From: Geomonas sp. RF6
GTDB lineage: Bacteria; Desulfobacterota; Desulfuromonadia; Geobacterales; Geobacteraceae
Assembly: GCF_021044625.1 (NCBI RefSeq)
Contig: NZ_CP087999.1
Coordinates: 575,001-639,000 of the forward strand
Direction: 5' to 3'
DNA length: 64,000 bases
Below are positions 1-64,000 of the stretch, piece by piece. The position numbers were made by a program, and so were the translations under genes. Below the pieces are notes generated by a model. The model worked only from the letters and a program-made list of their open reading frames with translations, was not told the DNA's origin and made no database searches. Position 1 is the stretch's first letter. The number at the start of each line of letters is the position of its first letter.

Positions 1-1108
1 TCGGGTCATGGCAGGAAGAGCAGGTCCTGTCAACAGAGTCAGCAAGCACGCTGCCCGGGTTGCGATTGCTGTGGCAGGAACTGCAAATAGAATTCTTATT
101 CGCGGTATCGCTGAGGATGTTGAAGGTGAGGGTCTTCTCGGCCTTCCCGCCATGAGTTGTCGTTGCAACGACCTTGATCGTTTTAATACCCGCAGTGGTC
201 GGCGTGTAATTTACCTCAACCTTGTTGGGGGCCGCGATCGGATACGGCCTGGTCTGAACAAGGCTTGGGTCGCTCAGGGTGTAGGTCACGAAGCCATCAT
301 TCGTTGTGCTGTCAAGCGTGAGGAGAATCGGCTTTTCCTGGTTCTCCACACCGTTCAGGTTGCTTGCGGCAAAAGACAGCGTGATGTTCGGCACGAGCGC
401 AAAGCTTGCCTTCACGACGTTCTCGGTGTTGTTTGTGGAAATGATCATGTCCCTGTAGTACCGGACCCCAGTTCCACTGATGTTTGCGCCAGTGGACTCC
501 AGCGGAGCTTTGTCAAGGATGCTGGTCACGGTGTAGTCGGCATTGGGGGCGGCATACACCCTCACCTTGGTGCCAGCTGCCAGTCCGCTGAGGGCGACTT
601 TGCCGTCGGTCCTTGCGCTGATAATGCCACCGACCAGTTTGTCCCCTGCGCCAAGACGCTGCACGTACACGGCCCCGCCTTTGGGAGCGGCCGCAGTACC
701 GGCATCGGTGCCGAAGAAGTAAAGGGAGTAGGTCACAGGAGTGAAGTAAGCGACGACCGCATGATTCTTGCCGTCGGCAAGAACCGGAAAGGTCGGCGTC
801 GTATCAGCAACCGTAACACCGTTAACGACCTTAGTCCGCATCGCGCCATCTACAACGATGGAGGAGATCGCGTACGGCTTCGCCGGCGATGCGTCGGGGG
901 TTACGGTCACAAGGACGTTCTCGCCTGCCGCCACCTGCCTGTAGCCGATGACCGCCGATTTTGCGTCGGCGGTCCTCGTCACGATCGTGCTAGCGCCACC
1001 CGCCACGGCCCCGAGCCCGCTCGCAACCTTCGCCGTCAAGGTCCATGCGTTGGCGAATGCCGGTAGTGTGAGGACGAGGGCACACATTAACCCTACTTTT
1101 CTCAACAT
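1..1108 (-). CDS. Secreted repeat-domain protein with C-terminal c-type hemes (partial, runs off left edge)
   Basis: The ATG at 1108 is preceded by a GGAGAA ribosome site and the reading frame stays open to base 1, so at least 369 residues are present and the 3' end is missing. The N-terminus (MLRKVGLMCALVLTLPAFA) is a Sec signal peptide. Three beta-rich segments follow (about residues 25-120, 130-225 and 230-330) with motifs such as VxVTPD and ISSIVVDG, like bacterial surface repeat domains. Two CXXCH motifs then appear, CSSCHS and CSSCHDP, close to the window edge, and more may follow outside. A stack of extracellular repeats placed before hemes suggests a surface cytochrome. It lies 86 bp downstream of the tetraheme gene on the same strand and may be cotranscribed. 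The precise family is not recognised. Confidence 0.8.
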   Translation of the reverse strand, partial: MLRKVGLMCALVLTLPAFANAWTLTAKVASGLGAVAGGASTIVTRTADAKSAVIGYRQVAAGENVLVTVTPDASPAKPYAISSIVVDGAMRTKVVNGVTVADTTPTFPVLADGKNHAVVAYFTPVTYSLYFFGTDAGTAAAPKGGAVYVQRLGAGDKLVGGIISARTDGKVALSGLAAGTKVRVYAAPNADYTVTSILDKAPLESTGANISGTGVRYYRDMIISTNNTENVVKASFALVPNITLSFAASNLNGVENQEKPILLTLDSTTNDGFVTYTLSDPSLVQTRPYPIAAPNKVEVNYTPTTAGIKTIKVVATTTHGGKAEKTLTFNILSDTANKNSICSSCHSNRNPGSVLADSVDRTCSSCHDP

Positions 1109-1194
1109 GTATATTCTCCTTTTTTGTAAGTTTTCATTGCATTCCGCCTCCTGTAATCACCGCTTACAAGATGCGAATGATACAGGCTCCACCA

Positions 1195-1992
1195 TTACTT
1201 GATATGGCAGGAGATGCAGAGGGCGGACCCTTTGTTGGTTGCGAGCAGCAGGTAATTCGTTGCGCCGTCCTCGTCCTTGTTCTTCTTGTTGTGGACGTCG
1301 TGGCAGGTGGCGCAGGTCATGATCGGTTTGCCGCCCTGGCTGGCGCTGGCCCAGAGACGATCTTCGATAGTGATGTTGCTGCCATAAAAAGTAGATTTCT
1401 TATTACGCACCCACTCATCAACGCCGGGTTGGTGCACGGCTTTGATGTCGGGATCATTTCCTACACCACCTACACCAATCGGACCGTCAGCGATACCACC
1501 ATCGATTTTGTCGTATATGAAGCCGATCGGGTGGTCGTTGGAGAGGTTCCCTTTTGCTCCTACTGCCGGGGTCGAGAAGAGGTTGTCGTCCTGCTGGAGG
1601 GTCTTGCCGCCGGTAAAGGCGTAGTGGGTATCAACAGCAACGGAACCATCGTGGCAGCTCATGCAGAGCTTGGAGGGGCCTTCCATCATCGTCGTCGGAT
1701 CGATGTTGGCGTCGATGGTCGCGGAAGCATACGGAGTAAAAGTCTGGCTGGTCACAGTGTGGGACCAGAGCGGGAGGTAGTCGTTGCCGTCGGTGATGGC
1801 GTGGTGAGGGGTGTGGCAGTAGGCGCACACGCGGCCTTGGGTGGCCTCGGGGTCGTTGCTTCCGATTGCACCGTAGATGGTCATGTCGTGGATGGAACCC
1901 GGAACCCCGGTTCCAGCTTTCTGCCCGGCTAAAGCGAGGCTTCCCGTCAGGGCAACGAAAGTCATTGCTGCCAAGATTGTCTTCTTGTTCAT
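1195..1992 (-). CDS. Secreted tetraheme c-type cytochrome
   Basis: This 265-residue protein has a signal peptide (residues 1-22, ending LALA/G) and four CXXCH sites near residues 56 (CAYCH), 110 (CMSCH), 227 (CATCH) and 259 (CISCH). The first half (a CHTPH site, then PLWSH, then LCMSCHDGS, then DHPIGFIYD) resembles the first part of the 12-heme protein encoded at 2732-4468, so the two share a duplicated module. It should be periplasmic or outer-surface and carry electrons. No lipobox is seen. It lies just upstream of the truncated cytochrome at 1108. A 740-bp gap with a strong terminator separates it from the 12-heme gene, so it probably has its own promoter. Confidence 0.9.
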   Translation of the reverse strand: MNKKTILAAMTFVALTGSLALAGQKAGTGVPGSIHDMTIYGAIGSNDPEATQGRVCAYCHTPHHAITDGNDYLPLWSHTVTSQTFTPYASATIDANIDPTTMMEGPSKLCMSCHDGSVAVDTHYAFTGGKTLQQDDNLFSTPAVGAKGNLSNDHPIGFIYDKIDGGIADGPIGVGGVGNDPDIKAVHQPGVDEWVRNKKSTFYGSNITIEDRLWASASQGGKPIMTCATCHDVHNKKNKDEDGATNYLLLATNKGSALCISCHIK

Positions 1993-2669
1993 TACTTAGC
2001 TCTCCTTTTTTGATTGAATGAGTGGTGCTGCAAATACACAAAGACAGCCATTTCAAGTAACTGCTTCGCTACCGACTACCCCTCCTTTCCCTTTGATTTC
2101 ACAGCTGCCGCCCCGCATTCCGGGGCAATGACAGGGATTCGCCCACGACCTATTGTGCAACGCAGGTGCCACTGGTGAATTTCCAGCGAAGAAAGAAGGT
2201 GATTTAGGTTAACTTTGTATTAGGTGCAACACATCTTCTGGAGCATTTTTCGCAAGCCACGATTAAGGTTATGCTCGTTTTTGGTTAACCGTAAATTAGA
2301 GACTTTCTCACATTTTTTGGTTGGCCCGAGACAGAGGAGATCTCGCGAATGAGAGTGCCGCTACGCGCTCTCGCGGTGAATCGGCGGAATCGCTCCGCCT
2401 AATCGCGCAATGGCGGCTTCGCCTTCGGTAGGCAGGTGGAGAGGAAGCGTAAGGGGGGATGGGGGAAGGCAGGACAGGATCAAGCCGCCGCCGGCAGTAC
2501 GTCCCTCCCCTTTCAAGGGGGAGGACAGGAGGGGGATGGGGTCGGCGCTCCCACCAACGTCTACCCCATCCCCACCCTGTCCCTCCCCTTGAAAGGGAGG
2601 GGACGTGCGGGCTCCTGCTTTGCCAACGGAACAAGGCGCCTCAGGTTCCGCGGGCATGCAGGCATTAAA
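1993..2669. other. Non-coding stretch between tetraheme and 12-heme cytochrome genes
   Basis: No convincing gene lies here. The part next to the tetraheme gene (about 2160-2330) is AT-rich and would be the place for its promoter, but I could not pick a -35/-10 pair with confidence. The remainder (about 2400-2640) holds palindromic G/C-rich repeats that are described separately. Short open frames across the repeats change strand and frame freely and show no ribosome sites or protein-like composition. Confidence 0.6.
2480..2610. repeat. Inverted copies of a G/C-rich palindromic intergenic repeat
   Basis: Two copies in opposite orientation flank a short centre. The right copy reads CCCTCCCCTTGAAAGGGAGG around 2581-2600, and the left copy is its inverse around 2500-2530. 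Each copy is itself a near-perfect palindrome. Matching copies, with the same flanking CCCCATCCCC and CCCTGT words, occur near 13318-13365, and diverged ones near 26030-26210. They look like a dispersed REP-type element. No transposase accompanies them. Confidence 0.75.
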
Positions 2670-2702
2670 AAAGGGATGGAAGCGCGAGGCTTCCATCCCT
2701 TT
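2670..2702 (-). terminator. Rho-independent terminator of the conduit operon
   Basis: A perfect 14-bp stem (AAAGGGATGGAAGC at 2670-2683 with GCTTCCATCCCTTT at 2689-2702) encloses a five-base loop. On the minus strand it is followed by a U-run encoded by the A-run at 2667-2672. It starts about 30 bp past the stop codon of the 12-heme cytochrome gene and so closes the operon that begins near 11 kb. Confidence 0.85.
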
Positions 2703-2731
2703 TCATTTCGGTGCTTGTGCTGGCGGCGAGG

Positions 2732-4468
2732 CTAGTAGTACCGCTTGTCCCCTGCTGCGTGGCACGTGCCGGCTACGGTGCAGCTTCGCCCGGCGGCGTC
2801 GTACGAGGCGCCGGCGCCTGCGTAGCGGGTGTCGAAGTTCATCAGGTGCGCGGCGTTGTTCTGCGTCACCCCCGTCAAGGTGGGGATGCCGTGCGGGTCG
2901 TGACAGGAGGCGCAGGGAGTCAGGTGGTTGCGCACGTGTGACACGTGCAGCGTCCGGCTCCCGGCGGTGCCGTAGAGATAGGTGTCGTCGTGGCAGCGGA
3001 AGCAGAGCGGGAAGGTTGCCGCACCGACCGGGAAGGTGTCGCTATTGTTCTCCCGCAGGATGTACGGCTCGACGGAGCCGTGAGGCGCGTGGCAATCGGA
3101 GCAGTACACCATCTGCATCTTCCCGTTCTGGTAGTCCGACTTCAGGCTGCGCCCCGTGCCGGTCGTCAGCTTCGTGACCGGGTGGAAGGAGACGCTCGAA
3201 GCCCCGAAACGCACGCTCTCGTCGTAGCTCGAGAAAACGCGTACCGGGCGCTGCGTGGAGCTGCGGTTGCTCTTGAAGTAGCTCGCGCTCCCCCCCGAGT
3301 GGCACTTGAAGCAGATCTGGAACTCGGAGCTCGCATACCCCTCACCCGGGATCGCCTCCCCAAAAGTCGTCACACCGCGCACCCCGCGCAGCGGTCCATT
3401 CACCTCGGGCGCCTTCGACGGCGGCGACACGGCAGGGGATGTGGAGCCGAGCGGGCTCCCCTGGAAGCCTGCCTGGTGCGGGTTGTGGCAATCCACGCAC
3501 TGCACGTGCTTCTTCCCCTCGGGGACGGGAAGCGTCTCGTTCGCCTCGTGCACGCCGGGGTAGAGCTGGATCGGATGCCTGTAGTCGAGCGCAAAGGAGC
3601 TCGCCACATCCCCTCCGGGGTACGACGCCCCCTTGTGGCAGGTTGAGATGCAGTTCGACTCCTCTCCAGACGAGCTGTCCGCCTGCTTCAGGAGGTGGAC
3701 GCCGCGCTGGGCGAAGTGCGGCTTATGGCAGTTGACGCAGCCGTCGGAGCTAACAACCCCGCTGACTTCGGAGAAGCGCTGCCCGCCGGTTCTGTGGGTG
3801 GCGTCCTCGTTGGTGGCCCAGCCGCTCTTCGTGTGGCACTGGACGCACAGGGCGTCATGACGGGTGGAGGTGTCCTCCACGAGGAAGTTGCCGTACTGGT
3901 TGTTGTGCGGGTCGTGGCAGGAGGTGCACTCCACGTAGGCATCAAAGCCGAGCTTTATCCCCTTGTACTCCAGGGTGGACTTGTCGCTGAACTCCTGATC
4001 GGTCGGGTAGATGATGGAGATCGGGTGACTCTTCGAGAGGTCGGTGCCAAAGTTCGTGTTTCTTCCTGCCGGGATGGCGCCGAGCGAGGAGGCTTCAAAA
4101 TTGTGCAGGAGAAGGCCGAGCGCGACGGTGCCGTCGTGGCAGCTGAGACAGAGCCGAGAAACCCCCTGCGGCTGCTCCGGCAGGCTCTTTATGGTCGGGG
4201 ACTTGTACAGCGTGTACATGCTGATGTTCGACTTGCGGCTCCACAGCGGCCCCTCCAGCGAGGAGTTGTGCGGCGTGTGGCAAAAGACGCAGACGCGGTC
4301 TTCGTCGCTCGCGGCGGTAACGTTGGGGGTACCCGTCCCGCTCTTGGAGAGGTTGTGCGGAGTGTTTACTATGTGCACCCCTTGTGTGGAGGCACGCAAC
4401 TCTCCCGCAGCAAGCCCCAGCGCTGCAAGGATGATCGGTACTATGAAAATGGCTCTGCGATGACGCAT
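2732..4468 (-). CDS. Secreted 12-heme c-type cytochrome
   Basis: The 578-residue protein begins with a Sec signal peptide (residues 1-26, cut near LRA/S). Ten canonical CXXCH sites are visible (CVFCH, CLSCH, CTSCH, CVQCH, CVNCH, CVDCH, CFKCH, CSDCH, CFRCH, CASCH). Two spaced variants are also present, CISTCH (CX3CH) and the C-terminal CTVAGTCH (CX5CH). Several sites sit in doubled CXXCH pairs with PH or PHG after the histidine, typical of multiheme cytochromes that bind a chain of hemes. No lipobox is present. It is the last gene of the conduit operon, 70 bp after the NHL lipoprotein gene and just before a strong terminator. A role as periplasmic or outer-face electron carrier working with the beta-barrel is inferred from context. 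Confidence 0.92.
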   Translation of the reverse strand: MRHRRAIFIVPIILAALGLAAGELRASTQGVHIVNTPHNLSKSGTGTPNVTAASDEDRVCVFCHTPHNSSLEGPLWSRKSNISMYTLYKSPTIKSLPEQPQGVSRLCLSCHDGTVALGLLLHNFEASSLGAIPAGRNTNFGTDLSKSHPISIIYPTDQEFSDKSTLEYKGIKLGFDAYVECTSCHDPHNNQYGNFLVEDTSTRHDALCVQCHTKSGWATNEDATHRTGGQRFSEVSGVVSSDGCVNCHKPHFAQRGVHLLKQADSSSGEESNCISTCHKGASYPGGDVASSFALDYRHPIQLYPGVHEANETLPVPEGKKHVQCVDCHNPHQAGFQGSPLGSTSPAVSPPSKAPEVNGPLRGVRGVTTFGEAIPGEGYASSEFQICFKCHSGGSASYFKSNRSSTQRPVRVFSSYDESVRFGASSVSFHPVTKLTTGTGRSLKSDYQNGKMQMVYCSDCHAPHGSVEPYILRENNSDTFPVGAATFPLCFRCHDDTYLYGTAGSRTLHVSHVRNHLTPCASCHDPHGIPTLTGVTQNNAAHLMNFDTRYAGAGASYDAAGRSCTVAGTCHAAGDKRYY

Positions 4469-4537
4469 CTCAAAACCTCGAGAATTGGGGGCATCCTTCT
4501 CCCCCCGCTCCGGGGGAAGGGACGTCAGTTGCTGTAG

Positions 4538-5608
4538 TTACTTCTTCGGCTCAGCCGCGTTCTCCTTCAGATACCTGAAGACCTGGACCCGCCTGTTGTA
4601 CGAGTCCGCAACGTAGATGTAGTCGTCCTTGTCGATATAGATCCCCGAGGGCATCCAGAACTCCCCGGGGCGCGTGCCGTGCTGACCGAAATCGAGGAGG
4701 GTGCGCCCCGAGCGGTCGAAGATCTGCACGGCGCTGAACATGGCGTCCGCGACGTAGATGTGCCCGTCGCTGTCCACCGCCACCCCCTTCGGCTTTGACA
4801 TGTAACCGGAGGTGTCCCCAGCCTTCCCGAAGTACTTGAGAAGCGCCCCCTCGGGGGAGAAGATCTGGACCCGCGAGTTGAGCGCGTCCGTCACGTACAC
4901 CTCCCCTTCCTTGTCCACGAAGAGGTCGGTGGGGAAATTGAGCTGCCCGGGGAGGTGCCCCCGCTCCCCGATATGCGACACGTACGTCCCCCCCAGATCG
5001 AGGACGAGCACGCGGTGGTTCAGCGTGTCCGAGACGTAGAGGTGGCGGTTCTTCCTGCTGAAGGCGATCCCGGTCGGGCGGCCGATCTTGAAGGGGGTGA
5101 AGGGGCGAAGCTTCTTCTCCTCCAGGTTGTAGCGGTAGATGAGCCCGGAGCCGGAATCGGTGATGTACACGTTGCCGCGATCGTCCTCCGTGACCCCGAT
5201 CGGCGAGCGCAGGACCGCATCCTTCCCTTCCCCGATGACGCTGTACTTCTTGTGCTTCATGTCCAGCAGGTGCACGCAGGCGCGCCCCACGTCGACGATG
5301 AAGATGCGGTCGGGATCTGCATACACCCCGTACGGCTTGCCGATGCGGGACTCCGTTTCCTCCCCCACCAGCACCTCCACGACCCGGCTCCAGAACCCCT
5401 TGCTGATCCCCACGCTGCGATAGTCGGAGATCTCCCTTACCCAGGCGATGCGGGCCTGGCTCGGAGGCGGGGGCCACAGCAGCTCCGGGGACTGGGACCT
5501 CTCCGCTACCGGCGCGCTAGCGCATCCGGCAAGGCAGGAGAGGACGGTCAAAAGAAGGAGCGCTCCGGCAAAGATCCGGTGCCTGCGCTTCGGCGTATGC
5601 GGTCTCAT
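4538..5608 (-). CDS. NHL-repeat outer-membrane-type lipoprotein (conduit operon, second copy)
   Basis: The protein has 356 residues from the ATG at 5608. That start has a GGAAG ribosome site. A GTG five codons upstream, whose first base is shared with the barrel gene's TAG stop, is the alternative. The N-terminus is a lipoprotein signal ending in the lipobox LAGC. About six NHL blades follow, visible as repeats of GVxxDxxGxxYVxD and NxRVQxF (for example YVTDALNSRVQIF and YVADSYNRRVQVF near the C-terminus), so a six-bladed beta-propeller is expected. Such propellers normally bind partner proteins or ligands and are not usually enzymes. It is translationally close to the barrel gene, which suggests it is a subunit or assembly factor of the conduit. 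Confidence 0.88.
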   Translation of the reverse strand: MRPHTPKRRHRIFAGALLLLTVLSCLAGCASAPVAERSQSPELLWPPPPSQARIAWVREISDYRSVGISKGFWSRVVEVLVGEETESRIGKPYGVYADPDRIFIVDVGRACVHLLDMKHKKYSVIGEGKDAVLRSPIGVTEDDRGNVYITDSGSGLIYRYNLEEKKLRPFTPFKIGRPTGIAFSRKNRHLYVSDTLNHRVLVLDLGGTYVSHIGERGHLPGQLNFPTDLFVDKEGEVYVTDALNSRVQIFSPEGALLKYFGKAGDTSGYMSKPKGVAVDSDGHIYVADAMFSAVQIFDRSGRTLLDFGQHGTRPGEFWMPSGIYIDKDDYIYVADSYNRRVQVFRYLKENAAEPKK

Positions 5609-5622
5609 CTCTCTTCCGGTCA

Positions 5623-7593
5623 CTAGAAGTACCTCGACAGCCGCAGCTGCAGGTGCTGGTCGGTGCTCATCGACCCCTGGGTGTAGCGGAAGTTCGCCTG
5701 GCTAAGGAGCGACATCGTCAGCTTGCGCAGGCTCCAGCGGAGCCCCAGACCAAAGGAGAGGTTGTCGCTGTCGATGAACCCCCTGTTGTTCAGGTAGTTC
5801 GCGGTCGCGGTAAGGACCGCTCCGCTGTCCAGCGTTCGGGTGTAGGTGCCGCCGGCGGTGAGGACGTTTTCGCTGCGGGAGTTGGTGGTGCCCGTGGTAC
5901 CCGACTTCCCCTCTGTCATGATGTAGCGGTCGTTCGCGTTGAAGGAGAGGGTCCCCTGGGCGAAGACGCCGCTGTACTGGTACGAGCCGCTGATCGACTG
6001 GTTCTTGTCCACGTCCGACTTCGTCACCGAGTACTCCGCCGTCACCTGCCCCCTGTCGAGCCTTTTCTGCACCCCGAAGCGGTACGCCTCGGTGCTGGTG
6101 AGGTTAACGGTGTCTGCCCTGCCGGAGAGGAGGCTCTGGTCGGTGGAGTCCCAGCTCGCAAAGATGCGGTAGCTGTTGTCGAAAAGGTTGAGGTCGGAGC
6201 CCACCCCCTGCGAGGAGCTCGAGTAGGAGATGTCGGTGTTCACCAGCACGCTGTAGGTGATGAGGAGACGATCCGTCGCCTTGATCTCTGAGCCGGGGAG
6301 GAGGAAGTAGATCTCGGTCTGCGGCCCGTACTGCCTCACCTCGTAGTCCTTGTTCACCACGTACGGGATGGCGCGCGCGATCGGGTCCGCGTTCTCCACG
6401 ATGATGCTCTCCGGCACGACGTTCATGCTGGAAAGGATCAACGGCTCGTTCGGGTTGACCTGGTGCGCCTCCTTGGAGACGACAATGCTGGAGTCGGTAA
6501 GGTGGCTGGAGGTCACGCCGTACTGCTTGTGCCCGGTGAGCTGGATCGAGCTCTCGGCGGGGAGCACCTTGAAGTAGGCCATGGTGATGCCGCCGGAGAG
6601 GTTCTCCTCCTTCCCGGACCCGAGGAAGTTCTCGCTCCCCTCCAGGTTGAGCCTCGTGGTGACGCTGCGGAAAAGACGGTGCTGCAGCCACAGGCGTCCG
6701 CGGTGCAGCTGCTGGCTCTGGTTCACTACCTGCCTGTCGCTGAGCGTATAGTCGGCCCCGGAGCTGAGCGCCTTACCGAGGTCCCAGGTGAGCGATTCAC
6801 CGAGCTCCGTGGAGCGGGACTGGTTCGCACCGGTCTGGTCGGTGATACGCAGCCTCGTGTACAGGGCGCGGTTCAATTCCTTCTTCCCGAAGGTGAGGGT
6901 GTTGTTGAGAGTGAGCTCCAGGTCTCCTGTGTCCTCGGACGAGATGGCGTCGGTTCCGTCCAGGTGCTGCGTGGTGTTGATGACGGTGAACTGCGTCTGG
7001 CTCAGCTGCTTATAGGTGTGGGAAGCGCCGAGAGAAACGGTGTCGCTTGTCTGGCCCCGGTCCGTCTCCAGACCGCTCGTCTCGGTGGTGGTCCTCGTGA
7101 AGCTCATCGCCACCGGAATGTAGTCGTTGTTGATGGAGGCCGCGACGCCGTAGGTGTCCCTCTTTTGCTCGTAGCTGCTGGCGAAGTCCCTCGGCACCTC
7201 GCTTATGCTGGAGGAGACGGTGAAGGTCACCGGCGTCGGGAAGCGGTCGAGGAAGACGCCGCTTATGTCGTAGAGAAAGCTCAGGCCGGAGGAGATGCCA
7301 CTGGAGTTCCCCGAGCCGCTGAAGAGCTTCTGGTCACCCTGCAGATCGAGGGTGATCTGCCCGTGCAGCAGGCGGGCCCGGTACACCGCGTAGTCGAAGG
7401 TGAGGCGGTAGTCCTCCTGCAGGCTGTGGTCGGTCGTGGAGCCGACGGACCCCTGGCTTGCGTCGCCCCGATAGGAGAGATCGACCGCCTGCTGGAAGTT
7501 CGTCAGCGAGATGAGGCTCGTGACCTGCGCCTGCGCCGTTCCGGCCACCGTGAGGAGGCCTGCGCATAGTAAGATGGGACGTCGCTTGCTCAT
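5623..7593 (-). CDS. Outer-membrane beta-barrel protein, candidate porin of a porin-cytochrome conduit
   Basis: This 656-residue protein carries a cleavable signal (MSKRRPILLCAGLL..TAQA/Q). It consists of alternating amphipathic beta strands throughout and ends in the typical outer-membrane signature ...LRLSRYF with a terminal phenylalanine. Start ATG 7593 was chosen because it begins a clean signal peptide 6 bp after the upstream stop; a longer frame reaches 7644. It has no heme motif. A large barrel between a pentaheme lipoprotein and multiheme cytochromes is the arrangement of Geobacter and Shewanella outer-membrane electron conduits (Omb, ExtB and MtrB types). Sequence identity to any one of these could not be judged by eye, so the conduit role is inferred from context. 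Confidence 0.88.
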   Translation of the reverse strand: MSKRRPILLCAGLLTVAGTAQAQVTSLISLTNFQQAVDLSYRGDASQGSVGSTTDHSLQEDYRLTFDYAVYRARLLHGQITLDLQGDQKLFSGSGNSSGISSGLSFLYDISGVFLDRFPTPVTFTVSSSISEVPRDFASSYEQKRDTYGVAASINNDYIPVAMSFTRTTTETSGLETDRGQTSDTVSLGASHTYKQLSQTQFTVINTTQHLDGTDAISSEDTGDLELTLNNTLTFGKKELNRALYTRLRITDQTGANQSRSTELGESLTWDLGKALSSGADYTLSDRQVVNQSQQLHRGRLWLQHRLFRSVTTRLNLEGSENFLGSGKEENLSGGITMAYFKVLPAESSIQLTGHKQYGVTSSHLTDSSIVVSKEAHQVNPNEPLILSSMNVVPESIIVENADPIARAIPYVVNKDYEVRQYGPQTEIYFLLPGSEIKATDRLLITYSVLVNTDISYSSSSQGVGSDLNLFDNSYRIFASWDSTDQSLLSGRADTVNLTSTEAYRFGVQKRLDRGQVTAEYSVTKSDVDKNQSISGSYQYSGVFAQGTLSFNANDRYIMTEGKSGTTGTTNSRSENVLTAGGTYTRTLDSGAVLTATANYLNNRGFIDSDNLSFGLGLRWSLRKLTMSLLSQANFRYTQGSMSTDQHLQLRLSRYF

Positions 7594-7598
7594 ACCGA

Positions 7599-8177
7599 TC
7601 ACTTCAGAAAGAATGGAGAGTTCCCGTCGTGAGGATTGTGGCATTCGACGCAGGCCATTTTCCGCTCGGCAACTTTATCGTGCAGCGCGAGCGCTGCTCT
7701 CGGTTCTTTGTGGCAGGAATCGCACACCTTCGTGCGCGACATCTTTAAAAGCGGCCCGTCCGGCGAGTTGTGCGGCACGTGACAGGCGAGACAGTCGCCG
7801 ACCGCGGCGGGACCGTGCTGGTAGGCTCCCTTGAAAAAGTTCTTGTGGCACATGAGGCAAAGCTCGTTCGCGGGGCGCACGAGGCCGGAATCCTTGCTCT
7901 TGTCGTGGCAGTCGTCGCACTTCTTCTCGCCGTACGGGCGGTGCACCGACTCCTCCCCCGGAGCCGCGTCCTTTGCCACCGTCTTTCCCGCCAGCTGGTC
8001 GCGCAACTCATCCACCCTCTTGTCGTTGTACTCGACGCACAGCTGCGCGGGCTCCGGCAGGGTCGGCACGCCGTCGAAGATCGTCGACAGCACCATGTGC
8101 CGGTTCACCGGGTCGCACCCCGCCAGGGAAAGGGCGAGGAGGAGCGCTAGGGGGATGTGTTTGATGTGCAGTCCCAT
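7599..8177 (-). CDS. Pentaheme c-type cytochrome lipoprotein
   Basis: The chosen start (ATG 8177) gives 192 residues and a lipoprotein signal MGLHIKHIPLALLLALSLAGC with lipobox LAGC; longer in-frame starts would bury this signal. Five CXXCH sites follow: CDDCH, CLMCH, CLACH, CDSCH and CVECH. They are arranged as doubled-CXXCH modules (HGPAAVGDCLACHVPHN, CVECHNPHDG). It should be anchored by lipid to the outer membrane, on either face. The stop codon lies 6 bp before the barrel start, so the two are made together and probably assemble together. Confidence 0.92.
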   Translation of the reverse strand: MGLHIKHIPLALLLALSLAGCDPVNRHMVLSTIFDGVPTLPEPAQLCVEYNDKRVDELRDQLAGKTVAKDAAPGEESVHRPYGEKKCDDCHDKSKDSGLVRPANELCLMCHKNFFKGAYQHGPAAVGDCLACHVPHNSPDGPLLKMSRTKVCDSCHKEPRAALALHDKVAERKMACVECHNPHDGNSPFFLK

Positions 8178-8339
8178 AATTCCCTTGGGTGGAAAAGAAG
8201 TGCCTACGCGCCTCGAGCCCCTCCCCGGACGGGAAGGGGCTCTCCGCATTGACCTGCCTTCAGGCCGGATGCGCCACACGGCGCGCCCGACGGTTCTCTT
8301 TCTGTGCTCCTCCCGGCTCTGCGCCGGGGTGCCGCCGAC

Positions 8340-9512
8340 CTACTTCTGCGAAGTCTCGGAAGCTTTCGGCGCCGCCTTCTTCGGCTGCTCGGCACCTTCG
8401 CCGTAGTTGCCGATCACCTTCTGCCCCTTCATGTGGCCAAGGCCGTACACCGCGACCTTCACCGGCCCGAACTGGTTCGTCACGAAGATCACGTTCTCCA
8501 GGACGAAGTTCGGATCGGCGAGCTTCTGGTAGTACTCCAGGTTCTCCTTCGTGGTGGTCACGCCGGCGGGGAGGTTGAGGGAACCCTCCACGAGCCCCGG
8601 GTCGCCGAAGAACATGAGGAGGCGTCCCTTGTCGTTGAAGATCTGGATGTTCTGGTGCGAGGCGTCGGCGACGTAGATGCGCCCGGCGTCGTCCACCGCG
8701 ATCCCCCTCGGGCGGCCGAACTCGGAGAAGGCGTCGCCCATCTTGCCGAAGGAGGAGACGATGTGACCGTCGCGGTCGAGCTTGATCACCCTGCCGCTGC
8801 CGGTGTTCGTGACGTAGATGAACCCTTTGGAGTCGAGGGTCAGGTTCGTCGGCATGGAGAGCCCCTGCTCCGTCTCGGTGCTCTTTCCGATGGTGCGGGC
8901 GAGTTCCCCCGTTGCGCGGCTGATGACCTTGATGTCGTTGTGGCTGAAGTCGAGGGCGTAGATGTTCTCGTCGTCGACGACGCAGTCCACCGGCTTCATG
9001 TCCAGATCCTTCCCGAACCCCTGGACGAAGTTGCCGTTGACGTCGTACATGAGGATCTCTTTGCGGAAGGTGTCAGCCACGAAGACGTTGCCGTCTTTCG
9101 CCACCGCGATGTTGATCGGCTTTTTCATCTTCCCCTGCCCCTTGTTGCCGGGGAGGCTGACGAAGCTCTGGGCGGCGACGTCCGCGATGTAGACCTCGTT
9201 GAGGATCGTATCGACCACGTAGAGTTTCCCCTTCTCCGCGGTGATACCGTACGGCTTGGCGATGTTCTTTACCACATCCTCTTCTTCCTTGCCCAGGGAG
9301 ACGACCGAGAAGCCGAGCTTCTCCTTCACGATGTCCTTCGAGCCGTTGATCCCCTTCAGATACTGGATCCTCGGCGGATTCGGTTCCGGCGGAAAGAATA
9401 TCGGCCCTGTCTGGGCTTTCTTTTGCCCTGCACACCCCGCCAGAAGAAGGGCCAGCAGCGGAAACATGACCAGTGCCTTACCGTGAATCCTACCCGTGCG
9501 CCTCACTACCAT
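8340..9512 (-). CDS. NHL-repeat lipoprotein (conduit operon, first copy)
   Basis: The start at ATG 9512 has a good AAGGAGAAATATCG ribosome site; in-frame codons further upstream lack one. The protein has 390 residues, with a lipoprotein signal ending LLAGC, then NHL blades (for example GKLYVVDTILNEVYIAD, GNVFVADTFRKEILMYD, GFIYVTNTGSGRVIKLD, GRIYVADASHQNIQIF) and a Lys/Ala-rich tail. It is related to the second NHL lipoprotein at 4538-5608 but clearly diverged. It sits between the 15-heme and pentaheme genes. A structural or assembly role beside the cytochromes is inferred. Confidence 0.88.
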   Translation of the reverse strand: MVVRRTGRIHGKALVMFPLLALLLAGCAGQKKAQTGPIFFPPEPNPPRIQYLKGINGSKDIVKEKLGFSVVSLGKEEEDVVKNIAKPYGITAEKGKLYVVDTILNEVYIADVAAQSFVSLPGNKGQGKMKKPINIAVAKDGNVFVADTFRKEILMYDVNGNFVQGFGKDLDMKPVDCVVDDENIYALDFSHNDIKVISRATGELARTIGKSTETEQGLSMPTNLTLDSKGFIYVTNTGSGRVIKLDRDGHIVSSFGKMGDAFSEFGRPRGIAVDDAGRIYVADASHQNIQIFNDKGRLLMFFGDPGLVEGSLNLPAGVTTTKENLEYYQKLADPNFVLENVIFVTNQFGPVKVAVYGLGHMKGQKVIGNYGEGAEQPKKAAPKASETSQK

Positions 9513-9636
9513 CGATATTTCTCCTTGCTTTGGTCCTGCTGTGATTGCTGGTGAAAACGTCAATCAAGCACCGGTCCAGTTGCCGGCGCAAATAAAGCTC
9601 GTTCCTGCCGCGGCTCCGGGGGTAGCCGGCGCCCGC

Positions 9637-10971
9637 TTACTTCCTGTAGTCCTGCGGCGTGACGCGGTCGTAGACAAAGGCACGATGGCACCCCGGGGCG
9701 CAGCTGCCGCCGTTGGGGGTGATCTTGAAGTTGATGGGGATCTTCCACTCCCCGAAGGTCATCCCCTCCACGTGGAGAAGCCTCTCGCCGTTGCTGGCGT
9801 GCGCGGCGTGGCAGACCCTGCAGGTGCGCCCTTTGCGCACGTTGGAGACGTGCACGTAGTGGAGGTTGCGGTTGCCGTTGCGGAACTTGGTGTAGATCGT
9901 CGTGTCAGGGTAGGAGAGCATGTTCTTCTCGTGGCACTTCAGGCACACGTCGTAGCTCCCCGCCTTGTACGGGACGTAGAGAGGCTCGGGGTAGCCGCCG
10001 ATCAGCATGCGGAAGTTGTCCGAGCCGTGCGGGTCGTGGCACGCCTTGCACTGCCCCTTCTGGATCGGGCCGTGCACGTACTTCTTCCCGGCGATTTCCT
10101 TCTTGATGTTGCGCAGCGGCGGCTTCCCGAGGGTGTCGGTGCCGTGGCAGTTGAGGCAGGTGCTCTTCTCGTCCTGGGCGAGAAGCCCCTTTGCGTTGGA
10201 GTAGTGGCTGGAGTGGCAGTTGCTGCAGCCACCTTCCTTCTTCAGCGGCTTGTGGGGGACCTTCGCCTCCTCCGCTTTCTTCCCGATCCCCTTGTGGCAG
10301 CCGACGCAGAGATCCGGCATCTTGTCGTTCAGGAACATGGAGACGGGGGTGCCGTGGGGGTTGTGGCAGGCGGTGCACGGTCCTTCCTTCACCGGAGGAT
10401 GCGTCACCGGCGCCCCTTTGAGGGTATGGGAGAAGTCCGCATGGCATTTGAGGCAGAGGTCGCGCACGCTCCCTTTCAGGAGCTTCTTCTCAGCGGCGTC
10501 ATGCGGGTCGTGGCACTCGGTGCAGGAGCCGACGGCGGCCGGACCGTGCATCCACTTTTCCTTGAAAGGCGCCTCGTCGTGGCAGTTCAGACAGAGCGCG
10601 GTCTTGTCGTCCCCCACATCCATGAGGTAGCGCTCGGCCGCGCCGTGGGGGTTGTGGCAGGAAAGGCACTCCCCCTCCTTCACCGGAACGTGGACGAACT
10701 TTTTCTTCACCATCCCGTCGTGGCAGCTGGAGCAGAGAGAGGCGCCCTTCGCCGCGAGCTCGAAGCTCTTACCCCCCTTCAACGGGTGCTCCTTCACGCG
10801 CTGCACGTGGCACGAGGTGCAGTCCCCGTCCTTCACGGGGGAGTGCAGCTTCTTGAAGGCGGCGATGTCGGGGTGACAGGTAGAGGTGACACACCCGCCG
10901 GCAAAGGCGGGGTGGGCGCAAAGGGGGGAGAGCCAGGCAAGCACGGTGAAAAGAGTACGAAATGTCTTCAT
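9637..10971 (-). CDS. Secreted c-type cytochrome with up to 15 hemes
   Basis: The 444 residues from ATG 10971 begin with a Sec signal (MKTFRTLFTVLAWLSPLCAHPAFA/G). Thirteen canonical CXXCH sites are present, from CTSCH near residue 50 to CRVCH near residue 395. Two wider variants bracket them: CVTSTCH (CX4CH) at the mature N-terminus and CAPGCH (CX3CH) near the C-terminus. The density of about one heme per 29 residues, with repeated HxPVKEGxCxxCHNPHG units, is that of a heme-wire protein. It is the first gene of the conduit operon. No lipobox is seen, so a periplasmic position feeding the barrel is plausible but not proven. Confidence 0.92.
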   Translation of the reverse strand: MKTFRTLFTVLAWLSPLCAHPAFAGGCVTSTCHPDIAAFKKLHSPVKDGDCTSCHVQRVKEHPLKGGKSFELAAKGASLCSSCHDGMVKKKFVHVPVKEGECLSCHNPHGAAERYLMDVGDDKTALCLNCHDEAPFKEKWMHGPAAVGSCTECHDPHDAAEKKLLKGSVRDLCLKCHADFSHTLKGAPVTHPPVKEGPCTACHNPHGTPVSMFLNDKMPDLCVGCHKGIGKKAEEAKVPHKPLKKEGGCSNCHSSHYSNAKGLLAQDEKSTCLNCHGTDTLGKPPLRNIKKEIAGKKYVHGPIQKGQCKACHDPHGSDNFRMLIGGYPEPLYVPYKAGSYDVCLKCHEKNMLSYPDTTIYTKFRNGNRNLHYVHVSNVRKGRTCRVCHAAHASNGERLLHVEGMTFGEWKIPINFKITPNGGSCAPGCHRAFVYDRVTPQDYRK

Positions 10972-11488
10972 GGATGGCACCCTGCCCAGGCAAAGAGTGA
11001 GAAGAGCCGCGGACCGTACGGTCTGCGCTCCTGGAATGACCCGGAGATGAAACTGAAGAAGAGGCGGGCCCCGGCGCATGGTGGGACGAGGTACCCTCCT
11101 GAAAAATCGACTACAAGGGCTGAGACTTTCACGGCCAATCGCGCCTGTGTCAGCGGTGGAGGCGGAGAAAGAACAGCCTCAATGGCTCGAAGCGTCACAG
11201 TTGGAGCGAGCTGAGAGGTATTAAATCGGCACTGTATTTACCAGAATCAGAAAATGTTTTCAACAAAAATCGGGGTTTTCTGGCAGGTTGGCTGATGCTG
11301 TCTGAAGAACAGCTTCAGAGCGAAAAAACTTTCTAACGCTTTGACTGTTAGAGAAGATTTTCATCTTTGGGAAGGAATACAATTAAGAGTGCATTACAAT
11401 CCCTTAATGCAGTATTTCGCCAGACTGAAAGAGATTTCCCCGCGACTATAAGCTCGATGCGCCCCGGAGTGCCGTGGGCGCCGTGCAG
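10972..11488. other. Promoter-bearing intergenic region of the conduit operon
   Basis: About 500 bp without a gene separate the 15-heme gene from the hypothetical gene at 11489-12118. The middle (about 11220-11410) is distinctly AT-richer than its surroundings and contains small hairpins (CTGAAG..CTTCAG near 11300; GCATTA..TAATGC near 11392-11413). The operon promoter must lie here, but no convincing sigma-70 or sigma-54 site could be fixed by eye. Confidence 0.5.
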
Positions 11489-12118
11489 TTATCCCTGCGG
11501 GTAATCCGAGAGAGCGTGGAAGGTCTGCTTCAGCTCGGCGGAGAAGATGTTGAACATCCTGTCGGCGAGCCGGAAGGTAAAGGCGGGAGGGTACAGCGGT
11601 ACCGCGAGCTTGTAGATCAGGTCGAGGAGCCCGTCGTGGGGGTTCTCCTCCAGAAAGAGGGCGCCGTACTGCAGGACCGGGGCGAAGAGAAGCGCCTCCT
11701 CCATAACGGAGTCGTCCTCGTTGAAGTACGGCAGGATCATCTCCATGGAGAAGCATAAGCCGCCGGAGCCGGTGGCGTCCTCGGTGATGCTGAGGAGCAC
11801 CTCGTCCTGGGGGGAGCCGTACTCCTGGGACTCCCGTGAGACGACGGCAGCGGGGAGTACCATTACCCTGCCGTGCACCGGGTCCATCCCGTACGGCGCG
11901 GTGCGGGCGGTGAGAAAGCGCTCCAGGGTGGCGTACCCCTTCGCCTGCCAGCGGGGCATGCCGCGGTAGAAGGCGGGGCGGAAGTCGTCCCTGCGGGCGA
12001 TCAGCTCCTCCAGCGGGATGAACTCCTGCTCTCCCCCGGGAGGTCTGCCGCTTCTCTCGGTGTTGTTCACCACGAGCCGCAGGTGCGACCTTTTGCGTTC
12101 ATCCTTGTCTTTGCTCAT
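11489..12118 (-). CDS. Hypothetical protein, 209 residues
   Basis: Not recognised. The ATG at 12118 has a GGGGGAG ribosome site about 5 bp upstream. There is no signal peptide or membrane segment. The N-terminal 25 residues are basic and polar, and the remainder is acidic and globular-looking (for example DEVLLSITEDATGSGG, MEMILPYFNEDDSVMEEALLF). No catalytic motif was found. It is transcribed away from the hydrolase gene and toward the cytochrome operon but is separated from it by 500 bp. It is probably a cytoplasmic conserved hypothetical protein. Confidence 0.75.
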   Translation of the reverse strand: MSKDKDERKRSHLRLVVNNTERSGRPPGGEQEFIPLEELIARRDDFRPAFYRGMPRWQAKGYATLERFLTARTAPYGMDPVHGRVMVLPAAVVSRESQEYGSPQDEVLLSITEDATGSGGLCFSMEMILPYFNEDDSVMEEALLFAPVLQYGALFLEENPHDGLLDLIYKLAVPLYPPAFTFRLADRMFNIFSAELKQTFHALSDYPQG

Positions 12119-12309
12119 CAGCTCCCCCAGCGTGTGGCTTGTATCTATCTTTCATACACTGCCGGAGAGACGGGTGTCAAGGAAACACGCGGCCCGCGTA
12201 CCTTCGCGCCATTCCCCCTCCCATTCCTGCGGCTGAAGGTACTCCTTGACCTCCGCGCCGGGAGGAAGGTATCTTCTTGCGCCATCACCTGCACGGAAAG
12301 GATGAACCG

Positions 12310-13098
12310 ATGCCCCCGATCACTCCAGGATACCTCTGCACCGGCGACGGAGACGCGGTCGTTCTCCTGCACTCCTCGCTGAGCTCCAAAAACCAGTGGA
12401 AGGGGTTGATCCCCCTCCTTGCCGGGCGCTACCGGGTCATCGCGGTCGACCTCTACGGCTACGGCGAGACCCCCTTCCCGCCGGATAAGGCGGCCTTTTC
12501 CCTGCGAGACGAAGTGGAGCTCGTGCGCGAGGTACTGGAGCGGGAGCTGCCAGCCGGCGCGGTCTTTCACCTCGTTGGCCACTCCTACGGCGGCGCCGTC
12601 GCCCTCTCCTTTTGCCACTACTATCCCGAGAGCGTACGAAGCGTCTGCGCATTCGAGCCTGTGGCATTTCATCTGCTGGACCTCGCCGAGCCGCAGCTGT
12701 CGACGGTGCTGCAGATGGCGCAGACGCTGGAGCGGCTCGGGGCGCAGGGGAAGCCGGAGCTGGCCGCCGAGACCTTTCTCGATTACTGGGGGGGACCCGG
12801 CACCTTTGCTGCGTATCCGGCGCGGCTGAAGGAAGATTTCGCCGCGCGAACACCGAAGTTGCGGCTCGACTTCCAGGCTATTACCCGCACCGCCATAACG
12901 GTGGAGGATTACCGCCGGCTGCAGCTCCCGGTGCACCTGATCGTAGGGGAAAGGAGCCGTCCCCCTGCCCTCTTTGTCACCGAGGTGCTCTCCCGGACTC
13001 TCCCGCACTGCACGCTGCACAAGGTGCCCGCAGGCCACCTCGCCCCCTTCACCCACCCGCAGCTGGTAAACCCGCTCATCGCACAAACGCTGCGCTGA
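12310..13098 (+). CDS. Alpha/beta-hydrolase fold protein
   Basis: The protein has 262 residues from ATG 12310, which follows a GGAAAGGA ribosome site; an in-frame start 33 bp upstream lacks one. The nucleophile elbow GHSYGG (LVGHSYGGAVALSFC) gives the catalytic serine. The histidine is in PAGHLAPFTHP near the C-terminus, and the oxyanion region is LLHSSLSSKNQWKGL. This is the layout of esterases, epoxide hydrolases and C-C hydrolases; the substrate cannot be told. It is cytoplasmic, with no signal. It is a single gene between two intergenic spacers. Confidence 0.85.
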   Translation: MPPITPGYLCTGDGDAVVLLHSSLSSKNQWKGLIPLLAGRYRVIAVDLYGYGETPFPPDKAAFSLRDEVELVREVLERELPAGAVFHLVGHSYGGAVALSFCHYYPESVRSVCAFEPVAFHLLDLAEPQLSTVLQMAQTLERLGAQGKPELAAETFLDYWGGPGTFAAYPARLKEDFAARTPKLRLDFQAITRTAITVEDYRRLQLPVHLIVGERSRPPALFVTEVLSRTLPHCTLHKVPAGHLAPFTHPQLVNPLIAQTLR

Positions 13099-13638
13099 CG
13101 AACCCGTTACTGCGGGGCGAGATGGAAAGAAGCGAAGCCCTCGGCAGCACATCCCTCGTGAAAGGGAGGGGACGCCTGAGCTCCTTCCGGAAATTCCGGA
13201 GGAGCGTGGGTACATTGCCACGAAGCACTGCAGAACGCCTGACGTTCCCCCCTTTGCGAAGGGGGGGCAGGGGGGATTTGCCTTCGCCTCCTTATCGATG
13301 ACCACTTGAACCAGCCTCTACCCCATCCCCGCCCTGTCCCTCCCCTTGAAAGGGAGGGGACGCCCTGAGCTCCTGCTCTGCGAGGAAACGCCGGTCACTT
13401 CGATCTCGCCTGCGTCCCTTGCCCTGCCCCGGAAAAGACTTTCCTTTGCGTGGTTTCCTTTGCGCCCTTTGCGTCTTTGCGGTGGATGTTCAGCTTTTCC
13501 CGCTTCTGCTTCCGGTTCGGTCCACCGAAAACGCCCGCAAACCCGCACGGGCCGCCATTTGAGCGCTTGACATTTCCAGATCACCCCACAAAATCTTCAT
13601 GTGCTCTAACAATGTCATGAAGAAGTCCGGGGGGCGGT
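13099..13638. other. Non-coding spacer with palindromic repeats
   Basis: No gene is seen in this 540-bp stretch. It holds several G/C-rich palindromes (near 13140-13175, 13240-13280 and 13318-13365) of the family also seen near 2500. It also has a run of four CTTTGCG words near 13440-13490 (CTTTGCGTGG, CTTTGCGCCC, CTTTGCGTC, CTTTGCGGTG). The promoter of the methyltransferase gene should be in the AT-richer last 60 bp, which is not resolved further. Confidence 0.55.
13318..13365. repeat. Copy of the G/C-rich palindromic repeat
   Basis: This copy is nearly identical to the segment at about 2563-2606, including the CCCCATCCCC word, the CCCTGT word and the CCCTCCCC..GGGAGGGG palindrome. The 3' flank also matches in part (GAGCTCCTGCTCTGC here). 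Duplication of this element at distant intergenic sites supports a dispersed repeat. Confidence 0.75.
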
Positions 13639-14904
13639 ATGAGCGAGATGCGGGCCAGTGCAGTCAGACCGAAGGCACTCTTCCGGTCCACAGTCGGTGA
13701 CCCCGGACCGGTCTATCCGATCGACAGGTGGATACTCTCCCTCTTTCTGAAGGGGATAGGGAACCCCGCGATCCGCAGCGTCCTCTGGGACGGCAGCGAC
13801 ATCTCCCATCCCGGGGCGGGACGGGTCGGCATGGTGATCCGCAACCGCGCCACCCTCCTTCGCCTCATGGCAAACCCTCTCCTCAACTTCGGGGACGACT
13901 ACAGCGCAGGGAACATCGAGATCGAAGGGGGTGTGGTCAACTTCCTGGAGGCAGTGTACCGGGGGATGATGCGCCCGGGGAGGACCTGCCGCCGCTCCCG
14001 CCCGGTCGCCCACTGGCTGCAGAGAAATGTCAACTCCCTCTCCGACTCGCGCCGCAACATCCACCACCACTACGACATCGGCAACGACTTCTACCGGCTG
14101 TGGCTCGACAAGGAGATGCTTTACACCTGCGCCTACTACCCTGCCCCCGATGCCACCCTCGAGGAGGCGCAGATCGCCAAGATGGAGCTTGTCTGCCGCA
14201 AGCTGCGCCTGAAGGAGGGGGACCGGGTCATCGAGGCCGGGTGCGGCTGGGGGGGGCTCGCCCGCTACATGGCGAAGCATTACGGCGTGAAGGTTCGCGC
14301 CTTCAACATCTCGCGGGAGCAGATCGCCTACGCCAGGAAGCGAGCGGACGCGGAGTCGATAACCGGTGTGGAATTCATCGAGGACGACTACCGCAACATC
14401 ACCGGAGAGTGCGATGCCTTCGTCTCCGTCGGGATGCTGGAGCATGTCGGTCCCAGCCACTACCGGAAGCTGGGAGAGGTCATCAACCGCACCCTGTCCG
14501 ACACCGGACTCGGACTGATCCACAGCATAGGACAAAACGTCCCCGAATCGATGAGCGGCTGGATGGAAAAGCGGATCTTCCCGGGAAGCTACCCTCCGAC
14601 CCTTAAGGAGATGGCGGCGATCTTCGAGCCGTACAGCTTCAGCATCCTCGACGTGGAGAACCTGCGCCTCCATTACGCCCGCACCTGCGAGGAGTGGCTG
14701 GAGCGCTTCGAGTCGCACCGGCAGCAGGTGGAGGAACTCTTCGACGATGCCTTCCTGAGGGCGTGGCGCCTCTATCTTTGCGGTGCCATCGCCAACTTCA
14801 GGGCCGGCAACCTGCAGCTATTCCAGGTCGTCTTTTCCCGTTTCGACAACAACGGCATCCCCTGGACCCGCAGGGGGGACGACAGGGGGAGAGAGCCGCT
14901 ATGA
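13639..14904 (+). CDS. Cyclopropane-fatty-acyl-phospholipid synthase family SAM-dependent methyltransferase
   Basis: 421 residues. The N-terminal 140 residues contain the family's pre-domain (LLRLMANPLLNFGDDYSAG), followed by NIHHHYDIGNDFYRLWLD and the SAM-binding motif EAGCGWGGLARYMA near residue 205. Further on are FNISREQ, SVGMLEHVG and YFPGSYPP-like text (IFPGSYPPTL). All are landmarks of the CFA synthase/mycolic acid methyltransferase family, which adds a methylene or methyl group to unsaturated phospholipid acyl chains at the inner membrane. Length is close to the usual 380-430. Its stop overlaps the next start (ATGA), so it is coupled to the flavoprotein. Another lipid substrate is possible. 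Confidence 0.9.
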   Translation: MSEMRASAVRPKALFRSTVGDPGPVYPIDRWILSLFLKGIGNPAIRSVLWDGSDISHPGAGRVGMVIRNRATLLRLMANPLLNFGDDYSAGNIEIEGGVVNFLEAVYRGMMRPGRTCRRSRPVAHWLQRNVNSLSDSRRNIHHHYDIGNDFYRLWLDKEMLYTCAYYPAPDATLEEAQIAKMELVCRKLRLKEGDRVIEAGCGWGGLARYMAKHYGVKVRAFNISREQIAYARKRADAESITGVEFIEDDYRNITGECDAFVSVGMLEHVGPSHYRKLGEVINRTLSDTGLGLIHSIGQNVPESMSGWMEKRIFPGSYPPTLKEMAAIFEPYSFSILDVENLRLHYARTCEEWLERFESHRQQVEELFDDAFLRAWRLYLCGAIANFRAGNLQLFQVVFSRFDNNGIPWTRRGDDRGREPL

Positions 14905-16058
14905 CCAGATGTGAAGTGCTCATCGTAGGAGCCGGTCCCGCGGGGTCGACCTGCGCGAGGCTCCTGAAACGGGGGGGACTGGACGTCCTCCTCATGGACC
15001 GCGCCGAGTTCCCTCGCGAGAAGCTGTGCGCCGGATGGATCACACCGGCCGTGCTGGAGGCGCTGGAGATCGACCCGGAAGGGTACTGCAGAGGGCGGGT
15101 ACTGCAGGAGATAAGGGAATTCAGGACGGCGACGATCGGAGGTAAAGAGATCGTCACGAGCTATCCGAACCCCGTGAGTTACGGGATCAGGAGATGGGAA
15201 TTCGACCACTACCTCCTGGTGCGCAGCGCGGCCAGGCACCGGCTGGGAGAACCGGTCCGCACGGTGGAGCGGGTCGCGGACGGCTGGCTGGTGAACGGCA
15301 ACATCAAGGCGGGCCTCCTGATCGGGGCCGGAGGTCATTACTGCCCCGTCTCGCGTGCCCTCGGCGCACGGGGAAGCACCGAAAAGGCGATCGCGGCGCA
15401 GGGGTGCGAGTTCTGCCTCACCGAGGAGGAGGTCGAAAGGTGCGGCATCCCGGCCGGTGTCCCGGCACTCTTTTTCACCGAGGACCTGCAGGGTTACGGC
15501 TGGATACTGCGCAAGGGGCGCTATCTCAACATAGGTCTGGGGAGCAGGGAAACGAAGGAGCTACCGCGCCGCATGGCGGAGTTCTGCGCCTTTTTGCAGG
15601 AGCGCGGGGGGATCGGGGAGATCCCGCACCGCTTCAAGGGGCACGCCTACCTCCCCTACGGCAACCCCGGGGCGCGGCGGGTGGTGGGGGACGCGGCGCT
15701 CCTTATCGGCGATGCCGCGGGACTCGCCTATCCGGAAAGCGGCGAGGGGATACTGCCGGCGATCGAGTCCGCCATCATGGCGGTGCACACCATCGTGGCA
15801 GCGCACGGAGACTATCGGCAGAAGAATCTGGAACCGTACGCCGCGCACCTTGCAGCGCGGTTCGGGGGGAGCGCAGGAAACGCCGCCACCCCCGCGTGGC
15901 TGCGCCACTACGGCGGCGCACTCCTTTTTTCCAGCAAATGGCTGACCCGCCGACTCCTCCTGGATCGCTGGTTTCTCCACCAGGGGGTGCAGCCGCTCCC
16001 ACTCTTCGATCCCGATCGTCCCGCGGCGACGCCGACGATACAAAAGCAGCCTACCTAG
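14901..16058 (+). CDS. FAD-dependent geranylgeranyl-reductase-like oxidoreductase
   Basis: 385 residues, starting at the ATG that overlaps the methyltransferase stop by 4 bp. Residues 5-18 form the dinucleotide-binding motif VLIVGAGPAGSTCA, then DRAEFPREKLCAGW. The C-terminal FAD motif LIGDAAGLAYPESGEGI is near residue 270. This pattern belongs to the geranylgeranyl reductase/halogenase-like flavoproteins that reduce or oxidise hydrophobic chains. Coupling to a lipid methyltransferase suggests joint modification of membrane lipids or quinones. Its last codons overlap the convergent selenoprotein gene and the SECIS-like hairpin of that gene. Confidence 0.85.
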   Translation: MTRCEVLIVGAGPAGSTCARLLKRGGLDVLLMDRAEFPREKLCAGWITPAVLEALEIDPEGYCRGRVLQEIREFRTATIGGKEIVTSYPNPVSYGIRRWEFDHYLLVRSAARHRLGEPVRTVERVADGWLVNGNIKAGLLIGAGGHYCPVSRALGARGSTEKAIAAQGCEFCLTEEEVERCGIPAGVPALFFTEDLQGYGWILRKGRYLNIGLGSRETKELPRRMAEFCAFLQERGGIGEIPHRFKGHAYLPYGNPGARRVVGDAALLIGDAAGLAYPESGEGILPAIESAIMAVHTIVAAHGDYRQKNLEPYAAHLAARFGGSAGNAATPAWLRHYGGALLFSSKWLTRRLLLDRWFLHQGVQPLPLFDPDRPAATPTIQKQPT

Positions 16059-16063
16059 GCCGC
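16046..16063 (-). promoter_or_regulatory. SECIS-like hairpin downstream of the ArsS UGA codon
   Basis: In the minus-strand mRNA, 12 nt after the UGA, GCGGCCU pairs with AGGCUGC (seven pairs, one of them G-U) around the loop AGGU. This gives a short stem with a small apical loop and a G within its first two bases, about 21 nt past the UGA, which agrees with the bacterial SECIS model as I know it. The hairpin lies within the last codons of the convergent flavoprotein gene. SelB binding is inferred. Confidence 0.65.
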
Positions 16064-17026
16064 GATGCTCCCCCCTCAGGTGAAGCCCGAGCCGACCGTG
16101 CAGGCGAAGCAGTATTGCGCGGTCGGGATCGGCGTCCCCGGCGCCGGGAGCTCTTGAAGCTCCCGGATGTTGGCGACCCCTCCGCCGAAGGGGATGCCGG
16201 CGGCGAGGTGGAAGTCGCAGTCGTAGAGAGCTCCGTCCCAGTCGACCGAGAGCTGCGAGCGACACATAAGCCCCGCCACCGCGCACGGATTGAACCCGGC
16301 CGCCAGCTTCTCCCGGTACCCTTCCAGATTCCCCGACTTTTCCAGCCACGCCAGAAAGCGACCGAGCGGCACGTTGGCAAAGCAGAAGAGGTTGTCAAAG
16401 GAGACCCCGTAGCGGCGCGAGAGCTCCGCCCGGAATCTCTTCTCCGATCCGGCCTGCGCTGCGGGAAGGAACGCGCCGCTCGGGTTGCTCACCAGATCGA
16501 GTTCCACCCCTTCCCCCGGGACACCATAGCCAACGGAATTGAGGAGCTTCAGCGCCTCGATCGACTTCTCCCACACCCCCTCACCGCGCTGCGCGGAAGT
16601 CTGTCCGGCGTTGAGCGCCGGGAAGGAGGCCACAAGGACTACGCGAAGCTCCCGGTAGAGGCGGGCGAGGCGCTCGTCCAGGGAGACGAGGTTCGTCCGC
16701 ACCACCACCCGCGGCGCGAGAGGGGCCACCCCGCGCAGCAGGTATTCGAGGTCCGGCACGAGCTCCGGCGCTCCCCCGGTGATGTCGATCGACGCAAAGG
16801 GAAGGCGCCGGGCGGCATCGATGACCGAGTCCATGGTTTCGCGCGTCATCGTCTCGCCCCGCCCGGGCCCCGCCTCCAGGTGGCAGTGGCGGCAGGAAAG
16901 GGAGCAGAGGCGGCCGGTGTTTACCTGCAGCGTCACCGTCCGGTCTCGGGTGAGTTCCACCCCGTGCCGGACCAGAGTCTGCGCGAAAGTCTCAGGGGGA
17001 TCCTGTTTCACGATTTTATCGGGCAT
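16055..17026 (-). CDS. arsS: Arsenosugar-type radical SAM protein ArsS, selenocysteine-containing (UGA at 16076-16078)
   Basis: Read conventionally the frame stops at the TGA at 16076-16078. Reading that codon as selenocysteine gives 323 residues, with Sec at 317 and the tail GGSIAA before a TAG at 16055-16057. The radical SAM cluster motif CSLSCRHCH is near residue 41, followed by DITGGAPEL. The Cys-rich C-terminus (CRSQLSVDWDGALYDCDFHL, then YCFACTVGSGFT-Sec-GG) matches the radical SAM/selenoprotein family whose other members have Cys or Sec before GG. ArsS adds a 5'-deoxyadenosyl group to dimethylarsenic in arsenosugar synthesis. The start at ATG 17026 lies 10 bp after the AhpD-like gene. 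No arsM methyltransferase is visible in the window. Confidence 0.85.
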
Positions 17027-17036
17027 GAGTGGAGAC

Positions 17037-17369
17037 CTAGAGGGAGAGCTTCTCGGCGATTTTGCGCATCTGGATGCCGTGCACGAGCGACGCACCGCCG
17101 CGGATCGCGGTCACCACATGGAGCGCCTCGGTCATCTCCCCGAGACTCGCCCCCTTTTCGAGGCAACCGCGGGTATAGGCATCGATGCAGTAGGGGCACT
17201 GCACCGTGTGGGCGACAGCGAGGGCGATGAGGGCCTTTTCCCGCTCGGACAGCTCCCCTTCGGCAAAGACAGAGCCATAGTAGTCGAAAAATTTCTGCGC
17301 CAGTTCCGGCGCGTCGTTGCCGATCTCGGCGAAGCGGGGGAGGTCCTTCGGGTCGTAGTAGTTTTCCAT
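17037..17369 (-). CDS. AhpD/carboxymuconolactone-decarboxylase-like protein of arsenosugar operons
   Basis: 110 residues, a usual length for the family. The redox motif CPYC sits in [15 protein letters not shown] near residues 57-66, with the downstream helix [17 protein letters not shown], which is the layout of AhpD-like peroxidase subunits. The ATG at 17369 is preceded by AAAGGAGTTGC. A protein of this type is regularly found next to ArsS and is named a peroxidase-like arsenosugar-associated protein; its exact reaction is unknown. Here it lies directly upstream of arsS. Confidence 0.88.
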
Positions 17370-17394
17370 TGCAACTCCTTTGGTAGATATAGCC

Positions 17395-17472
17395 GGTCCG
17401 ACTGGTCCGACTGGTCCGACTGGTCCGACTGGTCCGACTGGTCCGACTGGTCCGACTGGTCCGACTGGTCCG
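17395..17472. repeat. 9-bp tandem repeat, about 8.7 copies of GGTCCGACT
   Basis: Eight uninterrupted perfect copies (17395-17466) and a partial ninth occupy the gap between the VTT gene and the AhpD-like gene. Perfect identity of the units suggests a recently expanded array able to change copy number by slippage. It has no spacers, so it is not a CRISPR array. It lies about 25 bp upstream of the AhpD-like start and could alter leader length or translation. Confidence 0.95.
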
Positions 17473-17492
17473 GCCGGTGCGGGCGCGTCCCG

Positions 17493-18158
17493 CTAGCGAC
17501 GCCGGAAAAAGATCGCCGGGGCGAGCGCGAAGAGCCCCAGCAGCACGAAAGAGAGAAGCACCCGCCCCGACAGAATCCCGCCGATACTCTCCACAGTGGC
17601 GAGGCTCGCACCGGCATTGCAGTACACGAGCCCCCCCGGAATGATTCCCACCAGCGTCACCAGTACGAAGATCTTCAACGGCAGCCGCGTCACCCCTGCG
17701 GCGAGGTTCACCAGGAAAAAGGGGAATAGAGGTACCAGCCGCAGGAAGAGGAGGTAGTTCCCCCCGCGCGCCTCCAGCTCCTTGTTGATCCCCTCCAGCC
17801 TCCCCCCGAAGCGGTGCAGCACTGCGTCGCGCAGGAGGTAGCGCGAGACGAGAAAGGCGAGCGTCGCTCCTGTCGTAGCGGAGAGGACCGCATAGAGCGC
17901 TCCCGAAAACGTCCCGAAGATCGCCCCGGCCCCCAGGGAGAGGACCGCCGCCCCCGGGAGGGAGAGCGCCGTCACGGTCACATACAGAAGGACGAAAACC
18001 GTCACCGTCTGCCAGCGATGCCCCTGATAATAGTGGAGGAGTCGCCCCTGGTTCCCCTTCAGCGACTCAAGCGTCAGGTAGCGCCAGAGGTCGAAGTACC
18101 AGAAGAGGGCGACGAGCACGAGCACCCCGGCGATCAAAGCGATTTTTCTGGTTGCCAC
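17493..18158 (-). CDS. TVP38/TMEM64 (VTT-domain) integral membrane protein
   Basis: 221 residues with an N-terminal membrane helix ([17 protein letters not shown]) and about five more hydrophobic segments. The VTT/DedA-like core is marked by [27 protein letters not shown] and [17 protein letters not shown]. It starts at a GTG whose ribosome site AGGAGG lies within the last codons of the flavoprotein gene, so the pair is translationally coupled. VTT proteins are thought to act in lipid movement or transport. Linkage to ArsS genes is common, but its function there is not established. Confidence 0.88.
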
Positions 18159-18159
18159 T

Positions 18160-19668
18160 TCACCTCCTCTGCCAGGAAAGCCACGCGGAGAGTACCTTCT
18201 TCACGAAAGGGGTGAGCCTCGTCCTGTTGAAGGTGTCCGCCACCTTCCTGAGCACCTCGGACTGGGTCGGATACGGATGGATCGTGGCGCCGATCCCCTT
18301 TAGCCCTACTCCGTTTCTCATAGCCACGGCAAGCTCACCCACAAGCTCCCCGGCATGCCGCGCCACCACCGTAGCGCCCGCTATGCGATCGGAGCTCCCC
18401 CAGAGGTGCACCCGGGCAAAGCCATCACTCTCGCCGTCCAGCACGGCGCGGTCGACTGCCGACAGAGGAACCGTGATCGTCCGCACCCTCCCCGTCAGAT
18501 CCCGCTCATACCCCCCGACGTGCGCGATCTCCGGGTCGGTGTAGGTGCACCACGGCACCACGAGGGCGGAGTTTTTCTGCCTGCCGCCGAAGAGCGCGTT
18601 CGCCACCACGATCCGCGCCTGCGCGTCGGCGACGTGGGTGAACTTGTAGGGGGAGCAGATATCTCCCGCCGCGTACACCCGCGGGTTGCTCGTCCGGAGC
18701 GTGTCGCTCACCTTCACCCCCGATCCGTCCCAGGCGATCTCTCCCCGTTCCAGATCAAGCCCCTCCACATTCGGCGCACGCCCCACCGCAAGGAGTATGG
18801 CATCGCAGGGGACCGCAATCGTCTCCCCTCCCCTCTCCACGGCCAGCACCTTTTCCCCCGCCGCGACCTCGACATGCCGGAGCCGACCGTTGAAAAGGAT
18901 CTCGATCCCCTCAGCCGCGAAGGCATCGTTCAGCAGGCGTGCCGCATCCGGATCCTCGCGCGGCAGGAGCTGATCCCCCGATGCGATGAGGGTGACGCGG
19001 CTCCCGAAGCGGGAGAAGGCCTGGGCGAGCTCGCACCCCACCGGCCCGGCGCCGACCACCGCGAGGCGCGGCGGGAGGGTCTCCAGGGAAAATACCGTCT
19101 CGTTGGTAAGATAGCCGCCCTCCTCGAGTCCCGGCAGATCCGGGACCTTTGCCCGCGAGCCGGTGCACAGGGCGGCCTTGCGAAAGTGGAGGGTTCGCCC
19201 CCCCACCTCCACCGCGTCCGGCGCGACAAAACGGCAGTCGCCGAAGAAAACATCCACCCCCAGCTCATCGCGGAAGCGCCGCGCCGAGTCATGCCCGCTC
19301 AATTGCGCCCGCAGCGCACGCATCCGTCGCATCACCTCAGCGAAGTCGCAGCCGGGGGTCCCCGCGGAGAGGGCGAAGCGCTCGGCGGTCGTCCCATCGA
19401 AGAGGGCGCGGGCGGAACGAAGGAGCGCCTTTGACGGGACGCAGCCGGTATTGAGGCAGTCCCCCCCCATGAGGTGCCGCTCCACCAGTGCGACCCGCGC
19501 GCCGAGTGCGGCACCGGCGGCAGCGGTCACAAGCCCCGCGGTTCCGGCGCCGATCACCACAAGGTTGTAGCGCCCGGAGGGGACCGGGTTCTCCCAGCGT
19601 TCCGGATGGACGTTTGAGAGAAGGGCCCGGTTCTCCTCCCCTTCCGGCACCAGCGTCACGTGCGGCAT
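18160..19668 (-). CDS. Pyridine nucleotide-disulfide oxidoreductase, mercuric-reductase-like
   Basis: 502 residues from ATG 19668. The FAD motif VVIGAGTAGLVTAAAGAALG is followed by the redox-active GGDCLNTGCVPSK (CX4C). The NAD(P)H motif is AVVGAGPVGCELAQAF, with VYAAGDIC and a C-terminal dimerisation domain ending TIHPYPTQSE. It has no N-terminal heavy-metal-binding domain and lacks the vicinal C-terminal cysteines of true MerA, so mercury reduction is unlikely. It is first in the operon with the VTT, AhpD-like and ArsS genes, suggesting a redox role in arsenic metabolism. A dihydrolipoamide-dehydrogenase-like function remains possible. Confidence 0.88.
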   Translation of the reverse strand: MPHVTLVPEGEENRALLSNVHPERWENPVPSGRYNLVVIGAGTAGLVTAAAGAALGARVALVERHLMGGDCLNTGCVPSKALLRSARALFDGTTAERFALSAGTPGCDFAEVMRRMRALRAQLSGHDSARRFRDELGVDVFFGDCRFVAPDAVEVGGRTLHFRKAALCTGSRAKVPDLPGLEEGGYLTNETVFSLETLPPRLAVVGAGPVGCELAQAFSRFGSRVTLIASGDQLLPREDPDAARLLNDAFAAEGIEILFNGRLRHVEVAAGEKVLAVERGGETIAVPCDAILLAVGRAPNVEGLDLERGEIAWDGSGVKVSDTLRTSNPRVYAAGDICSPYKFTHVADAQARIVVANALFGGRQKNSALVVPWCTYTDPEIAHVGGYERDLTGRVRTITVPLSAVDRAVLDGESDGFARVHLWGSSDRIAGATVVARHAGELVGELAVAMRNGVGLKGIGATIHPYPTQSEVLRKVADTFNRTRLTPFVKKVLSAWLSWQRR

Positions 19669-20158
19669 CGTACCCCCTTTCCGGCACACCCTCACCGGGG
19701 AGACCGGAGCGGCAGAAAAGGCGCTGCGCAGGATAGCGGATCGCACCGGCCCTGTCCACCCTGTCACTGCAGAAAAGAAGTTCTGTATTGGTCAGGTACA
19801 CAGGAACAGATTGTACAGCAGCAGCGGAGAGCATGAAAGACAAGGAAGGTATCGCATGTCAAAACCGAGGATGTCACGGATGCGCTTACAAGTAGCTACC
19901 TTCTCCTTTGAAGACAACTACATCTACAGGGCGCACCATGACACACAGTGACATCACCCCCCTTGGAGGAGAGTGGCACAGAGTGATCGATTGGCTCGAC
20001 CGCAACTGTCCAAGTCCATCGAGACCGGCGGCTATGACTTCACGACCTTGAAAAGGACGGAAGCTATATTATACTGAGCAGGTCGCAGCTCCAGGCAAAA
20101 TCCCCGCAAAACCCTTTCCGGCGCGGCTTTACAGCTCCTGCCCCCGCAAGGAGGAAGA
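19669..20158. other. Intergenic region between arsenosugar and cytochrome b operons
   Basis: About 490 bp between divergent genes. Two short plus-strand frames (about 31 codons from 19856 and 37 codons from 19938) have no convincing ribosome sites or recognisable product. A third frame ending near 20078 could be a decayed small gene. The promoters of both flanking operons should be here; a candidate for the cytochrome b side is listed separately. Confidence 0.45.
20048..20075 (+). promoter_or_regulatory. Candidate sigma-70 promoter of the cytochrome b operon
   Basis: TTGAAA (20048-20053) and TATACT (20070-20075) are separated by 16 bp. Transcription would start near 20082 and leave a leader of about 75 nt before the ATG at 20159, which has the strong ribosome site AAGGAGGAAG. 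The prediction rests on sequence only. Confidence 0.45.
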
Positions 20159-21256
20159 ATGGCAATTTTCAAAAGACTCTTCGACTGGCTCGACGTGCGT
20201 ATCGGGCTGCGGGAAGTGGTGGACAAGGAACTCACCGGCTACCTGCTGCCGCACGACATAAACGCCTGGTACTCCCTGGGGAGCGTTCTCCTGGTGATCT
20301 TCCTGATCCAGGTCCTTACCGGCATGCTCCTTCTCGTCTACTACGTCCCGGACGCGGAGAAGGCGTTCAAGAGCGTCACCTTCATCATGAACAACGTCCC
20401 CTTCGGGTGGCTGATCCGGCTGGCCCACGCCGTCGGCTCTAACCTCATGGTGGCGGTGCTCCTGCTGCATCTTCTGTCGACCCTCTTCATGGGGGCGTAT
20501 AAAAGCCCGCGTGAGCTGAACTGGCTCACGGGATTCATCCTCTTCACCCTCGTGCAGGGGATCTCCCTTACCGGATACCTCGCTCCCTGGAGCCAGCTCT
20601 CCTTCTGGGCCACCACCGTCGCCACGAACAGCGTCAGCGCAGCCCCCCTTGCGGGGCCAAAGCTCGTGGAGTTTCTGCGCGGCGGCAAGCTCGTCGGCCC
20701 CTCGACGCTCGGGCGCTTCTTCGCGCTGCACGTCGCCTTCATACCGGTCCTCATCGCAGGCTTCATAGGCGCCCACCTCTTTCTCCTGAAGCGCACCGGC
20801 GTCTCCACGCCGCCGTTTCGGGAAAAGCACCGACGCTGGACGGGGGAGAGCTACAGCTATGAAAGCCACCCCGGCGGCATACCGTTTTTCCCGAATTACG
20901 CGCTGCAGGACGCCACCTCCATATTTCTCTATCTCGCACTCTTTCTGGCGGTGATCTTCTTCGCCCCCACGATCTTCTTTCCGAAGGACGCATTCCTGCC
21001 GGCAAACGCCTTCCAGACGCCGGCGCATATAAAGCCTGAGTGGTATTTCCTGGCAAACTACCAGACGCTGAAGATCTTTCCAAACGAGCTCATAGGGCTG
21101 GCCGTGCAGGGGGCGGCGATGACCCTCCTCGCCCTTTTGCCATTTCTCGACCGGGGACCGGAGCGCAATCCGTACCGGCGACCGCTGTTCCTCACCTGCG
21201 TCATCGCCGGGTTACTCCTGTGGGTGGGGCTCAGCATTTGGGGGCACTTCTCATGA
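20159..21256 (+). CDS. Cytochrome b/b6-type membrane subunit of a quinol-cytochrome c complex
   Basis: 365 residues, about eight membrane helices. The N-terminal half matches cytochrome b6: LRLAHAVGSN-type histidines (RLAHAVGSNLMV, LLLHLLSTL), the GYLAPWSQLSFWA segment, and FALHVAFIPVLIAGFIGAHLF with the second pair of heme-b histidines. The C-terminal half has the subunit-IV PEWYF motif (IKPEWYFLANYQTLK) of the quinol-oxidation site. It is thus a fused b6/IV-like protein that oxidises or reduces menaquinol. It overlaps by 4 bp the gene for a multiheme cytochrome. No Rieske gene is adjacent, so electrons probably pass directly to the c-type subunit. Confidence 0.92.
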   Translation: MAIFKRLFDWLDVRIGLREVVDKELTGYLLPHDINAWYSLGSVLLVIFLIQVLTGMLLLVYYVPDAEKAFKSVTFIMNNVPFGWLIRLAHAVGSNLMVAVLLLHLLSTLFMGAYKSPRELNWLTGFILFTLVQGISLTGYLAPWSQLSFWATTVATNSVSAAPLAGPKLVEFLRGGKLVGPSTLGRFFALHVAFIPVLIAGFIGAHLFLLKRTGVSTPPFREKHRRWTGESYSYESHPGGIPFFPNYALQDATSIFLYLALFLAVIFFAPTIFFPKDAFLPANAFQTPAHIKPEWYFLANYQTLKIFPNELIGLAVQGAAMTLLALLPFLDRGPERNPYRRPLFLTCVIAGLLLWVGLSIWGHFS

Positions 21257-22071
21257 CCATGAAAGGCAACTGGCCGCCGCTTCGGCGCAACCTCTTTCCT
21301 GCCGTTCTTATCCTTTTCTCCCTTGTTGCGCCCGCCTCCGCGGAACAGCAAGGGAACGAGACCGTGTGCATCCAGTGTCACGGAGCGCTGCCGGGGAAAC
21401 TCGGGGAACCGGTCGCGCTGTGGAAACAGAGCATCCACGCGGAGAACGGCATAAGCTGCGACGGCTGCCACGGCGGACAACCGCGCGACGCCGCGAACGC
21501 CATGAACCGCGCCATGGGCTTTTTGGGGAAACCGAGCGAAGGTGAGATCCCCGCTTTCTGCGGCCGCTGCCACGTCGGAGTCATGAAGGACTTCCTCGCC
21601 AGCGCGCACGGCAGGGCGCTGGGGCGCGGGGGACCGACCTGCGTCACCTGCCACAGCAACCACAAGGTGGTGAAAGCAACGATCGCCCTCATCAACGAGA
21701 AGGACTGCAGCCGATGCCACAGCTTCGAGCGCGCGAGCATCATAAGGGACGCGATGCAGCGCACGGAGGGACGTGTGGTGGCGATCGACGCCCGCATCTC
21801 CGAGTTCAAGGGGGAAGGTGTGGACACGGAAGCGCTGGAGAAGGGGCTCTTCGCGGTGCGAAACCGCTTCCACTCCCTCTTCCACGAAGTGAACGTGGAA
21901 AAGGTGCGCAGCGACTCCGCGCAGATAAACACGGAGCTCGACAAGTTCCAGCGCGAGATCGCGGTCATCGACCAGACGAAGAAGAAGCGGAAACTCGCAG
22001 GGGGGATCGCCGTCGGCGCGGCTCTGGCGATCGCGGGACTCTTCCATCTCTTCAGAAAAACCTTCGAGTAG
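21253..22071 (+). CDS. Membrane-anchored pentaheme c-type cytochrome, partner of the cytochrome b
   Basis: 272 residues; the ATG overlaps the cytochrome b stop (ATGA). An N-terminal signal (NLFPAVLILFSLVAPASA/E) is followed by five CXXCH sites: CIQCH, CDGCH, CGRCH, CVTCH and CSRCH. Then comes a helical, charged stretch (about residues 165-245) and a C-terminal membrane helix (LAGGIAVGAALAIAGLFHLF). This gives a periplasmic heme domain tethered to the inner membrane beside the b subunit. It resembles the Cbc-type menaquinol:periplasmic-cytochrome complexes of Geobacter. The direction of electron flow cannot be told. Confidence 0.9.
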   Translation: MTMKGNWPPLRRNLFPAVLILFSLVAPASAEQQGNETVCIQCHGALPGKLGEPVALWKQSIHAENGISCDGCHGGQPRDAANAMNRAMGFLGKPSEGEIPAFCGRCHVGVMKDFLASAHGRALGRGGPTCVTCHSNHKVVKATIALINEKDCSRCHSFERASIIRDAMQRTEGRVVAIDARISEFKGEGVDTEALEKGLFAVRNRFHSLFHEVNVEKVRSDSAQINTELDKFQREIAVIDQTKKKRKLAGGIAVGAALAIAGLFHLFRKTFE

Positions 22072-22327
22072 CCTTGCCACGGGAGGGGTCCCCCGGGGCC
22101 CCTCCACCCGCCCGACTGCCGCGGCGTGTCCCTTTCCCATCTACCCGTCCACAGGTAACCCTCCGGTTTCACAGCATTTCCTTCCGCACCACCTTCGGCT
22201 CGTTCTACATTAGTTACGCCCTTATTGAAAACTTTAGCCCCTATCCTTAATTAGAGTGACAGAGGTCACAACTTTTTTGAGCATCCCGTGGTACTGTCCG
22301 TTCAACGAAAATTCGCATAAGCAGTTC

Positions 22328-22412
22328 GATACACGACAATACTAAAGCTTCCGCGAGGGAGTGACGGAAAGCCTACAGGGTCTCACCGAGACAGCCGGGT
22401 CGCCGAAATATC
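22328..22412 (+). ncRNA. GEMM-Ib (3',3'-cGAMP-type) riboswitch aptamer
   Basis: The segment follows the GEMM-I aptamer closely. P1 arms are GATA/TATC at the two ends, then ACACGACAATACTAAA, a hairpin closed by a GCGA tetraloop region (CCGCGAGG), the GGAAAGCC junction, a second hairpin GGGTCTC..GAGAC, and the receptor AGCCGGGTCGCCGAAAT. It matches nearly base for base the Geobacter aptamers shown to sense 3',3'-cGAMP. The ACTAAA at 22341-22346 carries A where c-di-GMP-selective aptamers carry the ligand-contacting G20. It stands about 200 bp ahead of the malectin-domain gene. Confidence 0.9.
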
Positions 22413-22438
22413 ACACGATATGAGGACCCGGCTTTTTT
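22394..22438 (+). terminator. Riboswitch-controlled intrinsic terminator
   Basis: GCCGGGTC (22394-22401) pairs perfectly with GACCCGGC (22425-22432), followed by six T. The 5' arm is part of the aptamer's own 3' helix, so ligand-stabilised aptamer and terminator exclude each other. The geometry predicts an ON switch, with transcription proceeding when the dinucleotide is bound. Confidence 0.85.
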
Positions 22439-22610
22439 GCGTCTGCAGGGGAAATTGCGACCTGAAGTCGGGGAAATGGAAACGTGGCAACACCAACCAA
22501 ACCCCTTTTAAGGAGCTGAAAAAGCGGCAGCAAGCACCATGCTAAGTCCGGAAGGGTGCCGGGATGCTCGTAAGGGCCCGGCAAAAGAACTAAGGGAGGA
22601 AGCATCATCT

Positions 22611-24191
22611 ATGGTTAGAACTACCGTTTCAAAGGCAGCAGCATTTTTCCGCCGGAACTGTCTCGCCCCCGTCGTGGCGGCCGTACTGGCAGTGACCCTC
22701 GCAGGCGCCCCGGAGGCACAGGCGGCAACAGCGACACTTACCTGGAGCGCCCCCACCACCAACAGCGACGGCTCGAGCCTCACCGACCTCGCCGGCTACA
22801 AGGTCTACGTCGGCACCTCCTCCGGGAGCTACCAGCCCGGGGTCGATGTCGGGAAGGTCACGAGCTACACCGTGAGCAACCTCACCGACGGCGGCACCTA
22901 CTACTTTGCCATCACGGCGTACAACAGCGCAAGGGTCGAGAGCTCACGTTCCAATGAAGTGAGCAAGGCGACAGCGGTCACAGCATACACCATCACGGCG
23001 AGCGCCGGAACCGGCGGTTCGATCACCGCAACGGGGAACACCAACGTCTCCAGCGCCACGAACGGCAGCACGACCATCACGAGCGTTACCGTCGCATCAG
23101 GCGCCAACCAGACCTTCAGCATCACCCCCGCCAGCGGCTACAGCGTGGCGAGCCTGACGGTCGACGGCGCGGCAGTCGCGGCGGCCACTTCCTACACCTT
23201 CGCGACCGTAAAAGCGAACCACACCATCGCCGCCACCTTCAGCGCGACGAGCGGCGGCACCACGACCGGCACCGGAACCGGCACCGGCACCACCACCGGC
23301 ACCGCGGCCCCGATCTTTGCGACCAACAGCGGCGGCGCGCAGTACACCGACGCCAGCGGTGCGATCTACTCCGCGGATACGAAGTACAGCGGCGGGAGCG
23401 TCGCTTCAGTCACCAGCGCCATCAGAGGCACCGCAGATCAGAAGCTGTACCAGAGCGAGCGCTACGGCAACTTCACCTACAGCGTCCCTGTGGCAAACGG
23501 CAACTACACGGTCACCCTGAAGCTTGCGGAGACGTACTGGACCGCGGCGGGGAAACGCGTCTTCAACGTGGCGGTGAACGGTACCACCGCGATCAGCAAC
23601 CTCGACGTCTTTGCGAAGGTCGGCAGCAACGCCGCCTACGATGTGACCATTCCGGTCAACGTCTCCACCGGCACCCTCTCCCTCGCCTTCACGAGCGTGG
23701 TCGACAACGCGAAGGTCTGCGCCATCGTGGTGAAGCCGACGACCGCCGGGAGCCCTGTCTTCGCCATCGATGCAGGTGGTACGAACTACCTGAGCGCCAC
23801 CGGTCTCGTCTACCTCCCCGACACCAGGTTCACCGGGGGTGTGAATTCCTCCACCACCACGAGCGCCATCACCGGGACGACCGACGGGAAGATGTACCAG
23901 AACAACCGCCGCGGCAACTTCTCCTACAACATCCCCGTCGCCAACGGCAACTACACCGTGCGCCTGAAGTTCGCCGAGACGTACTGGAGCGCCGCCGGCA
24001 GCCGCGTCTTCGACGTCGCAGTCAACGGGGCCACCGCCCTCAGCAACGTGGACATCTTCTCCAAGGTCGGCAAGAACGCGGCCTACGACGTGGAGATCCC
24101 GGCAACGGTCAGCAACGGCAACCTGAGCATCGGCTTCACCACCAAGGTCGACAACGCCCTGGTGAGCGCCATCCTCGTTACCGCTCGGTAG
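22611..24191 (+). CDS. Secreted FN3-repeat-double malectin protein under riboswitch control
   Basis: 526 residues from ATG 22611 (GGGAGGAAG ribosome site 11 bp upstream; an earlier in-frame ATG at 22539 lacks a good site). A signal peptide ends near APEAQA/A (residue 39). A fibronectin-III domain (about 42-121) is followed by a bacterial repeat domain (about 124-213), a Thr/Gly linker, and two malectin-like domains (about 235-375 and 382-526). The malectin domains are clear duplicates, with GNFxYxxPVANGNYTVxLKxAETYW in each. Malectin domains bind carbohydrate, so this should be an extracellular matrix or polysaccharide-binding protein. It has no heme motif or membrane anchor. Confidence 0.88.
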   Translation: MVRTTVSKAAAFFRRNCLAPVVAAVLAVTLAGAPEAQAATATLTWSAPTTNSDGSSLTDLAGYKVYVGTSSGSYQPGVDVGKVTSYTVSNLTDGGTYYFAITAYNSARVESSRSNEVSKATAVTAYTITASAGTGGSITATGNTNVSSATNGSTTITSVTVASGANQTFSITPASGYSVASLTVDGAAVAAATSYTFATVKANHTIAATFSATSGGTTTGTGTGTGTTTGTAAPIFATNSGGAQYTDASGAIYSADTKYSGGSVASVTSAIRGTADQKLYQSERYGNFTYSVPVANGNYTVTLKLAETYWTAAGKRVFNVAVNGTTAISNLDVFAKVGSNAAYDVTIPVNVSTGTLSLAFTSVVDNAKVCAIVVKPTTAGSPVFAIDAGGTNYLSATGLVYLPDTRFTGGVNSSTTTSAITGTTDGKMYQNNRRGNFSYNIPVANGNYTVRLKFAETYWSAAGSRVFDVAVNGATALSNVDIFSKVGKNAAYDVEIPATVSNGNLSIGFTTKVDNALVSAILVTAR

Positions 24192-24211
24192 TACACAGAC
24201 TCTTACCTCAC

Positions 24212-24243
24212 GCCGGTCCGGCCGCCGAGGCCGCCGGACCGGC
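24212..24243 (+). repeat. Perfect inverted repeat between malectin and beta-helix genes
   Basis: GCCGGTCCGGC (24212-24222) and GCCGGACCGGC (24233-24243) form an 11-bp GC-only stem with a ten-base loop. No T-run follows, so it is more likely an RNA-stabilising or partial attenuation hairpin inside the operon than a full terminator. Confidence 0.7.
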
Positions 24244-24275
24244 ACCCAGACAGTCTATTCTGATAGGAGATATGA

Positions 24276-25952
24276 ATGCTTAGACATAAAATCATTACCA
24301 AGGTAGTTGTTCTCTTAACCGCTATAACCGGATACGCCTCCTTCGCAGGCGCCACCTACACCGTCCCGGCCACGAGGGCTGTTACCTGGGCGGGGAACGT
24401 CGGGGTCAAAGGCGATATCCCCTCCATAAGCACCGTGTACACCACCCTCACCCCCTCCGGCACCGACGATACCGCCCGGATCCAGACCGCCATCAACAAC
24501 TGTCCTGCCGGCCAGGTCGTGGCGCTGGCAGCCGGTACCTTCAACGTGAAAAGCACCCTGACCGTCCGCAAAGGTATCGTGCTCCGCGGCGCAGGGATGG
24601 GCAAGACGATCGTGAAGGGGATGAGCGGGTTCTCCGGCAGCCAGATCATCCTGGCCGAGCCCTCCTCCTGGTCCTATAACCTCTCCAGCCCGGGGTCCGT
24701 CGCCCTCTCCGGCGGCTACAAGAAGGGGTCGACCAGCATCACCACCGCTTCCTCCCACGGCCTTGCGGTGGGGGACATCATCCTCATCGACCAGGTGAAC
24801 AACGCGGCGGACAACCCGCCGGTCAGCAATAAGGGTGACGGCGGCAGCTGCACCTGGTGCGGCAGGGCGAGCGGCGGCAGGTCTCTTGGGCAGTACGTGA
24901 AGGTAACGGCGGTCCCGACCTCCAACAGCGTCACGCTGGAAATCCCCCTCTACTGGGACTATGACTCCACCCTTTCGCCGCAGCTCGTGAAGGTCAGCAA
25001 CCAGGTAGCCGGCTTCGGTCTCGAGTCCCTCACCCTGGACAACAGCGTCTCCGCGGCCCGCGAGGCGGCGATGCAGTGGGACAACGTGAACAACAGCTGG
25101 ATTCTCAACGTGGAGATGATCAGCGCCTACAAGGAGCTCTTCAGGATCTGGAACGGCTACCGCAACACCATCCGCGGCTGCAAGTTCCACAAGGGGAACC
25201 CCGTCACCGCCACCTCCGGCACCCCTTTCGGTGGTGACCGCGGCTACGGGATCTGGCTGAGCGGCGCCTCTGCGGTCGCCTTCGAGAACAACGAGTTCTT
25301 CAACCTGGCGCTCGCCATCACCATGAACGGGGAGACCTCCGGTAACGTCTTCGCATACAACTACCTGCACGACCTCTATCACTACAGCACCGGTTCCGCC
25401 GGGCAGGGGGTCTCGTTCCACGGCTCGCACCCGATCATGAACCTGATCGAGGGGAACTATTCCAAAGTATCGATGGTCGCTGACAACTACTGGGGTTCCT
25501 CCAGCAACAACACCTTCTTTAGGAACCGCGTCATCAACGAGACCGGGTACAACTGCAAGGAGTACGCGATCAACATCTACTCGCATCAGCAGTACTACAA
25601 CGTGATCGGCAACGTCCTCGGCACCTCCGGGATCGAGACGACCTACGATGCGGCGGAGTCGAGCTGCGCGAAGGCGATCTACGGGTTTGAGGATGCGGCA
25701 GGGAAATCGACCCTCCTGCGCCACGCCAACTGGGACAGCGTAACCGGCGGCACCGTGTACAACGGCTCGGACGACAGGGTCCTCCCGGCGAGCCTTTACC
25801 TGAGCACGAAGCCGGCCTGGTGGGGGAACACCGCATGGCCCGCGATCGGTCCGGACCTCTCCCCGATGGCCCCGACCGCTCCGAGCTCCGGCATGCCGTG
25901 GGGTGGCGTGACGAAAGCCCCGATGGCCCCGAGCGCCCTGAAGGTGCAGTAA
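24276..25952 (+). CDS. Secreted right-handed beta-helix (pectate-lyase-like) protein
   Basis: 558 residues; ATG 24276 has an AGGAG site 7 bp upstream. Signal peptide to about residue 26 (GYASFAGA/T). Residues 60-110 (DDTARIQTAINNCPAGQVVALAAGTF, then LRGAGMGKT) are the N-terminal cap motif of the pectate lyase 3 superfamily. Later text is Asn-rich with turns like NNEFFNLALAITMNG, NVFAYNYLHDLYHYS and NTFFRNRVINETG, as in parallel beta-helices. A polysaccharide lyase, hydrolase or binding role on extracellular glycan is likely, but catalytic residues cannot be assigned. It follows the malectin gene by 84 bp and should share its riboswitch. Confidence 0.88.
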   Translation: MLRHKIITKVVVLLTAITGYASFAGATYTVPATRAVTWAGNVGVKGDIPSISTVYTTLTPSGTDDTARIQTAINNCPAGQVVALAAGTFNVKSTLTVRKGIVLRGAGMGKTIVKGMSGFSGSQIILAEPSSWSYNLSSPGSVALSGGYKKGSTSITTASSHGLAVGDIILIDQVNNAADNPPVSNKGDGGSCTWCGRASGGRSLGQYVKVTAVPTSNSVTLEIPLYWDYDSTLSPQLVKVSNQVAGFGLESLTLDNSVSAAREAAMQWDNVNNSWILNVEMISAYKELFRIWNGYRNTIRGCKFHKGNPVTATSGTPFGGDRGYGIWLSGASAVAFENNEFFNLALAITMNGETSGNVFAYNYLHDLYHYSTGSAGQGVSFHGSHPIMNLIEGNYSKVSMVADNYWGSSSNNTFFRNRVINETGYNCKEYAINIYSHQQYYNVIGNVLGTSGIETTYDAAESSCAKAIYGFEDAAGKSTLLRHANWDSVTGGTVYNGSDDRVLPASLYLSTKPAWWGNTAWPAIGPDLSPMAPTAPSSGMPWGGVTKAPMAPSALKVQ

Positions 25953-25985
25953 CCCTTCCCGCAAAGCCGGCAGCAAAGAAAAAAG

Positions 25986-26017
25986 CCAGGAGAGCTCGTG
26001 CTCTCCTGGTTTTTTTT
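25986..26017 (+). terminator. Rho-independent terminator after the beta-helix gene
   Basis: A perfect 10-bp stem, CCAGGAGAGC (25986-25995) with GCTCTCCTGG (26000-26009), with a TCGT loop is followed by eight T. It lies 33 bp after the stop codon and ends the riboswitch operon. Confidence 0.9.
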
Positions 26018-26029
26018 GTGATCACCGCA

Positions 26030-26215
26030 GAGTGACGTCCCCCCTCCCTTCACGGGGGATCATCGGGTTCCGGGGACAGCCGGTCGGACGTCCCCTCCCC
26101 CCTTGCGGGGGAGGGACAGGGTGGGGGGGAAGGTGCCACCACTTCAGCCACATAGCAGCTTCACCCACCCCCTCTCCCCCTCCCGTCAAGGGAGGGGGGA
26201 CCTTCCTGACGCCGG
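26030..26215. repeat. Diverged G/C-rich palindromic repeats
   Basis: Several CCCCTCCC..GGGAGGGG-type palindromes (near 26037-26060, 26090-26118 and 26163-26205), related to those near 2500 and 13340, fill the gap between convergent operons. No gene is visible in 26018-26296. Confidence 0.6.
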
Positions 26216-26296
26216 CTCCCCGGAATTCCCGGGAGAGGCTTCACGGAGGGGTGGTGAAGTCGCTGCCTGCGGGTCTGCCGGCAGCCCGGCCTACCT

Positions 26297-27247
26297 TCAA
26301 GTGGCAAGCCCGAGGTTGCCGGTCCTCGGCCGGAAGGTACCGGCGGGAGTCGAGAGCTGCGCCCCACCGCGGGCAATCAGCCGGTCCATCCGGTCCAGAA
26401 GGGGTGAATCCTCGGTGAACTTCCTGGCAAAGAGCGCCTCCCCGCTTCCGTAGACGTCGTTTACCGTCACCGCCCCCCCCTTCTCGAAGAGCTCCAGGTG
26501 CGCCTCCCCGATCGGCTCCGGGTGCCCCCCCTGCCCCGACCAGTCCTCGAACATGATGTTTCGCCTGATGCTGGAACGAAAGACAGAGTTGCCGAGGATG
26601 GTGTGGATAAACATCTCCTCCGGTGCGAAGGTGTCCTCAAAAAAGGCAGAGACGGACCGGTTTTTCTGCACGAAGTCGAGGATGTACTGCACAGCGTAGC
26701 GCGACAGGGCCCACCAGGTGTTCCCCGCGTACGGCTCCATCCCCCCCAGGTACTTCCGGTAGTCGCGCGTGGCGCACCCAACCTTTGCCAGCGCCTTCGA
26801 CACCACCCTTTTCATCGGCTCGTGCGACTGGGCCCGGTAGGTGTTGACGCGCGACAGCGGCTTCCCCGCCTTCTCGTTCGGCATCCCCACCATGTTGATG
26901 AACTCGCTTCCGCGGTGCCTCTCGAAGAAGTCGTGGATGTATTCCTTTCCGTTCAGCGGGTAATCGCTGCCGCTCAGAAGGACCAGATAGTCCGGCAGCG
27001 GCTTCGCACCGAGCGCCTCCTCCATCAAAAGGAGCGTCGCCCGCACCCCTGAGAACTCCGCCCAGTAGACCGGGAGCCTGCGGGAGGTGAAGTGCACGTT
27101 TTCCCCCTTTGTGCAGTCGAAGTCGGCAAGGGAGCTTTTCTGGTCGACATGGACGAAGAAGGTGGCATCGTCGCAGGAAAGGGTCCGGATCACCCGCGCC
27201 ACCAGCCGCGGGTTCTTGTACACGAAGAGGAGATAGGCGATTCGCAC
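26297..27247 (-). CDS. Beta-1,6-N-acetylglucosaminyltransferase-like glycosyltransferase (GT14/core-2 branching type)
   Basis: The GTG start at 27247 has an AAGGAGGG site 8 bp upstream and begins RIAYLLFVYKNP; 316 residues. Landmarks of the core-2/I-branching family are HVDQKS near residue 33, LLSGSDYPL near residue 95, NTWWALSR near residue 180 and a FAPEEMFIHTIL segment with an acidic pair. No signal peptide or membrane helix. It is probably a cytoplasmic enzyme adding a side sugar during repeat-unit synthesis. It is the last gene of the exopolysaccharide locus. Donor and acceptor are unknown. Confidence 0.85.
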   Translation of the reverse strand: MRIAYLLFVYKNPRLVARVIRTLSCDDATFFVHVDQKSSLADFDCTKGENVHFTSRRLPVYWAEFSGVRATLLLMEEALGAKPLPDYLVLLSGSDYPLNGKEYIHDFFERHRGSEFINMVGMPNEKAGKPLSRVNTYRAQSHEPMKRVVSKALAKVGCATRDYRKYLGGMEPYAGNTWWALSRYAVQYILDFVQKNRSVSAFFEDTFAPEEMFIHTILGNSVFRSSIRRNIMFEDWSGQGGHPEPIGEAHLELFEKGGAVTVNDVYGSGEALFARKFTEDSPLLDRMDRLIARGGAQLSTPAGTFRPRTGNLGLAT

Positions 27248-27276
27248 CGGGGTACCCTCCTTCGCCGCGTGTTTTG

Positions 27277-28296
27277 TCACGGCAGCGCGTAGTTGGAAAA
27301 CGAGCGGTACATCATCTTGTCGAAGCGGGATTGGGCCGCGGCCTTCACCGCTGGGAGCGCGAAGCAGGCGGCCTTTGCCGCCTTCCAGCCGAAGAGCCGG
27401 GCGAGCCAGGCGTATTTCCAGCCGAGCGTCGGCACCACGAGGCTGCCACCGAGCCTGCGCGCCAGGTCCTCCGCTTTCCGCACCAGTTCGGGGCTGTCCG
27501 GGTAGAAGTAGATCAGGGAATCCTGCAAAAACTTCAGCGAGGCCGCCGTGCTCCTGCCGCTCGCCTCCAGGGAGAGGAGCACCTCTATCTGGGAGGAGAT
27601 GGAGGCAAACTGGCTCTGCAGCTTGTGCTGCGGCCGGTACGCCATGCTGCTCAGGCTCCCGGCGTTGGCATACCGGTAGTACGACTTCGGGCCGTCCACG
27701 AAACGGATGGAGTCGCAGTGCGAGACGACCCGGGTGAAGTACTCGCCGTCGTCGTCGAGCGAGAGGGCCTCGTCCCACCGCCCCGCGCGCTCTGTGAGGG
27801 CGCGGCTCACCAGCCACGATTCCGGGACCATGAAGGTGTTGCCGCTGAACTTGCGGCAGATCCACTCCGCCGGGGGGAGGTCCTCCCAGAGGGTGCTTCT
27901 CACAAAGTGCGCCCTCTGCCAGCGATACATGAAAAAGCCCCACGGCGAGGAGAGGAGGACCCGCTCATCGGCCGCCTGCGGCTCCTTCATCTGGCGCTCG
28001 ATCTTGTCCCGCGCCAGCATGTTATCCGCATCGAGCCACTGGATGAATTCTCCCTGCGCGAGGGAAAGGGCGCGGTTGCGGGCGGCGCTCGCGCCACGGT
28101 TCTCCTGCCCGACCACCAGCACCGACGGCGACTGGAAGGTGCGGGCAATGGCGAGGGTCTCGTCGCGGGACCCGTCGTCCACCACTATGACCTCTTTCTC
28201 TGGCCAGCTCTGCGCGAGCGCGGAGCGCAGAGTGTCCACGATCCACTGCTGCGCGTTGTAGGCCGGTATCAGGATCGAAACGAGCTTCTTACCCAT
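27277..28296 (-). CDS. Family 2 glycosyltransferase
   Basis: 339 residues. GT-A start VSILIPAYNAQQWIVDTL, then VIVVDDGSRD (UDP-sugar acid pair), ENRGASAARNRAL, and WLDADNML as the DXD-like metal motif. The C-terminal third is helical and likely sits near the membrane surface. It is one of four family 2 enzymes in the locus. The donor sugar is not predictable. Confidence 0.9.
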   Translation of the reverse strand: MGKKLVSILIPAYNAQQWIVDTLRSALAQSWPEKEVIVVDDGSRDETLAIARTFQSPSVLVVGQENRGASAARNRALSLAQGEFIQWLDADNMLARDKIERQMKEPQAADERVLLSSPWGFFMYRWQRAHFVRSTLWEDLPPAEWICRKFSGNTFMVPESWLVSRALTERAGRWDEALSLDDDGEYFTRVVSHCDSIRFVDGPKSYYRYANAGSLSSMAYRPQHKLQSQFASISSQIEVLLSLEASGRSTAASLKFLQDSLIYFYPDSPELVRKAEDLARRLGGSLVVPTLGWKYAWLARLFGWKAAKAACFALPAVKAAAQSRFDKMMYRSFSNYALP

Positions 28297-28327
28297 CGGA
28301 ACTTCTCCTGCGCCTCATGGAGCACCC

Positions 28328-29317
28328 CTAGCGGAGCTCCGCCTCGTCCCCCGGGACGACGTTCACCCTCTTTCGTACCGCCAGGAGCGCCACCCCCCGG
28401 GGGAGATAGGCAGCCAGGCACTTTACCACCCCCTTCAGGGAGGGGTGGACCGCCAGCGACTTCAGGTAGTACTGCCGCGCCTCACGCACCCTTCCGCTGG
28501 CAAGGCAGATATTGCCGAGCGCCCGCCACATGGTGCCGATCGAGCTGCGCAGCACGATCCGGTCCGGAAGGGTCACCCCCGGCAGGGACATGAGGTCGCT
28601 GAAGACCTTCGCAAAGGACTCCCTGCTGTAGATGCCGCGGTTCATATACTGCGCCGAAAGCGACCCCCCATCCTCCTCCCGCCGGTAGATCTCCACCAGC
28701 ACCTTGCGGGAAAGGACGAACGCGCCGCGCAGCGCCAGCCGTGCCACGAGATCCATGTCCTCGGCGATGGAGAGGGCGGGGTTGAAGAGCCCCGCCTCCA
28801 GCAGGGTCTCCCGCCGCACCACGATCCCCTGCAGGAACCAGTGCGAACTCCCCACAACCGTGCGAAACGCCCTCTCCAGGAGGATCTCCTCCTGCTCCCC
28901 GAAAAGCTTCAGCACCCCCAGCTCGGCGAAGTGGTCGTCGGCGCACCTACCGTCGAGGGAGATGCAGATGCTGTTCTTTATGCTCGCCACCGCCTCCGGA
29001 AAGCGCCGCACGCTCTCCATCTGCTCGGCGAGATACCCGCGGCGCCACTCGTCGTCGGAGTCGAGAAAGGCGACCCAGGTGCCGGTGGCGGCGCGGATCC
29101 CCCTGTTTCGCGCCGCGCTTACTCCCGCGTTTTCCTGGTAGATATACCTGATCCTCTCGCGGTACGGCTCCAGCGCGGCGCGGGTCGCGTCGCGGGAGCC
29201 GTCGTCCACCACGATGATCTCGCAGTCGCTCCACTCCTGGGCGAGCACGCTGTCCAGCGCCTTCGTCAGGTACCTCGCCCTGTTGTACGTCGGTATGATC
29301 ACTGAAAGCTGCGGCAC
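28328..29317 (-). CDS. Family 2 glycosyltransferase
   Basis: 329 residues. N-terminal GT-A motifs are LSVIIPTYNRARYLTKALDSVL, EIIVVDDGSRD, QENAGVSAARNRGI and the metal-binding AFLDSDDEW near residue 92. The central part contains AEDMDLVARLALRG, the acceptor-side ED motif of the family. Related to the neighbouring GT2 at 27277-28296 at the level of motifs. It lies between the flippase gene and that GT2 on the same strand. Confidence 0.9.
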   Translation of the reverse strand: MPQLSVIIPTYNRARYLTKALDSVLAQEWSDCEIIVVDDGSRDATRAALEPYRERIRYIYQENAGVSAARNRGIRAATGTWVAFLDSDDEWRRGYLAEQMESVRRFPEAVASIKNSICISLDGRCADDHFAELGVLKLFGEQEEILLERAFRTVVGSSHWFLQGIVVRRETLLEAGLFNPALSIAEDMDLVARLALRGAFVLSRKVLVEIYRREEDGGSLSAQYMNRGIYSRESFAKVFSDLMSLPGVTLPDRIVLRSSIGTMWRALGNICLASGRVREARQYYLKSLAVHPSLKGVVKCLAAYLPRGVALLAVRKRVNVVPGDEAELR

Positions 29318-29353
29318 TTATGCACCCCGCAACGGGAGGAGAGAGCTCCGTCC

Positions 29354-30835
29354 CTAGAAAGTGAGCGCTGACTTGATCTTCAGGAGAAAGCCGGGGGCCA
29401 TCTCCTCGCCGGCCCTGCTGATGAGGATCTTGAGCGCGTAGAGACCGACAAGGATCGTCACCGCGATGTTGAAGACCAGGTTCACGATCTTCGGAAGGAA
29501 AAACGGTGTGGCGAAGACCACCCCGAGGGCGACGGAGAAGATGCATAGAAGGCGCACGCTCTCCCCGGTAAAGCTGAAGGCGTAATTGCTGCGCGCGATC
29601 AGAAAGATGAGGCCGAAGTAGCAGAGGTTCATGACGAAGAAGGCGGCGCCCGCCCCGGGAAGACCGAAGGTGGTGACACCGATCCAGGCGAAGCCGAGGT
29701 GGGTGGCGTTGGCAAAGAGTTCCGTCTCGAAAAAGAGCTTTCCGTTTCCCTTGGCGCGGAGGATGAATCCGATCGGCCAGGCGACGACCTGGAGCATGAC
29801 CCCCAGTATCTGCCAGCGCAGGATATCGACCGCGAGGAGAAACTTGGAGGAGTAGAATACTGCGATGACGAAGGGGGCGCAGGTCATGATGGCCAGGATT
29901 CCCGGTACCGCCAGCAAAAGCCCGACCTCGATCTGCTTGTTGATGAGTGAGGCGCACTCGGCGTTGTCGTGCGACGCCTCGGAGAGCCGCGGGTAAAAGT
30001 CGGTGAGCATCGCGTTCAGGATCACTCCGACGTATATGAGTGAGAGGGTGGTGGAAGCCTGGTAGATCCCGGCGGCATCGAGCCCCAGATTCCTCACGAT
30101 AAAGACGCGGAGGAAGTACTGGGTGCAGGCGATCATGAGGGTGCCGCACATGAGGGCGGAGCCGAGCTTCAGCAGCGGCTTCGCCTCCGTCATCGACTCG
30201 CGCCACGTCATCGTCACCTTCTTCGTGCTCACTTTTCTCGCGTACCACCAGGAGGTGAGGATGCTGGTGGCGGAGACGGCGAGGAGAAAGTAGGCGACGC
30301 CTCGCTGCCCGAAGGCGTAGATGATGGGGATACTGAAGACGGTGCCGAGAAGGGCGCCGATCATGCTGAGCTTCGCCAGGTCCCCGATGCGCCGCACCCC
30401 CTGGATCAGCGCGGTCTGGCCGGAGGAGACCGCCCCGAAGAGGATGGTGAGGGAGAGCAGGGCGAGATCGAAGGTGTGCCCCCTGGTGCCGAAGGTGAAG
30501 CGGCTTACCGTGCCGCAAAAGATGAAGAGGACGACGCACCCGACGACCCCGGAGATGAGGGCGCTGCGGCGGATGGTGATGATGGTGCGGGCCACCGCCT
30601 CGTCGTCGTTGCTCCCGACAGCTCCCGCTATCTGCCGGACGCCGCTTTCCCCGATCCCCATGCCGCACACGGTGCTCAAAAGCGAGGTGACCGTCGTGTA
30701 GATGCCGGCAAGCCCTATGCCGGAGGGGCCGAGCATGAGGGCGAGGACCTTCGTGCGCAGGATACCGAGGATGGTGTTCACCACCGAGGAGCCCCCCATG
30801 ATGAGGGTCGTTTCCAGGATCCGCTTGTAGGACAT
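29354..30835 (-). CDS. Wzx-type polysaccharide flippase (MOP/PST family)
   Basis: 493 residues from ATG 30835 (CAGGAACAACTC upstream; a longer frame continues upstream without a signal of a real start). About 12-14 hydrophobic segments. The start SYKRILETTLIMGGSSVVNTIL, the IGLAGIYTTVTS segment and the LDAAGIYQASTTLS repeat are typical of O-antigen and exopolysaccharide flippases. It would move undecaprenyl-linked repeat units across the inner membrane. With the O-antigen-ligase/polymerase at 32222 it defines this as a Wzx/Wzy-dependent locus. Confidence 0.92.
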   Translation of the reverse strand: MSYKRILETTLIMGGSSVVNTILGILRTKVLALMLGPSGIGLAGIYTTVTSLLSTVCGMGIGESGVRQIAGAVGSNDDEAVARTIITIRRSALISGVVGCVVLFIFCGTVSRFTFGTRGHTFDLALLSLTILFGAVSSGQTALIQGVRRIGDLAKLSMIGALLGTVFSIPIIYAFGQRGVAYFLLAVSATSILTSWWYARKVSTKKVTMTWRESMTEAKPLLKLGSALMCGTLMIACTQYFLRVFIVRNLGLDAAGIYQASTTLSLIYVGVILNAMLTDFYPRLSEASHDNAECASLINKQIEVGLLLAVPGILAIMTCAPFVIAVFYSSKFLLAVDILRWQILGVMLQVVAWPIGFILRAKGNGKLFFETELFANATHLGFAWIGVTTFGLPGAGAAFFVMNLCYFGLIFLIARSNYAFSFTGESVRLLCIFSVALGVVFATPFFLPKIVNLVFNIAVTILVGLYALKILISRAGEEMAPGFLLKIKSALTF

Positions 30836-30933
30836 GAGTTGTTCCTGTTTTCGGAGGCGTGAAACTGCAGGTAAACCGGACATTTGCATTAGAATTCTAC
30901 AATAAAAGAGATCGTGGTCAACAAAGGGGGGCT

Positions 30934-32238
30934 CTACGGCGGGGGCGCGGGGAGGGAGAATGCCCACTCCGGCACCGGGGAAGGGGCGCAGGCCGCGAGG
31001 TAGAAGTCCTCGTGGCGGGAGGCGAGCGCCGGGAGACTGAAATTTTCCTGCACGAAGCGCCGCCCGTTTCGCCCGAAGGTGACGCGCCTTTCCGGGTCCA
31101 CAAGGAGAAGCTCGGTCATCCTCGCGAGGGCGCGGTGGTCCCCTTTCGGGACGAGGTAGCCGGTGCTCCCGTTTTCCATGGCGCAGGAGACGCCGCCGAC
31201 ATCGTACGCCACGACCGCCCTTTCCATCGCCTGCGCCTCCAGGAGCACCCTGCCGAGACCCTCGGAGAGGGTGGGAAGGACGACGACGGTGCTCGCGCCG
31301 TACCACCTGCGCAACTCGGCGGCGCAGAGGTGGCCGGTGAAGACCGTTTCCTCCTGCAGGCCGAGTCTCGCCGCCGCCCCCTTCAGCTCCGCAGCGAAGG
31401 AGCCGGACTCCTCCCGCCCGGCAAATACCACCTTCACCCTCCTTCCCCCCCTCTTGATGAGCGCCGCTGCGCGCAGGAGGTCGTTGTGCCCCTTCCCGGG
31501 GGTGAGGCGGGACGGGAGGAGGAGAACGTCTCCATCCTCGGGGGAGGTGACGCCCTGGGGGGAGAAGAAGTCGGTGTCGATACCGTCTGAAAAGTTGAGG
31601 AAGCCGGGACGGAAGGGGGCGGGGACATCTGCGGGAGAGACCCCGCCGTAGCCTGCAGCGCCCGCCAGAGACTTCTGCATCAGGGGGAGGTTGAAGCGGC
31701 GGTTCTCGAAGTGGTTTATCACCAGGAAGGGAATCCCCATCTCTCGCGCACAGTGCACGACTTCGCCGGAGTCCTCGCTCACCCAGTGGAATACCACGAG
31801 GTCGGGCCTCCCCTGGCGCACGGTCTGCAGAAGGAGGCGGTTGGAGACGGTTGCGTCGAAGTGGAGGAAGCCGCGGCTGAGGACGCGCCTGAGGAGGGCC
31901 GCCACAGGAGGGGTGGCGGCTGCCGCGCTGTACAGAGCCCGCTTTACCCTCACCTTCAGGGAACGGGGAGCGGTCGGCGATTCGGAGAGGAGGGAGGGAA
32001 CCCAGAGGAGGACCCCCTGCCCCACCTGCTCCGGCTGCACCTCCAGGCGGCAACCCTCGCGCACGAGGTGCATCTGGACGATCGTCATGCGGTTTCGCTC
32101 GAGAAGGGTCCTGTTCAGCGAGTCGAGGTACTGCTCGATACCCCCGCTGGCATTTTTGAAGATGTGGGCGAACCTGAGGACGGTGGTACCGTCAAGGCGT
32201 CCACCAGGCTTCACCGCGCTCTCACGCCTCTCTCCCAT
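30934..32238 (-). CDS. Family 1/4 glycosyltransferase (GT-B fold)
   Basis: 434 residues from ATG 32238, overlapping the preceding gene by 17 bp. C-terminal GT-B motifs are clear: LLLPSRLTPGKGHNDLLRAA, VVFAGREESG, then VVLPTLSEGLGRVLLEAQAMERAVVAYDVGG with the EX7E acidic pair. The N-terminal half (LRFAHIFKNASGGIEQYLDSLNRTL) has the acceptor-domain Gly loop. Retaining glycosyltransferase in repeat-unit assembly. Confidence 0.9.
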   Translation of the reverse strand: MGERRESAVKPGGRLDGTTVLRFAHIFKNASGGIEQYLDSLNRTLLERNRMTIVQMHLVREGCRLEVQPEQVGQGVLLWVPSLLSESPTAPRSLKVRVKRALYSAAAATPPVAALLRRVLSRGFLHFDATVSNRLLLQTVRQGRPDLVVFHWVSEDSGEVVHCAREMGIPFLVINHFENRRFNLPLMQKSLAGAAGYGGVSPADVPAPFRPGFLNFSDGIDTDFFSPQGVTSPEDGDVLLLPSRLTPGKGHNDLLRAAALIKRGGRRVKVVFAGREESGSFAAELKGAAARLGLQEETVFTGHLCAAELRRWYGASTVVVLPTLSEGLGRVLLEAQAMERAVVAYDVGGVSCAMENGSTGYLVPKGDHRALARMTELLLVDPERRVTFGRNGRRFVQENFSLPALASRHEDFYLAACAPSPVPEWAFSLPAPPP

Positions 32239-33586
32239 CCTCTTCCCCCCAGTAGAGGTAGCTTTCCGGCGACGTCTCGAACTCCGGCTCCGGTTCAGGC
32301 CACACCACGACGGCAAGAAGGAGCACGAACCAGATGAGGCTGAGTCCGTTGAACATCGCTTCCGTCCAGTTGTAAAGGACCGCCACGATGAAGAAGGTAA
32401 GCCGCAGCGCGCTGAAGTCCCCCTCGTACGGAACCTCCTCGGCGAACCTGCGTCCGGCGGCAAGGAGCACCAGCACTAGGAGGATGAGGCCGATGAACCC
32501 GCCATTCAGGTACGTCTCTATGTAGCCGTTATGCGCCTGGTTCAGGTGGAGTCTTTCCAGCGCCGGCCCGAGCCAGAAGCTGCGGTATCCGGTGCCGATC
32601 CAGGGGTTGTTCCGCTCCGAGAGGACATCCTTCCAGATTTCGGTGCGCCCGGTGAAGGTGACATCCCTCCCGAGGAGGGTGACCACGCTTTCGGTGAGGG
32701 AGGGGGTGGCGTAGAAGAGAAAGAGGAGGCAACCGGCGACGGCGGCAAAGGCGCCGAGGTGCCGCGTCATGCCGCGCAGCTGCGGGGAGCGCAGGGAGAG
32801 GAGAAGCACCGCCCCGAGGAGGAGGCACACCTGCCCCGTGGCGCTCCCGGCGATGCGCAGAAGCCACGCGGACATGAGAAGGAGAGCGACAGGGACAGCG
32901 ACGGAGAGACGCTCCCGCTCCTCCTTCGGGGTGTCATGCACCTCCATGAGGTCCTGTACGAGAAAGATGCCGCAGATGACGAGGATGATCCCGAGCTCGT
33001 TCTTGTTGGTGGTGACCCCGCAGTAGGAGGGCTCATAGGTCCATCGGTTATAGTAGCGCCCAAGCCCCGGGAAGTACTTCACAAGGAGCATGGAGAAGGG
33101 GACGGCAATGCAGATGTAGCGCCCAAAGAGCGCCTTCGCCGCCCCGAACGGGTCCTCCTCCCCCAGGATGATGAGGATCATCAGGAGGTTGCCGAGGTCC
33201 TTCACCCAGCGCTTGAAGCTCACGAAGAAGAAATCGGACCACAGGACGCTTACACCGCAGTAGATAAAAAAGAAGAGGAGCCACCTGTTGGAGAGGAGGA
33301 TGTTCTTCCAGTCGAGGCGGCGCTTCCACAGGGTGTACAGCGCTCCGAAGAGGAGCACCAGAAAGATGTTGCGGTCCAGGGGGCTCCCCTCGATGTAGGA
33401 GGCGGCGATCTGTTCGGAGTCGACGGGCCCTTCGAACCAAGCGGAGACGGGACGGGTGCCTATGATGAGGAGCCAGAGGAGGGGAATCCACAGCTCCACC
33501 GAAGGAAGGGGGCGCAGCTTGTGCTCCCGCACGAGGAGCGCGACGACGAGGGCTGTGCAAAGCACGAGGGCGAGTTCTTTGGTCAT
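32222..33586 (-). CDS. O-antigen ligase/polymerase family (Wzy-like) membrane protein
   Basis: 454 residues from ATG 33586, with about ten to twelve membrane helices. The large periplasmic loop holds the O-antigen ligase family hallmark TGRTEIWKDVL, NPWIGTGYRSFW and AHNGYIETYLNGGFIGL, including the conserved histidine. In a locus with Wzx and no ABC exporter this is the best candidate for the Wzy polymerase. The ligase alternative cannot be excluded by sequence alone. Confidence 0.9.
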   Translation of the reverse strand: MTKELALVLCTALVVALLVREHKLRPLPSVELWIPLLWLLIIGTRPVSAWFEGPVDSEQIAASYIEGSPLDRNIFLVLLFGALYTLWKRRLDWKNILLSNRWLLFFFIYCGVSVLWSDFFFVSFKRWVKDLGNLLMILIILGEEDPFGAAKALFGRYICIAVPFSMLLVKYFPGLGRYYNRWTYEPSYCGVTTNKNELGIILVICGIFLVQDLMEVHDTPKEERERLSVAVPVALLLMSAWLLRIAGSATGQVCLLLGAVLLLSLRSPQLRGMTRHLGAFAAVAGCLLFLFYATPSLTESVVTLLGRDVTFTGRTEIWKDVLSERNNPWIGTGYRSFWLGPALERLHLNQAHNGYIETYLNGGFIGLILLVLVLLAAGRRFAEEVPYEGDFSALRLTFFIVAVLYNWTEAMFNGLSLIWFVLLLAVVVWPEPEPEFETSPESYLYWGEEDGREA

Positions 33587-33618
33587 GGCAGCATCTCTTT
33601 TCCGGGCTTCCCCCGGCG

Positions 33619-34713
33619 TCAGGCGTAGCGCGCCCTGATCTGGCTTACGAGCACCATCCCCTTCCGGTGCAGGACGCGCGCAAGGTTCGCCCACCGGAAG
33701 ACCTTCGCTGTGACCACGCCGTCACAGGCGTCATACGTCCCGAGCGAGGAGACCTCCTTCCCGTTCTTGCCGCACAGCCCGATCTTGAAGTGGTAGGTGC
33801 CGGGATTGGTGAGGGGGTTTATACCGGCGAGGTTATACCAGGAAGAGCCATTTTCCCTGAGCCAGTTCAGCGCCTTCCACTGCAAAAGATATGACCCCTT
33901 GCTGGTGAGCCCGGCATCGCTCGTCCCCCCGAAGAGAAAGACCCCCGTGTCCCCGATCCCGCTCACGATGAGCCCTGCCGCCGGCTTCTCCCCGTTGTAG
34001 GCGATGAAAAGACGCATCTTGAACTCTTCCGGGAGGGTAGCCTGCACGGTGCGGAACTGCTGCACGTTCGTCGTTTCCAGGAACTTCTTTCGCTCCTTTG
34101 TCTCGCGATAGATCTCCAGAAAGTCGGAGAAGAGGTCGTCTCCGGTCCCCTCGGCAAGGAGAAGTCCATTTTTCTCAGCCCGGTTCAGGCAGTTGCGCCA
34201 CTTCTGCTCCAGCCCTTTGCGCAATGCGTCCGGAGAGCGGCGGAGATCGATGAGAAGGGTGCGCTGCGGGACCTCCACGGAATGGTGGCTGAACTCCTCC
34301 CTCTCCAGGGCGGGCTGGAAGAGCTGCGCATCGTCGTCGAAGAGGAGGGGAAGGATGCGCAGGATCATGCCGCGCTTCTCCACGAACTCGCGCCGCAGTG
34401 CACGCACCCCCGCGGCAAAGAGGGCAGGGTCCGTATCCTTGCCGCGCCTGCGCCAGAGGGGCCCCCAGCGCACGTAGGCAATGCCGGTGCCGGTGAAGGG
34501 GATCTTCGTCAGCCGCGCCTGGGCGGCGGCGACGATCTCCCCCTCTTTCCTGAGGAGGAGGTGCTGCATCCCCTTCGTTCCGGTGAGGACGGACTCGTAC
34601 GACCAGGTCTGGTAGATGTTGGCGTCGGCAAAAGCGGAAACGATCGCGTCCCACTCTTGCCGGTCCAGAAGGGCCGTCTCGACGCTGTACCGTTGTGCAC
34701 CCGCAGAATTCAT
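33619..34713 (-). CDS. FemAB-like acyltransferase (first of three)
   Basis: 364 residues. The family pattern includes NIYQTWSYES near residue 33, a central QKWRNCLNRAEKNG basic helix and C-terminal GSSWYNLAGINPLTNPGTYHFKIGLCG, all as in FemAB/CelD-type double-GNAT proteins. These transfer amino acids or acyl groups from tRNA or other donors onto surface polymers. Such genes are a regular part of exosortase-associated polysaccharide loci. Donor and acceptor here are unknown. Confidence 0.85.
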   Translation of the reverse strand: MNSAGAQRYSVETALLDRQEWDAIVSAFADANIYQTWSYESVLTGTKGMQHLLLRKEGEIVAAAQARLTKIPFTGTGIAYVRWGPLWRRRGKDTDPALFAAGVRALRREFVEKRGMILRILPLLFDDDAQLFQPALEREEFSHHSVEVPQRTLLIDLRRSPDALRKGLEQKWRNCLNRAEKNGLLLAEGTGDDLFSDFLEIYRETKERKKFLETTNVQQFRTVQATLPEEFKMRLFIAYNGEKPAAGLIVSGIGDTGVFLFGGTSDAGLTSKGSYLLQWKALNWLRENGSSWYNLAGINPLTNPGTYHFKIGLCGKNGKEVSSLGTYDACDGVVTAKVFRWANLARVLHRKGMVLVSQIRARYA

Positions 34714-34723
34714 CCTTTCCCCC

Positions 34724-35644
34724 TCAATCGTCCCTCACCCTGATCGGCACGTGCCCGAGATACCCCAGAAGCCACGAGCAGTGGTAGGCGCCCTTGGTAA
34801 GGCAGCGCACGAAGCGGTGCTTCCCCATGAGGAAAGCTACCGGGAGAAAGGCGAGATAGGCGCAGGCGGCTGCGAAGACGAGGGAAAAGCTCCGTCCCGG
34901 TGCCCCCTTCGTGCGCACCTCTTCACCGCTCACCCCACCCATGCGCACGGAGCGGCGGATGTAGTAGAGAGCCTTGCACCGCTCCGGAGTCACGATCTCG
35001 TGCACCGGACCCTCTTCGCACCAGACGAAGCGATACCCCTTCGCCATCACCCTCACGAAAAACCACACATCCTCGCCGCCGGTCCTGCCGTACTGCCGCT
35101 CGAATCGGTTATCCGGGTCGTCGAAGATCCTCCTTTCCATGAGGACGTTGCCGGTCCTGCACTCGTGCGCGTCCATGACCGTCCCGCTCTCGTGGGACTT
35201 CCTCTCCACGAGGTTCGCCCGCACGAGCCATCGGGGGCACTCCGCGCCGAACCAGGGGCGGACCGGCCCCAGCACCCCGGCGCAGTCGTATTTCTTCAGC
35301 GCGAGGTACAGGGCGAGGAGCCACCCCTCTTCCGGGAACTCGTCGTCGTCGATGAAGGCCAGGTACTCTCCGGTGGCGTTCTCCACCGCGGTGTTCCTGG
35401 TGAGGGCGATATTCTGCTCCGGCTGCACGTGGTAGGAGATCGGTACCGGGCTCTGCCGCTGCAACGACTCCACTACCGGTCTTGCCGACTCCTCGCTGTC
35501 GTTGTCCACCACCACGACCCGGTAGCTGAAAAGGGCGTCCGTCTTCAGGGCCCACAGCTTTTTCAGCAGGTCGCCCAGAAGCGCCGCCCGCTTGTAGGTG
35601 CAGATGCATATGGTGATCTCTTCTTTCACCGCTGTCATTTCCAT
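34724..35644 (-). CDS. Family 2 glycosyltransferase
   Basis: 306 residues. ITICICTYKRAALLGDLLKKL, VVVDNDSEESA, EQNIALTRNTAV and AFIDDDEFPEEGW give the GT-A fold and metal motif; GGEDVWFFVRV is the acceptor-side ED motif. A hydrophobic C-terminal segment (FAAACAYLAFLPVAFLMG) suggests membrane association. It starts 5 bp after the stop of the AsnB-like gene, so the two are cotranslated. Confidence 0.9.
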   Translation of the reverse strand: MEMTAVKEEITICICTYKRAALLGDLLKKLWALKTDALFSYRVVVVDNDSEESARPVVESLQRQSPVPISYHVQPEQNIALTRNTAVENATGEYLAFIDDDEFPEEGWLLALYLALKKYDCAGVLGPVRPWFGAECPRWLVRANLVERKSHESGTVMDAHECRTGNVLMERRIFDDPDNRFERQYGRTGGEDVWFFVRVMAKGYRFVWCEEGPVHEIVTPERCKALYYIRRSVRMGGVSGEEVRTKGAPGRSFSLVFAAACAYLAFLPVAFLMGKHRFVRCLTKGAYHCSWLLGYLGHVPIRVRDD

Positions 35645-35648
35645 CCCC

Positions 35649-37472
35649 TCAGTCGAACATGAGCCGCTGCAGGAGTTCCATCGTCAGGAGACTCGTGATG
35701 TCGCAGGTGTAGTTCCTGCGGCCGCTCGTGTGGTCCAGAACCAGCCTCTCCGCCGTCTCCTTCTTCAGATACGGGCGCTGCAAGCTCTTGCGGTCCAGCA
35801 GCACCTCCTTCACGTAGGCGGAGAGCTCGTCCCTGTACCAGACCCGGAAGTGATAGAACTTGTGCCGCCCCAGGAAGACGCGCTCGAGATGGAGCGGTGC
35901 CAGCAGGTGGTGGTCAAGGGCGGCGTACCACTGCGGCATGCCGTAATCGAAGGCGTAGTCCGTCTTGAAGAGGAACTCCCGGTAGAGATAGGCGATCTTC
36001 GAGACCAGATACCCCTGCTCCCCGCCAAGGCCTCGGTCGGTCATTATCCTCGACAGCTCCGGGTCCCCTTGGCGGATCAGGTGAAGGGAGAGGTCGCTGC
36101 TTTGCATGACCTCCTGCGGGGCGCGGTACATGAGCTGCACCAGGTCGTTGTCGAGGTAGGGGGAGCGCAGGGTGATCTGGGACTGCTCCAGGGAGAGACG
36201 GTTGTGGTGCAGCCAAGGGGCCTGCTTGAAGGCGGCGAAGGAGACGGGGTGGTCCTGGTAATGCATCCGCAGCGTCTCCCCCGCAAGATCGATCTCCCCT
36301 TCCAGTTCCTCCGTGAAGAGCCCCGGGCGGGGTGGCTGCGCCTTCAAGTGACGCGCCCCGCGGAGGATCTCGCTCCCGTAGTTGCCGGTCAGGCGCACCG
36401 GCGCCACCTCCCTCGCCAGCCGGTTCACATAGAGCTCCGGAGCACCGGTGACATCGAGGTTGCCGTCGGTAAGGTAGACGGTCCTCTCCGCAAGACGCGG
36501 GAAGTCGCCGAAGAAGTCGCGCCCGAGCGGCAAGACCCGGTGACTCTGGTGGCGCAGCGCTGCGAGCTCGCGCGATATCTTCACGTCGTAGCAGTCGTTG
36601 TACATGCCGCCGAAGGTGTAGCACGGCAGCTCCCCGTGTGCGGGCCTGAGCCACGCCATGATCATCCTGGTGTCGAGCCCTCCGGTCAGGGAGAGGGCGA
36701 CCTTGCCGTTCTGGAGGTACTTCGGCAGCACATCCCGGAACTTCTCCTCGAAGCGGCGGTAAAACTCTTCCTTTTGCAGCGACTCCTGCCCCTCCCACGT
36801 CTTCGGGGAAAAGTAGCACGTCTTGCGGGTCACCTCGCCGGCGGCGATGTGCCATGCCGACGCGGGGGGGAGGAGATGGACATTGGAGAAGAGGGAGCGG
36901 TTCTCGAGGACGCAGCCGAAGCTGAAGTACTCTCCGAGGCTGCGCAGATCGAATGCCCGAAGTCTCGGATGGACCTTCAGGAGCGCTTTCGCCTCCGAGG
37001 CGAAATAGAGCGCGTCAGGAGATTCGTAGTAGTAGATCCGCTGCATGGCGTAGCGGTCGTTGAAGAGGATCGCCTCGCCGCGCCCCTTGTCTATGAGGAC
37101 GCCGTTGAACCAGCCGTTCAGAGCGGTGAGGAAGTCGTCCCCGCACTCCTCGGCGAGGTGTATCAGGTACTCGGCGCGATCGTGCGCCTGAAAGCGGTGC
37201 CCCTCACCGCGCAGCCTTCCCGGCACCCCCTCCTCGGGGAAGTTCTCGCCGTAGAAGACGAGCCCGGACTGCGCCGTTTCATTCCACACGATCGGCGTGT
37301 CGGAAAAGGCACCGGCCCTGTTCACCCACCCAAGGTAGATGCCGATTTTGTCGTCGAGGTAGCTCGCGGAGGTATAGAACGGCTCGTGGAGCATCGAGCT
37401 CAGCATCCGCTCGAGCTGGGCTCCCCTCTCTGCGCTCCCCCCCTTTCCAACTATTCCTACGATGCCAGGCAT
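35649..37472 (-). CDS. Asparagine-synthase-like protein lacking the catalytic Cys2
   Basis: 607 residues, a normal AsnB-like length. The N-terminal domain (residues 1-200) is of the class II glutamine amidotransferase fold, but the start is MPGIVG where active enzymes have MCGI. The nucleophile cysteine is replaced by proline. The C-terminal synthetase domain keeps the ATP-pyrophosphatase loop SLTGGLDTR near residue 265 and LTGNYGSEILRGA. Amidotransferases of this type are standard in exosortase-linked polysaccharide loci. Without Cys2 it must use ammonia or an amine, or serve as an amide-forming ligase like beta-lactam synthetase. Confidence 0.88.
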   Translation of the reverse strand: MPGIVGIVGKGGSAERGAQLERMLSSMLHEPFYTSASYLDDKIGIYLGWVNRAGAFSDTPIVWNETAQSGLVFYGENFPEEGVPGRLRGEGHRFQAHDRAEYLIHLAEECGDDFLTALNGWFNGVLIDKGRGEAILFNDRYAMQRIYYYESPDALYFASEAKALLKVHPRLRAFDLRSLGEYFSFGCVLENRSLFSNVHLLPPASAWHIAAGEVTRKTCYFSPKTWEGQESLQKEEFYRRFEEKFRDVLPKYLQNGKVALSLTGGLDTRMIMAWLRPAHGELPCYTFGGMYNDCYDVKISRELAALRHQSHRVLPLGRDFFGDFPRLAERTVYLTDGNLDVTGAPELYVNRLAREVAPVRLTGNYGSEILRGARHLKAQPPRPGLFTEELEGEIDLAGETLRMHYQDHPVSFAAFKQAPWLHHNRLSLEQSQITLRSPYLDNDLVQLMYRAPQEVMQSSDLSLHLIRQGDPELSRIMTDRGLGGEQGYLVSKIAYLYREFLFKTDYAFDYGMPQWYAALDHHLLAPLHLERVFLGRHKFYHFRVWYRDELSAYVKEVLLDRKSLQRPYLKKETAERLVLDHTSGRRNYTCDITSLLTMELLQRLMFD

Positions 37473-37523
37473 GCCTTTCCTCCTTCACCGGCCAGCGTGC
37501 AGTAGCCGCCCCCGGAATGGTGC

Positions 37524-38501
37524 TCACTCCTCTTCGAGCCCCGCGCCCTGCGATGGGGGGGGTGCGGCGGAGGCCTTCACCTTCACATAGGCGCTGCGCA
37601 CCGCTCTCAGGAGGTTGATGACAGGGCCGGGGAGGACTTCAATGAGGGTGAGGTGGAGTTTCAGCTTCATGGCGATCACACCCCTTGCAGTGAGAGGGAT
37701 GTAGTACCTGGGGAGGTCGATCTTCTCGAAGCCGTTTCGCGCCTTGAATTCCGTCAGCGTGTTCTGGGTCTTGTTGCCGTAGGTGTACTTCCCGTAGGTG
37801 AGGTAGGGGACTCCCTTCTGGGCGCAGACCTCCACCGCCTTCGCGATGAGTGCGCTCGTCGGCCTCTTGTCGTAATGGGCTGTTTTCGCGACCAGTTGCA
37901 TGATGCTCGCCGTCTCGCTTCCGAGGTAGATGAGCTTGATGATGCCGATCAGTTCTTTTTCCAGGTAGCTGCCGATGAATTCGCTTCTCTCCGGGTAGGA
38001 GCCGTAGTCGTCTTTCACCGCCTGGAAATCTTTTCCGTAGTGGGAAAAGGGGCGACCCTGCCGCGTCGGGGTGTCGTTGTGGATCTCCACGATCCCCCGG
38101 ACAAGTTCGTCGTCGTACTGGGCTACCCGGGCCACCACTCCGCGCTTCGCCGCGCGCTTCACGTTCTTTCTGGCCACCTGCGGCAGGCGCTTTTCCCACC
38201 ACTCCTGGTACGTGGTCACTGGAATGGCAGCGACATTGTCCCACTGCATGGGGTAGCCATACTTCGGCTTCGTTTCCGGGAGCTTCTGCACGAAGGTGAA
38301 GATGTCCGCTCGCGGCTTCCCCTCCTTCAGCTTCTCTATGGCGCTTTCGGGATCTTCTACCGCTTGTCCCGGCAGCCATACGTCGTCGCGTACCTCCGCG
38401 ATCCTGATCCACCTGCCGTGCACCACGACATCGAGCGCTGCGCCCGACTCCCCTCTCTCCTGCGGCTCTTCCTTCTGTACTGCCTGCGTCCGTCTTTCCA
38501 T
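37524..38501 (-). CDS. FemAB-like acyltransferase (second of three)
   Basis: 325 residues from ATG 38501 with a GGGGGAAG ribosome site. The basic helix ARKNVKRAAKRGVVAR near residue 130 and the acceptor-domain text YLEKELIGIIKLIYLGSETASIMQLV and GVPYLTYGKYTYGNKTQNTLTEFKARNGF identify a GNAT/FemAB-like fold. It has no membrane anchor. It lies between the AsnB-like gene and a GT2 in the same operon. Probably transfers an acyl or aminoacyl group to the polymer or its precursor. Substrate not known. Confidence 0.78.
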   Translation of the reverse strand: MERRTQAVQKEEPQERGESGAALDVVVHGRWIRIAEVRDDVWLPGQAVEDPESAIEKLKEGKPRADIFTFVQKLPETKPKYGYPMQWDNVAAIPVTTYQEWWEKRLPQVARKNVKRAAKRGVVARVAQYDDELVRGIVEIHNDTPTRQGRPFSHYGKDFQAVKDDYGSYPERSEFIGSYLEKELIGIIKLIYLGSETASIMQLVAKTAHYDKRPTSALIAKAVEVCAQKGVPYLTYGKYTYGNKTQNTLTEFKARNGFEKIDLPRYYIPLTARGVIAMKLKLHLTLIEVLPGPVINLLRAVRSAYVKVKASAAPPPSQGAGLEEE

Positions 38502-38518
38502 CTCTTCCCCCGGTCTCT

Positions 38519-39475
38519 TTAGCCGCGTCTTCTCTCCCCCGCTGCAAAGGGGTAGGAGACGAGGTCGCAACAGAATTTCCTGAGCCGCGCCATCTGGCTC
38601 TTCCTGCGGAAGCGCTCCAGTTCGGGGGAGAGATCCTTCTCCTTTCCGCTCAGAAATGCCCAGCAGTACCCGGAGAGACGAAGGGTGCCGGCGACCACGT
38701 ACGGCTTCTTCGTCATCTGGTACAGGCAGCGGCAAAACTCCCACAACGGGTGCATCCCGAGCACGTAGTCGACCTCCCCCCACTTCAGGTGGGTGGAGAG
38801 GCTCCCGTGCATCCCCGTCCCCATCTTCCTGTGGTGCACAAAGCTCTTCCCGGGGAAGGTCCTCGTCTGCCACCCCTGCATCTGAGCGGTGAGAACCGCG
38901 ACCAGATCGATCCCCCCCACCTTGCGCGGCCGGTAGCCACCGATCGATTCGAAGCATTCCCGCCGGAAGAGCTGGCACTGTCCCGAGACATGCTCTATTG
39001 AGGTGAAGCGGTAGTCGTAGTGGGCATCCCCCTCGGTGAAGGGTGTGCCGGCCATGCCGAGGGAGGGGTTTTCCGTGAATTTGGGGAGGATGAAGGAAAA
39101 GTAGTCGTCTTCGAACGATATGTCCGCGTCGAGGTTCCCGATGACTTCGTACGGCAGATCCTTCACCCGCTCAAGCCCCGCGTTGAAGGCGAGGACCTTT
39201 CCGGCGAAGTGGCGCTCGGCGCGCTCGGGCATGCGCAGGAACTCGATCCAGTCGTGCAGCGCGGCGTACCTTTGCGCTATCTCGTCGGTGGCGTCGGTGG
39301 AACCGTCGCTCACGATGACCCACTTCAGGGGACGGACCGTCTGGCGCACCATGCACCCGATTATCGTCTCCATGAACTGCCCCTCGTTGCGGGCCGGGGT
39401 TATCAACACAAAGGAGGGGAAGGGCGCTTTCGCGGCCGCCGCACACTCCCCCCTTTCTCCCTGCGAAATGGTCAT
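38519..39475 (-). CDS. Family 2 glycosyltransferase
   Basis: 318 residues. FVLITPARNEGQFMETII, WVIVSDGSTDATDEI, and VIGNLDADISFEDDYF give GT-A and its DXD motif (LDAD). The later GQCQLFRRECFESIGGYRP and WGEVDYVLGMHPLWE segments match polymer-type GT2 enzymes. No extra membrane helices are obvious. It lies between the second FemAB-like gene and the six-hairpin protein gene. Confidence 0.9.
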   Translation of the reverse strand: MTISQGERGECAAAAKAPFPSFVLITPARNEGQFMETIIGCMVRQTVRPLKWVIVSDGSTDATDEIAQRYAALHDWIEFLRMPERAERHFAGKVLAFNAGLERVKDLPYEVIGNLDADISFEDDYFSFILPKFTENPSLGMAGTPFTEGDAHYDYRFTSIEHVSGQCQLFRRECFESIGGYRPRKVGGIDLVAVLTAQMQGWQTRTFPGKSFVHHRKMGTGMHGSLSTHLKWGEVDYVLGMHPLWEFCRCLYQMTKKPYVVAGTLRLSGYCWAFLSGKEKDLSPELERFRRKSQMARLRKFCCDLVSYPFAAGERRRG

Positions 39476-39480
39476 GATCG

Positions 39481-40713
39481 TTACCTCGCACAGGCCGCCG
39501 CGGGGCTCGCGGCGGCATCATCTCCCCTGGTGCTCCCCTCCAGCACGACGGCGAGGGCGAGGAGCATCCAGGCCTGGGTCCACCTCATGTAGGAGATCCT
39601 GTTCCGGAAGAGGGGGCCGATACGATAGTGAAAGTACCCATCCCTGTCCCGGAGGTGCTTCATGCTCCAGCGGCAGACCTCACCGGAGAGCCTGCCGCCA
39701 TCGTCGGAGAGATCCTGCAGCGTGACGAGGGTGATGAGGCTTTGCGCCACGCAGTGGGCGTCTATCGGGTAGCATTTGTTGTGGAAATACTTCGGAGCCC
39801 CGTCGGGGCGGAAGAAGTGCTCGCGGTAGAAACGGTACCCGCGGCGCAGTGCCGGCTCGAATTCGTCGGTCCCTGCGTCCTCTCCGATGGAGCGCAGGGC
39901 GCAGAGATTGTAGCCGGTGTGGAAGTTGTCGACCCAGCGCTGCGTCGAAAGCTCGCCGTAGTCCCAGGAGCCGTCCTCGTGCTGCCTCCGGGCCGAGTAG
40001 CATGCCGCGCTCAGTGCCGGCTCTAGGTACCTCTCCTGTCCCGTGTGCCGGTACACCCGGCAAAGGAGTGCCGCGCCGAGGAAGTTCGCGTTGTGCACCT
40101 GCACCCGTATCCCCGGCAGGGGGTAGCTGAAGCCGACGGTCCCGTCCCCGGCGCGCCAGAAGAGCTTCTCCCGGAGGTAATCGGCCGCGCTTGCGGCCAT
40201 CTCCAGATAACGCACGTCGCCTGAAAATTGGTAGGCATCGAGGAGGGAGTTCGCCACGAAGGAGGTGCAGACGAGGTTCGGTGCGCCGCGGGGGACGAGG
40301 TGGCTGCGGGTTTGCCAGGGGAAGCTGTACCCCCAGCACCAGTACCTCTCCTCCGTCGACCTGAGCGACTCGAGGAGCGCCACCAGGGGAGCGCAGTCAT
40401 CGGGGGTGGTGACCCCGACTCGGGCGAGTTTCACCACGGCGGAGAGAAAAAGGGCGACCCCCTTCGCGTTCTGCTGCGGGGCGATCTGCAGGGCGGGACG
40501 CAGGTTGACCGGGAGCCTCTTCATGATCTGGGTGAAAGCGATGTTGCAAAGGCGGCTGCGGCAAAGGGGGGTCTTCTGATACAGCTCGCTGTTTAGCGCG
40601 TCATAGGGGTCGTATCCCCCCCAGCGGTGCATCCTGCAGTATGCCAAAAGAGTCGTCACCGAGCTGCGCAGCTCCAGCGTCGGGACGGTCGGTGCCAGCG
40701 CTGCTCCTTCCAT
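39481..40713 (-). CDS. Six-hairpin (alpha/alpha toroid) glycan-processing-like protein
   Basis: 410 residues from ATG 40713, which has a GAGGGGG site; a GTG overlapping the upstream stop is the alternative. The text repeats helix pairs with motifs such as FVANSLLDAYQFSGDVRYLEMAASAADYL, FLGAALLCRVYRHTGQERYLEPAL and DNFHTGYNLCALRSI. This is the signature of the (alpha/alpha)6 barrel of glycan hydrolases, lyases and epimerases. Homologues in polysaccharide loci are often mislabelled as aminolevulinate dehydratase; that fold is not seen here. No signal peptide, so it would act in the cytoplasm. Catalytic residues are not assigned. Confidence 0.75.
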   Translation of the reverse strand: MEGAALAPTVPTLELRSSVTTLLAYCRMHRWGGYDPYDALNSELYQKTPLCRSRLCNIAFTQIMKRLPVNLRPALQIAPQQNAKGVALFLSAVVKLARVGVTTPDDCAPLVALLESLRSTEERYWCWGYSFPWQTRSHLVPRGAPNLVCTSFVANSLLDAYQFSGDVRYLEMAASAADYLREKLFWRAGDGTVGFSYPLPGIRVQVHNANFLGAALLCRVYRHTGQERYLEPALSAACYSARRQHEDGSWDYGELSTQRWVDNFHTGYNLCALRSIGEDAGTDEFEPALRRGYRFYREHFFRPDGAPKYFHNKCYPIDAHCVAQSLITLVTLQDLSDDGGRLSGEVCRWSMKHLRDRDGYFHYRIGPLFRNRISYMRWTQAWMLLALAVVLEGSTRGDDAAASPAAACAR

Positions 40714-40724
40714 GGCGGTCCCCC

Positions 40725-41780
40725 TCACTGTTGCAGCAATGCCTTTTCCAGGTGGTCCACAATCGTGTGGAGCGTGCCATTTGGCTGCAACTGGGAGTGC
40801 TCCCGTCGTTCGCGCTTCGCGAGGGTTATCAGGCGCTCCACGTCATCGGTGTTCTGAATGAGGATCATCCTCCTCTCCTGCGCAAGGTAGCGGTCGACGG
40901 AGCCGGTCTCCCCTCTGAAGATGCTGTACACCGGCACGCCGAGGGCGGCAGCCTCCCTGTTCATCGTCCCGCCGCCGCTGATAACGAGGTCGGAGTGCCA
41001 GATCAGGTTGAGCCCAAGGAGCGCGCTCTTCGGGATAACGAGCTTCCCGCCGTCGATGAGCTCCGGCCACCGCTCCTGCACCGCCTTCTCCTGCTTTTTG
41101 TTGCGCGGCAGCACCACCATGACCGCTCCCGGGTGCCCCGAGATCCACTCCACGACATGGGCGAAGAGCTTCTCGCTCTCGACGTTGTGGTAGTGGGCAT
41201 CGGTGGCAGGGGGGCGCACGGTGACGACGACCTTCTTCATGTCTATCCCCAATTCCTGCAGTATCTGCCCCGACGGCTGAAAGCCTGGTATGTACACGTC
41301 CTCCTTTATCCCCTGGTATTTGCACAGGCTGGTGAAGCAGGAGGCGGAGATCGCGGAATCGGGTATGACCTCCGGTATGATAAGGACATCGTACTTTATG
41401 AATGGGATCTTCCGCGCGTGCTCGTAGTCGATGATCACCACCACCGGGATCCCGGAGAGCTTCGCCGCGAGAATCTGCGAGCGCGATCCGTGCGACAGGG
41501 CGATGTCGGGCTTTTCCCGCCTCAGCCTCACCGCGAGGCGAACGGCACGATAAACGATGCCGAGCGCCTTCACGACCTTGTTCTTGCCATAGTGCTTCTT
41601 CCCGATGAGGGTGTGCTCGATGCCGTGCATGGTGGCGAGTTCGCTCACCTGGTAGCGGCCGCGGGCGGTCACCCATATCCCGTGCCCCCGGGCCTTCAGC
41701 TCCCGGATGATCGGGGCGAAAAAGGGGACGTGGGGCGCGTTGTCAAGATCGATCCATACTTTCGTCTTCGTATTTTGCAT
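40725..41780 (-). CDS. DUF354 family GT-B-like protein
   Basis: 351 residues from ATG 41780 (GGGGGGAAAAGG site). The start VWIDLDNAPHVPFFAPIIRELKARGH and the later HSDLVISGGGTMNREAAALGVPVYSIFRG are the two halves of the DUF354 family, which is related to UDP-GlcNAc 2-epimerases and MurG-like GT-B enzymes. Enzymatic function is not established. Its position in the locus suggests sugar nucleotide conversion or glycosyl transfer. Confidence 0.85.
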   Translation of the reverse strand: MQNTKTKVWIDLDNAPHVPFFAPIIRELKARGHGIWVTARGRYQVSELATMHGIEHTLIGKKHYGKNKVVKALGIVYRAVRLAVRLRREKPDIALSHGSRSQILAAKLSGIPVVVIIDYEHARKIPFIKYDVLIIPEVIPDSAISASCFTSLCKYQGIKEDVYIPGFQPSGQILQELGIDMKKVVVTVRPPATDAHYHNVESEKLFAHVVEWISGHPGAVMVVLPRNKKQEKAVQERWPELIDGGKLVIPKSALLGLNLIWHSDLVISGGGTMNREAAALGVPVYSIFRGETGSVDRYLAQERRMILIQNTDDVERLITLAKRERREHSQLQPNGTLHTIVDHLEKALLQQ

Positions 41781-41808
41781 AAACCTTTTCCCCCCCGGCA
41801 CCTCTTCA

Positions 41809-42579
41809 TCACTGCAGATAGCGGTAGATGCACTGAGGGACATAGTAGCGCCTCTTGTTGAAGGTCACGCCCAGGATCTTCCCGCCGTTTTTCATGATGC
41901 TTTCCTTCATGCTGGCGGCGACCCTCCAGTTCGTCCTCTCCGCTTCGACGACCATGATGACACCGTCCACGTAACGGGACATGGCCACGCTCTCGGGAGA
42001 GGAGGTCGCCGGGGCGGAGTCGATGAGGACGAGGTCGAAGGCTCCCTTCAGCTCCTTGAAGAAGGCGACTGCGGAGGCCTTGTCCTTGTTCCACAGCGAC
42101 AGGGAGGGCTGCACCGAGATCGGCGAGAGGAAGAGGCTCGTCTTCCCGACCTGGTAGCACGCCTTCGCGATCGGCTCCTTCTCCCGGAGGGCGTCGAGCC
42201 ACCCGTACCCCGACTGGCTCTTGAAGTGGATGTGCTGCGTCGGGTGATGATGCGCCGCATCGAGGATGAGGACCTTCTTGCCGCAGTGCAGCGCCGCGAT
42301 GCGCGCGAACTCCCGCACGACGGTGGAGACCCCCTCTCCGCCGCGGGCACCTATGAACTGCAGTACGGCGGGGAACTGGTCCTGAACCGCCGACTCGACG
42401 CTGCGGTAGAGGCCGGAAACCTCGAGTTCCATGCTCTGCCGAGTCGGCGAGGGGTCGAGCCTGATCGGCAGGTGTTGCTCTTCCCGCTCCCCCCCTTCCT
42501 GTTCCGGGGGGGGCGGAGGAACCTGCGCTATCTTCTGTTCGGCTTGCGCCTGCATGAGTGCGTCGTAGATATTGCTCAC
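41809..42579 (-). CDS. CpsD/CapB-like polysaccharide tyrosine-kinase homologue with degenerate P-loop
   Basis: 256 residues. It has the ParA/MinD-type fold of bacterial tyrosine kinases: an N-terminal SNIYDALMQAQAEQ helix, a Pro-rich stretch, a P-loop region near residue 79, LILDAAHHHPTQH, and FDLVLIDSAPATSSPE (Walker B). The P-loop reads GARGGEGVSTV, so the invariant lysine of GxGKST is valine. The second-strand Asp-Ala-Asp is changed to DAAHHH. The C-terminus has four tyrosines (RRYYVPQCIYRYLQ), a possible phosphorylation cluster. It probably binds Wzz as a regulatory or inactive partner. Confidence 0.85.
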   Translation of the reverse strand: MSNIYDALMQAQAEQKIAQVPPPPPEQEGGEREEQHLPIRLDPSPTRQSMELEVSGLYRSVESAVQDQFPAVLQFIGARGGEGVSTVVREFARIAALHCGKKVLILDAAHHHPTQHIHFKSQSGYGWLDALREKEPIAKACYQVGKTSLFLSPISVQPSLSLWNKDKASAVAFFKELKGAFDLVLIDSAPATSSPESVAMSRYVDGVIMVVEAERTNWRVAASMKESIMKNGGKILGVTFNKRRYYVPQCIYRYLQ

Positions 42580-42612
42580 CGCTTTTCTCCTGTAGCTGTG
42601 CCGGCGGCACGC

Positions 42613-43899
42613 TTAAGAACCTTCCTCCATCGGCGGGAAGTACACGACCGATCCCTCCTGGATGAGGTTCTCGTCAGCTATCTGCGGGTTGCTCCGCTTC
42701 ACCATCTTCATGAGCCGGCGGTTTACATAGCCATACCGCTGCATGATGAGGCGTGCCAAGGTGTCCCCACGCTTCACTACCTTCCGCCCCCCCCCGTTTT
42801 GCTGCTCGGCGGCCGGTGCTGCGGCCGGTGCAGCAACCGGTGCAGCAGGGTGGGGTTCCTCCAGCAGCCGGGCCTTTACAGCCGTCTCCTTTGCGGGGTG
42901 CGATGGCGTCACCTCGGGCACCGTCGGGGCGGGAAGGGGCGGCACAGGCACAGCCGGTACCTGCACCGTTGGCCCCTGCACTGCCGTACTGCGCTGTATT
43001 GTTCGCCCCTGGCCCAGGGCGATGACGATCCCGGCGCAGGCGACGACCCCGGCGGCGGCAAAGCCGTGACGCCATTTGAGGGGGAAGGCGGCTTTGCCGA
43101 CCACATCGAAAACCGCCTCCGTGGCGATTCGTGCCGTTACCCTCTCCTGCTGCCTCCCGTACGCTGTTATGAGGCAGTTGTCGCACAGGGTGTTGATGAT
43201 CCTCGGGACGCCGCGGGCGGCGCTCACGATCAGCTGCAAGGCGCGGTGGGAAAAGAGTTCCGGGTTCCCCTTTGCCTTTGCCAGGCGGTGCTCGATGTAG
43301 GCGAAGCTGTCCTTCTTCGAAAGGGGGAGTATCCTCACCTTTATCACCACCCGCTGCCTGATCTGCCGCAGCAGGTCGTTCGCGAGCTTCTCCTCCAGTT
43401 CCGGCTGGCCGGTCAGTACGACCTGGATCAGTTTCACCGTGGAGGTCTCAAGGTTGGAAAGCATATGGAGGCTCTTCAGCGTGTCGAGCGGGAGGTTTTG
43501 CGCCTCGTCTATGATGACGACGAGGTTGGTACCGCGGCTGTAAAGATCGATGAGGATGCGGTGCAGGCGGCTCACCGTCTCGAACACATCATCGGACTGC
43601 GGTGCCTCCACGCCGAGGCTCTCGTAAATCGTCTTCAGGAGCGCGGGGAAGGAGATCACCGCGTTGAAAAGGTAGATCACCTTGAGGTCCTGCCCGCTCA
43701 TCTTCTCAAGGAAGGAGCGCACGATCGTCGTTTTGCCGACCCCGACCTCGCCGACAATGGCGATAAAGCCTTTCCTCTGCGTCACTCCGTAAATCGCCGC
43801 GGCAAGGGCCTCCTTATGGCTGGGGCTCAGGAAGAGCATCTCCGGGTCCGGGGTGATGTTGAAGGGCTCCTTTTTCAGGTCAAAAAAGTTTAGGTACAT
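42613..43899 (-). CDS. ExeA-like AAA ATPase with membrane helix and LysM-like C-terminus
   Basis: 428 residues. MYLNFFDLKKEPFNITPDPEMLFLS is the typical start of ExeA/GspA-type ATPases. Walker A GEVGVGKTT is near residue 50, Walker B VVIIDEAQNLP near residue 125. A membrane helix (about 283-301) follows, then a Pro/Ala-rich periplasmic linker and a LysM-like domain (VKRGDTLARLIMQRYGY..NPQI..GSVVYFP). It would link ATP use in the cytoplasm to the cell wall during polymer export. Such ATPases accompany exosortase-type polysaccharide loci. Confidence 0.9.
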   Translation of the reverse strand: MYLNFFDLKKEPFNITPDPEMLFLSPSHKEALAAAIYGVTQRKGFIAIVGEVGVGKTTIVRSFLEKMSGQDLKVIYLFNAVISFPALLKTIYESLGVEAPQSDDVFETVSRLHRILIDLYSRGTNLVVIIDEAQNLPLDTLKSLHMLSNLETSTVKLIQVVLTGQPELEEKLANDLLRQIRQRVVIKVRILPLSKKDSFAYIEHRLAKAKGNPELFSHRALQLIVSAARGVPRIINTLCDNCLITAYGRQQERVTARIATEAVFDVVGKAAFPLKWRHGFAAAGVVACAGIVIALGQGRTIQRSTAVQGPTVQVPAVPVPPLPAPTVPEVTPSHPAKETAVKARLLEEPHPAAPVAAPAAAPAAEQQNGGGRKVVKRGDTLARLIMQRYGYVNRRLMKMVKRSNPQIADENLIQEGSVVYFPPMEEGS

Positions 43900-43902
43900 A
43901 GC

Positions 43903-45360
43903 CTAACCCTCTTTGTGCGAGATGCTCGCAAGAACCTTCAGCCCGAGTCTGCGCTCGACTGCTTCCGGGGTGGTGAGGGTGCGTCCCATTCCCTCAGAGA
44001 GGAAGGCAAACCCCAGGCTGACCAGGAGCCCGAAGATGACTCCTCTGAGCATGTATTCCGATTTCTTCGGCTCGACCGGCTCCGCCGGCGGGATCGCCTC
44101 CTGAATGACGCTGATGTTTGCGAGCTTCATCCGGTCCATGTAGTCGGATATGCGGGCCTCTTCCGCCTTGCTGAGGAGCGTCTCGTAGTTCTTCTGGTTT
44201 ATGGCCTGCTCCCGCTTCAGCTCCTGGACGTTTCTCTCCGTGAGATCGAGAGACTGCACCTCGGCATCGGTCCGCCTGAGCTGCTCGTGGAGGGCTGCGG
44301 CCTTTCCTTTCAGCGAGTCGAGGTCCGTCTGGGCCCGGAGGAGGTCCATCTCCACCGTCTGGTACATGGAGTTCCCGAGGTTTGTCTTGCGGTTCAGCGC
44401 CGCCTCCTGATCATGCAGGTAATGCTTCACCACCTGCATCTCCTTGCGGAAGTTCACCACCAGCGGGTTCTCTTCCGTGTACTTCTTCAGCAACTGCTGC
44501 TCCTCGATCTGCATGGTGAGAAGCCTCGACCTCGCCTCGTCGATGAGGCGCTCGCGGTCCGGTTGCGCGTAGGGGGTCTTGCTGCTCCCTATGGTGCGCA
44601 GCTGGCTCTTCAGCGCCGGGATCTTGTTCTGCAGCTCCCGCATGGAACTCTCGGTGCTCTTCAGCGCCCCGTCCAGTTCCGCGCGCTGCTCGAGGAGGAG
44701 TGAGCGCTGCTCGTCGATGGAAAAGACCTTGTTTTTCTGCTTGTACGACTGCAAATTCTCCTCGGAATCCTTCAGCTTCCGCTCGTACGCCGCGAGCTGC
44801 GACTCTACAAGGGCTGGTTTAGGGCCGGAGAAGACCTGGAGGTGCTTCTCCTTGAAGACGTCCACCAGAAGATTCACCGCCTGTGCGGAGACCTTCGGAT
44901 CCTTGTGCTTGAACGAAACCTCGATGACGTTCGACTGCTTCACCGCCTCCACCGTGAGACCTTCCTCGAACCTCGTCGCGGCAGCCTCAAGAGGGTCGAC
45001 GCCGCTGCGCCCTTTCCCGGCCAGATCGGGGTACATCCGCTCCAGGGTAACCGCCTCGATGACCTTCTTGATCGAGTTTCGGTTGGTCAATATCTGTATC
45101 TCCGAGTTCGTCAGTTCCCCCTGACTCAGAGACATGAGCGGACTGTTGGAATTGAGATCGGACTTGTTCAGATATTCACGGCCGATCTTCAGTAGCAGGG
45201 TCGACTTCGCCTCGTACAGGGGGGTGAGCTGGAAGGTGACGACCCCGACGATGAGGACGATTGTCGCGAAGATGCCTATGATTTGCCACCTGTTCTTGAA
45301 AAGGACCGTGAGGATGTCCCTCACACTGTAAGAGCTGTTTTTTGCGTGTCTGCTATCCAT
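43903..45360 (-). CDS. Wzz/GNVR-type polysaccharide chain-length determinant
   Basis: 485 residues from ATG 45360 (AGAGG site 7 bp upstream; a GTG five codons earlier is possible). N-terminal membrane helix (WQIIGIFATIVLIVGVVTF), a periplasmic Wzz domain, a long coiled coil (about residues 180-400), the GNVR-like segment SKAEEARISDYMD and a second membrane helix (LRGVIFGLLVSLGFAFL) near residue 435. It has no fused kinase domain, which fits the separate CpsD-like gene. It lies 17 bp from the Wza gene. Confidence 0.92.
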   Translation of the reverse strand: MDSRHAKNSSYSVRDILTVLFKNRWQIIGIFATIVLIVGVVTFQLTPLYEAKSTLLLKIGREYLNKSDLNSNSPLMSLSQGELTNSEIQILTNRNSIKKVIEAVTLERMYPDLAGKGRSGVDPLEAAATRFEEGLTVEAVKQSNVIEVSFKHKDPKVSAQAVNLLVDVFKEKHLQVFSGPKPALVESQLAAYERKLKDSEENLQSYKQKNKVFSIDEQRSLLLEQRAELDGALKSTESSMRELQNKIPALKSQLRTIGSSKTPYAQPDRERLIDEARSRLLTMQIEEQQLLKKYTEENPLVVNFRKEMQVVKHYLHDQEAALNRKTNLGNSMYQTVEMDLLRAQTDLDSLKGKAAALHEQLRRTDAEVQSLDLTERNVQELKREQAINQKNYETLLSKAEEARISDYMDRMKLANISVIQEAIPPAEPVEPKKSEYMLRGVIFGLLVSLGFAFLSEGMGRTLTTPEAVERRLGLKVLASISHKEG

Positions 45361-45377
45361 GGAGTACCTCTGCACGT

Positions 45378-46070
45378 TCAGTAACCGAGCCCGACGCCGA
45401 TCGGAACGGGGATGAGTTTGCGGATGTACTGGTCGACCCAGAGATCTACGTTGGCGATGCCGGATCGCGGCACCAGCACGATGTCGTTTGGCAGGAGCGT
45501 GACGTCGTTTGACAGCCCCTTCCCTTCCATGGCGGAAGAGAGATCGACCTTCGCCGTCACGTAGCGGTTGTCGTCCGTGCGCCTGATTATCATCACGGCC
45601 GCCGGCTGCGCTGTCTCTTTCAGCCCCCCCGCCTGCGAGATCGCCTGCAACACGGTCATTGGGTCGTTCAGCACCACCACACCCGCCCTGGTCACCTCAC
45701 CGTCCACAAAGACTCGCTGCGCCATGAATGAGCGGACGATGATGGTGATCTCCGGATTCTTGATCAGCGGGGCGTAGTGGGAGGTAAGGGCGTCGGTCAG
45801 CTGTGCGGGGGTCATCCCCTCGGCATTGATCTCCTTTGCAAGCTGCAGGGAGATCTTCCCGTCCGGGCGCACCGTTACCTGGTCGTTCAGCTCCGGATTG
45901 TAGAAGAACTTCACGTCCAGCAGATCTCCCCTCTGTATCTTGTATTCACGTGCTGTTTCTTTCTGCGCCGTTGTGAACGACTCTGTCACGGGACGCGGTG
46001 GGGGAGTACTCGAGCATGCCGAGAGTGCTAGCAGAAAGAGAGATACGATAGAGAAAGGAACTATTTTCAT
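45378..46070 (-). CDS. Wza-type polysaccharide export lipoprotein
   Basis: 230 residues from ATG 46070; GAGGAG 6 bp before this codon favours it over the ATG two codons upstream. Lipoprotein signal ending LSAC. The polysaccharide export domain (YKIQRGDLLDVKFFYNPELNDQVTVRPDGKISL) is followed by SLBB-like text (RVFVDGEVTRAGVVVLNDPMTVLQAISQAGGL). It forms the outer-membrane channel ring. Length is shorter than E. coli Wza but normal for XrtA-type export proteins. It opens the export half of the locus. Confidence 0.92.
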   Translation of the reverse strand: MKIVPFSIVSLFLLALSACSSTPPPRPVTESFTTAQKETAREYKIQRGDLLDVKFFYNPELNDQVTVRPDGKISLQLAKEINAEGMTPAQLTDALTSHYAPLIKNPEITIIVRSFMAQRVFVDGEVTRAGVVVLNDPMTVLQAISQAGGLKETAQPAAVMIIRRTDDNRYVTAKVDLSSAMEGKGLSNDVTLLPNDIVLVPRSGIANVDLWVDQYIRKLIPVPIGVGLGY

Positions 46071-46276
46071 GGTCATCTCCTCAACGTGACAGTTACCCTG
46101 CTCTTTGATTCTATCTAGTGGGTCCATCTGGTCCTGCAAAGGGATTTGATAGTGAGAACAGACATAAAGTTCAGTGCACATAAGATGTTAAGATATTATC
46201 ATTATCTGTAGTCAATGCAATAAAGGGAGGGTTTTTCGGAGGGGGTTGACGGCAGGTGCGCTGCCAGCGGAATGGG

Positions 46277-46921
46277 TCAGAGCGTACGCCAGGCCCGCCC
46301 CAGGACCTTGTACTCCGTGAGCATCTTCACGATTCGGAACCCCATGCGGGCGAACTCGTTCAGGGAGGCGATCCTGTCTTTCCTGATGTAGCAGATGGCG
46401 GAGCTGTACCCGCGCTCCCTGGCCAGCTGCAGGAGGTGCTGCGTCCCGTGCAGGAGATGCCCCTTGCCGCGGTGGCGCGGGAAGGTGAAGGCGTTCTCCA
46501 CCATGACCTGGCGGTCGGAGAGGGGGTAGAATTTCCCGGCATAGTGCTTCTCGATAGTTCTGTTTTCCGTCGGGAAGATGACCCACTGCAGGTAGACGAT
46601 CTCCCCCCCCTTCTTGATGACATAGCAGTTCTCGAAGCCGTCCTCGTAGAATAAGAGCCTGGCGAGGACCTCTCTCCTGTCGACTGGGCCGAGGGACTGA
46701 ACGCTCTCCTGCAGCACGGCGAGATCCTCTGCCGTCATCTTCGCCAGCGGTACGGGAGGAGTGGCAGGCGTCTCCTCTTCGGGAGGAGCTATGTTCTTCC
46801 CCATGAGGTAATAGTGGTTCACCGAAAAGAGCATGGAGAGGAGCACGCTGCAAAAGGCGGAGGGGCCGAGGGAGCGCAGGGCGTAGAAGGTACGGGAGAT
46901 GGTATCTTTCGGAATAGGCAT
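46277..46921 (-). CDS. GNAT-family N-acetyltransferase-like protein
   Basis: 214 residues. The C-terminal half carries the GNAT core: YVIKKGGEIVYLQWVIFP, then VENAFTFPRHRGKGHLLHGTQHLLQLARERGYSSAICYI, with RHRGKG as the acyl-CoA loop, and NEFARMGFRIV. The N-terminal third is less conserved, with a mildly hydrophobic patch (AFCSVLLSMLFSV). Neighbours are an acyl carrier protein and an acyl-CoA ligase, so the donor could be a carrier-bound acyl group. The substrate is unknown. Confidence 0.82.
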   Translation of the reverse strand: MPIPKDTISRTFYALRSLGPSAFCSVLLSMLFSVNHYYLMGKNIAPPEEETPATPPVPLAKMTAEDLAVLQESVQSLGPVDRREVLARLLFYEDGFENCYVIKKGGEIVYLQWVIFPTENRTIEKHYAGKFYPLSDRQVMVENAFTFPRHRGKGHLLHGTQHLLQLARERGYSSAICYIRKDRIASLNEFARMGFRIVKMLTEYKVLGRAWRTL

Positions 46922-46963
46922 GGCGAAGGGATCTTTTCTGGCGACGCGCCTCCGGGGAGGGCG

Positions 46964-47230
46964 TCAGATGGTGATGCCCACGGGGACCCGCTCTCTTTTC
47001 CTGTTGATGAAGGTCACGATCCTGTTGATGGTGTCGAGGTTCTCCGGCACAATCTCTTCATCTTCCACCACTATGGAAAATTCCTCGCCGATGTACTCGA
47101 CAAGCTGAAGGACCCCGGTGGAATCCATGAGGCCGTGTTCGAGAAAGGAGGTGTCGTAGTCGAGCCCCCCGTCGGTCCCGAAGAGAAAGTTCTCCACCAG
47201 AAAATCCCGGATATGCTCCTCCGCTCTCAT
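46964..47230 (-). CDS. Acyl carrier protein
   Basis: 88 residues from ATG 47230 (AAGGAGAG site); an in-frame start ten codons upstream is unlikely. The phosphopantetheine attachment serine lies in HGLMDSTGVLQLVEYIGEEF near residue 36. The composition is acidic, as expected. It is separate from any fatty-acid gene set and sits right after an acyl-CoA ligase gene, so it is a dedicated carrier for modification of the polysaccharide or a linked product. Confidence 0.9.
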   Translation of the reverse strand: MRAEEHIRDFLVENFLFGTDGGLDYDTSFLEHGLMDSTGVLQLVEYIGEEFSIVVEDEEIVPENLDTINRIVTFINRKRERVPVGITI

Positions 47231-47262
47231 TGCATCTCTCCTTTCCGAAAGTGTATTCACCG

Positions 47263-48861
47263 CTAGATCGCGAAGAGAGCCGGCCCCCCCGCGTCATCGA
47301 CTGTTTTGCTGAGCATCTCCAGGCAGCGCTTCCTGTCGATCTTTCCGCTGGTGTTCTTTGGCAGCAGCGGCACGAACCGTATGGAGGCAGGGAGCTTGTA
47401 CCTCGGCAGGCGCTTCAGGCAGTAGGCGTAGATCTCGTTGCAGTCGGCCTCGTCGCGCAGCGGCACCGCCAACGCCACCAGTCTCTGCCCGAGGAGTTCA
47501 TCGTGGACGCCGAGTACCACGACCTCGAGGAGAAGCTCCGTGGCCATCATGACGTCCTCGATCTCCTGGGGGCTCACCCGGTGTCCGCCGACCTTCAGGA
47601 GGGAGTCCTTCCGCCCGGCGACATAGAAGTAGCCGTCGGCGTCCATGTACCCGAGGTCGCCGGTATGGTACCCGTTCTGGTCGAGTACTGCGGCGGTCCC
47701 GTCCGGGTCCCTCCAGTACCCCAGCATGATGTTCGGCCCCTGGGCGACCAGTTCGCCGATCTGGCCGGTCGGCACCTCGGCTCCCTGCTCATCGAGCACC
47801 CTCATGATGACCTTCGGGATCGGCGTCCCGATGGAGTCGATCTTGCGGCGCAGCTGCTGGGGGGCCACGTACGTCAATCTCGCCGACGCTTCAGTCGCGC
47901 CGTACATGACGAAGAGCTCCGTGTGGGGGGGGAGCGCCTCCAGAAGCTTCACCTTTATGTCCCGGGACATATGCCCCCCCGCCTGGGTGCAGTAGCGCAG
48001 CGAGGCGAGCCTCTGCCGGTAGGCGACGAGCGGGGAGCGGTGCAGGAGGTGAGCGTAGGTGGAAGGTACCCCGGAGAAACCGGTGGCCCCTTCGCTCGCC
48101 ATCTGCTCGACGACCGAGGCGGGAAAGGCGAAGCGGTTGTTTACCACCACGGTCCCGCCGACGGCAAAGTGGGTGTTCAACAGGGACTTCCCCATGACGT
48201 AGAAGAAGGGGAGGACAACCATCTGGATGTCGGTCTCGGCAAGAGCGAGATACTCGACGATGGAGGCGGTGTTGGCGACGATGTTCCTGTGGGAGAGCAT
48301 GACCCCTTTCGGGGTTCCGGTCGACCCGGAAGTATAGACGATGCTGGCAAGGGAGGTCTGGGCAATCCGCAGCGCCGGGTCACTCACCGCACCCCCGGTT
48401 ACCGCGTCGTCCCACGGAAAAACGGTACACCCGGAGCGCCGCCACGGCAGCGTCGGGGCCTGCAGGAGTACCGTCTCCACCCCGAAGGCGCCGAGGTCCA
48501 GGGAGTGCAGGGGCACCTCCAGCCGCGCCGAGGCTACCACAACCCTCGGCTGCAGTTCCTGCAGGACGACTTCGAGTTGCTCGGGGGCGAGGGAGAAGTT
48601 CAGGGGGGCGACGACGGCTCCGCTCTTTAGCCCACCATAGTAGCTGGCCACGTACTCGACGCTGTTTTCCCAGATGATGGCGATCCTGTCGCCGGGAAGG
48701 ACACCGCGCGCAAGGAGAAAGCGCGCCACCTCGTTTGCCATGCAGTTGAGCCGCCCGTAGCTGTAACGGGCGCCGTCTTGCACGTAGGCGACCTTTTCCG
48801 GCCTCAAGAGGGCCTGACGCTCAAGGAACGCATGTACGAGAACTCCCGGCTCCTCCCCCAT
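47263..48861 (-). CDS. AMP-forming acyl-CoA/acyl-ACP ligase
   Basis: 532 residues from ATG 48861 (GGGAGAAAGG site). The adenylation motif TSGSTGTPKGVMLSH near residue 180, YGATEASARLTY near residue 315, TGDLGYMDADGYFYVAGRKDSLLKVGGHRVSP near residue 405 and the C-terminal catalytic lysine in PKNTSGKIDRK are all intact. It activates a carboxylic acid as AMP ester and loads it on CoA or on the neighbouring carrier protein. Related ligases are part of exosortase-A-type loci. The acid is not predictable. Confidence 0.9.
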   Translation of the reverse strand: MGEEPGVLVHAFLERQALLRPEKVAYVQDGARYSYGRLNCMANEVARFLLARGVLPGDRIAIIWENSVEYVASYYGGLKSGAVVAPLNFSLAPEQLEVVLQELQPRVVVASARLEVPLHSLDLGAFGVETVLLQAPTLPWRRSGCTVFPWDDAVTGGAVSDPALRIAQTSLASIVYTSGSTGTPKGVMLSHRNIVANTASIVEYLALAETDIQMVVLPFFYVMGKSLLNTHFAVGGTVVVNNRFAFPASVVEQMASEGATGFSGVPSTYAHLLHRSPLVAYRQRLASLRYCTQAGGHMSRDIKVKLLEALPPHTELFVMYGATEASARLTYVAPQQLRRKIDSIGTPIPKVIMRVLDEQGAEVPTGQIGELVAQGPNIMLGYWRDPDGTAAVLDQNGYHTGDLGYMDADGYFYVAGRKDSLLKVGGHRVSPQEIEDVMMATELLLEVVVLGVHDELLGQRLVALAVPLRDEADCNEIYAYCLKRLPRYKLPASIRFVPLLPKNTSGKIDRKRCLEMLSKTVDDAGGPALFAI

Positions 48862-48928
48862 ACCTTTCTCCCTTTGCCTCCGGTGCTCTTCCATCCGGCC
48901 GCGACCGTTACCCGCCGCAGCGGCTTCC

Positions 48929-49648
48929 CTAGATCCTGCTGTACAGGGAGTATGGCGCCGCGCGCAGCAGGCATGCCACCAGGCGGTACCTCTTCGTCAC
49001 ATAGCAGGTCGTGTCATGTCTCTCTATCGCCTGGAAAATCTGCCGCGCCGCCTTCGCCACCGGCGCCACCAGCAGATTCTCACTCCTACCCGCGGTCATG
49101 GGGGTGACCACCAGTCCGGGGCGTATGTCCGTGACGTCGATCATCTTTCCGAGCTTGCGCGACTTCACCCGCAACCCCTCCAGGTAGTTTGACTGGTATG
49201 CCTTCGATGCGTTGTAGGCTGGAGAGCTCCCCCCCCCCCTGAGCCCCCGGAAGGAGGAGATACCGACGATGTGGCCACCTCCCCTCTCGCAGAAGTAGTT
49301 GAAGGCCACATTCATCATCGCCGTAAAGCCGACGACGTTCACCTCGAGGGTCTCCTTCTCGCTCTCCCAGCGCAGCGGCGGATTGTGAATGCTGATCCCC
49401 GAAGAGACGACGACGGCGTCTGTGCCCCCCATCTCCGAAATGAGCTCCCGCACCCCCGCCATCGCCTCCGCGGGTCTCGTCACGTCGATAATCTTCACGT
49501 GCGACTCCGTCGGTAACTCCTTTTGCAGCTCGCGCAGCAGCTCCAGCCGTCTCGCGGCAATGCCGACCACGTAGCCGTGCCGAGACATGACTGTGGCGAG
49601 TTCCCTGCCGATACCGGAGGAGGCCCCTATGATGATCGCCTTTTTCAT
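48929..49648 (-). CDS. Short-chain dehydrogenase/reductase
   Basis: 239 residues from the ATG at 49648, which begins MKKAIIIGASSGIGRELA. The NAD(P) motif GASSGIG, the NxxG-like SSGIS segment, the catalytic serine in VGISSFRG and the YNASK active site (PAYNASKAYQ) are all present, so the enzyme should be active. The C-terminal part is polar and basic. Close to the acyl ligase and carrier protein genes, so it might act on an acyl or sugar intermediate. Confidence 0.9.
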   Translation of the reverse strand: MKKAIIIGASSGIGRELATVMSRHGYVVGIAARRLELLRELQKELPTESHVKIIDVTRPAEAMAGVRELISEMGGTDAVVVSSGISIHNPPLRWESEKETLEVNVVGFTAMMNVAFNYFCERGGGHIVGISSFRGLRGGGSSPAYNASKAYQSNYLEGLRVKSRKLGKMIDVTDIRPGLVVTPMTAGRSENLLVAPVAKAARQIFQAIERHDTTCYVTKRYRLVACLLRAAPYSLYSRI

Positions 49649-49661
49649 CCCGCCCCCCCGG

Positions 49662-50678
49662 TTATACCGTCCCCCCCGGCTGGAGGAGCTCCTCTGTCCC
49701 CGCCACCTCCGCGGTAACCTCCACGGTCGCCTCCTCCCTCTCCGTGGTGCCGGCCGCTGCCGTCTCCCGCTCACTCCAGAAGTGTGCCACTTCCCTGGGA
49801 AGCGCCTGCCAATACCTCCCGGCGTACTCCTCCTTCAGGTGCAGCAGCAGCTCGCGGTAGTACTCGGCCGGGTACTCCTCGAAGCGGGGAGTACCGGAGA
49901 AGCAGATGTAGTCCGGATGCGTGATTACCAGCGCCATCCCGCCGTGCTCTGCGACCCAGCGCAACTTTTCCTTCCACACCCCGATCCCCGTCTCCTTCAG
50001 AAGGACGAAGAGGGTGAAGTCCTGGGGGAGGGTGTAGGGGAGCTCCACGAAGCCGTCCTTCCCCGGCATGGTGATCGGGAAGATCGTCCGCACCCCGTCG
50101 GACTGCGGCTCGAACGGGTCGGTATCGAAGGAGGAGGCGTCGTACACGATCTCCAGGTCGCGCAGCCACTGGAAGTTGTGGTACATGCACGGTGAGCGGA
50201 AACCGACCACCCCCCACTTCCGCAGGTAGGCGTTGATCTGTGCCGCCTGTCCGGCAAAGGTCGCCTCCGATTCGTACAGCTTCCTGCTGTGCTCGATGCC
50301 GTGCACCCCGACCTCGAAGCCGTTCCCCTCGAGGGTCTTGCGCAGTTCCGCCGGGGTGTTGTAGTCCTGGGCCACGAAGTTGAAGGAGGAGACAAAGCCG
50401 AGCTCCCTCTCCAGATCCATGAGCTCCCCGCACCGTTGCACCCCCCGGGCGGTGTCGACGTCGTGAGTGAGGACGAAGGCAAACTCCTTCCCGTCGGGCC
50501 ACCCCCGCCAGCCGTCCGGCCGGACTGCGGCGCAGCGGTCGATCGGCCACGTTTCCTGATACATTTTCCTCTTCGCCCGGGCCACTGTGCTGCGGATGCC
50601 AATCTGCACCCTGCGCGGCAGGAACGGCTTGATGTGGTAATAGGCGCGGGCCAGCGCCTCCTCGTAGATAGATCCCAT
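49662..50678 (-). CDS. Polysaccharide deacetylase family (NodB-like) protein
   Basis: 338 residues. The metal-binding motif HDVD (FVLTHDVDTARG) is near residue 71, the second motif HGIEHSR near residue 125, and the RSPCMYHN motif near residue 163. No signal peptide is apparent, unlike many wall deacetylases, so the substrate may be a cytoplasmic lipid-linked intermediate. Deacetylases of this kind are typical in XrtA-type polysaccharide loci. It starts 2 bp after the third FemAB-like gene ends. Confidence 0.88.
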   Translation of the reverse strand: MGSIYEEALARAYYHIKPFLPRRVQIGIRSTVARAKRKMYQETWPIDRCAAVRPDGWRGWPDGKEFAFVLTHDVDTARGVQRCGELMDLERELGFVSSFNFVAQDYNTPAELRKTLEGNGFEVGVHGIEHSRKLYESEATFAGQAAQINAYLRKWGVVGFRSPCMYHNFQWLRDLEIVYDASSFDTDPFEPQSDGVRTIFPITMPGKDGFVELPYTLPQDFTLFVLLKETGIGVWKEKLRWVAEHGGMALVITHPDYICFSGTPRFEEYPAEYYRELLLHLKEEYAGRYWQALPREVAHFWSERETAAAGTTEREEATVEVTAEVAGTEELLQPGGTV

Positions 50679-50679
50679 A

Positions 50680-51729
50680 TTACCCCGCGTACTTGTAGAG
50701 GAGCGTTCCGATGCCGCGCAGGATCGCTACCGGCATCCTCCTCAGCATCTTTTTCATGCAGCCAAGATCCCTCTTTTCCTCAGAGCAGAACAAGTCATGG
50801 CGCAGGTCGTAACGGTAGTAGCTGATCGGCTCGGCTTCGGCGCCCCACCCGTTCTTGAAGACCAGGAGTCCTTCGTTGTCGAGGTCGGTGCGCCCGAGAC
50901 TGAATGAGGTATAGCCGTCGTGTGCACAGCGTTTTATCGTCTCCCAGAGAAGGAGATTGTTTGCCCGCACCTGCTGAAACGTCTCGTCGGAGGCGCCGTA
51001 CTTGTACATGGCGTTCCTGCCGAAGCCGAGACAGATGATGCCGGCGACCGTGCCGCCGCGGTACCTGGCAAGGGCGGTGAAGCCGAGTCCCCTGGCGATG
51101 ACCTCTTCGTGGATCTTCCTGAAGAAACGGGACGGTTGCGGCGGCACCCCGTGGCGCTTCCGGGTCAGGCAGTGCAGGCGGTAGTACTCCATGACCCCCT
51201 GCAGTGACTCGCTGAATTCGACCTCGACCCCCTCCCGGACCGCCTTGCGGATGTTGCGTGCGGTGCTCTCCCTCAGGCGCCGGTGCATCGCTCCCTCGTC
51301 CGGCGAGAGCTCGATCAGGTGCTGCATGTACTTCTCCGACGCCGCCTCCCCCTTCAGGAACGGCTCCGCCCGGAACTCCACCCCCTTCCACCCCTTTTCC
51401 CTCCCGTACGCCACCGCGGCCTTGAAAAGGCGCTGGAAGTCGGAGCGGCTGGGGGCAAGGGCACAGCAGCTGTCGGCGAAGCTCAGACTGACACCGCGGC
51501 GGCCGGTGAGGGGGCTCCCGGTGGCGACCAGGGGGAGGCACCCTTTCAGTGCCTCCCCCTGGAAGAGGGCAAGGTAGCTCGGGGTGAAGCCGTAGCTCTC
51601 CACAAGAACCCGCGCCCAGTTTGCCGAGTGGAAGACGGTGGCCTCCGGGAAGGCGGCCACGAGGGGGTTCCACTGCGGCATGGACAGGGGGTTTACCACC
51701 ACGACCTCACCGGCTGCTGAATTGCTCAT
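50680..51729 (-). CDS. FemAB-like acyltransferase (third of three)
   Basis: 349 residues from the ATG at 51729, which overlaps the aminotransferase stop by 4 bp. FemAB landmarks: FHSANWARVLVESYGFTPSYL near residue 32, ARNIRKAVREGVEVEF near residue 150, HEEVIARGLGFTALARYRGGTVAGIICL, and SFSLGRTDLDNEGLLVFKNGWGAE at the C-terminus. This closely resembles the FemAB family found in exosortase-associated loci. It is likely to attach an amino acid or acyl group to the polymer's amino sugar. Confidence 0.87.
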   Translation of the reverse strand: MSNSAAGEVVVVNPLSMPQWNPLVAAFPEATVFHSANWARVLVESYGFTPSYLALFQGEALKGCLPLVATGSPLTGRRGVSLSFADSCCALAPSRSDFQRLFKAAVAYGREKGWKGVEFRAEPFLKGEAASEKYMQHLIELSPDEGAMHRRLRESTARNIRKAVREGVEVEFSESLQGVMEYYRLHCLTRKRHGVPPQPSRFFRKIHEEVIARGLGFTALARYRGGTVAGIICLGFGRNAMYKYGASDETFQQVRANNLLLWETIKRCAHDGYTSFSLGRTDLDNEGLLVFKNGWGAEAEPISYYRYDLRHDLFCSEEKRDLGCMKKMLRRMPVAILRGIGTLLYKYAG

Positions 51730-52847
51730 GCGGCACCAGTGCCACCACCGGCGAGGATCGTCAGCGCCTCCGCGACGTGGGCGATCTGCTCCGGGGTCAG
51801 TTCGGGAAACATCGGCAGGGAGAGATACTCCCGTGCGCACCTCTCGGCAACGGGGAACGATCCCTCACCGAGCCCCAGGGAAGCGTAGGCCGTCTGGAGA
51901 TGGATCGGGACCGGGTAGTGCACGCCGCAGGAGATCCCCTGCACGCCCAGGGCCTCGAGGAGGGGGTCCCTTCCGGGGTGCCGCACGGCATAAACGTGGT
52001 AGACGTGCCGGGCATACGGCATCTCGGTCGGCAGGAGGAGGGAACTGACCCTCCCCAGAAGCTCCCGGTAGCTCGCTGCGTGCCGGGCGCGTGCCTCGTT
52101 CCACGCCGGAAGATACTTCAGCTTCACGCTGAGAACCGCCCCCTGTATGCCGTCCATGCGGGCGTTAACCCCCACAAGCTCGTGGTGGTACTTGCGCGAC
52201 TGCCCGTGATCGCGGATCATGCGGATCTTCGCGGCAAGGAGCGGGTCGCTCGTGGTGACGCAGCCGGCCTCGCCGTAGGCGCCGAGGTTCTTCCCGGGAT
52301 AGAAGCTGAAGCACCCGGCGGCACCGATGGAGCCGGCGCGCCGCCCCTTGTACTGCGCGCCGTGGGCCTGGCAGGCATCTTCCACCACCGGTATCCCGTG
52401 CCTTGCAGCGATCTCCATGATCGGGTCCATGTCCGCCATCTGGCCGAAGAGGTGCACCGGGATGATCGCCTTCGTCCGCGGGGTGATCGCCCCTTCCAGC
52501 AGGGCCGGATCCATGGTGTAGCTCACCTCGTCGACATCCACAAAGACCGGGGTCGCCCCGCAAAGGGAGATGGCCTCTGCCGTGGCTATGAAGGAGTTCG
52601 GCACCGTCACGACCTCGTCCCCCCCCCCCACGCCGAGCGCGGCAAGGGCGAGCCAGAGGGCGTCCGTTCCGTTTCCGACTCCGATCGCCTCGCGGCACCC
52701 GCAGAACCTGGCGAACTCCTCTTCAAACTTCTCCACGAAGGGGCCTCCGGAAAAGGCGCAACTGGCGAGCACCTCGTGGAGGGAGTGTGCCACCTCTTCC
52801 GCGATGGCGTTATACTGCGCCTGGAGATTGAGAAACGGAACTTTCAT
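51726..52847 (-). CDS. DegT/DnrJ/EryC1/StrS sugar aminotransferase (WbpE-like)
   Basis: 373 residues. PLP enzyme of the sugar aminotransferase family: VPFLNLQAQYNAI start, GVGNGTDALWLAL, VPNSFIATAEAISLCGATPVFVD, VVEDACQAHGAQYKGRRAG, and the Schiff-base lysine in SFYPGKNLGAYGEAG near residue 185. With the acetyltransferase and dehydrogenase genes it reconstitutes the WbpB/D/E set that makes the 3-amino group of UDP-2,3-diacetamido-uronic acid in Pseudomonas. The sugar identity is inferred from this gene trio. Confidence 0.92.
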   Translation of the reverse strand: MKVPFLNLQAQYNAIAEEVAHSLHEVLASCAFSGGPFVEKFEEEFARFCGCREAIGVGNGTDALWLALAALGVGGGDEVVTVPNSFIATAEAISLCGATPVFVDVDEVSYTMDPALLEGAITPRTKAIIPVHLFGQMADMDPIMEIAARHGIPVVEDACQAHGAQYKGRRAGSIGAAGCFSFYPGKNLGAYGEAGCVTTSDPLLAAKIRMIRDHGQSRKYHHELVGVNARMDGIQGAVLSVKLKYLPAWNEARARHAASYRELLGRVSSLLLPTEMPYARHVYHVYAVRHPGRDPLLEALGVQGISCGVHYPVPIHLQTAYASLGLGEGSFPVAERCAREYLSLPMFPELTPEQIAHVAEALTILAGGGTGAA

Positions 52848-53334
52848 CGACGTCCTCCTTTTTGATGGTGCGCAGGATGCGCGCCGGGTTCCCGGCGACG
52901 ATGCTGTAGGGTGGTACGTCCTTCGTCACCACGCTCCCCGCGCCGACGATCGCCCCTTCACCCACCGTCACCCCGCAAAGGAGGGTCGAACTCGATCCGA
53001 TCGAAGCCCCCCTGCATACCAGCGTCCCCGTTACGCTCCAGTCCTCCTCGGTCTGCAGATCGCCGCCGCTCGTGGTGGCACGGGGGTAACGGTCGTTTAT
53101 GAAGGTGACGTTGTGCCCGATGAAGGCGCCGTCCTCGATCGTCACCCCCTCGCAGATGAAGGTGTGGCTCGATATCTTGCAGTTATTCCCGATGATGGCG
53201 TTCTTTTGCACCTCCACGAAGGCGCCGATCTTCGTGTTGTCGCCTATGGTGCAGCCGTACAGGTTTATGAATTTCCCGAGGCGGACGTTCTCCCCGAGCT
53301 TCACGTCGTCAGAGACGCATCGATACTGTTCCAT
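52810..53334 (-). CDS. Left-handed beta-helix sugar N-acetyltransferase (WbpD-like)
   Basis: 174 residues from ATG 53334 with a GGGAGG site. The hexapeptide repeat pattern runs through the chain (KLGENVRLGKFINLYGCTIGDNTKIGAFVEV, VTIEDGAFIGHNVTFIND, IGSSSTLLCGVTVGEGAIVGAGSVV), ending with VAGNPARILR. It resembles UDP-2-acetamido-3-amino-uronate N-acetyltransferase (WbpD/WlbB). It overlaps the aminotransferase gene by 38 bp and the oxidoreductase by 34 bp, so the three are tightly coupled. Confidence 0.9.
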   Translation of the reverse strand: MEQYRCVSDDVKLGENVRLGKFINLYGCTIGDNTKIGAFVEVQKNAIIGNNCKISSHTFICEGVTIEDGAFIGHNVTFINDRYPRATTSGGDLQTEEDWSVTGTLVCRGASIGSSSTLLCGVTVGEGAIVGAGSVVTKDVPPYSIVAGNPARILRTIKKEDVDESSVSQSPGAV

Positions 53335-54380
53335 GCCGTACCTCCCGGTATCCCCTTCCAGGGGGTGGAGAGAGGAACGAGCGCCCCTCCCATCCTCATC
53401 GATTTCACAATAGCCTCCAGCATGCGCACGACCCTCAGCCCTGCCACGCCGTCGTTTTGCGGGTTGACGTTGCAGTTGATGCACTCGATGAAGTACGCCG
53501 CCTCGCACTTCAGCGCCTCCACCACGTCGACACGGGGGGCCCACATGTCGCCGCTTCGATAGCTCACCCTGAGCCCGTACGATTTCTCCCGGGAGTCGCC
53601 GTCGAGCCCCTCCACCCCCTTGTCGTAGACCCTGATCTTCTCGTCCGGCACGAGGTCGTTCCACACAAGCATCTTCTTCTGCCCTCCGATGAGGGTCGTG
53701 CGGATCTTCACCGGCGAAAGCCAGTTCACGTTCAGGTGCGCGATGACGTTGCCGGGGTAGTAGACGGTGATGTAGGCGAGATCCTCCAGCCCGTTGTTGA
53801 AGTGGGCGATCCCTGTCGCCATGACCGCGCTGGGATCCCTGTTGAAGAGATAGTCCATGATGGAGAGGTCGTGGGGGGCGAGGTCCCACACCACGTTCAC
53901 GTCCTTTTGGAAGAGACCGAGGTTGATCCTTATGGAGTCGAAGTAGTAGAGGTCCCCGAGAACGTCCCCCTCGATGAGCTCCTTTATCTTGCGCACCGCG
54001 CCGGTGAAGAGAAAGGTGTGGTCCACCATGATCTTCAGACCCCTTCGCTCGGCCAGTTCGATAAGCTCCTCCGCCTCCGAGACGCAGGAGGTGAAAGGCT
54101 TCTCGATGAATATGTGCTTCCCGTTCAAAAGGGCCTCTTTGGCGAGGGGAAAGTGGGAGGAGACGGGGGTGACGATCGCCACCACGTCGATCTCCGGGGA
54201 GGAGAGGATTTCGCGGCAGTCGGTGCAGGTCCGCACGTGCGGGTAAAGCTTCTCCGCGCGCTGCAGTACCCGCTGGTCCACGTCAGAGATGGCGACGACT
54301 CTGGCACCGGGGGTTTCGTTGAAGTTTCGGGCGACGTTCGGGCCCCAGTAACCGTATCCGATTATGCCAATCTTGATCAT
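53301..54380 (-). CDS. Gfo/Idh/MocA sugar oxidoreductase (WbpB-like)
   Basis: 359 residues. N-terminal Rossmann motif IGIIGYGYWGPNVARNF, the EKPFTS motif near residue 94 and the DLAPHDLSIMDYLF segment, with its catalytic histidine, are typical of the Gfo/Idh/MocA family. In this gene setting it should oxidise UDP-GlcNAc-uronate at C3, as WbpB does, feeding the aminotransferase. It follows the initiating transferase gene by 28 bp. Very likely active. Confidence 0.9.
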   Translation of the reverse strand: MIKIGIIGYGYWGPNVARNFNETPGARVVAISDVDQRVLQRAEKLYPHVRTCTDCREILSSPEIDVVAIVTPVSSHFPLAKEALLNGKHIFIEKPFTSCVSEAEELIELAERRGLKIMVDHTFLFTGAVRKIKELIEGDVLGDLYYFDSIRINLGLFQKDVNVVWDLAPHDLSIMDYLFNRDPSAVMATGIAHFNNGLEDLAYITVYYPGNVIAHLNVNWLSPVKIRTTLIGGQKKMLVWNDLVPDEKIRVYDKGVEGLDGDSREKSYGLRVSYRSGDMWAPRVDVVEALKCEAAYFIECINCNVNPQNDGVAGLRVVRMLEAIVKSMRMGGALVPLSTPWKGIPGGTAWNSIDASLTT

Positions 54381-54408
54381 GAGCGCTTCCCTCTTTTGAG
54401 TGCACCTG

Positions 54409-55566
54409 TCAGTACGCCCCTTTGCAGCGGATCACCGCCACCGGGGTCTTCAGGAGAATCTTCACATCGACCAGGACCGACCATCCCTTTATGTAGCGCA
54501 GGTCCAGCCGCACCATCTCGTCAAAGCTCGTCGTGCTCCTGCCGGTAACTTGCCAAAGCCCGGTGATCCCCGGTTTCCTCCCCATGACCCGCCTGCGCTG
54601 CCAGGGGAAGTAGTTCTCCACCTCGTACAATATGGGGGGGCGCGGGCCGACGAGGGACATCTCCCCCTTCAGCACGTTGAAGAACTGCGGGAACTCGTCG
54701 ATGCTGTACTTGCGCAGGAACCTCCCGAGCGGGGTCACGCGCGGGTCGCCCTGGATCTTGTACACGGTGACGGCGCCGGAGGAAGCCCCGGAGGACTTGT
54801 CCCGTATGAGGGACTCCACGAATTTCCGGTGCATGAGGTCGTCGTTGTTGAGATACATCGAGCGGAACTTGAGGAGCTGGAAGGGCTTCCCGTTGCGGCC
54901 GACCCTTTCCTGCCGGAAAAAGACGGGCCCCTTCGAGGTGAGCTTTATGAGGATCGGAACGGTGATGAAAAAGGGGGAGAAGAGGATAAGGCCGACGATG
55001 CTGCCGAGCACGTCCATGGAGCGCTTCGCGATGTCCCACCCCCGGCTCCCCGTCTCCGCGGCATCGGGGTACCACGTCACATCGTTTACCCCTTTGCCCC
55101 CTTCGCTCTCCGGGAAGGTCCTGAAGGAGATGACGATCCGTTCGACGACCTCGGGGGGAAGAAGGGCCACCAGCCGCTCCCTGATCTTCCTCGTGACCGC
55201 CTCCTTTGCCTTCTCCACCATCTCCGGCTCAACCTCCGTGAGGATGACCCCGGTGACACGGTCGCCGTCCATCTGGCCGCATATGTCGGTGTCCCTGACC
55301 GTGGCGTTCAGTACCTGCGCCAGGAAGTGGGCCGGGTTTTCGGCGTCTTCCACGGCTTCGGAATCCTGCACCTTCGTTGCATCGACGAGCATCACGATGA
55401 GCGGCTTGTTGGAGCGTTCCGCTCTCTTTCTCTCCTGGACGAGCTTCTTTCTGAAATACGGTTCAGGATAAAGTCCGTTCTCCGGCTGGAATAAAACTGG
55501 AGCAGAAGCACTCTTCGAAAGAAGCTGTCTGAACCAGGATTGTTTCTTCAACGCGTTCGGTGACAT
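54409..55566 (-). CDS. Initiating undecaprenyl-phosphate sugar transferase with degenerate GGDEF-like N-terminus
   Basis: 385 residues. The C-terminal 200 residues are a bacterial sugar transferase (KRSMDVLGSIVGLILFSPFF, GPVFFRQERVGRNGKPFQLLKFRSM, RYLIDEFPQ-like SIDEFPQFFNVLKGEMSLVGPRPP, GITGLWQVTGR) that loads the first sugar phosphate on undecaprenyl phosphate. The N-terminal about 175 residues look like a GGDEF domain (YPEPYFRKKLVQERKRAERSNKPLIVMLVD, then DTDICGQMDGDRVTGVIL) in which GGDEF has become DGDRV, so it cannot make c-di-GMP. First gene of the locus, behind a consensus promoter. Confidence 0.9.
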   Translation of the reverse strand: MSPNALKKQSWFRQLLSKSASAPVLFQPENGLYPEPYFRKKLVQERKRAERSNKPLIVMLVDATKVQDSEAVEDAENPAHFLAQVLNATVRDTDICGQMDGDRVTGVILTEVEPEMVEKAKEAVTRKIRERLVALLPPEVVERIVISFRTFPESEGGKGVNDVTWYPDAAETGSRGWDIAKRSMDVLGSIVGLILFSPFFITVPILIKLTSKGPVFFRQERVGRNGKPFQLLKFRSMYLNNDDLMHRKFVESLIRDKSSGASSGAVTVYKIQGDPRVTPLGRFLRKYSIDEFPQFFNVLKGEMSLVGPRPPILYEVENYFPWQRRRVMGRKPGITGLWQVTGRSTTSFDEMVRLDLRYIKGWSVLVDVKILLKTPVAVIRCKGAY

Positions 55567-55690
55567 CTATTTTACCTCGTCCAAAGCGCCCCCTCACAGA
55601 CTCAGAGGAGCCAGTACTTCCTGGATCATTTTGTCGAAAAACGGGAGCTTTGCTTCTGAGGTTGAAATAACAGTGTATTAATTAAAAGCT

Positions 55691-55718
55691 ATTATATACA
55701 GAGGAGCTCACCTGTCAA
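55691..55718 (-). promoter_or_regulatory. Consensus sigma-70 promoter of the exopolysaccharide locus
   Basis: On the minus strand TTGACA (55718-55713) and TATAAT (55696-55691) are both perfect, with a 16-bp spacer. Transcription would start near 55684, about 118 nt before the first gene's ATG at 55566. No operator palindrome was identified around it. Confidence 0.8.
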
Positions 55719-55819
55719 GAGCTCCGGGAATTCCATGAGTTACACATGAAAAGGCAAAGGAAGAACGAGATAGGACAAAGAGGTAGGGAGAGTCGCTTTG
55801 AGGGAAATCTTCTCTACTC

Positions 55820-56542
55820 TCAGAGTAGATCCACCTTGTCGGCGAAGCCCGGTTTCAGAAGGATGTTTCTGTTTTCCAGCATCTCGAGGTCACCCTGCTG
55901 TGCCATCCTGTGCAGCAGTCGAGTGACTGTTTCTCGCGAAACCGATGCGTACGCCGCGAGCTCTCTGTGAGTGAGGCGCAGCGCAATGACGACGCCGCGG
56001 TCGTCCCGCACCCCGTGCAGAAGACTCAAGTGGTTGAGGATGGAGCGGACCCGCTGCTCCGCGTCGGTGAGGGTGATCGCCTTCAGCACCAGCAAAGAGT
56101 CGCGCAGGCGCCGGCAGAGGAGATCGATCAGCTGACGCAAAACCTTCTCGTTTTTCAAGAGGTATTTCTGGAAATCGTTGCGGGAAAGGAGACCGATCTC
56201 GCACTCTTCCATGGCGATGACCGTCGCGGGAGCGGTCTTGCCGTCCAGCAGCGCCATCTCCCCGAAGACGTCCCCGCGCTTGTGTACCGCGAGGATCCGC
56301 TCGCTCCCCTCGGTCCCCTGATGCACGACCCTGACCCTGCCGCTGTAGACGATGTACATGTAGCGGGTCGTCTCTTCCTCAAGAAGGACAACCTGGTTCT
56401 TGTGGAAGCGTTTGTCGATGATCAGGTGCAGTAACTCTTCGAATTCCCGGGAATCGAGACAGGAAAAAGGTGAGATGGACTTGAGCAGCCTCGTGTGGCT
56501 GCTGGAGAACTCCTCGGTGCCGTCTTTGCGCTTGGTAGCCAA
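55820..56542 (-). CDS. Crp/Fnr-family transcription regulator
   Basis: 240 residues. Cyclic-nucleotide-binding-like jelly roll (about 20-140; MYIVYSGRVRVVHQG, KRGDVFGEMALLDGKTAPATVIAME) followed by a Crp-type winged helix (about 155-230; LTHRELAAYASVSRETVTRLLHRM). The phosphate-cassette region GEMALLDGKTAPATV lacks the RSA arginine-serine pattern of cAMP-binding CRP, so the ligand is uncertain. No Fnr cysteine set. It is upstream of the polysaccharide locus on the same strand, separated by about 100 bp from its promoter, and is a candidate regulator of it. Confidence 0.9.
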   Translation of the reverse strand: MATKRKDGTEEFSSSHTRLLKSISPFSCLDSREFEELLHLIIDKRFHKNQVVLLEEETTRYMYIVYSGRVRVVHQGTEGSERILAVHKRGDVFGEMALLDGKTAPATVIAMEECEIGLLSRNDFQKYLLKNEKVLRQLIDLLCRRLRDSLLVLKAITLTDAEQRVRSILNHLSLLHGVRDDRGVVIALRLTHRELAAYASVSRETVTRLLHRMAQQGDLEMLENRNILLKPGFADKVDLL

Positions 56543-56656
56543 TGAGCTTCTCCTTCAGTAGCTGCCTGGAAGGTCGAAAGATTAACACTCACCAAGTATT
56601 CTATCGCAAAAGGAAATTCTTTTCGCAAAGAGGATGGGGACTCGAGATAAAGAAAA

Positions 56657-56684
56657 AGCCCCCGGTACTGTCACGGCGGGGGCT
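56657..56684 (-). terminator. Intrinsic terminator after the response regulator gene
   Basis: AGCCCCCG (56657-56664) pairs with CGGGGGCT (56677-56684). On the minus strand the stem is followed by a U-run from the A-run at 56653-56657. It lies 26 bp beyond the stop of the response regulator gene. Confidence 0.8.
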
Positions 56685-56710
56685 TTGAAAAAAGGGGGGA
56701 AAAGTGGGGA

Positions 56711-57091
56711 CTACTGCCCGGCAGCGGCGAGGGCGCGCTCGATGGACGCCTCAAGCTCGTTGAAGTCGATGATCGGCTTTGTGAGGAAGCCGCGTGCCCC
56801 GAGACGGAGAGCCTCCGTCGCCGCGGCGGGGTCGCCGGTGCCGGTGATCGCCACGACGGGGGTCTTTGGACTGAGGGTCTGCAGGGCAGCGATGACGCCG
56901 AAGCCGTCGAGCTTCGGCATCCTCAGGTCCGTGAGGACGACGTCCGGAAGGAGCTTGCGGAAGAGCTCGACACCCTCTTCACCGTCGGCGGCCTCGATGA
57001 CCGTGTAGCCGCTATCTTCAAGGTACGCCACCAGCGTCATCCGAACGAGGGAATCGTCGTCAATGACAAGGACGGTACAGCGCTCTCCCAT
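56711..57091 (-). CDS. Single-domain response regulator
   Basis: 126 residues from ATG 57091 (GGAGAGTGGTG upstream; a GTG seven codons earlier is possible). Receiver domain alone: acidic pair in [12 protein letters not shown], phospho-acceptor aspartate in [15 protein letters not shown] near residue 53, the conserved Thr in VVAITGTG and the Lys in FLTKPI. No output domain. No kinase gene is adjacent, so the partner is unknown. Likely a signalling relay or an allosteric partner of another protein. Confidence 0.93.
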
Positions 57092-57327
57092 CACCACTCT
57101 CCTTTCCGGCACCGCGCGGGAAGCCGCCGGCCTCCCGTTTCAAGCGTCCGACACAGTCTACCGCACCGCCAAAAGTTGTTCAACTCCCCTTTGCACAGGC
57201 ACAACGCCCTCCGGCGTGCTCTTTCACCACCGCATGCACCACGCTACCCAATGCTGCTACAATTTCTGGTAGAGCCGTAGCTGGTAAATCCCCGTGCACA
57301 GAGAGTCTGCAACCGTGGAGATGGATC

Positions 57328-59580
57328 ATGGAAAGTGAAATGAAAAGGCGCTACCCTCCCCTGCCAGGGACAGAGGGGACACCCGCCCCTCCGGCCGAGG
57401 AATTGGAGGCGCTGCGCCTGAAGCGCGGCGAAGCGTACGAGCCGCGGACCAGACACCTCATGGAGGACGGCTGGGCACGATACACAAACAGGCTCTTCCT
57501 GGAGAAGAGTCCCTATCTTTTGCAGCACGCGCACAACCCGGTGAACTGGTTCCCGTGGGGGGACGAGCCGTTCGAGCTGGCGCGGCAGCTGAACCGTCCG
57601 GTACTGGTGAGCATCGGGTACGCGACCTGCCACTGGTGCCACGTCATGGAGGAGGAGTCGTTCGAGAGCGAGGAGATCGCGAGCTACCTGAACCAGGAGT
57701 TCATCGCGATCAAGATCGACCGGGAGGAGCGTCCGGACCTCGACTCCATCTACATGAACGCCCTCCACGCCATGGGGCACCAGGGGGGGTGGCCCCTGAA
57801 CGTCTTTCTCACCCCCGACCGGAAGCCTTTCTACGGCGGGACCTACTTCCCCCCGAGGAACCATACCCGCGGCATCGGCTTCCTCTCTCTGCTGAAGCTC
57901 CTGAAGGATGCATACCTGCGCGAACCGGGGCAGGTGGAGGAGGCGGGGCGGCAGCTCACCGAGGCGGTGGGACGTATCCTCGCTCCTCCCCAAGGGGAAG
58001 GAGTCCCCTCCCCTGCACTGCTGGCGAGCACGATGAAGCACTACAAGGAGACCTTCGACCCGGTGCACGGCAGCCAGCGCGGCGCGCCGAAGTTCCCGAG
58101 CACTCTGCCGGTGCGGCTTCTCTTTCGCCAGTATCTGGCGAGCGGAGACCGAGAACTCCTGGAGATGGCGACCCACACGCTGCGCCGGATGGGCGCCGGG
58201 GGGATCTACGACCAGGTCGGAGGAGGGTTCCACCGCTACGCCACCGACGAGGGTTGGCTAATCCCCCACTTCGAGAAGATGCTTTACGACAACGCCCTTT
58301 TAGCCGTCGCCTACCTGGAGGGGTACCAGCTGAGCGGCGACGAGGAATTTGCACGCGTCTCACGGGAGATCCTGCGCTACCTGCAGCGCGACCTCGCCTC
58401 CCCCGAAGGGGCCTTCTACTGCGCCACCGATGCGGACAGCCCGACTCCCGGCGGCAAGAGGGAAGAGGGGTATTTCTTCACCTGGACGAGGGAGGAGTTG
58501 CTGCGGATCCTCGGGCGCGAGGAGGCGGATCTTTTCAGCGCCTCCTTCGGTGTGACTGAGAGGGGAAACTTCGAGGGGCGCTCTATCCTGCACCTCCCGA
58601 AGCCGCTGCCAGAGGTCGCGGCGCAGGTGGGGAAGAGGGAGGAGGAGTTGCGCCGCACCCTCACGGAGGGGAAGGAAGTCCTCTACCAGGAGCGAAACCG
58701 CCGTCCGCGGCCGCTGCGCGATGAAAAGATTCTCCTTTCCTGGAACGGGCTCGCCCTCTCCGCATTTGCCCGGGGGGGATTCGTGCTCGACGATGACGAC
58801 TCCCTCGCCCAGGCACGCCGCACCGCTTCCTTTCTCCTCGAGCGGCTGACTCTCCGCGGCAGGATGACCCACAGCTACCAGGAAGGGGAGCCGAGGGGAG
58901 ACGCCTTCCTCGACGATTACGCCTTCTTCGTCGCCGGCCTCATCGATCTCTTCCAGAGTACCGGCGAGGCGGTCTGGCTGAGGCACGCCCTGGAGCTGGA
59001 AAAGGTTGTCCATGACGATTTCGCGGACAGCTCCGGCGGATTCTTTCTGACCGGAAAGGATCACGAGAAGCTCATCGCCCGGGAGAAGCCCGCCTACGAC
59101 GGCGCGGTTCCCTCCGGAAACGCGGTGATGACCATGAACCTCCTGAGGCTTGCCGCCCTCACTGGGGATGAGTCGTTGCAGAAAAAGGGGGAGGCGGCGC
59201 TCGCCGCATTCTCCCCGATCATGGCAGGGAGCCCCGCGGCGGCCACGGAGATGCTCCTGGCCCTCGACTTCCACCACAGGGAAAAAGCTCAGCTGGTGGT
59301 GGTAGCCCCTGCAGGGAACCGGCGCGCGGCAAAGCCGCTGCTGGACGAAGTGCGGCGAGCATTCCTTCCCGACACGGTCCTCATTTCGGTGACCGAAGGG
59401 GAAGAGCTGGAGGATCTGGCAAAACTCGCCCCCCTGGTGGCCGGGAAACAGGCGGAGGGGGAGCGTCCCGTCGCCTATCTCTGCCGTACCGGCCGCTGCC
59501 TCGCGCCGACCGTCGACCCCCGAAACCTTGCGGCACAACTCCGTGGCGGAGGGGGCTCCTCCCCCCTTGCGCAAAGGTAA
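57328..59580 (+). CDS. DUF255 thioredoxin-domain protein (YyaL/SSP411-like)
   Basis: 750 residues, close to the family's usual 650-750. The thioredoxin-like N-terminal domain opens [25 protein letters not shown] and carries CHWC ([16 protein letters not shown]) near residue 108, followed by [23 protein letters not shown]. The remaining 500 residues form an alpha/alpha barrel like glycan-epimerase folds ([32 protein letters not shown]). Function in bacteria is not established. No signal peptide, so cytoplasmic. Confidence 0.92.
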
Positions 59581-59648
59581 GGGGTGCGCTATAAATCTCG
59601 CTACCGGATGCACGGGGCACCGGCGGCATCACTAAAGGAGTAGCAGCA

Positions 59649-60116
59649 ATGAAGAGGATGTACCTTGCGTCGCCACTTGGATTCTCCCCCGAAAACGCGC
59701 CATACCTGAACCGCATAAAGGTAAAGGTGGCGAGCCAGGGGTTCGAGATCTTCGATCCGTGGGAACAGAAGCACTTCGCATCAAAAATTTCGGCGGCTCT
59801 GAGCGAGCCTGACTTCGCAGCACGGATCGCCGCCTTCAGGGAAATCTCCTCCAGGATCGGCTCGTGCAACGAGGCGGGGATCAGGGGGGCTGACGTCGTC
59901 CTCGCGGTTCTTGACGGCGCGGAAGTGGACTCCGGCACCGCGAGCGAGATCGGCTTCGGCTGCGCCCTCGGGAAAAAATGCTACGGGCTGCGCACCGACC
60001 TGCGCGACTCCGGAGATTTCGCCGGCATCCCGGTGAACCTGCAGGTGCTGCACTTTATCGAGCGAAGCGGCGGGAAGCTCTTCCGCCAGATAGATGATAT
60101 TTCCATACCGTTCTGA
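59649..60116 (+). CDS. Nucleoside 2-deoxyribosyltransferase family protein
   Basis: 155 residues with a good AAAGGAG site 8 bp upstream of ATG 59649. MYLASPLGFSPENAPYL and the C-terminal VLAVLDGAEVDSGTASEIGFGCALGKK match the family. The glutamate of SGTASEIG would be the nucleophile that carries the deoxyribosyl intermediate. Length fits. It cleaves or exchanges nucleobases in salvage, though some relatives process modified nucleotides. It follows the DUF255 gene by 68 bp. Confidence 0.88.
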   Translation: MKRMYLASPLGFSPENAPYLNRIKVKVASQGFEIFDPWEQKHFASKISAALSEPDFAARIAAFREISSRIGSCNEAGIRGADVVLAVLDGAEVDSGTASEIGFGCALGKKCYGLRTDLRDSGDFAGIPVNLQVLHFIERSGGKLFRQIDDISIPF

Positions 60117-60140
60117 CGTACTCTGACGTACCGCGAGACA

Positions 60141-60180
60141 CCGCTGCAACTGCAACCCGACCACGGAGCAGTTGCAGCGG
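60141..60180 (+). repeat. Perfect 13-bp inverted repeat
   Basis: CCGCTGCAACTGC (60141-60153) pairs with GCAGTTGCAGCGG (60168-60180) over a 14-base loop, 24 bp after the deoxyribosyltransferase stop. No T-run follows, so a structural or Rho-assisted 3' end is more likely than an intrinsic terminator. Confidence 0.7.
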
Positions 60181-60347
60181 ACTCGCGCCTCCGCAGTGCC
60201 CCCTCCATTCCTTTAACTTTTCAGTGTCGAAACCTCCATTACCTGCCCATCCGCTCCCCTACCTTGAGTGTGGGGCGCACTGCTGTAAAATCGTAGCGAA
60301 ACATTAATAGAATCACATGTAATCATCCGGCTGTCCGGGAGGGCGTT

Positions 60348-60815
60348 ATGACTACCGCCAGGTACTGCTTCCTCTTCATGGTCGCCGCAGCTGCAGCATC
60401 TGCTACAGATCCCGCAACCGCCACCCCCTTACCCCCCCCTCTACAGGAAGTTGCCCCCCCTGCGGCTGTCCCCCCGGTACCTTTGAGCGACGGGGAGCGC
60501 GGCGCCAGCCAGTGCAAGACGATGACCCTTGTGACCAGAGGGGTCGTGGCTGAAGCTGGAAAACGGCTCCTCGAACTGGAAGTGCGCAACAGTGGCGAAC
60601 GCGCCCTCTCCTCCGAGCTCATGGTCGACCTGATCCAGAAGGGAGAGGCCGTGGGGCAGTTTAGAGCAGGTCTTCAGGACATTGCGCCCGGGAATTCAGT
60701 TCGCCACCGGATCGACCTGACCGAGCTCCCCGCCGGTACCTACCAGGCTCTTGCCATCGTGCAGAACCGGGATGGCGACATCTCGGGGAGCAGGGAAATC
60801 CTGGACTTCGAATAG
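60348..60815 (+). CDS. Small secreted protein of unknown function
   Basis: 155 residues, ATG 60348 after a GGGAGGG site. A short signal peptide (ARYCFLFMVAAAAASA) and a Pro/Ala-rich stretch (residues 20-46) precede a globular part (LLELEVRNSGERALSSELMVDLIQKGEAVGQF, then IDLTELPAGTYQALAIVQN) that reads as a beta-sandwich. Not recognised as a named family. A lone Cys near residue 56 is not a lipobox. Probably periplasmic or exported. Confidence 0.72.
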   Translation: MTTARYCFLFMVAAAAASATDPATATPLPPPLQEVAPPAAVPPVPLSDGERGASQCKTMTLVTRGVVAEAGKRLLELEVRNSGERALSSELMVDLIQKGEAVGQFRAGLQDIAPGNSVRHRIDLTELPAGTYQALAIVQNRDGDISGSREILDFE

Positions 60816-61335
60816 CCGTCCCACCAGTTCCCAAAGCGTCAGAATTGTGACGACGCACGCTCTTCAAATGCCTGAGCGGGTAACATGCCGATAAAGGTGG
60901 ATAATTTTGACGCCCTCCTGCTAGATCCTTTACTAGCAAGCTTCCGCAATCAACAGTGCTGTGGATAACTCTGTTGATATCTCCGGGAAGGCCCCCTTTA
61001 TCTGCAATATTTTCATGATAGTTTAGCATTTTGCCTATTTTTTAATCATCCCGTAAACGGAGTTGCACCCCTCCTGACGCAGAGCCCCCTCCCCCACCGT
61101 AAACCTTCTTCTGTCACAGCACTTTCCCCACTCTGTCTGCCACCAGATGCAGTCAAAGGAAATGGAGGCAACGTGTTGATACCTGCTCTCCGATGATAGG
61201 CATAAAAAATTTGCCCCAACTCTGCTGTTGAGAAGAAAACTACAAAGTAGCGGCTATAATCGTATCGGTTCTCTGCCTTGCCAGTGGGTCCCTACGGCTA
61301 TGACTCAAGGTGTTTTGCAATGTCAGGAGGTGGTC
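60816..61335. other. Intergenic region upstream of the cbb3 oxidase operon
   Basis: 520 bp with no convincing gene; it should hold the oxidase promoter. It is AT-richer than its surroundings. One perfect DnaA-box-like word TGTGGATAA (near 60960) and one near match (GGTGGATAA near 60896) occur. No Fnr-type palindrome (TTGAT-N4-ATCAA) was found. Confidence 0.5.
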
Positions 61336-62733
61336 ATGCTGCAAAAAGAGGTCTACGCGGACGACGTGGTAAAAGGATTCATCATCTCCAGTATCGTCTG
61401 GGGTGCCGTCACGGTTCTTCTCGGCGTGCTGATCGCCCTCCAGCTTTCACACCCCCAGTTCAACATCCCCCCCTACTTCTCCTACGGCAGGCTGCGCCCG
61501 ATACACACCAACGCGGGGATCTTCGGCTGGGGGGTCGGGAGCTTCATGGCGTTCTTCCTGTACATCACCCAGCGCCTGGCAAAGAAGAGGCTGTGGAGCC
61601 CAGGGCTCGCCCGGGTGCAGCTTTGGCTCTTCAACATCGTGATCGCGCTGGCGGCGGTGACCCTCCTCATCGGGATGAACAGGTCGAAGGAGTACGCCGA
61701 GCTGGAGTGGCCGGTGGCGCTCCTCGTGGTGGTGCTGTGGGTCATCTTTGCGGTGAACATCTTCATGACCATGATGAAGCGACGGGAAGACCAGATGTAC
61801 ATATCGCTCTGGTACATTCTCGCCGCTCTCGTCGGTGTCGCCGTCCTCTATATCGTCAACAATGCCGGGATTCCGGTGTCCCTCGGAAAGTCGTACTCTG
61901 CCTTTGCCGGGGCCAACGACGCAAACGTGCAGTGGTGGTACGGACACAACGCGGTGGCAATGGTCCTCACCGCGCCGCCGCTGGCCATCTTCTACTACTT
62001 TCTCCCCAAAACGACCGGCGAGCCGATCTACAGTCACCGCATGAGCGTCATTGCCTTCTGGAGCCTCATCTTCATGTACCTGTGGACCGGGGCGCACCAC
62101 CTTTTGTGGACGCCGGTTCCGGACTGGGTCCAGACGCTGGCGATGGCCTTTTCGGTCATGCTGATCGCCCCCTCCTGGGCCGCTGTCTTCAACGCCTACT
62201 TCTCCATGAACGGGCAGTGGCACCAGATGCGCGACAACTACCTGGTGAAGTTCCTGATCTTCGGAGTAAGTTTCTACGGGCTGCAAACGCTGCAGGGTCC
62301 GTCGCAATCGATCCGCACCTTTTCCGCCTTCATCCACTATACAGACTGGGTCCCCGGGCACGTGCACATGGGTGCGCTGGGGTGGGTCTCGCTCGTTCTC
62401 TTCGCCGCGATCTACTACACGCTGCCGCGGCTCTACGACAGGGAGATCTACAGCATCCCCCTGGCAAACCTCCACTTCTGGCTCGCGGTGACGGGTCAGC
62501 TCATTTTCTCCATCACCCTGTGGATCGGGGGGGTGCAGCAGGCGAGCATGCTCGAAGCGACCAATCCCGACGGCAGCCTCCACTACAGCTTCATGGAAAC
62601 ACTGGTCGAGCTCTACCCCTACTGGCACATCCGGGTGCTGGGAGGGATCATCTACCTCCTGGGGCTCCTCGTCTTCATCTACAACATAACGAAGACCATT
62701 ACCGGCGCTGCGCCTGCCGTGCAGAAAGCCTAA
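61336..62733 (+). CDS. ccoN: cbb3-type cytochrome c oxidase subunit I
   Basis: 465 residues from ATG 61336, which has a CAGGAGG site; an upstream in-frame ATG at 61300 lacks one. Twelve membrane helices. The metal ligands stand out: RPIHTNAGIFGWG (heme b), WWYGHNAVAM (CuB), WTGAHHLLWTPVPDW (CuB histidine pair) and VPGHVHMGALGWV (heme b3 and b). The conserved TPVPDW and WWYGHNA strings are cbb3-specific. It reduces oxygen to water with high affinity. First gene of the cco operon. Confidence 0.97.
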   Translation: MLQKEVYADDVVKGFIISSIVWGAVTVLLGVLIALQLSHPQFNIPPYFSYGRLRPIHTNAGIFGWGVGSFMAFFLYITQRLAKKRLWSPGLARVQLWLFNIVIALAAVTLLIGMNRSKEYAELEWPVALLVVVLWVIFAVNIFMTMMKRREDQMYISLWYILAALVGVAVLYIVNNAGIPVSLGKSYSAFAGANDANVQWWYGHNAVAMVLTAPPLAIFYYFLPKTTGEPIYSHRMSVIAFWSLIFMYLWTGAHHLLWTPVPDWVQTLAMAFSVMLIAPSWAAVFNAYFSMNGQWHQMRDNYLVKFLIFGVSFYGLQTLQGPSQSIRTFSAFIHYTDWVPGHVHMGALGWVSLVLFAAIYYTLPRLYDREIYSIPLANLHFWLAVTGQLIFSITLWIGGVQQASMLEATNPDGSLHYSFMETLVELYPYWHIRVLGGIIYLLGLLVFIYNITKTITGAAPAVQKA

Positions 62734-62750
62734 AGGAGGGGGACGGACCG

Positions 62751-63611
62751 ATGCTCTACAAGAATCCGATAGTATTTCTCCTTGTCGCCGCCGCCACCGT
62801 GATGGTCGGAACGGTCGTCACCATGATCGTCCCCTTTCGCTGGATCAACGACCCGAAACTGAGGATCGCGGAGGTGAAGCCATACACGCCGCTCCAGCTG
62901 GAGGGGCGTGACATCTACATCCGCGAGGGTTGCAACAACTGCCATACCCAGACGGTGCGGCCGCTCCTCTCCGACACCGAGCGCTACGGCGAGTATTCGA
63001 AGGCGGGGGAGTTCGTGTACGACCAGCCGTTTCTCTGGGGATCCCGGCGCACCGGCCCTGATCTGGCGCGGATCGGCGGGAAGTACCCGGACGCCTGGCA
63101 CTACACGCACATGGCGACCCCCCAGGCGATGGTGCCCCGGTCGAACATGCCCGGGTACGCATTCATGAAGAGGCCGCTCGACACGAGCCTCACGGAGAAG
63201 AAGATGCGGGCGCTGCACTTCCCGTACAGCAGCACCGATCTCGAATCGCTGAAGGGGAAAACGGAGATGGACGCCATGGTCGCCTACCTGCAAAAGCTCG
63301 GCAACGACATCCCCTGGCGCAAGGCTGCCCAGACCATGGTAACAGGGGAGTTGCACAACCCCTACCTCGACAAGGTGACGGTGCTCCCCGAAGGAAAGGA
63401 GCTGTACGCCAAAAACTGCGCGCAGTGCCACGGAGCAGAACTGAAAGGGGGAGTCGGCCCGAGCCTTGTAGACATGGACCAGCCGGACAGCCGCGTCTTC
63501 CAGACCATCTTCGCAGGGACGCAAAGTGGGATGCCCCCCTTTGGAGAGACACTCGGGAAGGACCGCATCTGGAAGATCGTCACCTTTATAAAGTCCACCC
63601 ACAGGCACTGA
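62751..63611 (+). CDS. ccoO: cbb3 oxidase subunit II with an additional C-terminal cytochrome c domain
   Basis: 286 residues, AAAGGAGGG site upstream of ATG 62751. An N-terminal membrane helix and the CcoO core (EGRDIYIREGCNNCHTQTVRPL; YDQPFLWGSRRTGPDLARIGGKYPDAWH) are followed by PRSNMPGYAF, the methionine ligand region. Ordinary CcoO is about 200 residues. Here another 85 residues add a second cytochrome c domain with CAQCHGAELKG and GMPPFGE, giving two c hemes in one chain. Confidence 0.93.
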   Translation: MLYKNPIVFLLVAAATVMVGTVVTMIVPFRWINDPKLRIAEVKPYTPLQLEGRDIYIREGCNNCHTQTVRPLLSDTERYGEYSKAGEFVYDQPFLWGSRRTGPDLARIGGKYPDAWHYTHMATPQAMVPRSNMPGYAFMKRPLDTSLTEKKMRALHFPYSSTDLESLKGKTEMDAMVAYLQKLGNDIPWRKAAQTMVTGELHNPYLDKVTVLPEGKELYAKNCAQCHGAELKGGVGPSLVDMDQPDSRVFQTIFAGTQSGMPPFGETLGKDRIWKIVTFIKSTHRH

Positions 63612-63612
63612 T

Positions 63613-63753
63613 ATGATCTGGGCGAGCGTGTACTACCTGGGAACCACCATCCTCCTCTTCGTGATCTTTGCGGCGATCGTGAGAAGGACCTACAAACGAA
63701 GCGAGAAGGAACGGCTCGAAGGGCCGAAGTACCGGATGATGGAAGACGAGTGA
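63613..63753 (+). CDS. ccoQ: Small CcoQ-like membrane protein
   Basis: 46 residues: MIWASVYYLGTTILLFVIFA, one membrane helix, then a basic and charged tail (RRTYKRSEKERLEG) ending MMEDE. It begins 1 bp past the ccoO stop and sits between ccoO and ccoP, the usual place of ccoQ. It helps stabilise the assembled oxidase. The name rests on size, topology and position. Confidence 0.8.
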   Translation: MIWASVYYLGTTILLFVIFAAIVRRTYKRSEKERLEGPKYRMMEDE

Positions 63754-63804
63754 CGAAGTGGAGTCCGGACCGGCGACGGCAAAATGGAGAAAGGAGACGG
63801 TTGC

Positions 63805-64000
63805 ATGTCAGATCACCACAGCTTCGACTACGACGGCATCAAGTACCGCATAGAGAGCAGGCCCCCTCTCGTCTTCACGATCCTTTTCTCCGGTCTGGTG
63901 CTCTGGGCGCTCGGCTTCATGGGGTACTTCCTCTTCAGCGACTGGTCCTCCGTCGGGGAGTACGTGCAGGAAAAGAAGGCAAATGACGCGCTAAAGGCCG
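63805..64000 (+). CDS. ccoP: cbb3 oxidase subunit III, N-terminal part (truncated by the window edge)
   Basis: ATG 63805 follows a GAAAGGAGACGG site. The 65 visible codons contain FDYDGIKYRIESRPPLVFTIL, one membrane helix (FTILFSGLVLWALGFMGYFLF) and the start of a charged stretch. CcoP starts with a polar segment and one helix before its heme domains, which lie beyond the window. The call is supported mainly by operon position. Confidence 0.8.
   Translation, partial: MSDHHSFDYDGIKYRIESRPPLVFTILFSGLVLWALGFMGYFLFSDWSSVGEYVQEKKANDALKA

Follow-up and report, generated by a model that had tools for sequence, protein, structure and literature searches.

The window analysed here, a 64,000-nucleotide stretch of the genome of Geomonas sp. 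RF6, carries on its forward strand a leader with an aptamer and an intrinsic terminator, followed by two genes for secreted proteins (Table 1). The first gene starts at an ATG at 22611. Its product has a signal peptide, recognized by inspection of the sequence, an FN3 domain, an InlB repeat that lies below the Pfam cut-off, and two malectin domains; among solved structures in the PDB, relatives of malectin are matched at E=2.4e-21. The beta-helix gene that follows is likely to be on the same transcript; it adjoins the FN3 gene in four related loci as well (L080, L161, L181, and L182). The Pfam assignments agree with the first-pass annotation, which had named as targets of the leader a secreted protein with FN3 and malectin domains and one with a beta helix.

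Glycan binding by the malectin protein is plausible, judging from its domain family. Five residues bind the sugar in animal malectin, at positions that we take to include Tyr67, Tyr89, Tyr116, and Phe117: the first malectin domain keeps Tyr89 and Tyr116, has Trp in place of Phe117, and has lost Tyr67 (the fifth residue lies outside the alignment), and the second has Arg at the position of Tyr89. The next genes, on the opposite strand, encode glycosyltransferases and a branching enzyme, and what appears from the translations to be a large polysaccharide cluster then extends to about 55.5 kb; the probable site of action of both proteins encoded behind the leader is the extracellular polysaccharide matrix. 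At 54409-55566 of the window, on the minus strand, lies an apparent initiating sugar transferase, the N-terminal part of which gives a weak GGDEF match (genome positions 630177-630473); this is apparently a degenerate GGDEF domain fused to an exopolysaccharide enzyme.

Table 1. Features of the leader, of its target genes, and of two multi-switch leaders elsewhere in the genome. Positions are those of the window, except where a genome contig (G000:C1) is given.
Feature	Position	Strand	Basis or detail
GEMM-I (c-di-GMP-I clan) aptamer, cGAMP type (GEMM-Ib)	22331..22407	+	RF01051, 39.5 bits; R1, 97.8 bits
Specificity nucleotide A, equivalent to G20 of c-di-GMP aptamers	22341	+	Rfam alignment and alignment of 23 siblings
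GCGA-loop stem (GCUUCC/GGGAGU) of the aptamer	22347..22362	+	Rfam, fold, sibling alignment
Intrinsic terminator	22393..22438	+	5' arm GCCGGGTC, 22394-22401; 3' arm, 22425-22432; T-run, 22433-22438
Shine-Dalgarno sequence GGGAGGA of the first gene	22594..22600	+	Sequence
Secreted protein, 526 aa: signal peptide, FN3, divergent InlB B-repeat (weak), two malectin domains	22611..24191	+	Pfam; solved malectins 2k46 and 9ikp
Right-handed beta-helix / pectate-lyase-like secreted protein, 558 aa	24276..25952	+	Pfam
Four-switch array (L037)	G000:C1:3033428-3034088, about 660 nt	-	
Two-switch hydrogenase leader (L038)	G000:C1:1571620-1571969	-	

The aptamer and its specificity nucleotide

The aptamer matches the Rfam model RF01051 over its full length (model positions 1-87; E=3.1e-4 for 64 kb) and exceeds the gathering score of this model, which is 35, and thus belongs to GEMM-I. 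In an 801-nt context, the fit is better with RF03167, a second member of the clan (41.7 bits, E=2.6e-8), but the gathering score of that model, 59, is not reached. Among the genome copies scored, the window copy ranks 26th of 27 by RF01051, because that model is trained on c-di-GMP aptamers; R1, a model built from the aptamer copies of the Geomonas sp. RF6 genome (the window copy included), gives it the far higher score listed in Table 1. Two of the pairs in the first stem of the aptamer are G-U, which makes this stem less regular than its counterparts in the siblings; in the alignment, the aptamer keeps every column that is invariant among the 23 siblings. The covariance search proposed in the first-pass annotation, which had read the leader as a GEMM-Ib aptamer of the Geobacter kind, thus gave a match above threshold, and the score with R1 agrees with that reading.

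Some GEMM-I aptamers bind both dinucleotides, so that an A at the specificity position is by itself no proof of selectivity. In the Rfam alignment, A22341 stands where the consensus 'aGGC' has its first G; an A at this position is the sequence hallmark of GEMM-Ib and, together with the sibling alignment, supports the cGAMP type that had been proposed for this aptamer. In the Gmet_0970 switch, a change from A to G at nucleotide 20 converts selectivity for cGAMP into selectivity for c-di-GMP (PMC6456294), and the G/A rule is backed by the in-line probing of Sherlock et al. (PMC9481103). It is therefore improbable that c-di-GMP is the ligand, or that the two dinucleotides are sensed about equally, and that the switch reports general biofilm signalling rather than cGAMP: the best-matching Rfam families do carry the c-di-GMP name, and the genome does have about 30 GGDEF matches, mostly ordinary ones, but the nucleotide that contacts the second base of the ligand is A and not G, the published substitution and the in-line probing concern exactly this difference, and true G-type aptamers (L001-L003) are also kept in the genome.

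The genome further contains two Hypr-type GGDEF genes, both with the Ser-for-Asp exchange of the cGAMP pathway, so that the search for such enzymes suggested at first pass was successful. One (L063) encodes a REC-GGDEF protein in which Ser occupies the Hypr position (GHLVGS..GGDEY), for which the closest solved structure is 6d9m, the crystal structure of a GacA fusion; the other (L076) combines Ser with GGDDF (AKGS..GGDDF), like the combination reported for GSU1937. Enzymes of the GacA type can make both cGAMP and c-di-GMP.

The terminator and the direction of switching

The 5' arm of the terminator pairs perfectly with the 3' arm, GACCCGGC, which is followed directly by six T; the same 5' arm also forms the 3' strand of the second helix of the aptamer, the overlap that characterizes GEMM-Ib ON switches. 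The 64 nt from 22376 to 22439 fold at -26.5 kcal/mol (z = -4.3), a value equalled by none of 200 shuffled sequences. A comparable hairpin with a T-run is found in 21 of the 23 sibling copies of this scaffold, at about -16 to -30 kcal/mol for the trimmed segments; the remaining two (L009 and L011) are cut short by the trimming rule and have arms that match by eye. The perfect terminator arm within the 3' helix of the aptamer, as noted at first pass, is confirmed by the pairing and the fold statistics, and the shared strand and the sibling hairpins lend support to the ON-type expression platform that had been deduced from it. In G. sulfurreducens, deletion of gacA lowers the expression of all genes behind GEMM-Ib, and an insertion that weakens a terminator relieves the requirement for cGAMP (PMC6456294). 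Given these results and the sibling hairpins, switching ON by cGAMP is the best reading.

All parts of such a switch are present in the sequence, that is the aptamer, the diagnostic A, the shared strand, the terminator, the gene order, and the synthase genes; as to ligand and direction, we infer from them that the element is very probably a GEMM-Ib riboswitch that responds to 3',3'-cGAMP and controls transcription elongation as an ON switch. Without ligand, the RNA strand GCCGGGUC would pair with the downstream GACCCGGC and RNA polymerase would stop at the U-run, at 22438. With cGAMP bound, which the Hypr GGDEF enzymes of the genome would supply, the strand would be held in the aptamer and the terminator would not form; read-through would then yield a transcript of both genes, for the FN3/malectin and the beta-helix proteins, if these are co-transcribed as presumed. 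A scan of this strand found no clear sigma-70 promoter upstream of the switch. The absence of a promoter-like site and the low rank by RF01051 might suggest a decaying copy without regulatory effect, its genes driven by a constitutive or other downstream promoter; this is highly improbable for an aptamer that keeps all invariant columns of its siblings, scores as it does with R1, is followed by a perfect terminator, and stands in an arrangement conserved in a Geomonas relative (L080).

GEMM-I copies across the genome

The genome (5.26 Mb, one contig) contains at least 27 matches to RF01051, a lower bound, as the scoring covered 150 of the 472 candidates from the first look. Of these 27, 23 share the scaffold of the window copy, 22 with A and one (L022) with G at the specificity position. 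This one copy (G000:C1:3266573-3266649; AAAAGCCATG) retains a GEMM-Ib-like scaffold and precedes a FemAB/GNAT gene; it may be a natural reversion to c-di-GMP. L002, L003, and L004 form a third GEMM-I lineage, flanked by CTGTTTC/GAAACAG arms, in which L004 has A at the specificity position (AAATAGTAAAT) within the scaffold of L002 and L003.

The units behind the copies were called from open reading frames and Pfam, and their first genes by a simple codon-usage rule. FN3 proteins follow four A-type switches (L017, L024, L025, and L026, the last being the window copy), and the arrangement of the window recurs elsewhere in the genome (L024; L045, on G000:C1 behind the switch at 3681012-3681088), again as a GEMM-Ib switch, an FN3/InlB protein, and a beta-helix protein. 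Several units are preceded by more than one A-type switch: four in series (L010, L014, L015, and L019; the array L037 in Table 1) before an exopolysaccharide export operon of the PEP-CTERM/Wza type, two in series (L011 and L016; L038) before hypC and the genes for both subunits, small and large, of a NiFe hydrogenase, and two (L013 and L021) before an L,D-transpeptidase. Through the hydrogenase leader, cGAMP may control hydrogen metabolism. Single A-type switches precede genes for a REC-PilZ protein, a bacteriohemerythrin, an M15 peptidase, FecR, an outer membrane protein, a DUF4382 protein, and a histidine kinase; among the callable first genes behind A-type switches of the genome, none encodes a multiheme cytochrome.

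Leaders with two types of aptamer in related genomes

Of 117 related genomes covered by a protein search, 29 encode relatives of the FN3/malectin protein, its own genome included. Most of the leaders examined in this family have an A-type aptamer (92-105 bits with R1), and in the Geomonas relative (L080) the A-type aptamer, the FN3/malectin homologue, and the beta-helix gene follow each other in the same order. Nine of the loci also hold an aptamer of the c-di-GMP type, at 74-86 bits with RF01051. A model of this element (R2) finds 12 instances in leaders of the FN3 family, in 11 of the 117 genomes, spread over 8 genera and three families. Ten of the 12 are mixed tandems (L165, L170, L174, L178, L184, L185, L187, L202, L207, and L208): one or two A-type switches lie upstream on the same strand, the nearer at a distance of 76-181 nt. 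The first aptamers all have A at the specificity position, and the second ones have a G core that reads GGGC, GGGT, GGT, or GGC. Of the other two instances, L201 lacks an A-type copy in the 1.3 kb upstream, and L209 lies 500 nt from the end of its contig. A candidate for a further mixed tandem, on G005:C70, was rejected, as both of its copies are of the A type. Another leader (L188, 684-1398) holds four aptamers, three of the A type and a degenerate one of the c-di-GMP type without the GG core.

On the 3' side of the second aptamer, a helix covers the Shine-Dalgarno sequence, for example AGTACCTC/GAGGTACT; its longest perfect stretch measures 7-12 bp in the ten mixed tandems, and L208 builds the same helix from a different pair of sequences, ACTCCTTCT/GGAAGGAGT. 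The consensus fold of nine sequences contains some compensatory changes, in this helix as well as in the aptamer stems. Since it would sequester the Shine-Dalgarno sequence, the helix points to translational control by the c-di-GMP-type aptamer. In the predicted folds, the Shine-Dalgarno sequence is sequestered both when the first stem of the aptamer is forced, as in the bound state, and when it is blocked, as in the free state (mean accessibility 0.09 and 0.10, respectively). In several leaders, the 3' strand of this stem could pair with another segment instead; this is no more than a hint, because p < 0.05 is reached in only 3 of 13 leaders.

We consider it likely that these FN3 tandem leaders are true two-ligand devices for cGAMP and c-di-GMP. 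In such a leader, cGAMP would license transcription through the A-type antitermination switch and c-di-GMP would set translation, so that the leader would compare two dinucleotides made by one enzyme superfamily; c-di-GMP may turn translation off (cGAMP AND NOT c-di-GMP) or on (AND). A tandem survey lists gates of AdoCbl with c-AMP-GMP and of AdoCbl with c-di-GMP-I, and assigns its 347 doublets of c-di-GMP-I to the systems with a single ligand (PMC9481103); a pair of c-AMP-GMP and c-di-GMP-I is absent from its logic-gate table (Sherlock et al. 2022). The two-input tandems described there consist of two switches for different ligands in series, as do the related FN3 leaders and unlike the window leader (PMC9481103). 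The literature searched contains no description of a mixed cGAMP/c-di-GMP tandem, and an earlier mention is possible in the founding papers of 2015 in PNAS. If the proposal is true, one leader reads both signals in series, and the way in which cells keep or combine the two dinucleotide signals could be studied with a single reporter and both ligands; the two-aptamer leaders matter more than the window copy.

The window leader has a single aptamer

Neither Rfam (up to E 5) nor R1 or R2 finds a second aptamer in the window leader, and R2 has no match above threshold in the genome of Geomonas sp. RF6. By fold and Rfam, no switch-like structure lies between the terminator and the Shine-Dalgarno sequence: a second structured element at 22440-22612 was rejected (fold z about 0, no Rfam match), as was a remnant of a c-di-GMP-type aptamer in the same interval, where the best of nine comparisons was reached by 12 of 200 shuffles. 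The window switch may represent the cGAMP part of a leader for two signals, complete in its relatives; that it lost a second half, rather than never having one, is a proposition for which we see about even chances. In a tree of the FN3 domains, for which the domain was in some loci taken from a neighbouring paralogue, leaders with mixed tandems, with single switches, and without switches are scattered over weakly supported branches.

Comparison with known systems

GEMM-Ib riboswitches of Geobacter that respond to cGAMP were reportedly described by Kellenberger and by Nelson in 2015, and control by cGAMP is best known from electron-transfer genes. The window element shares with the Geobacter switches (G. 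sulfurreducens pgcA/GSU1761 and the OmcAHG leaders; PMC6456294) the scaffold, the A at the specificity position, and the strand common to aptamer and terminator, and is expected to be ON like them. It differs in its target, FN3/malectin and beta-helix proteins where the Geobacter switches precede genes for cytochromes or pili. The first-pass annotation had regarded this target as unusual: the two target genes are indeed neither cytochrome nor pilus genes, but the target is not new in kind, since fibronectin type III genes regulated by GEMM (Gbem_1796, Gbem_1798, and Gbem_1799) are described for G. bemidjiensis (Aklujkar 2010, PMC2996986), and polysaccharide genes are already among the known cGAMP targets (PMC6456294). 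In G. bemidjiensis, a GEMM riboswitch precedes genes for FN3 surface proteins as it does in the window; the description predates the recognition of cGAMP as a ligand, and its passages on these genes mention neither a malectin domain nor a second type of aptamer (PMC2996986). Relative to these systems, the window copy would extend control by cGAMP to secreted malectin and beta-helix matrix proteins encoded beside a polysaccharide cluster.
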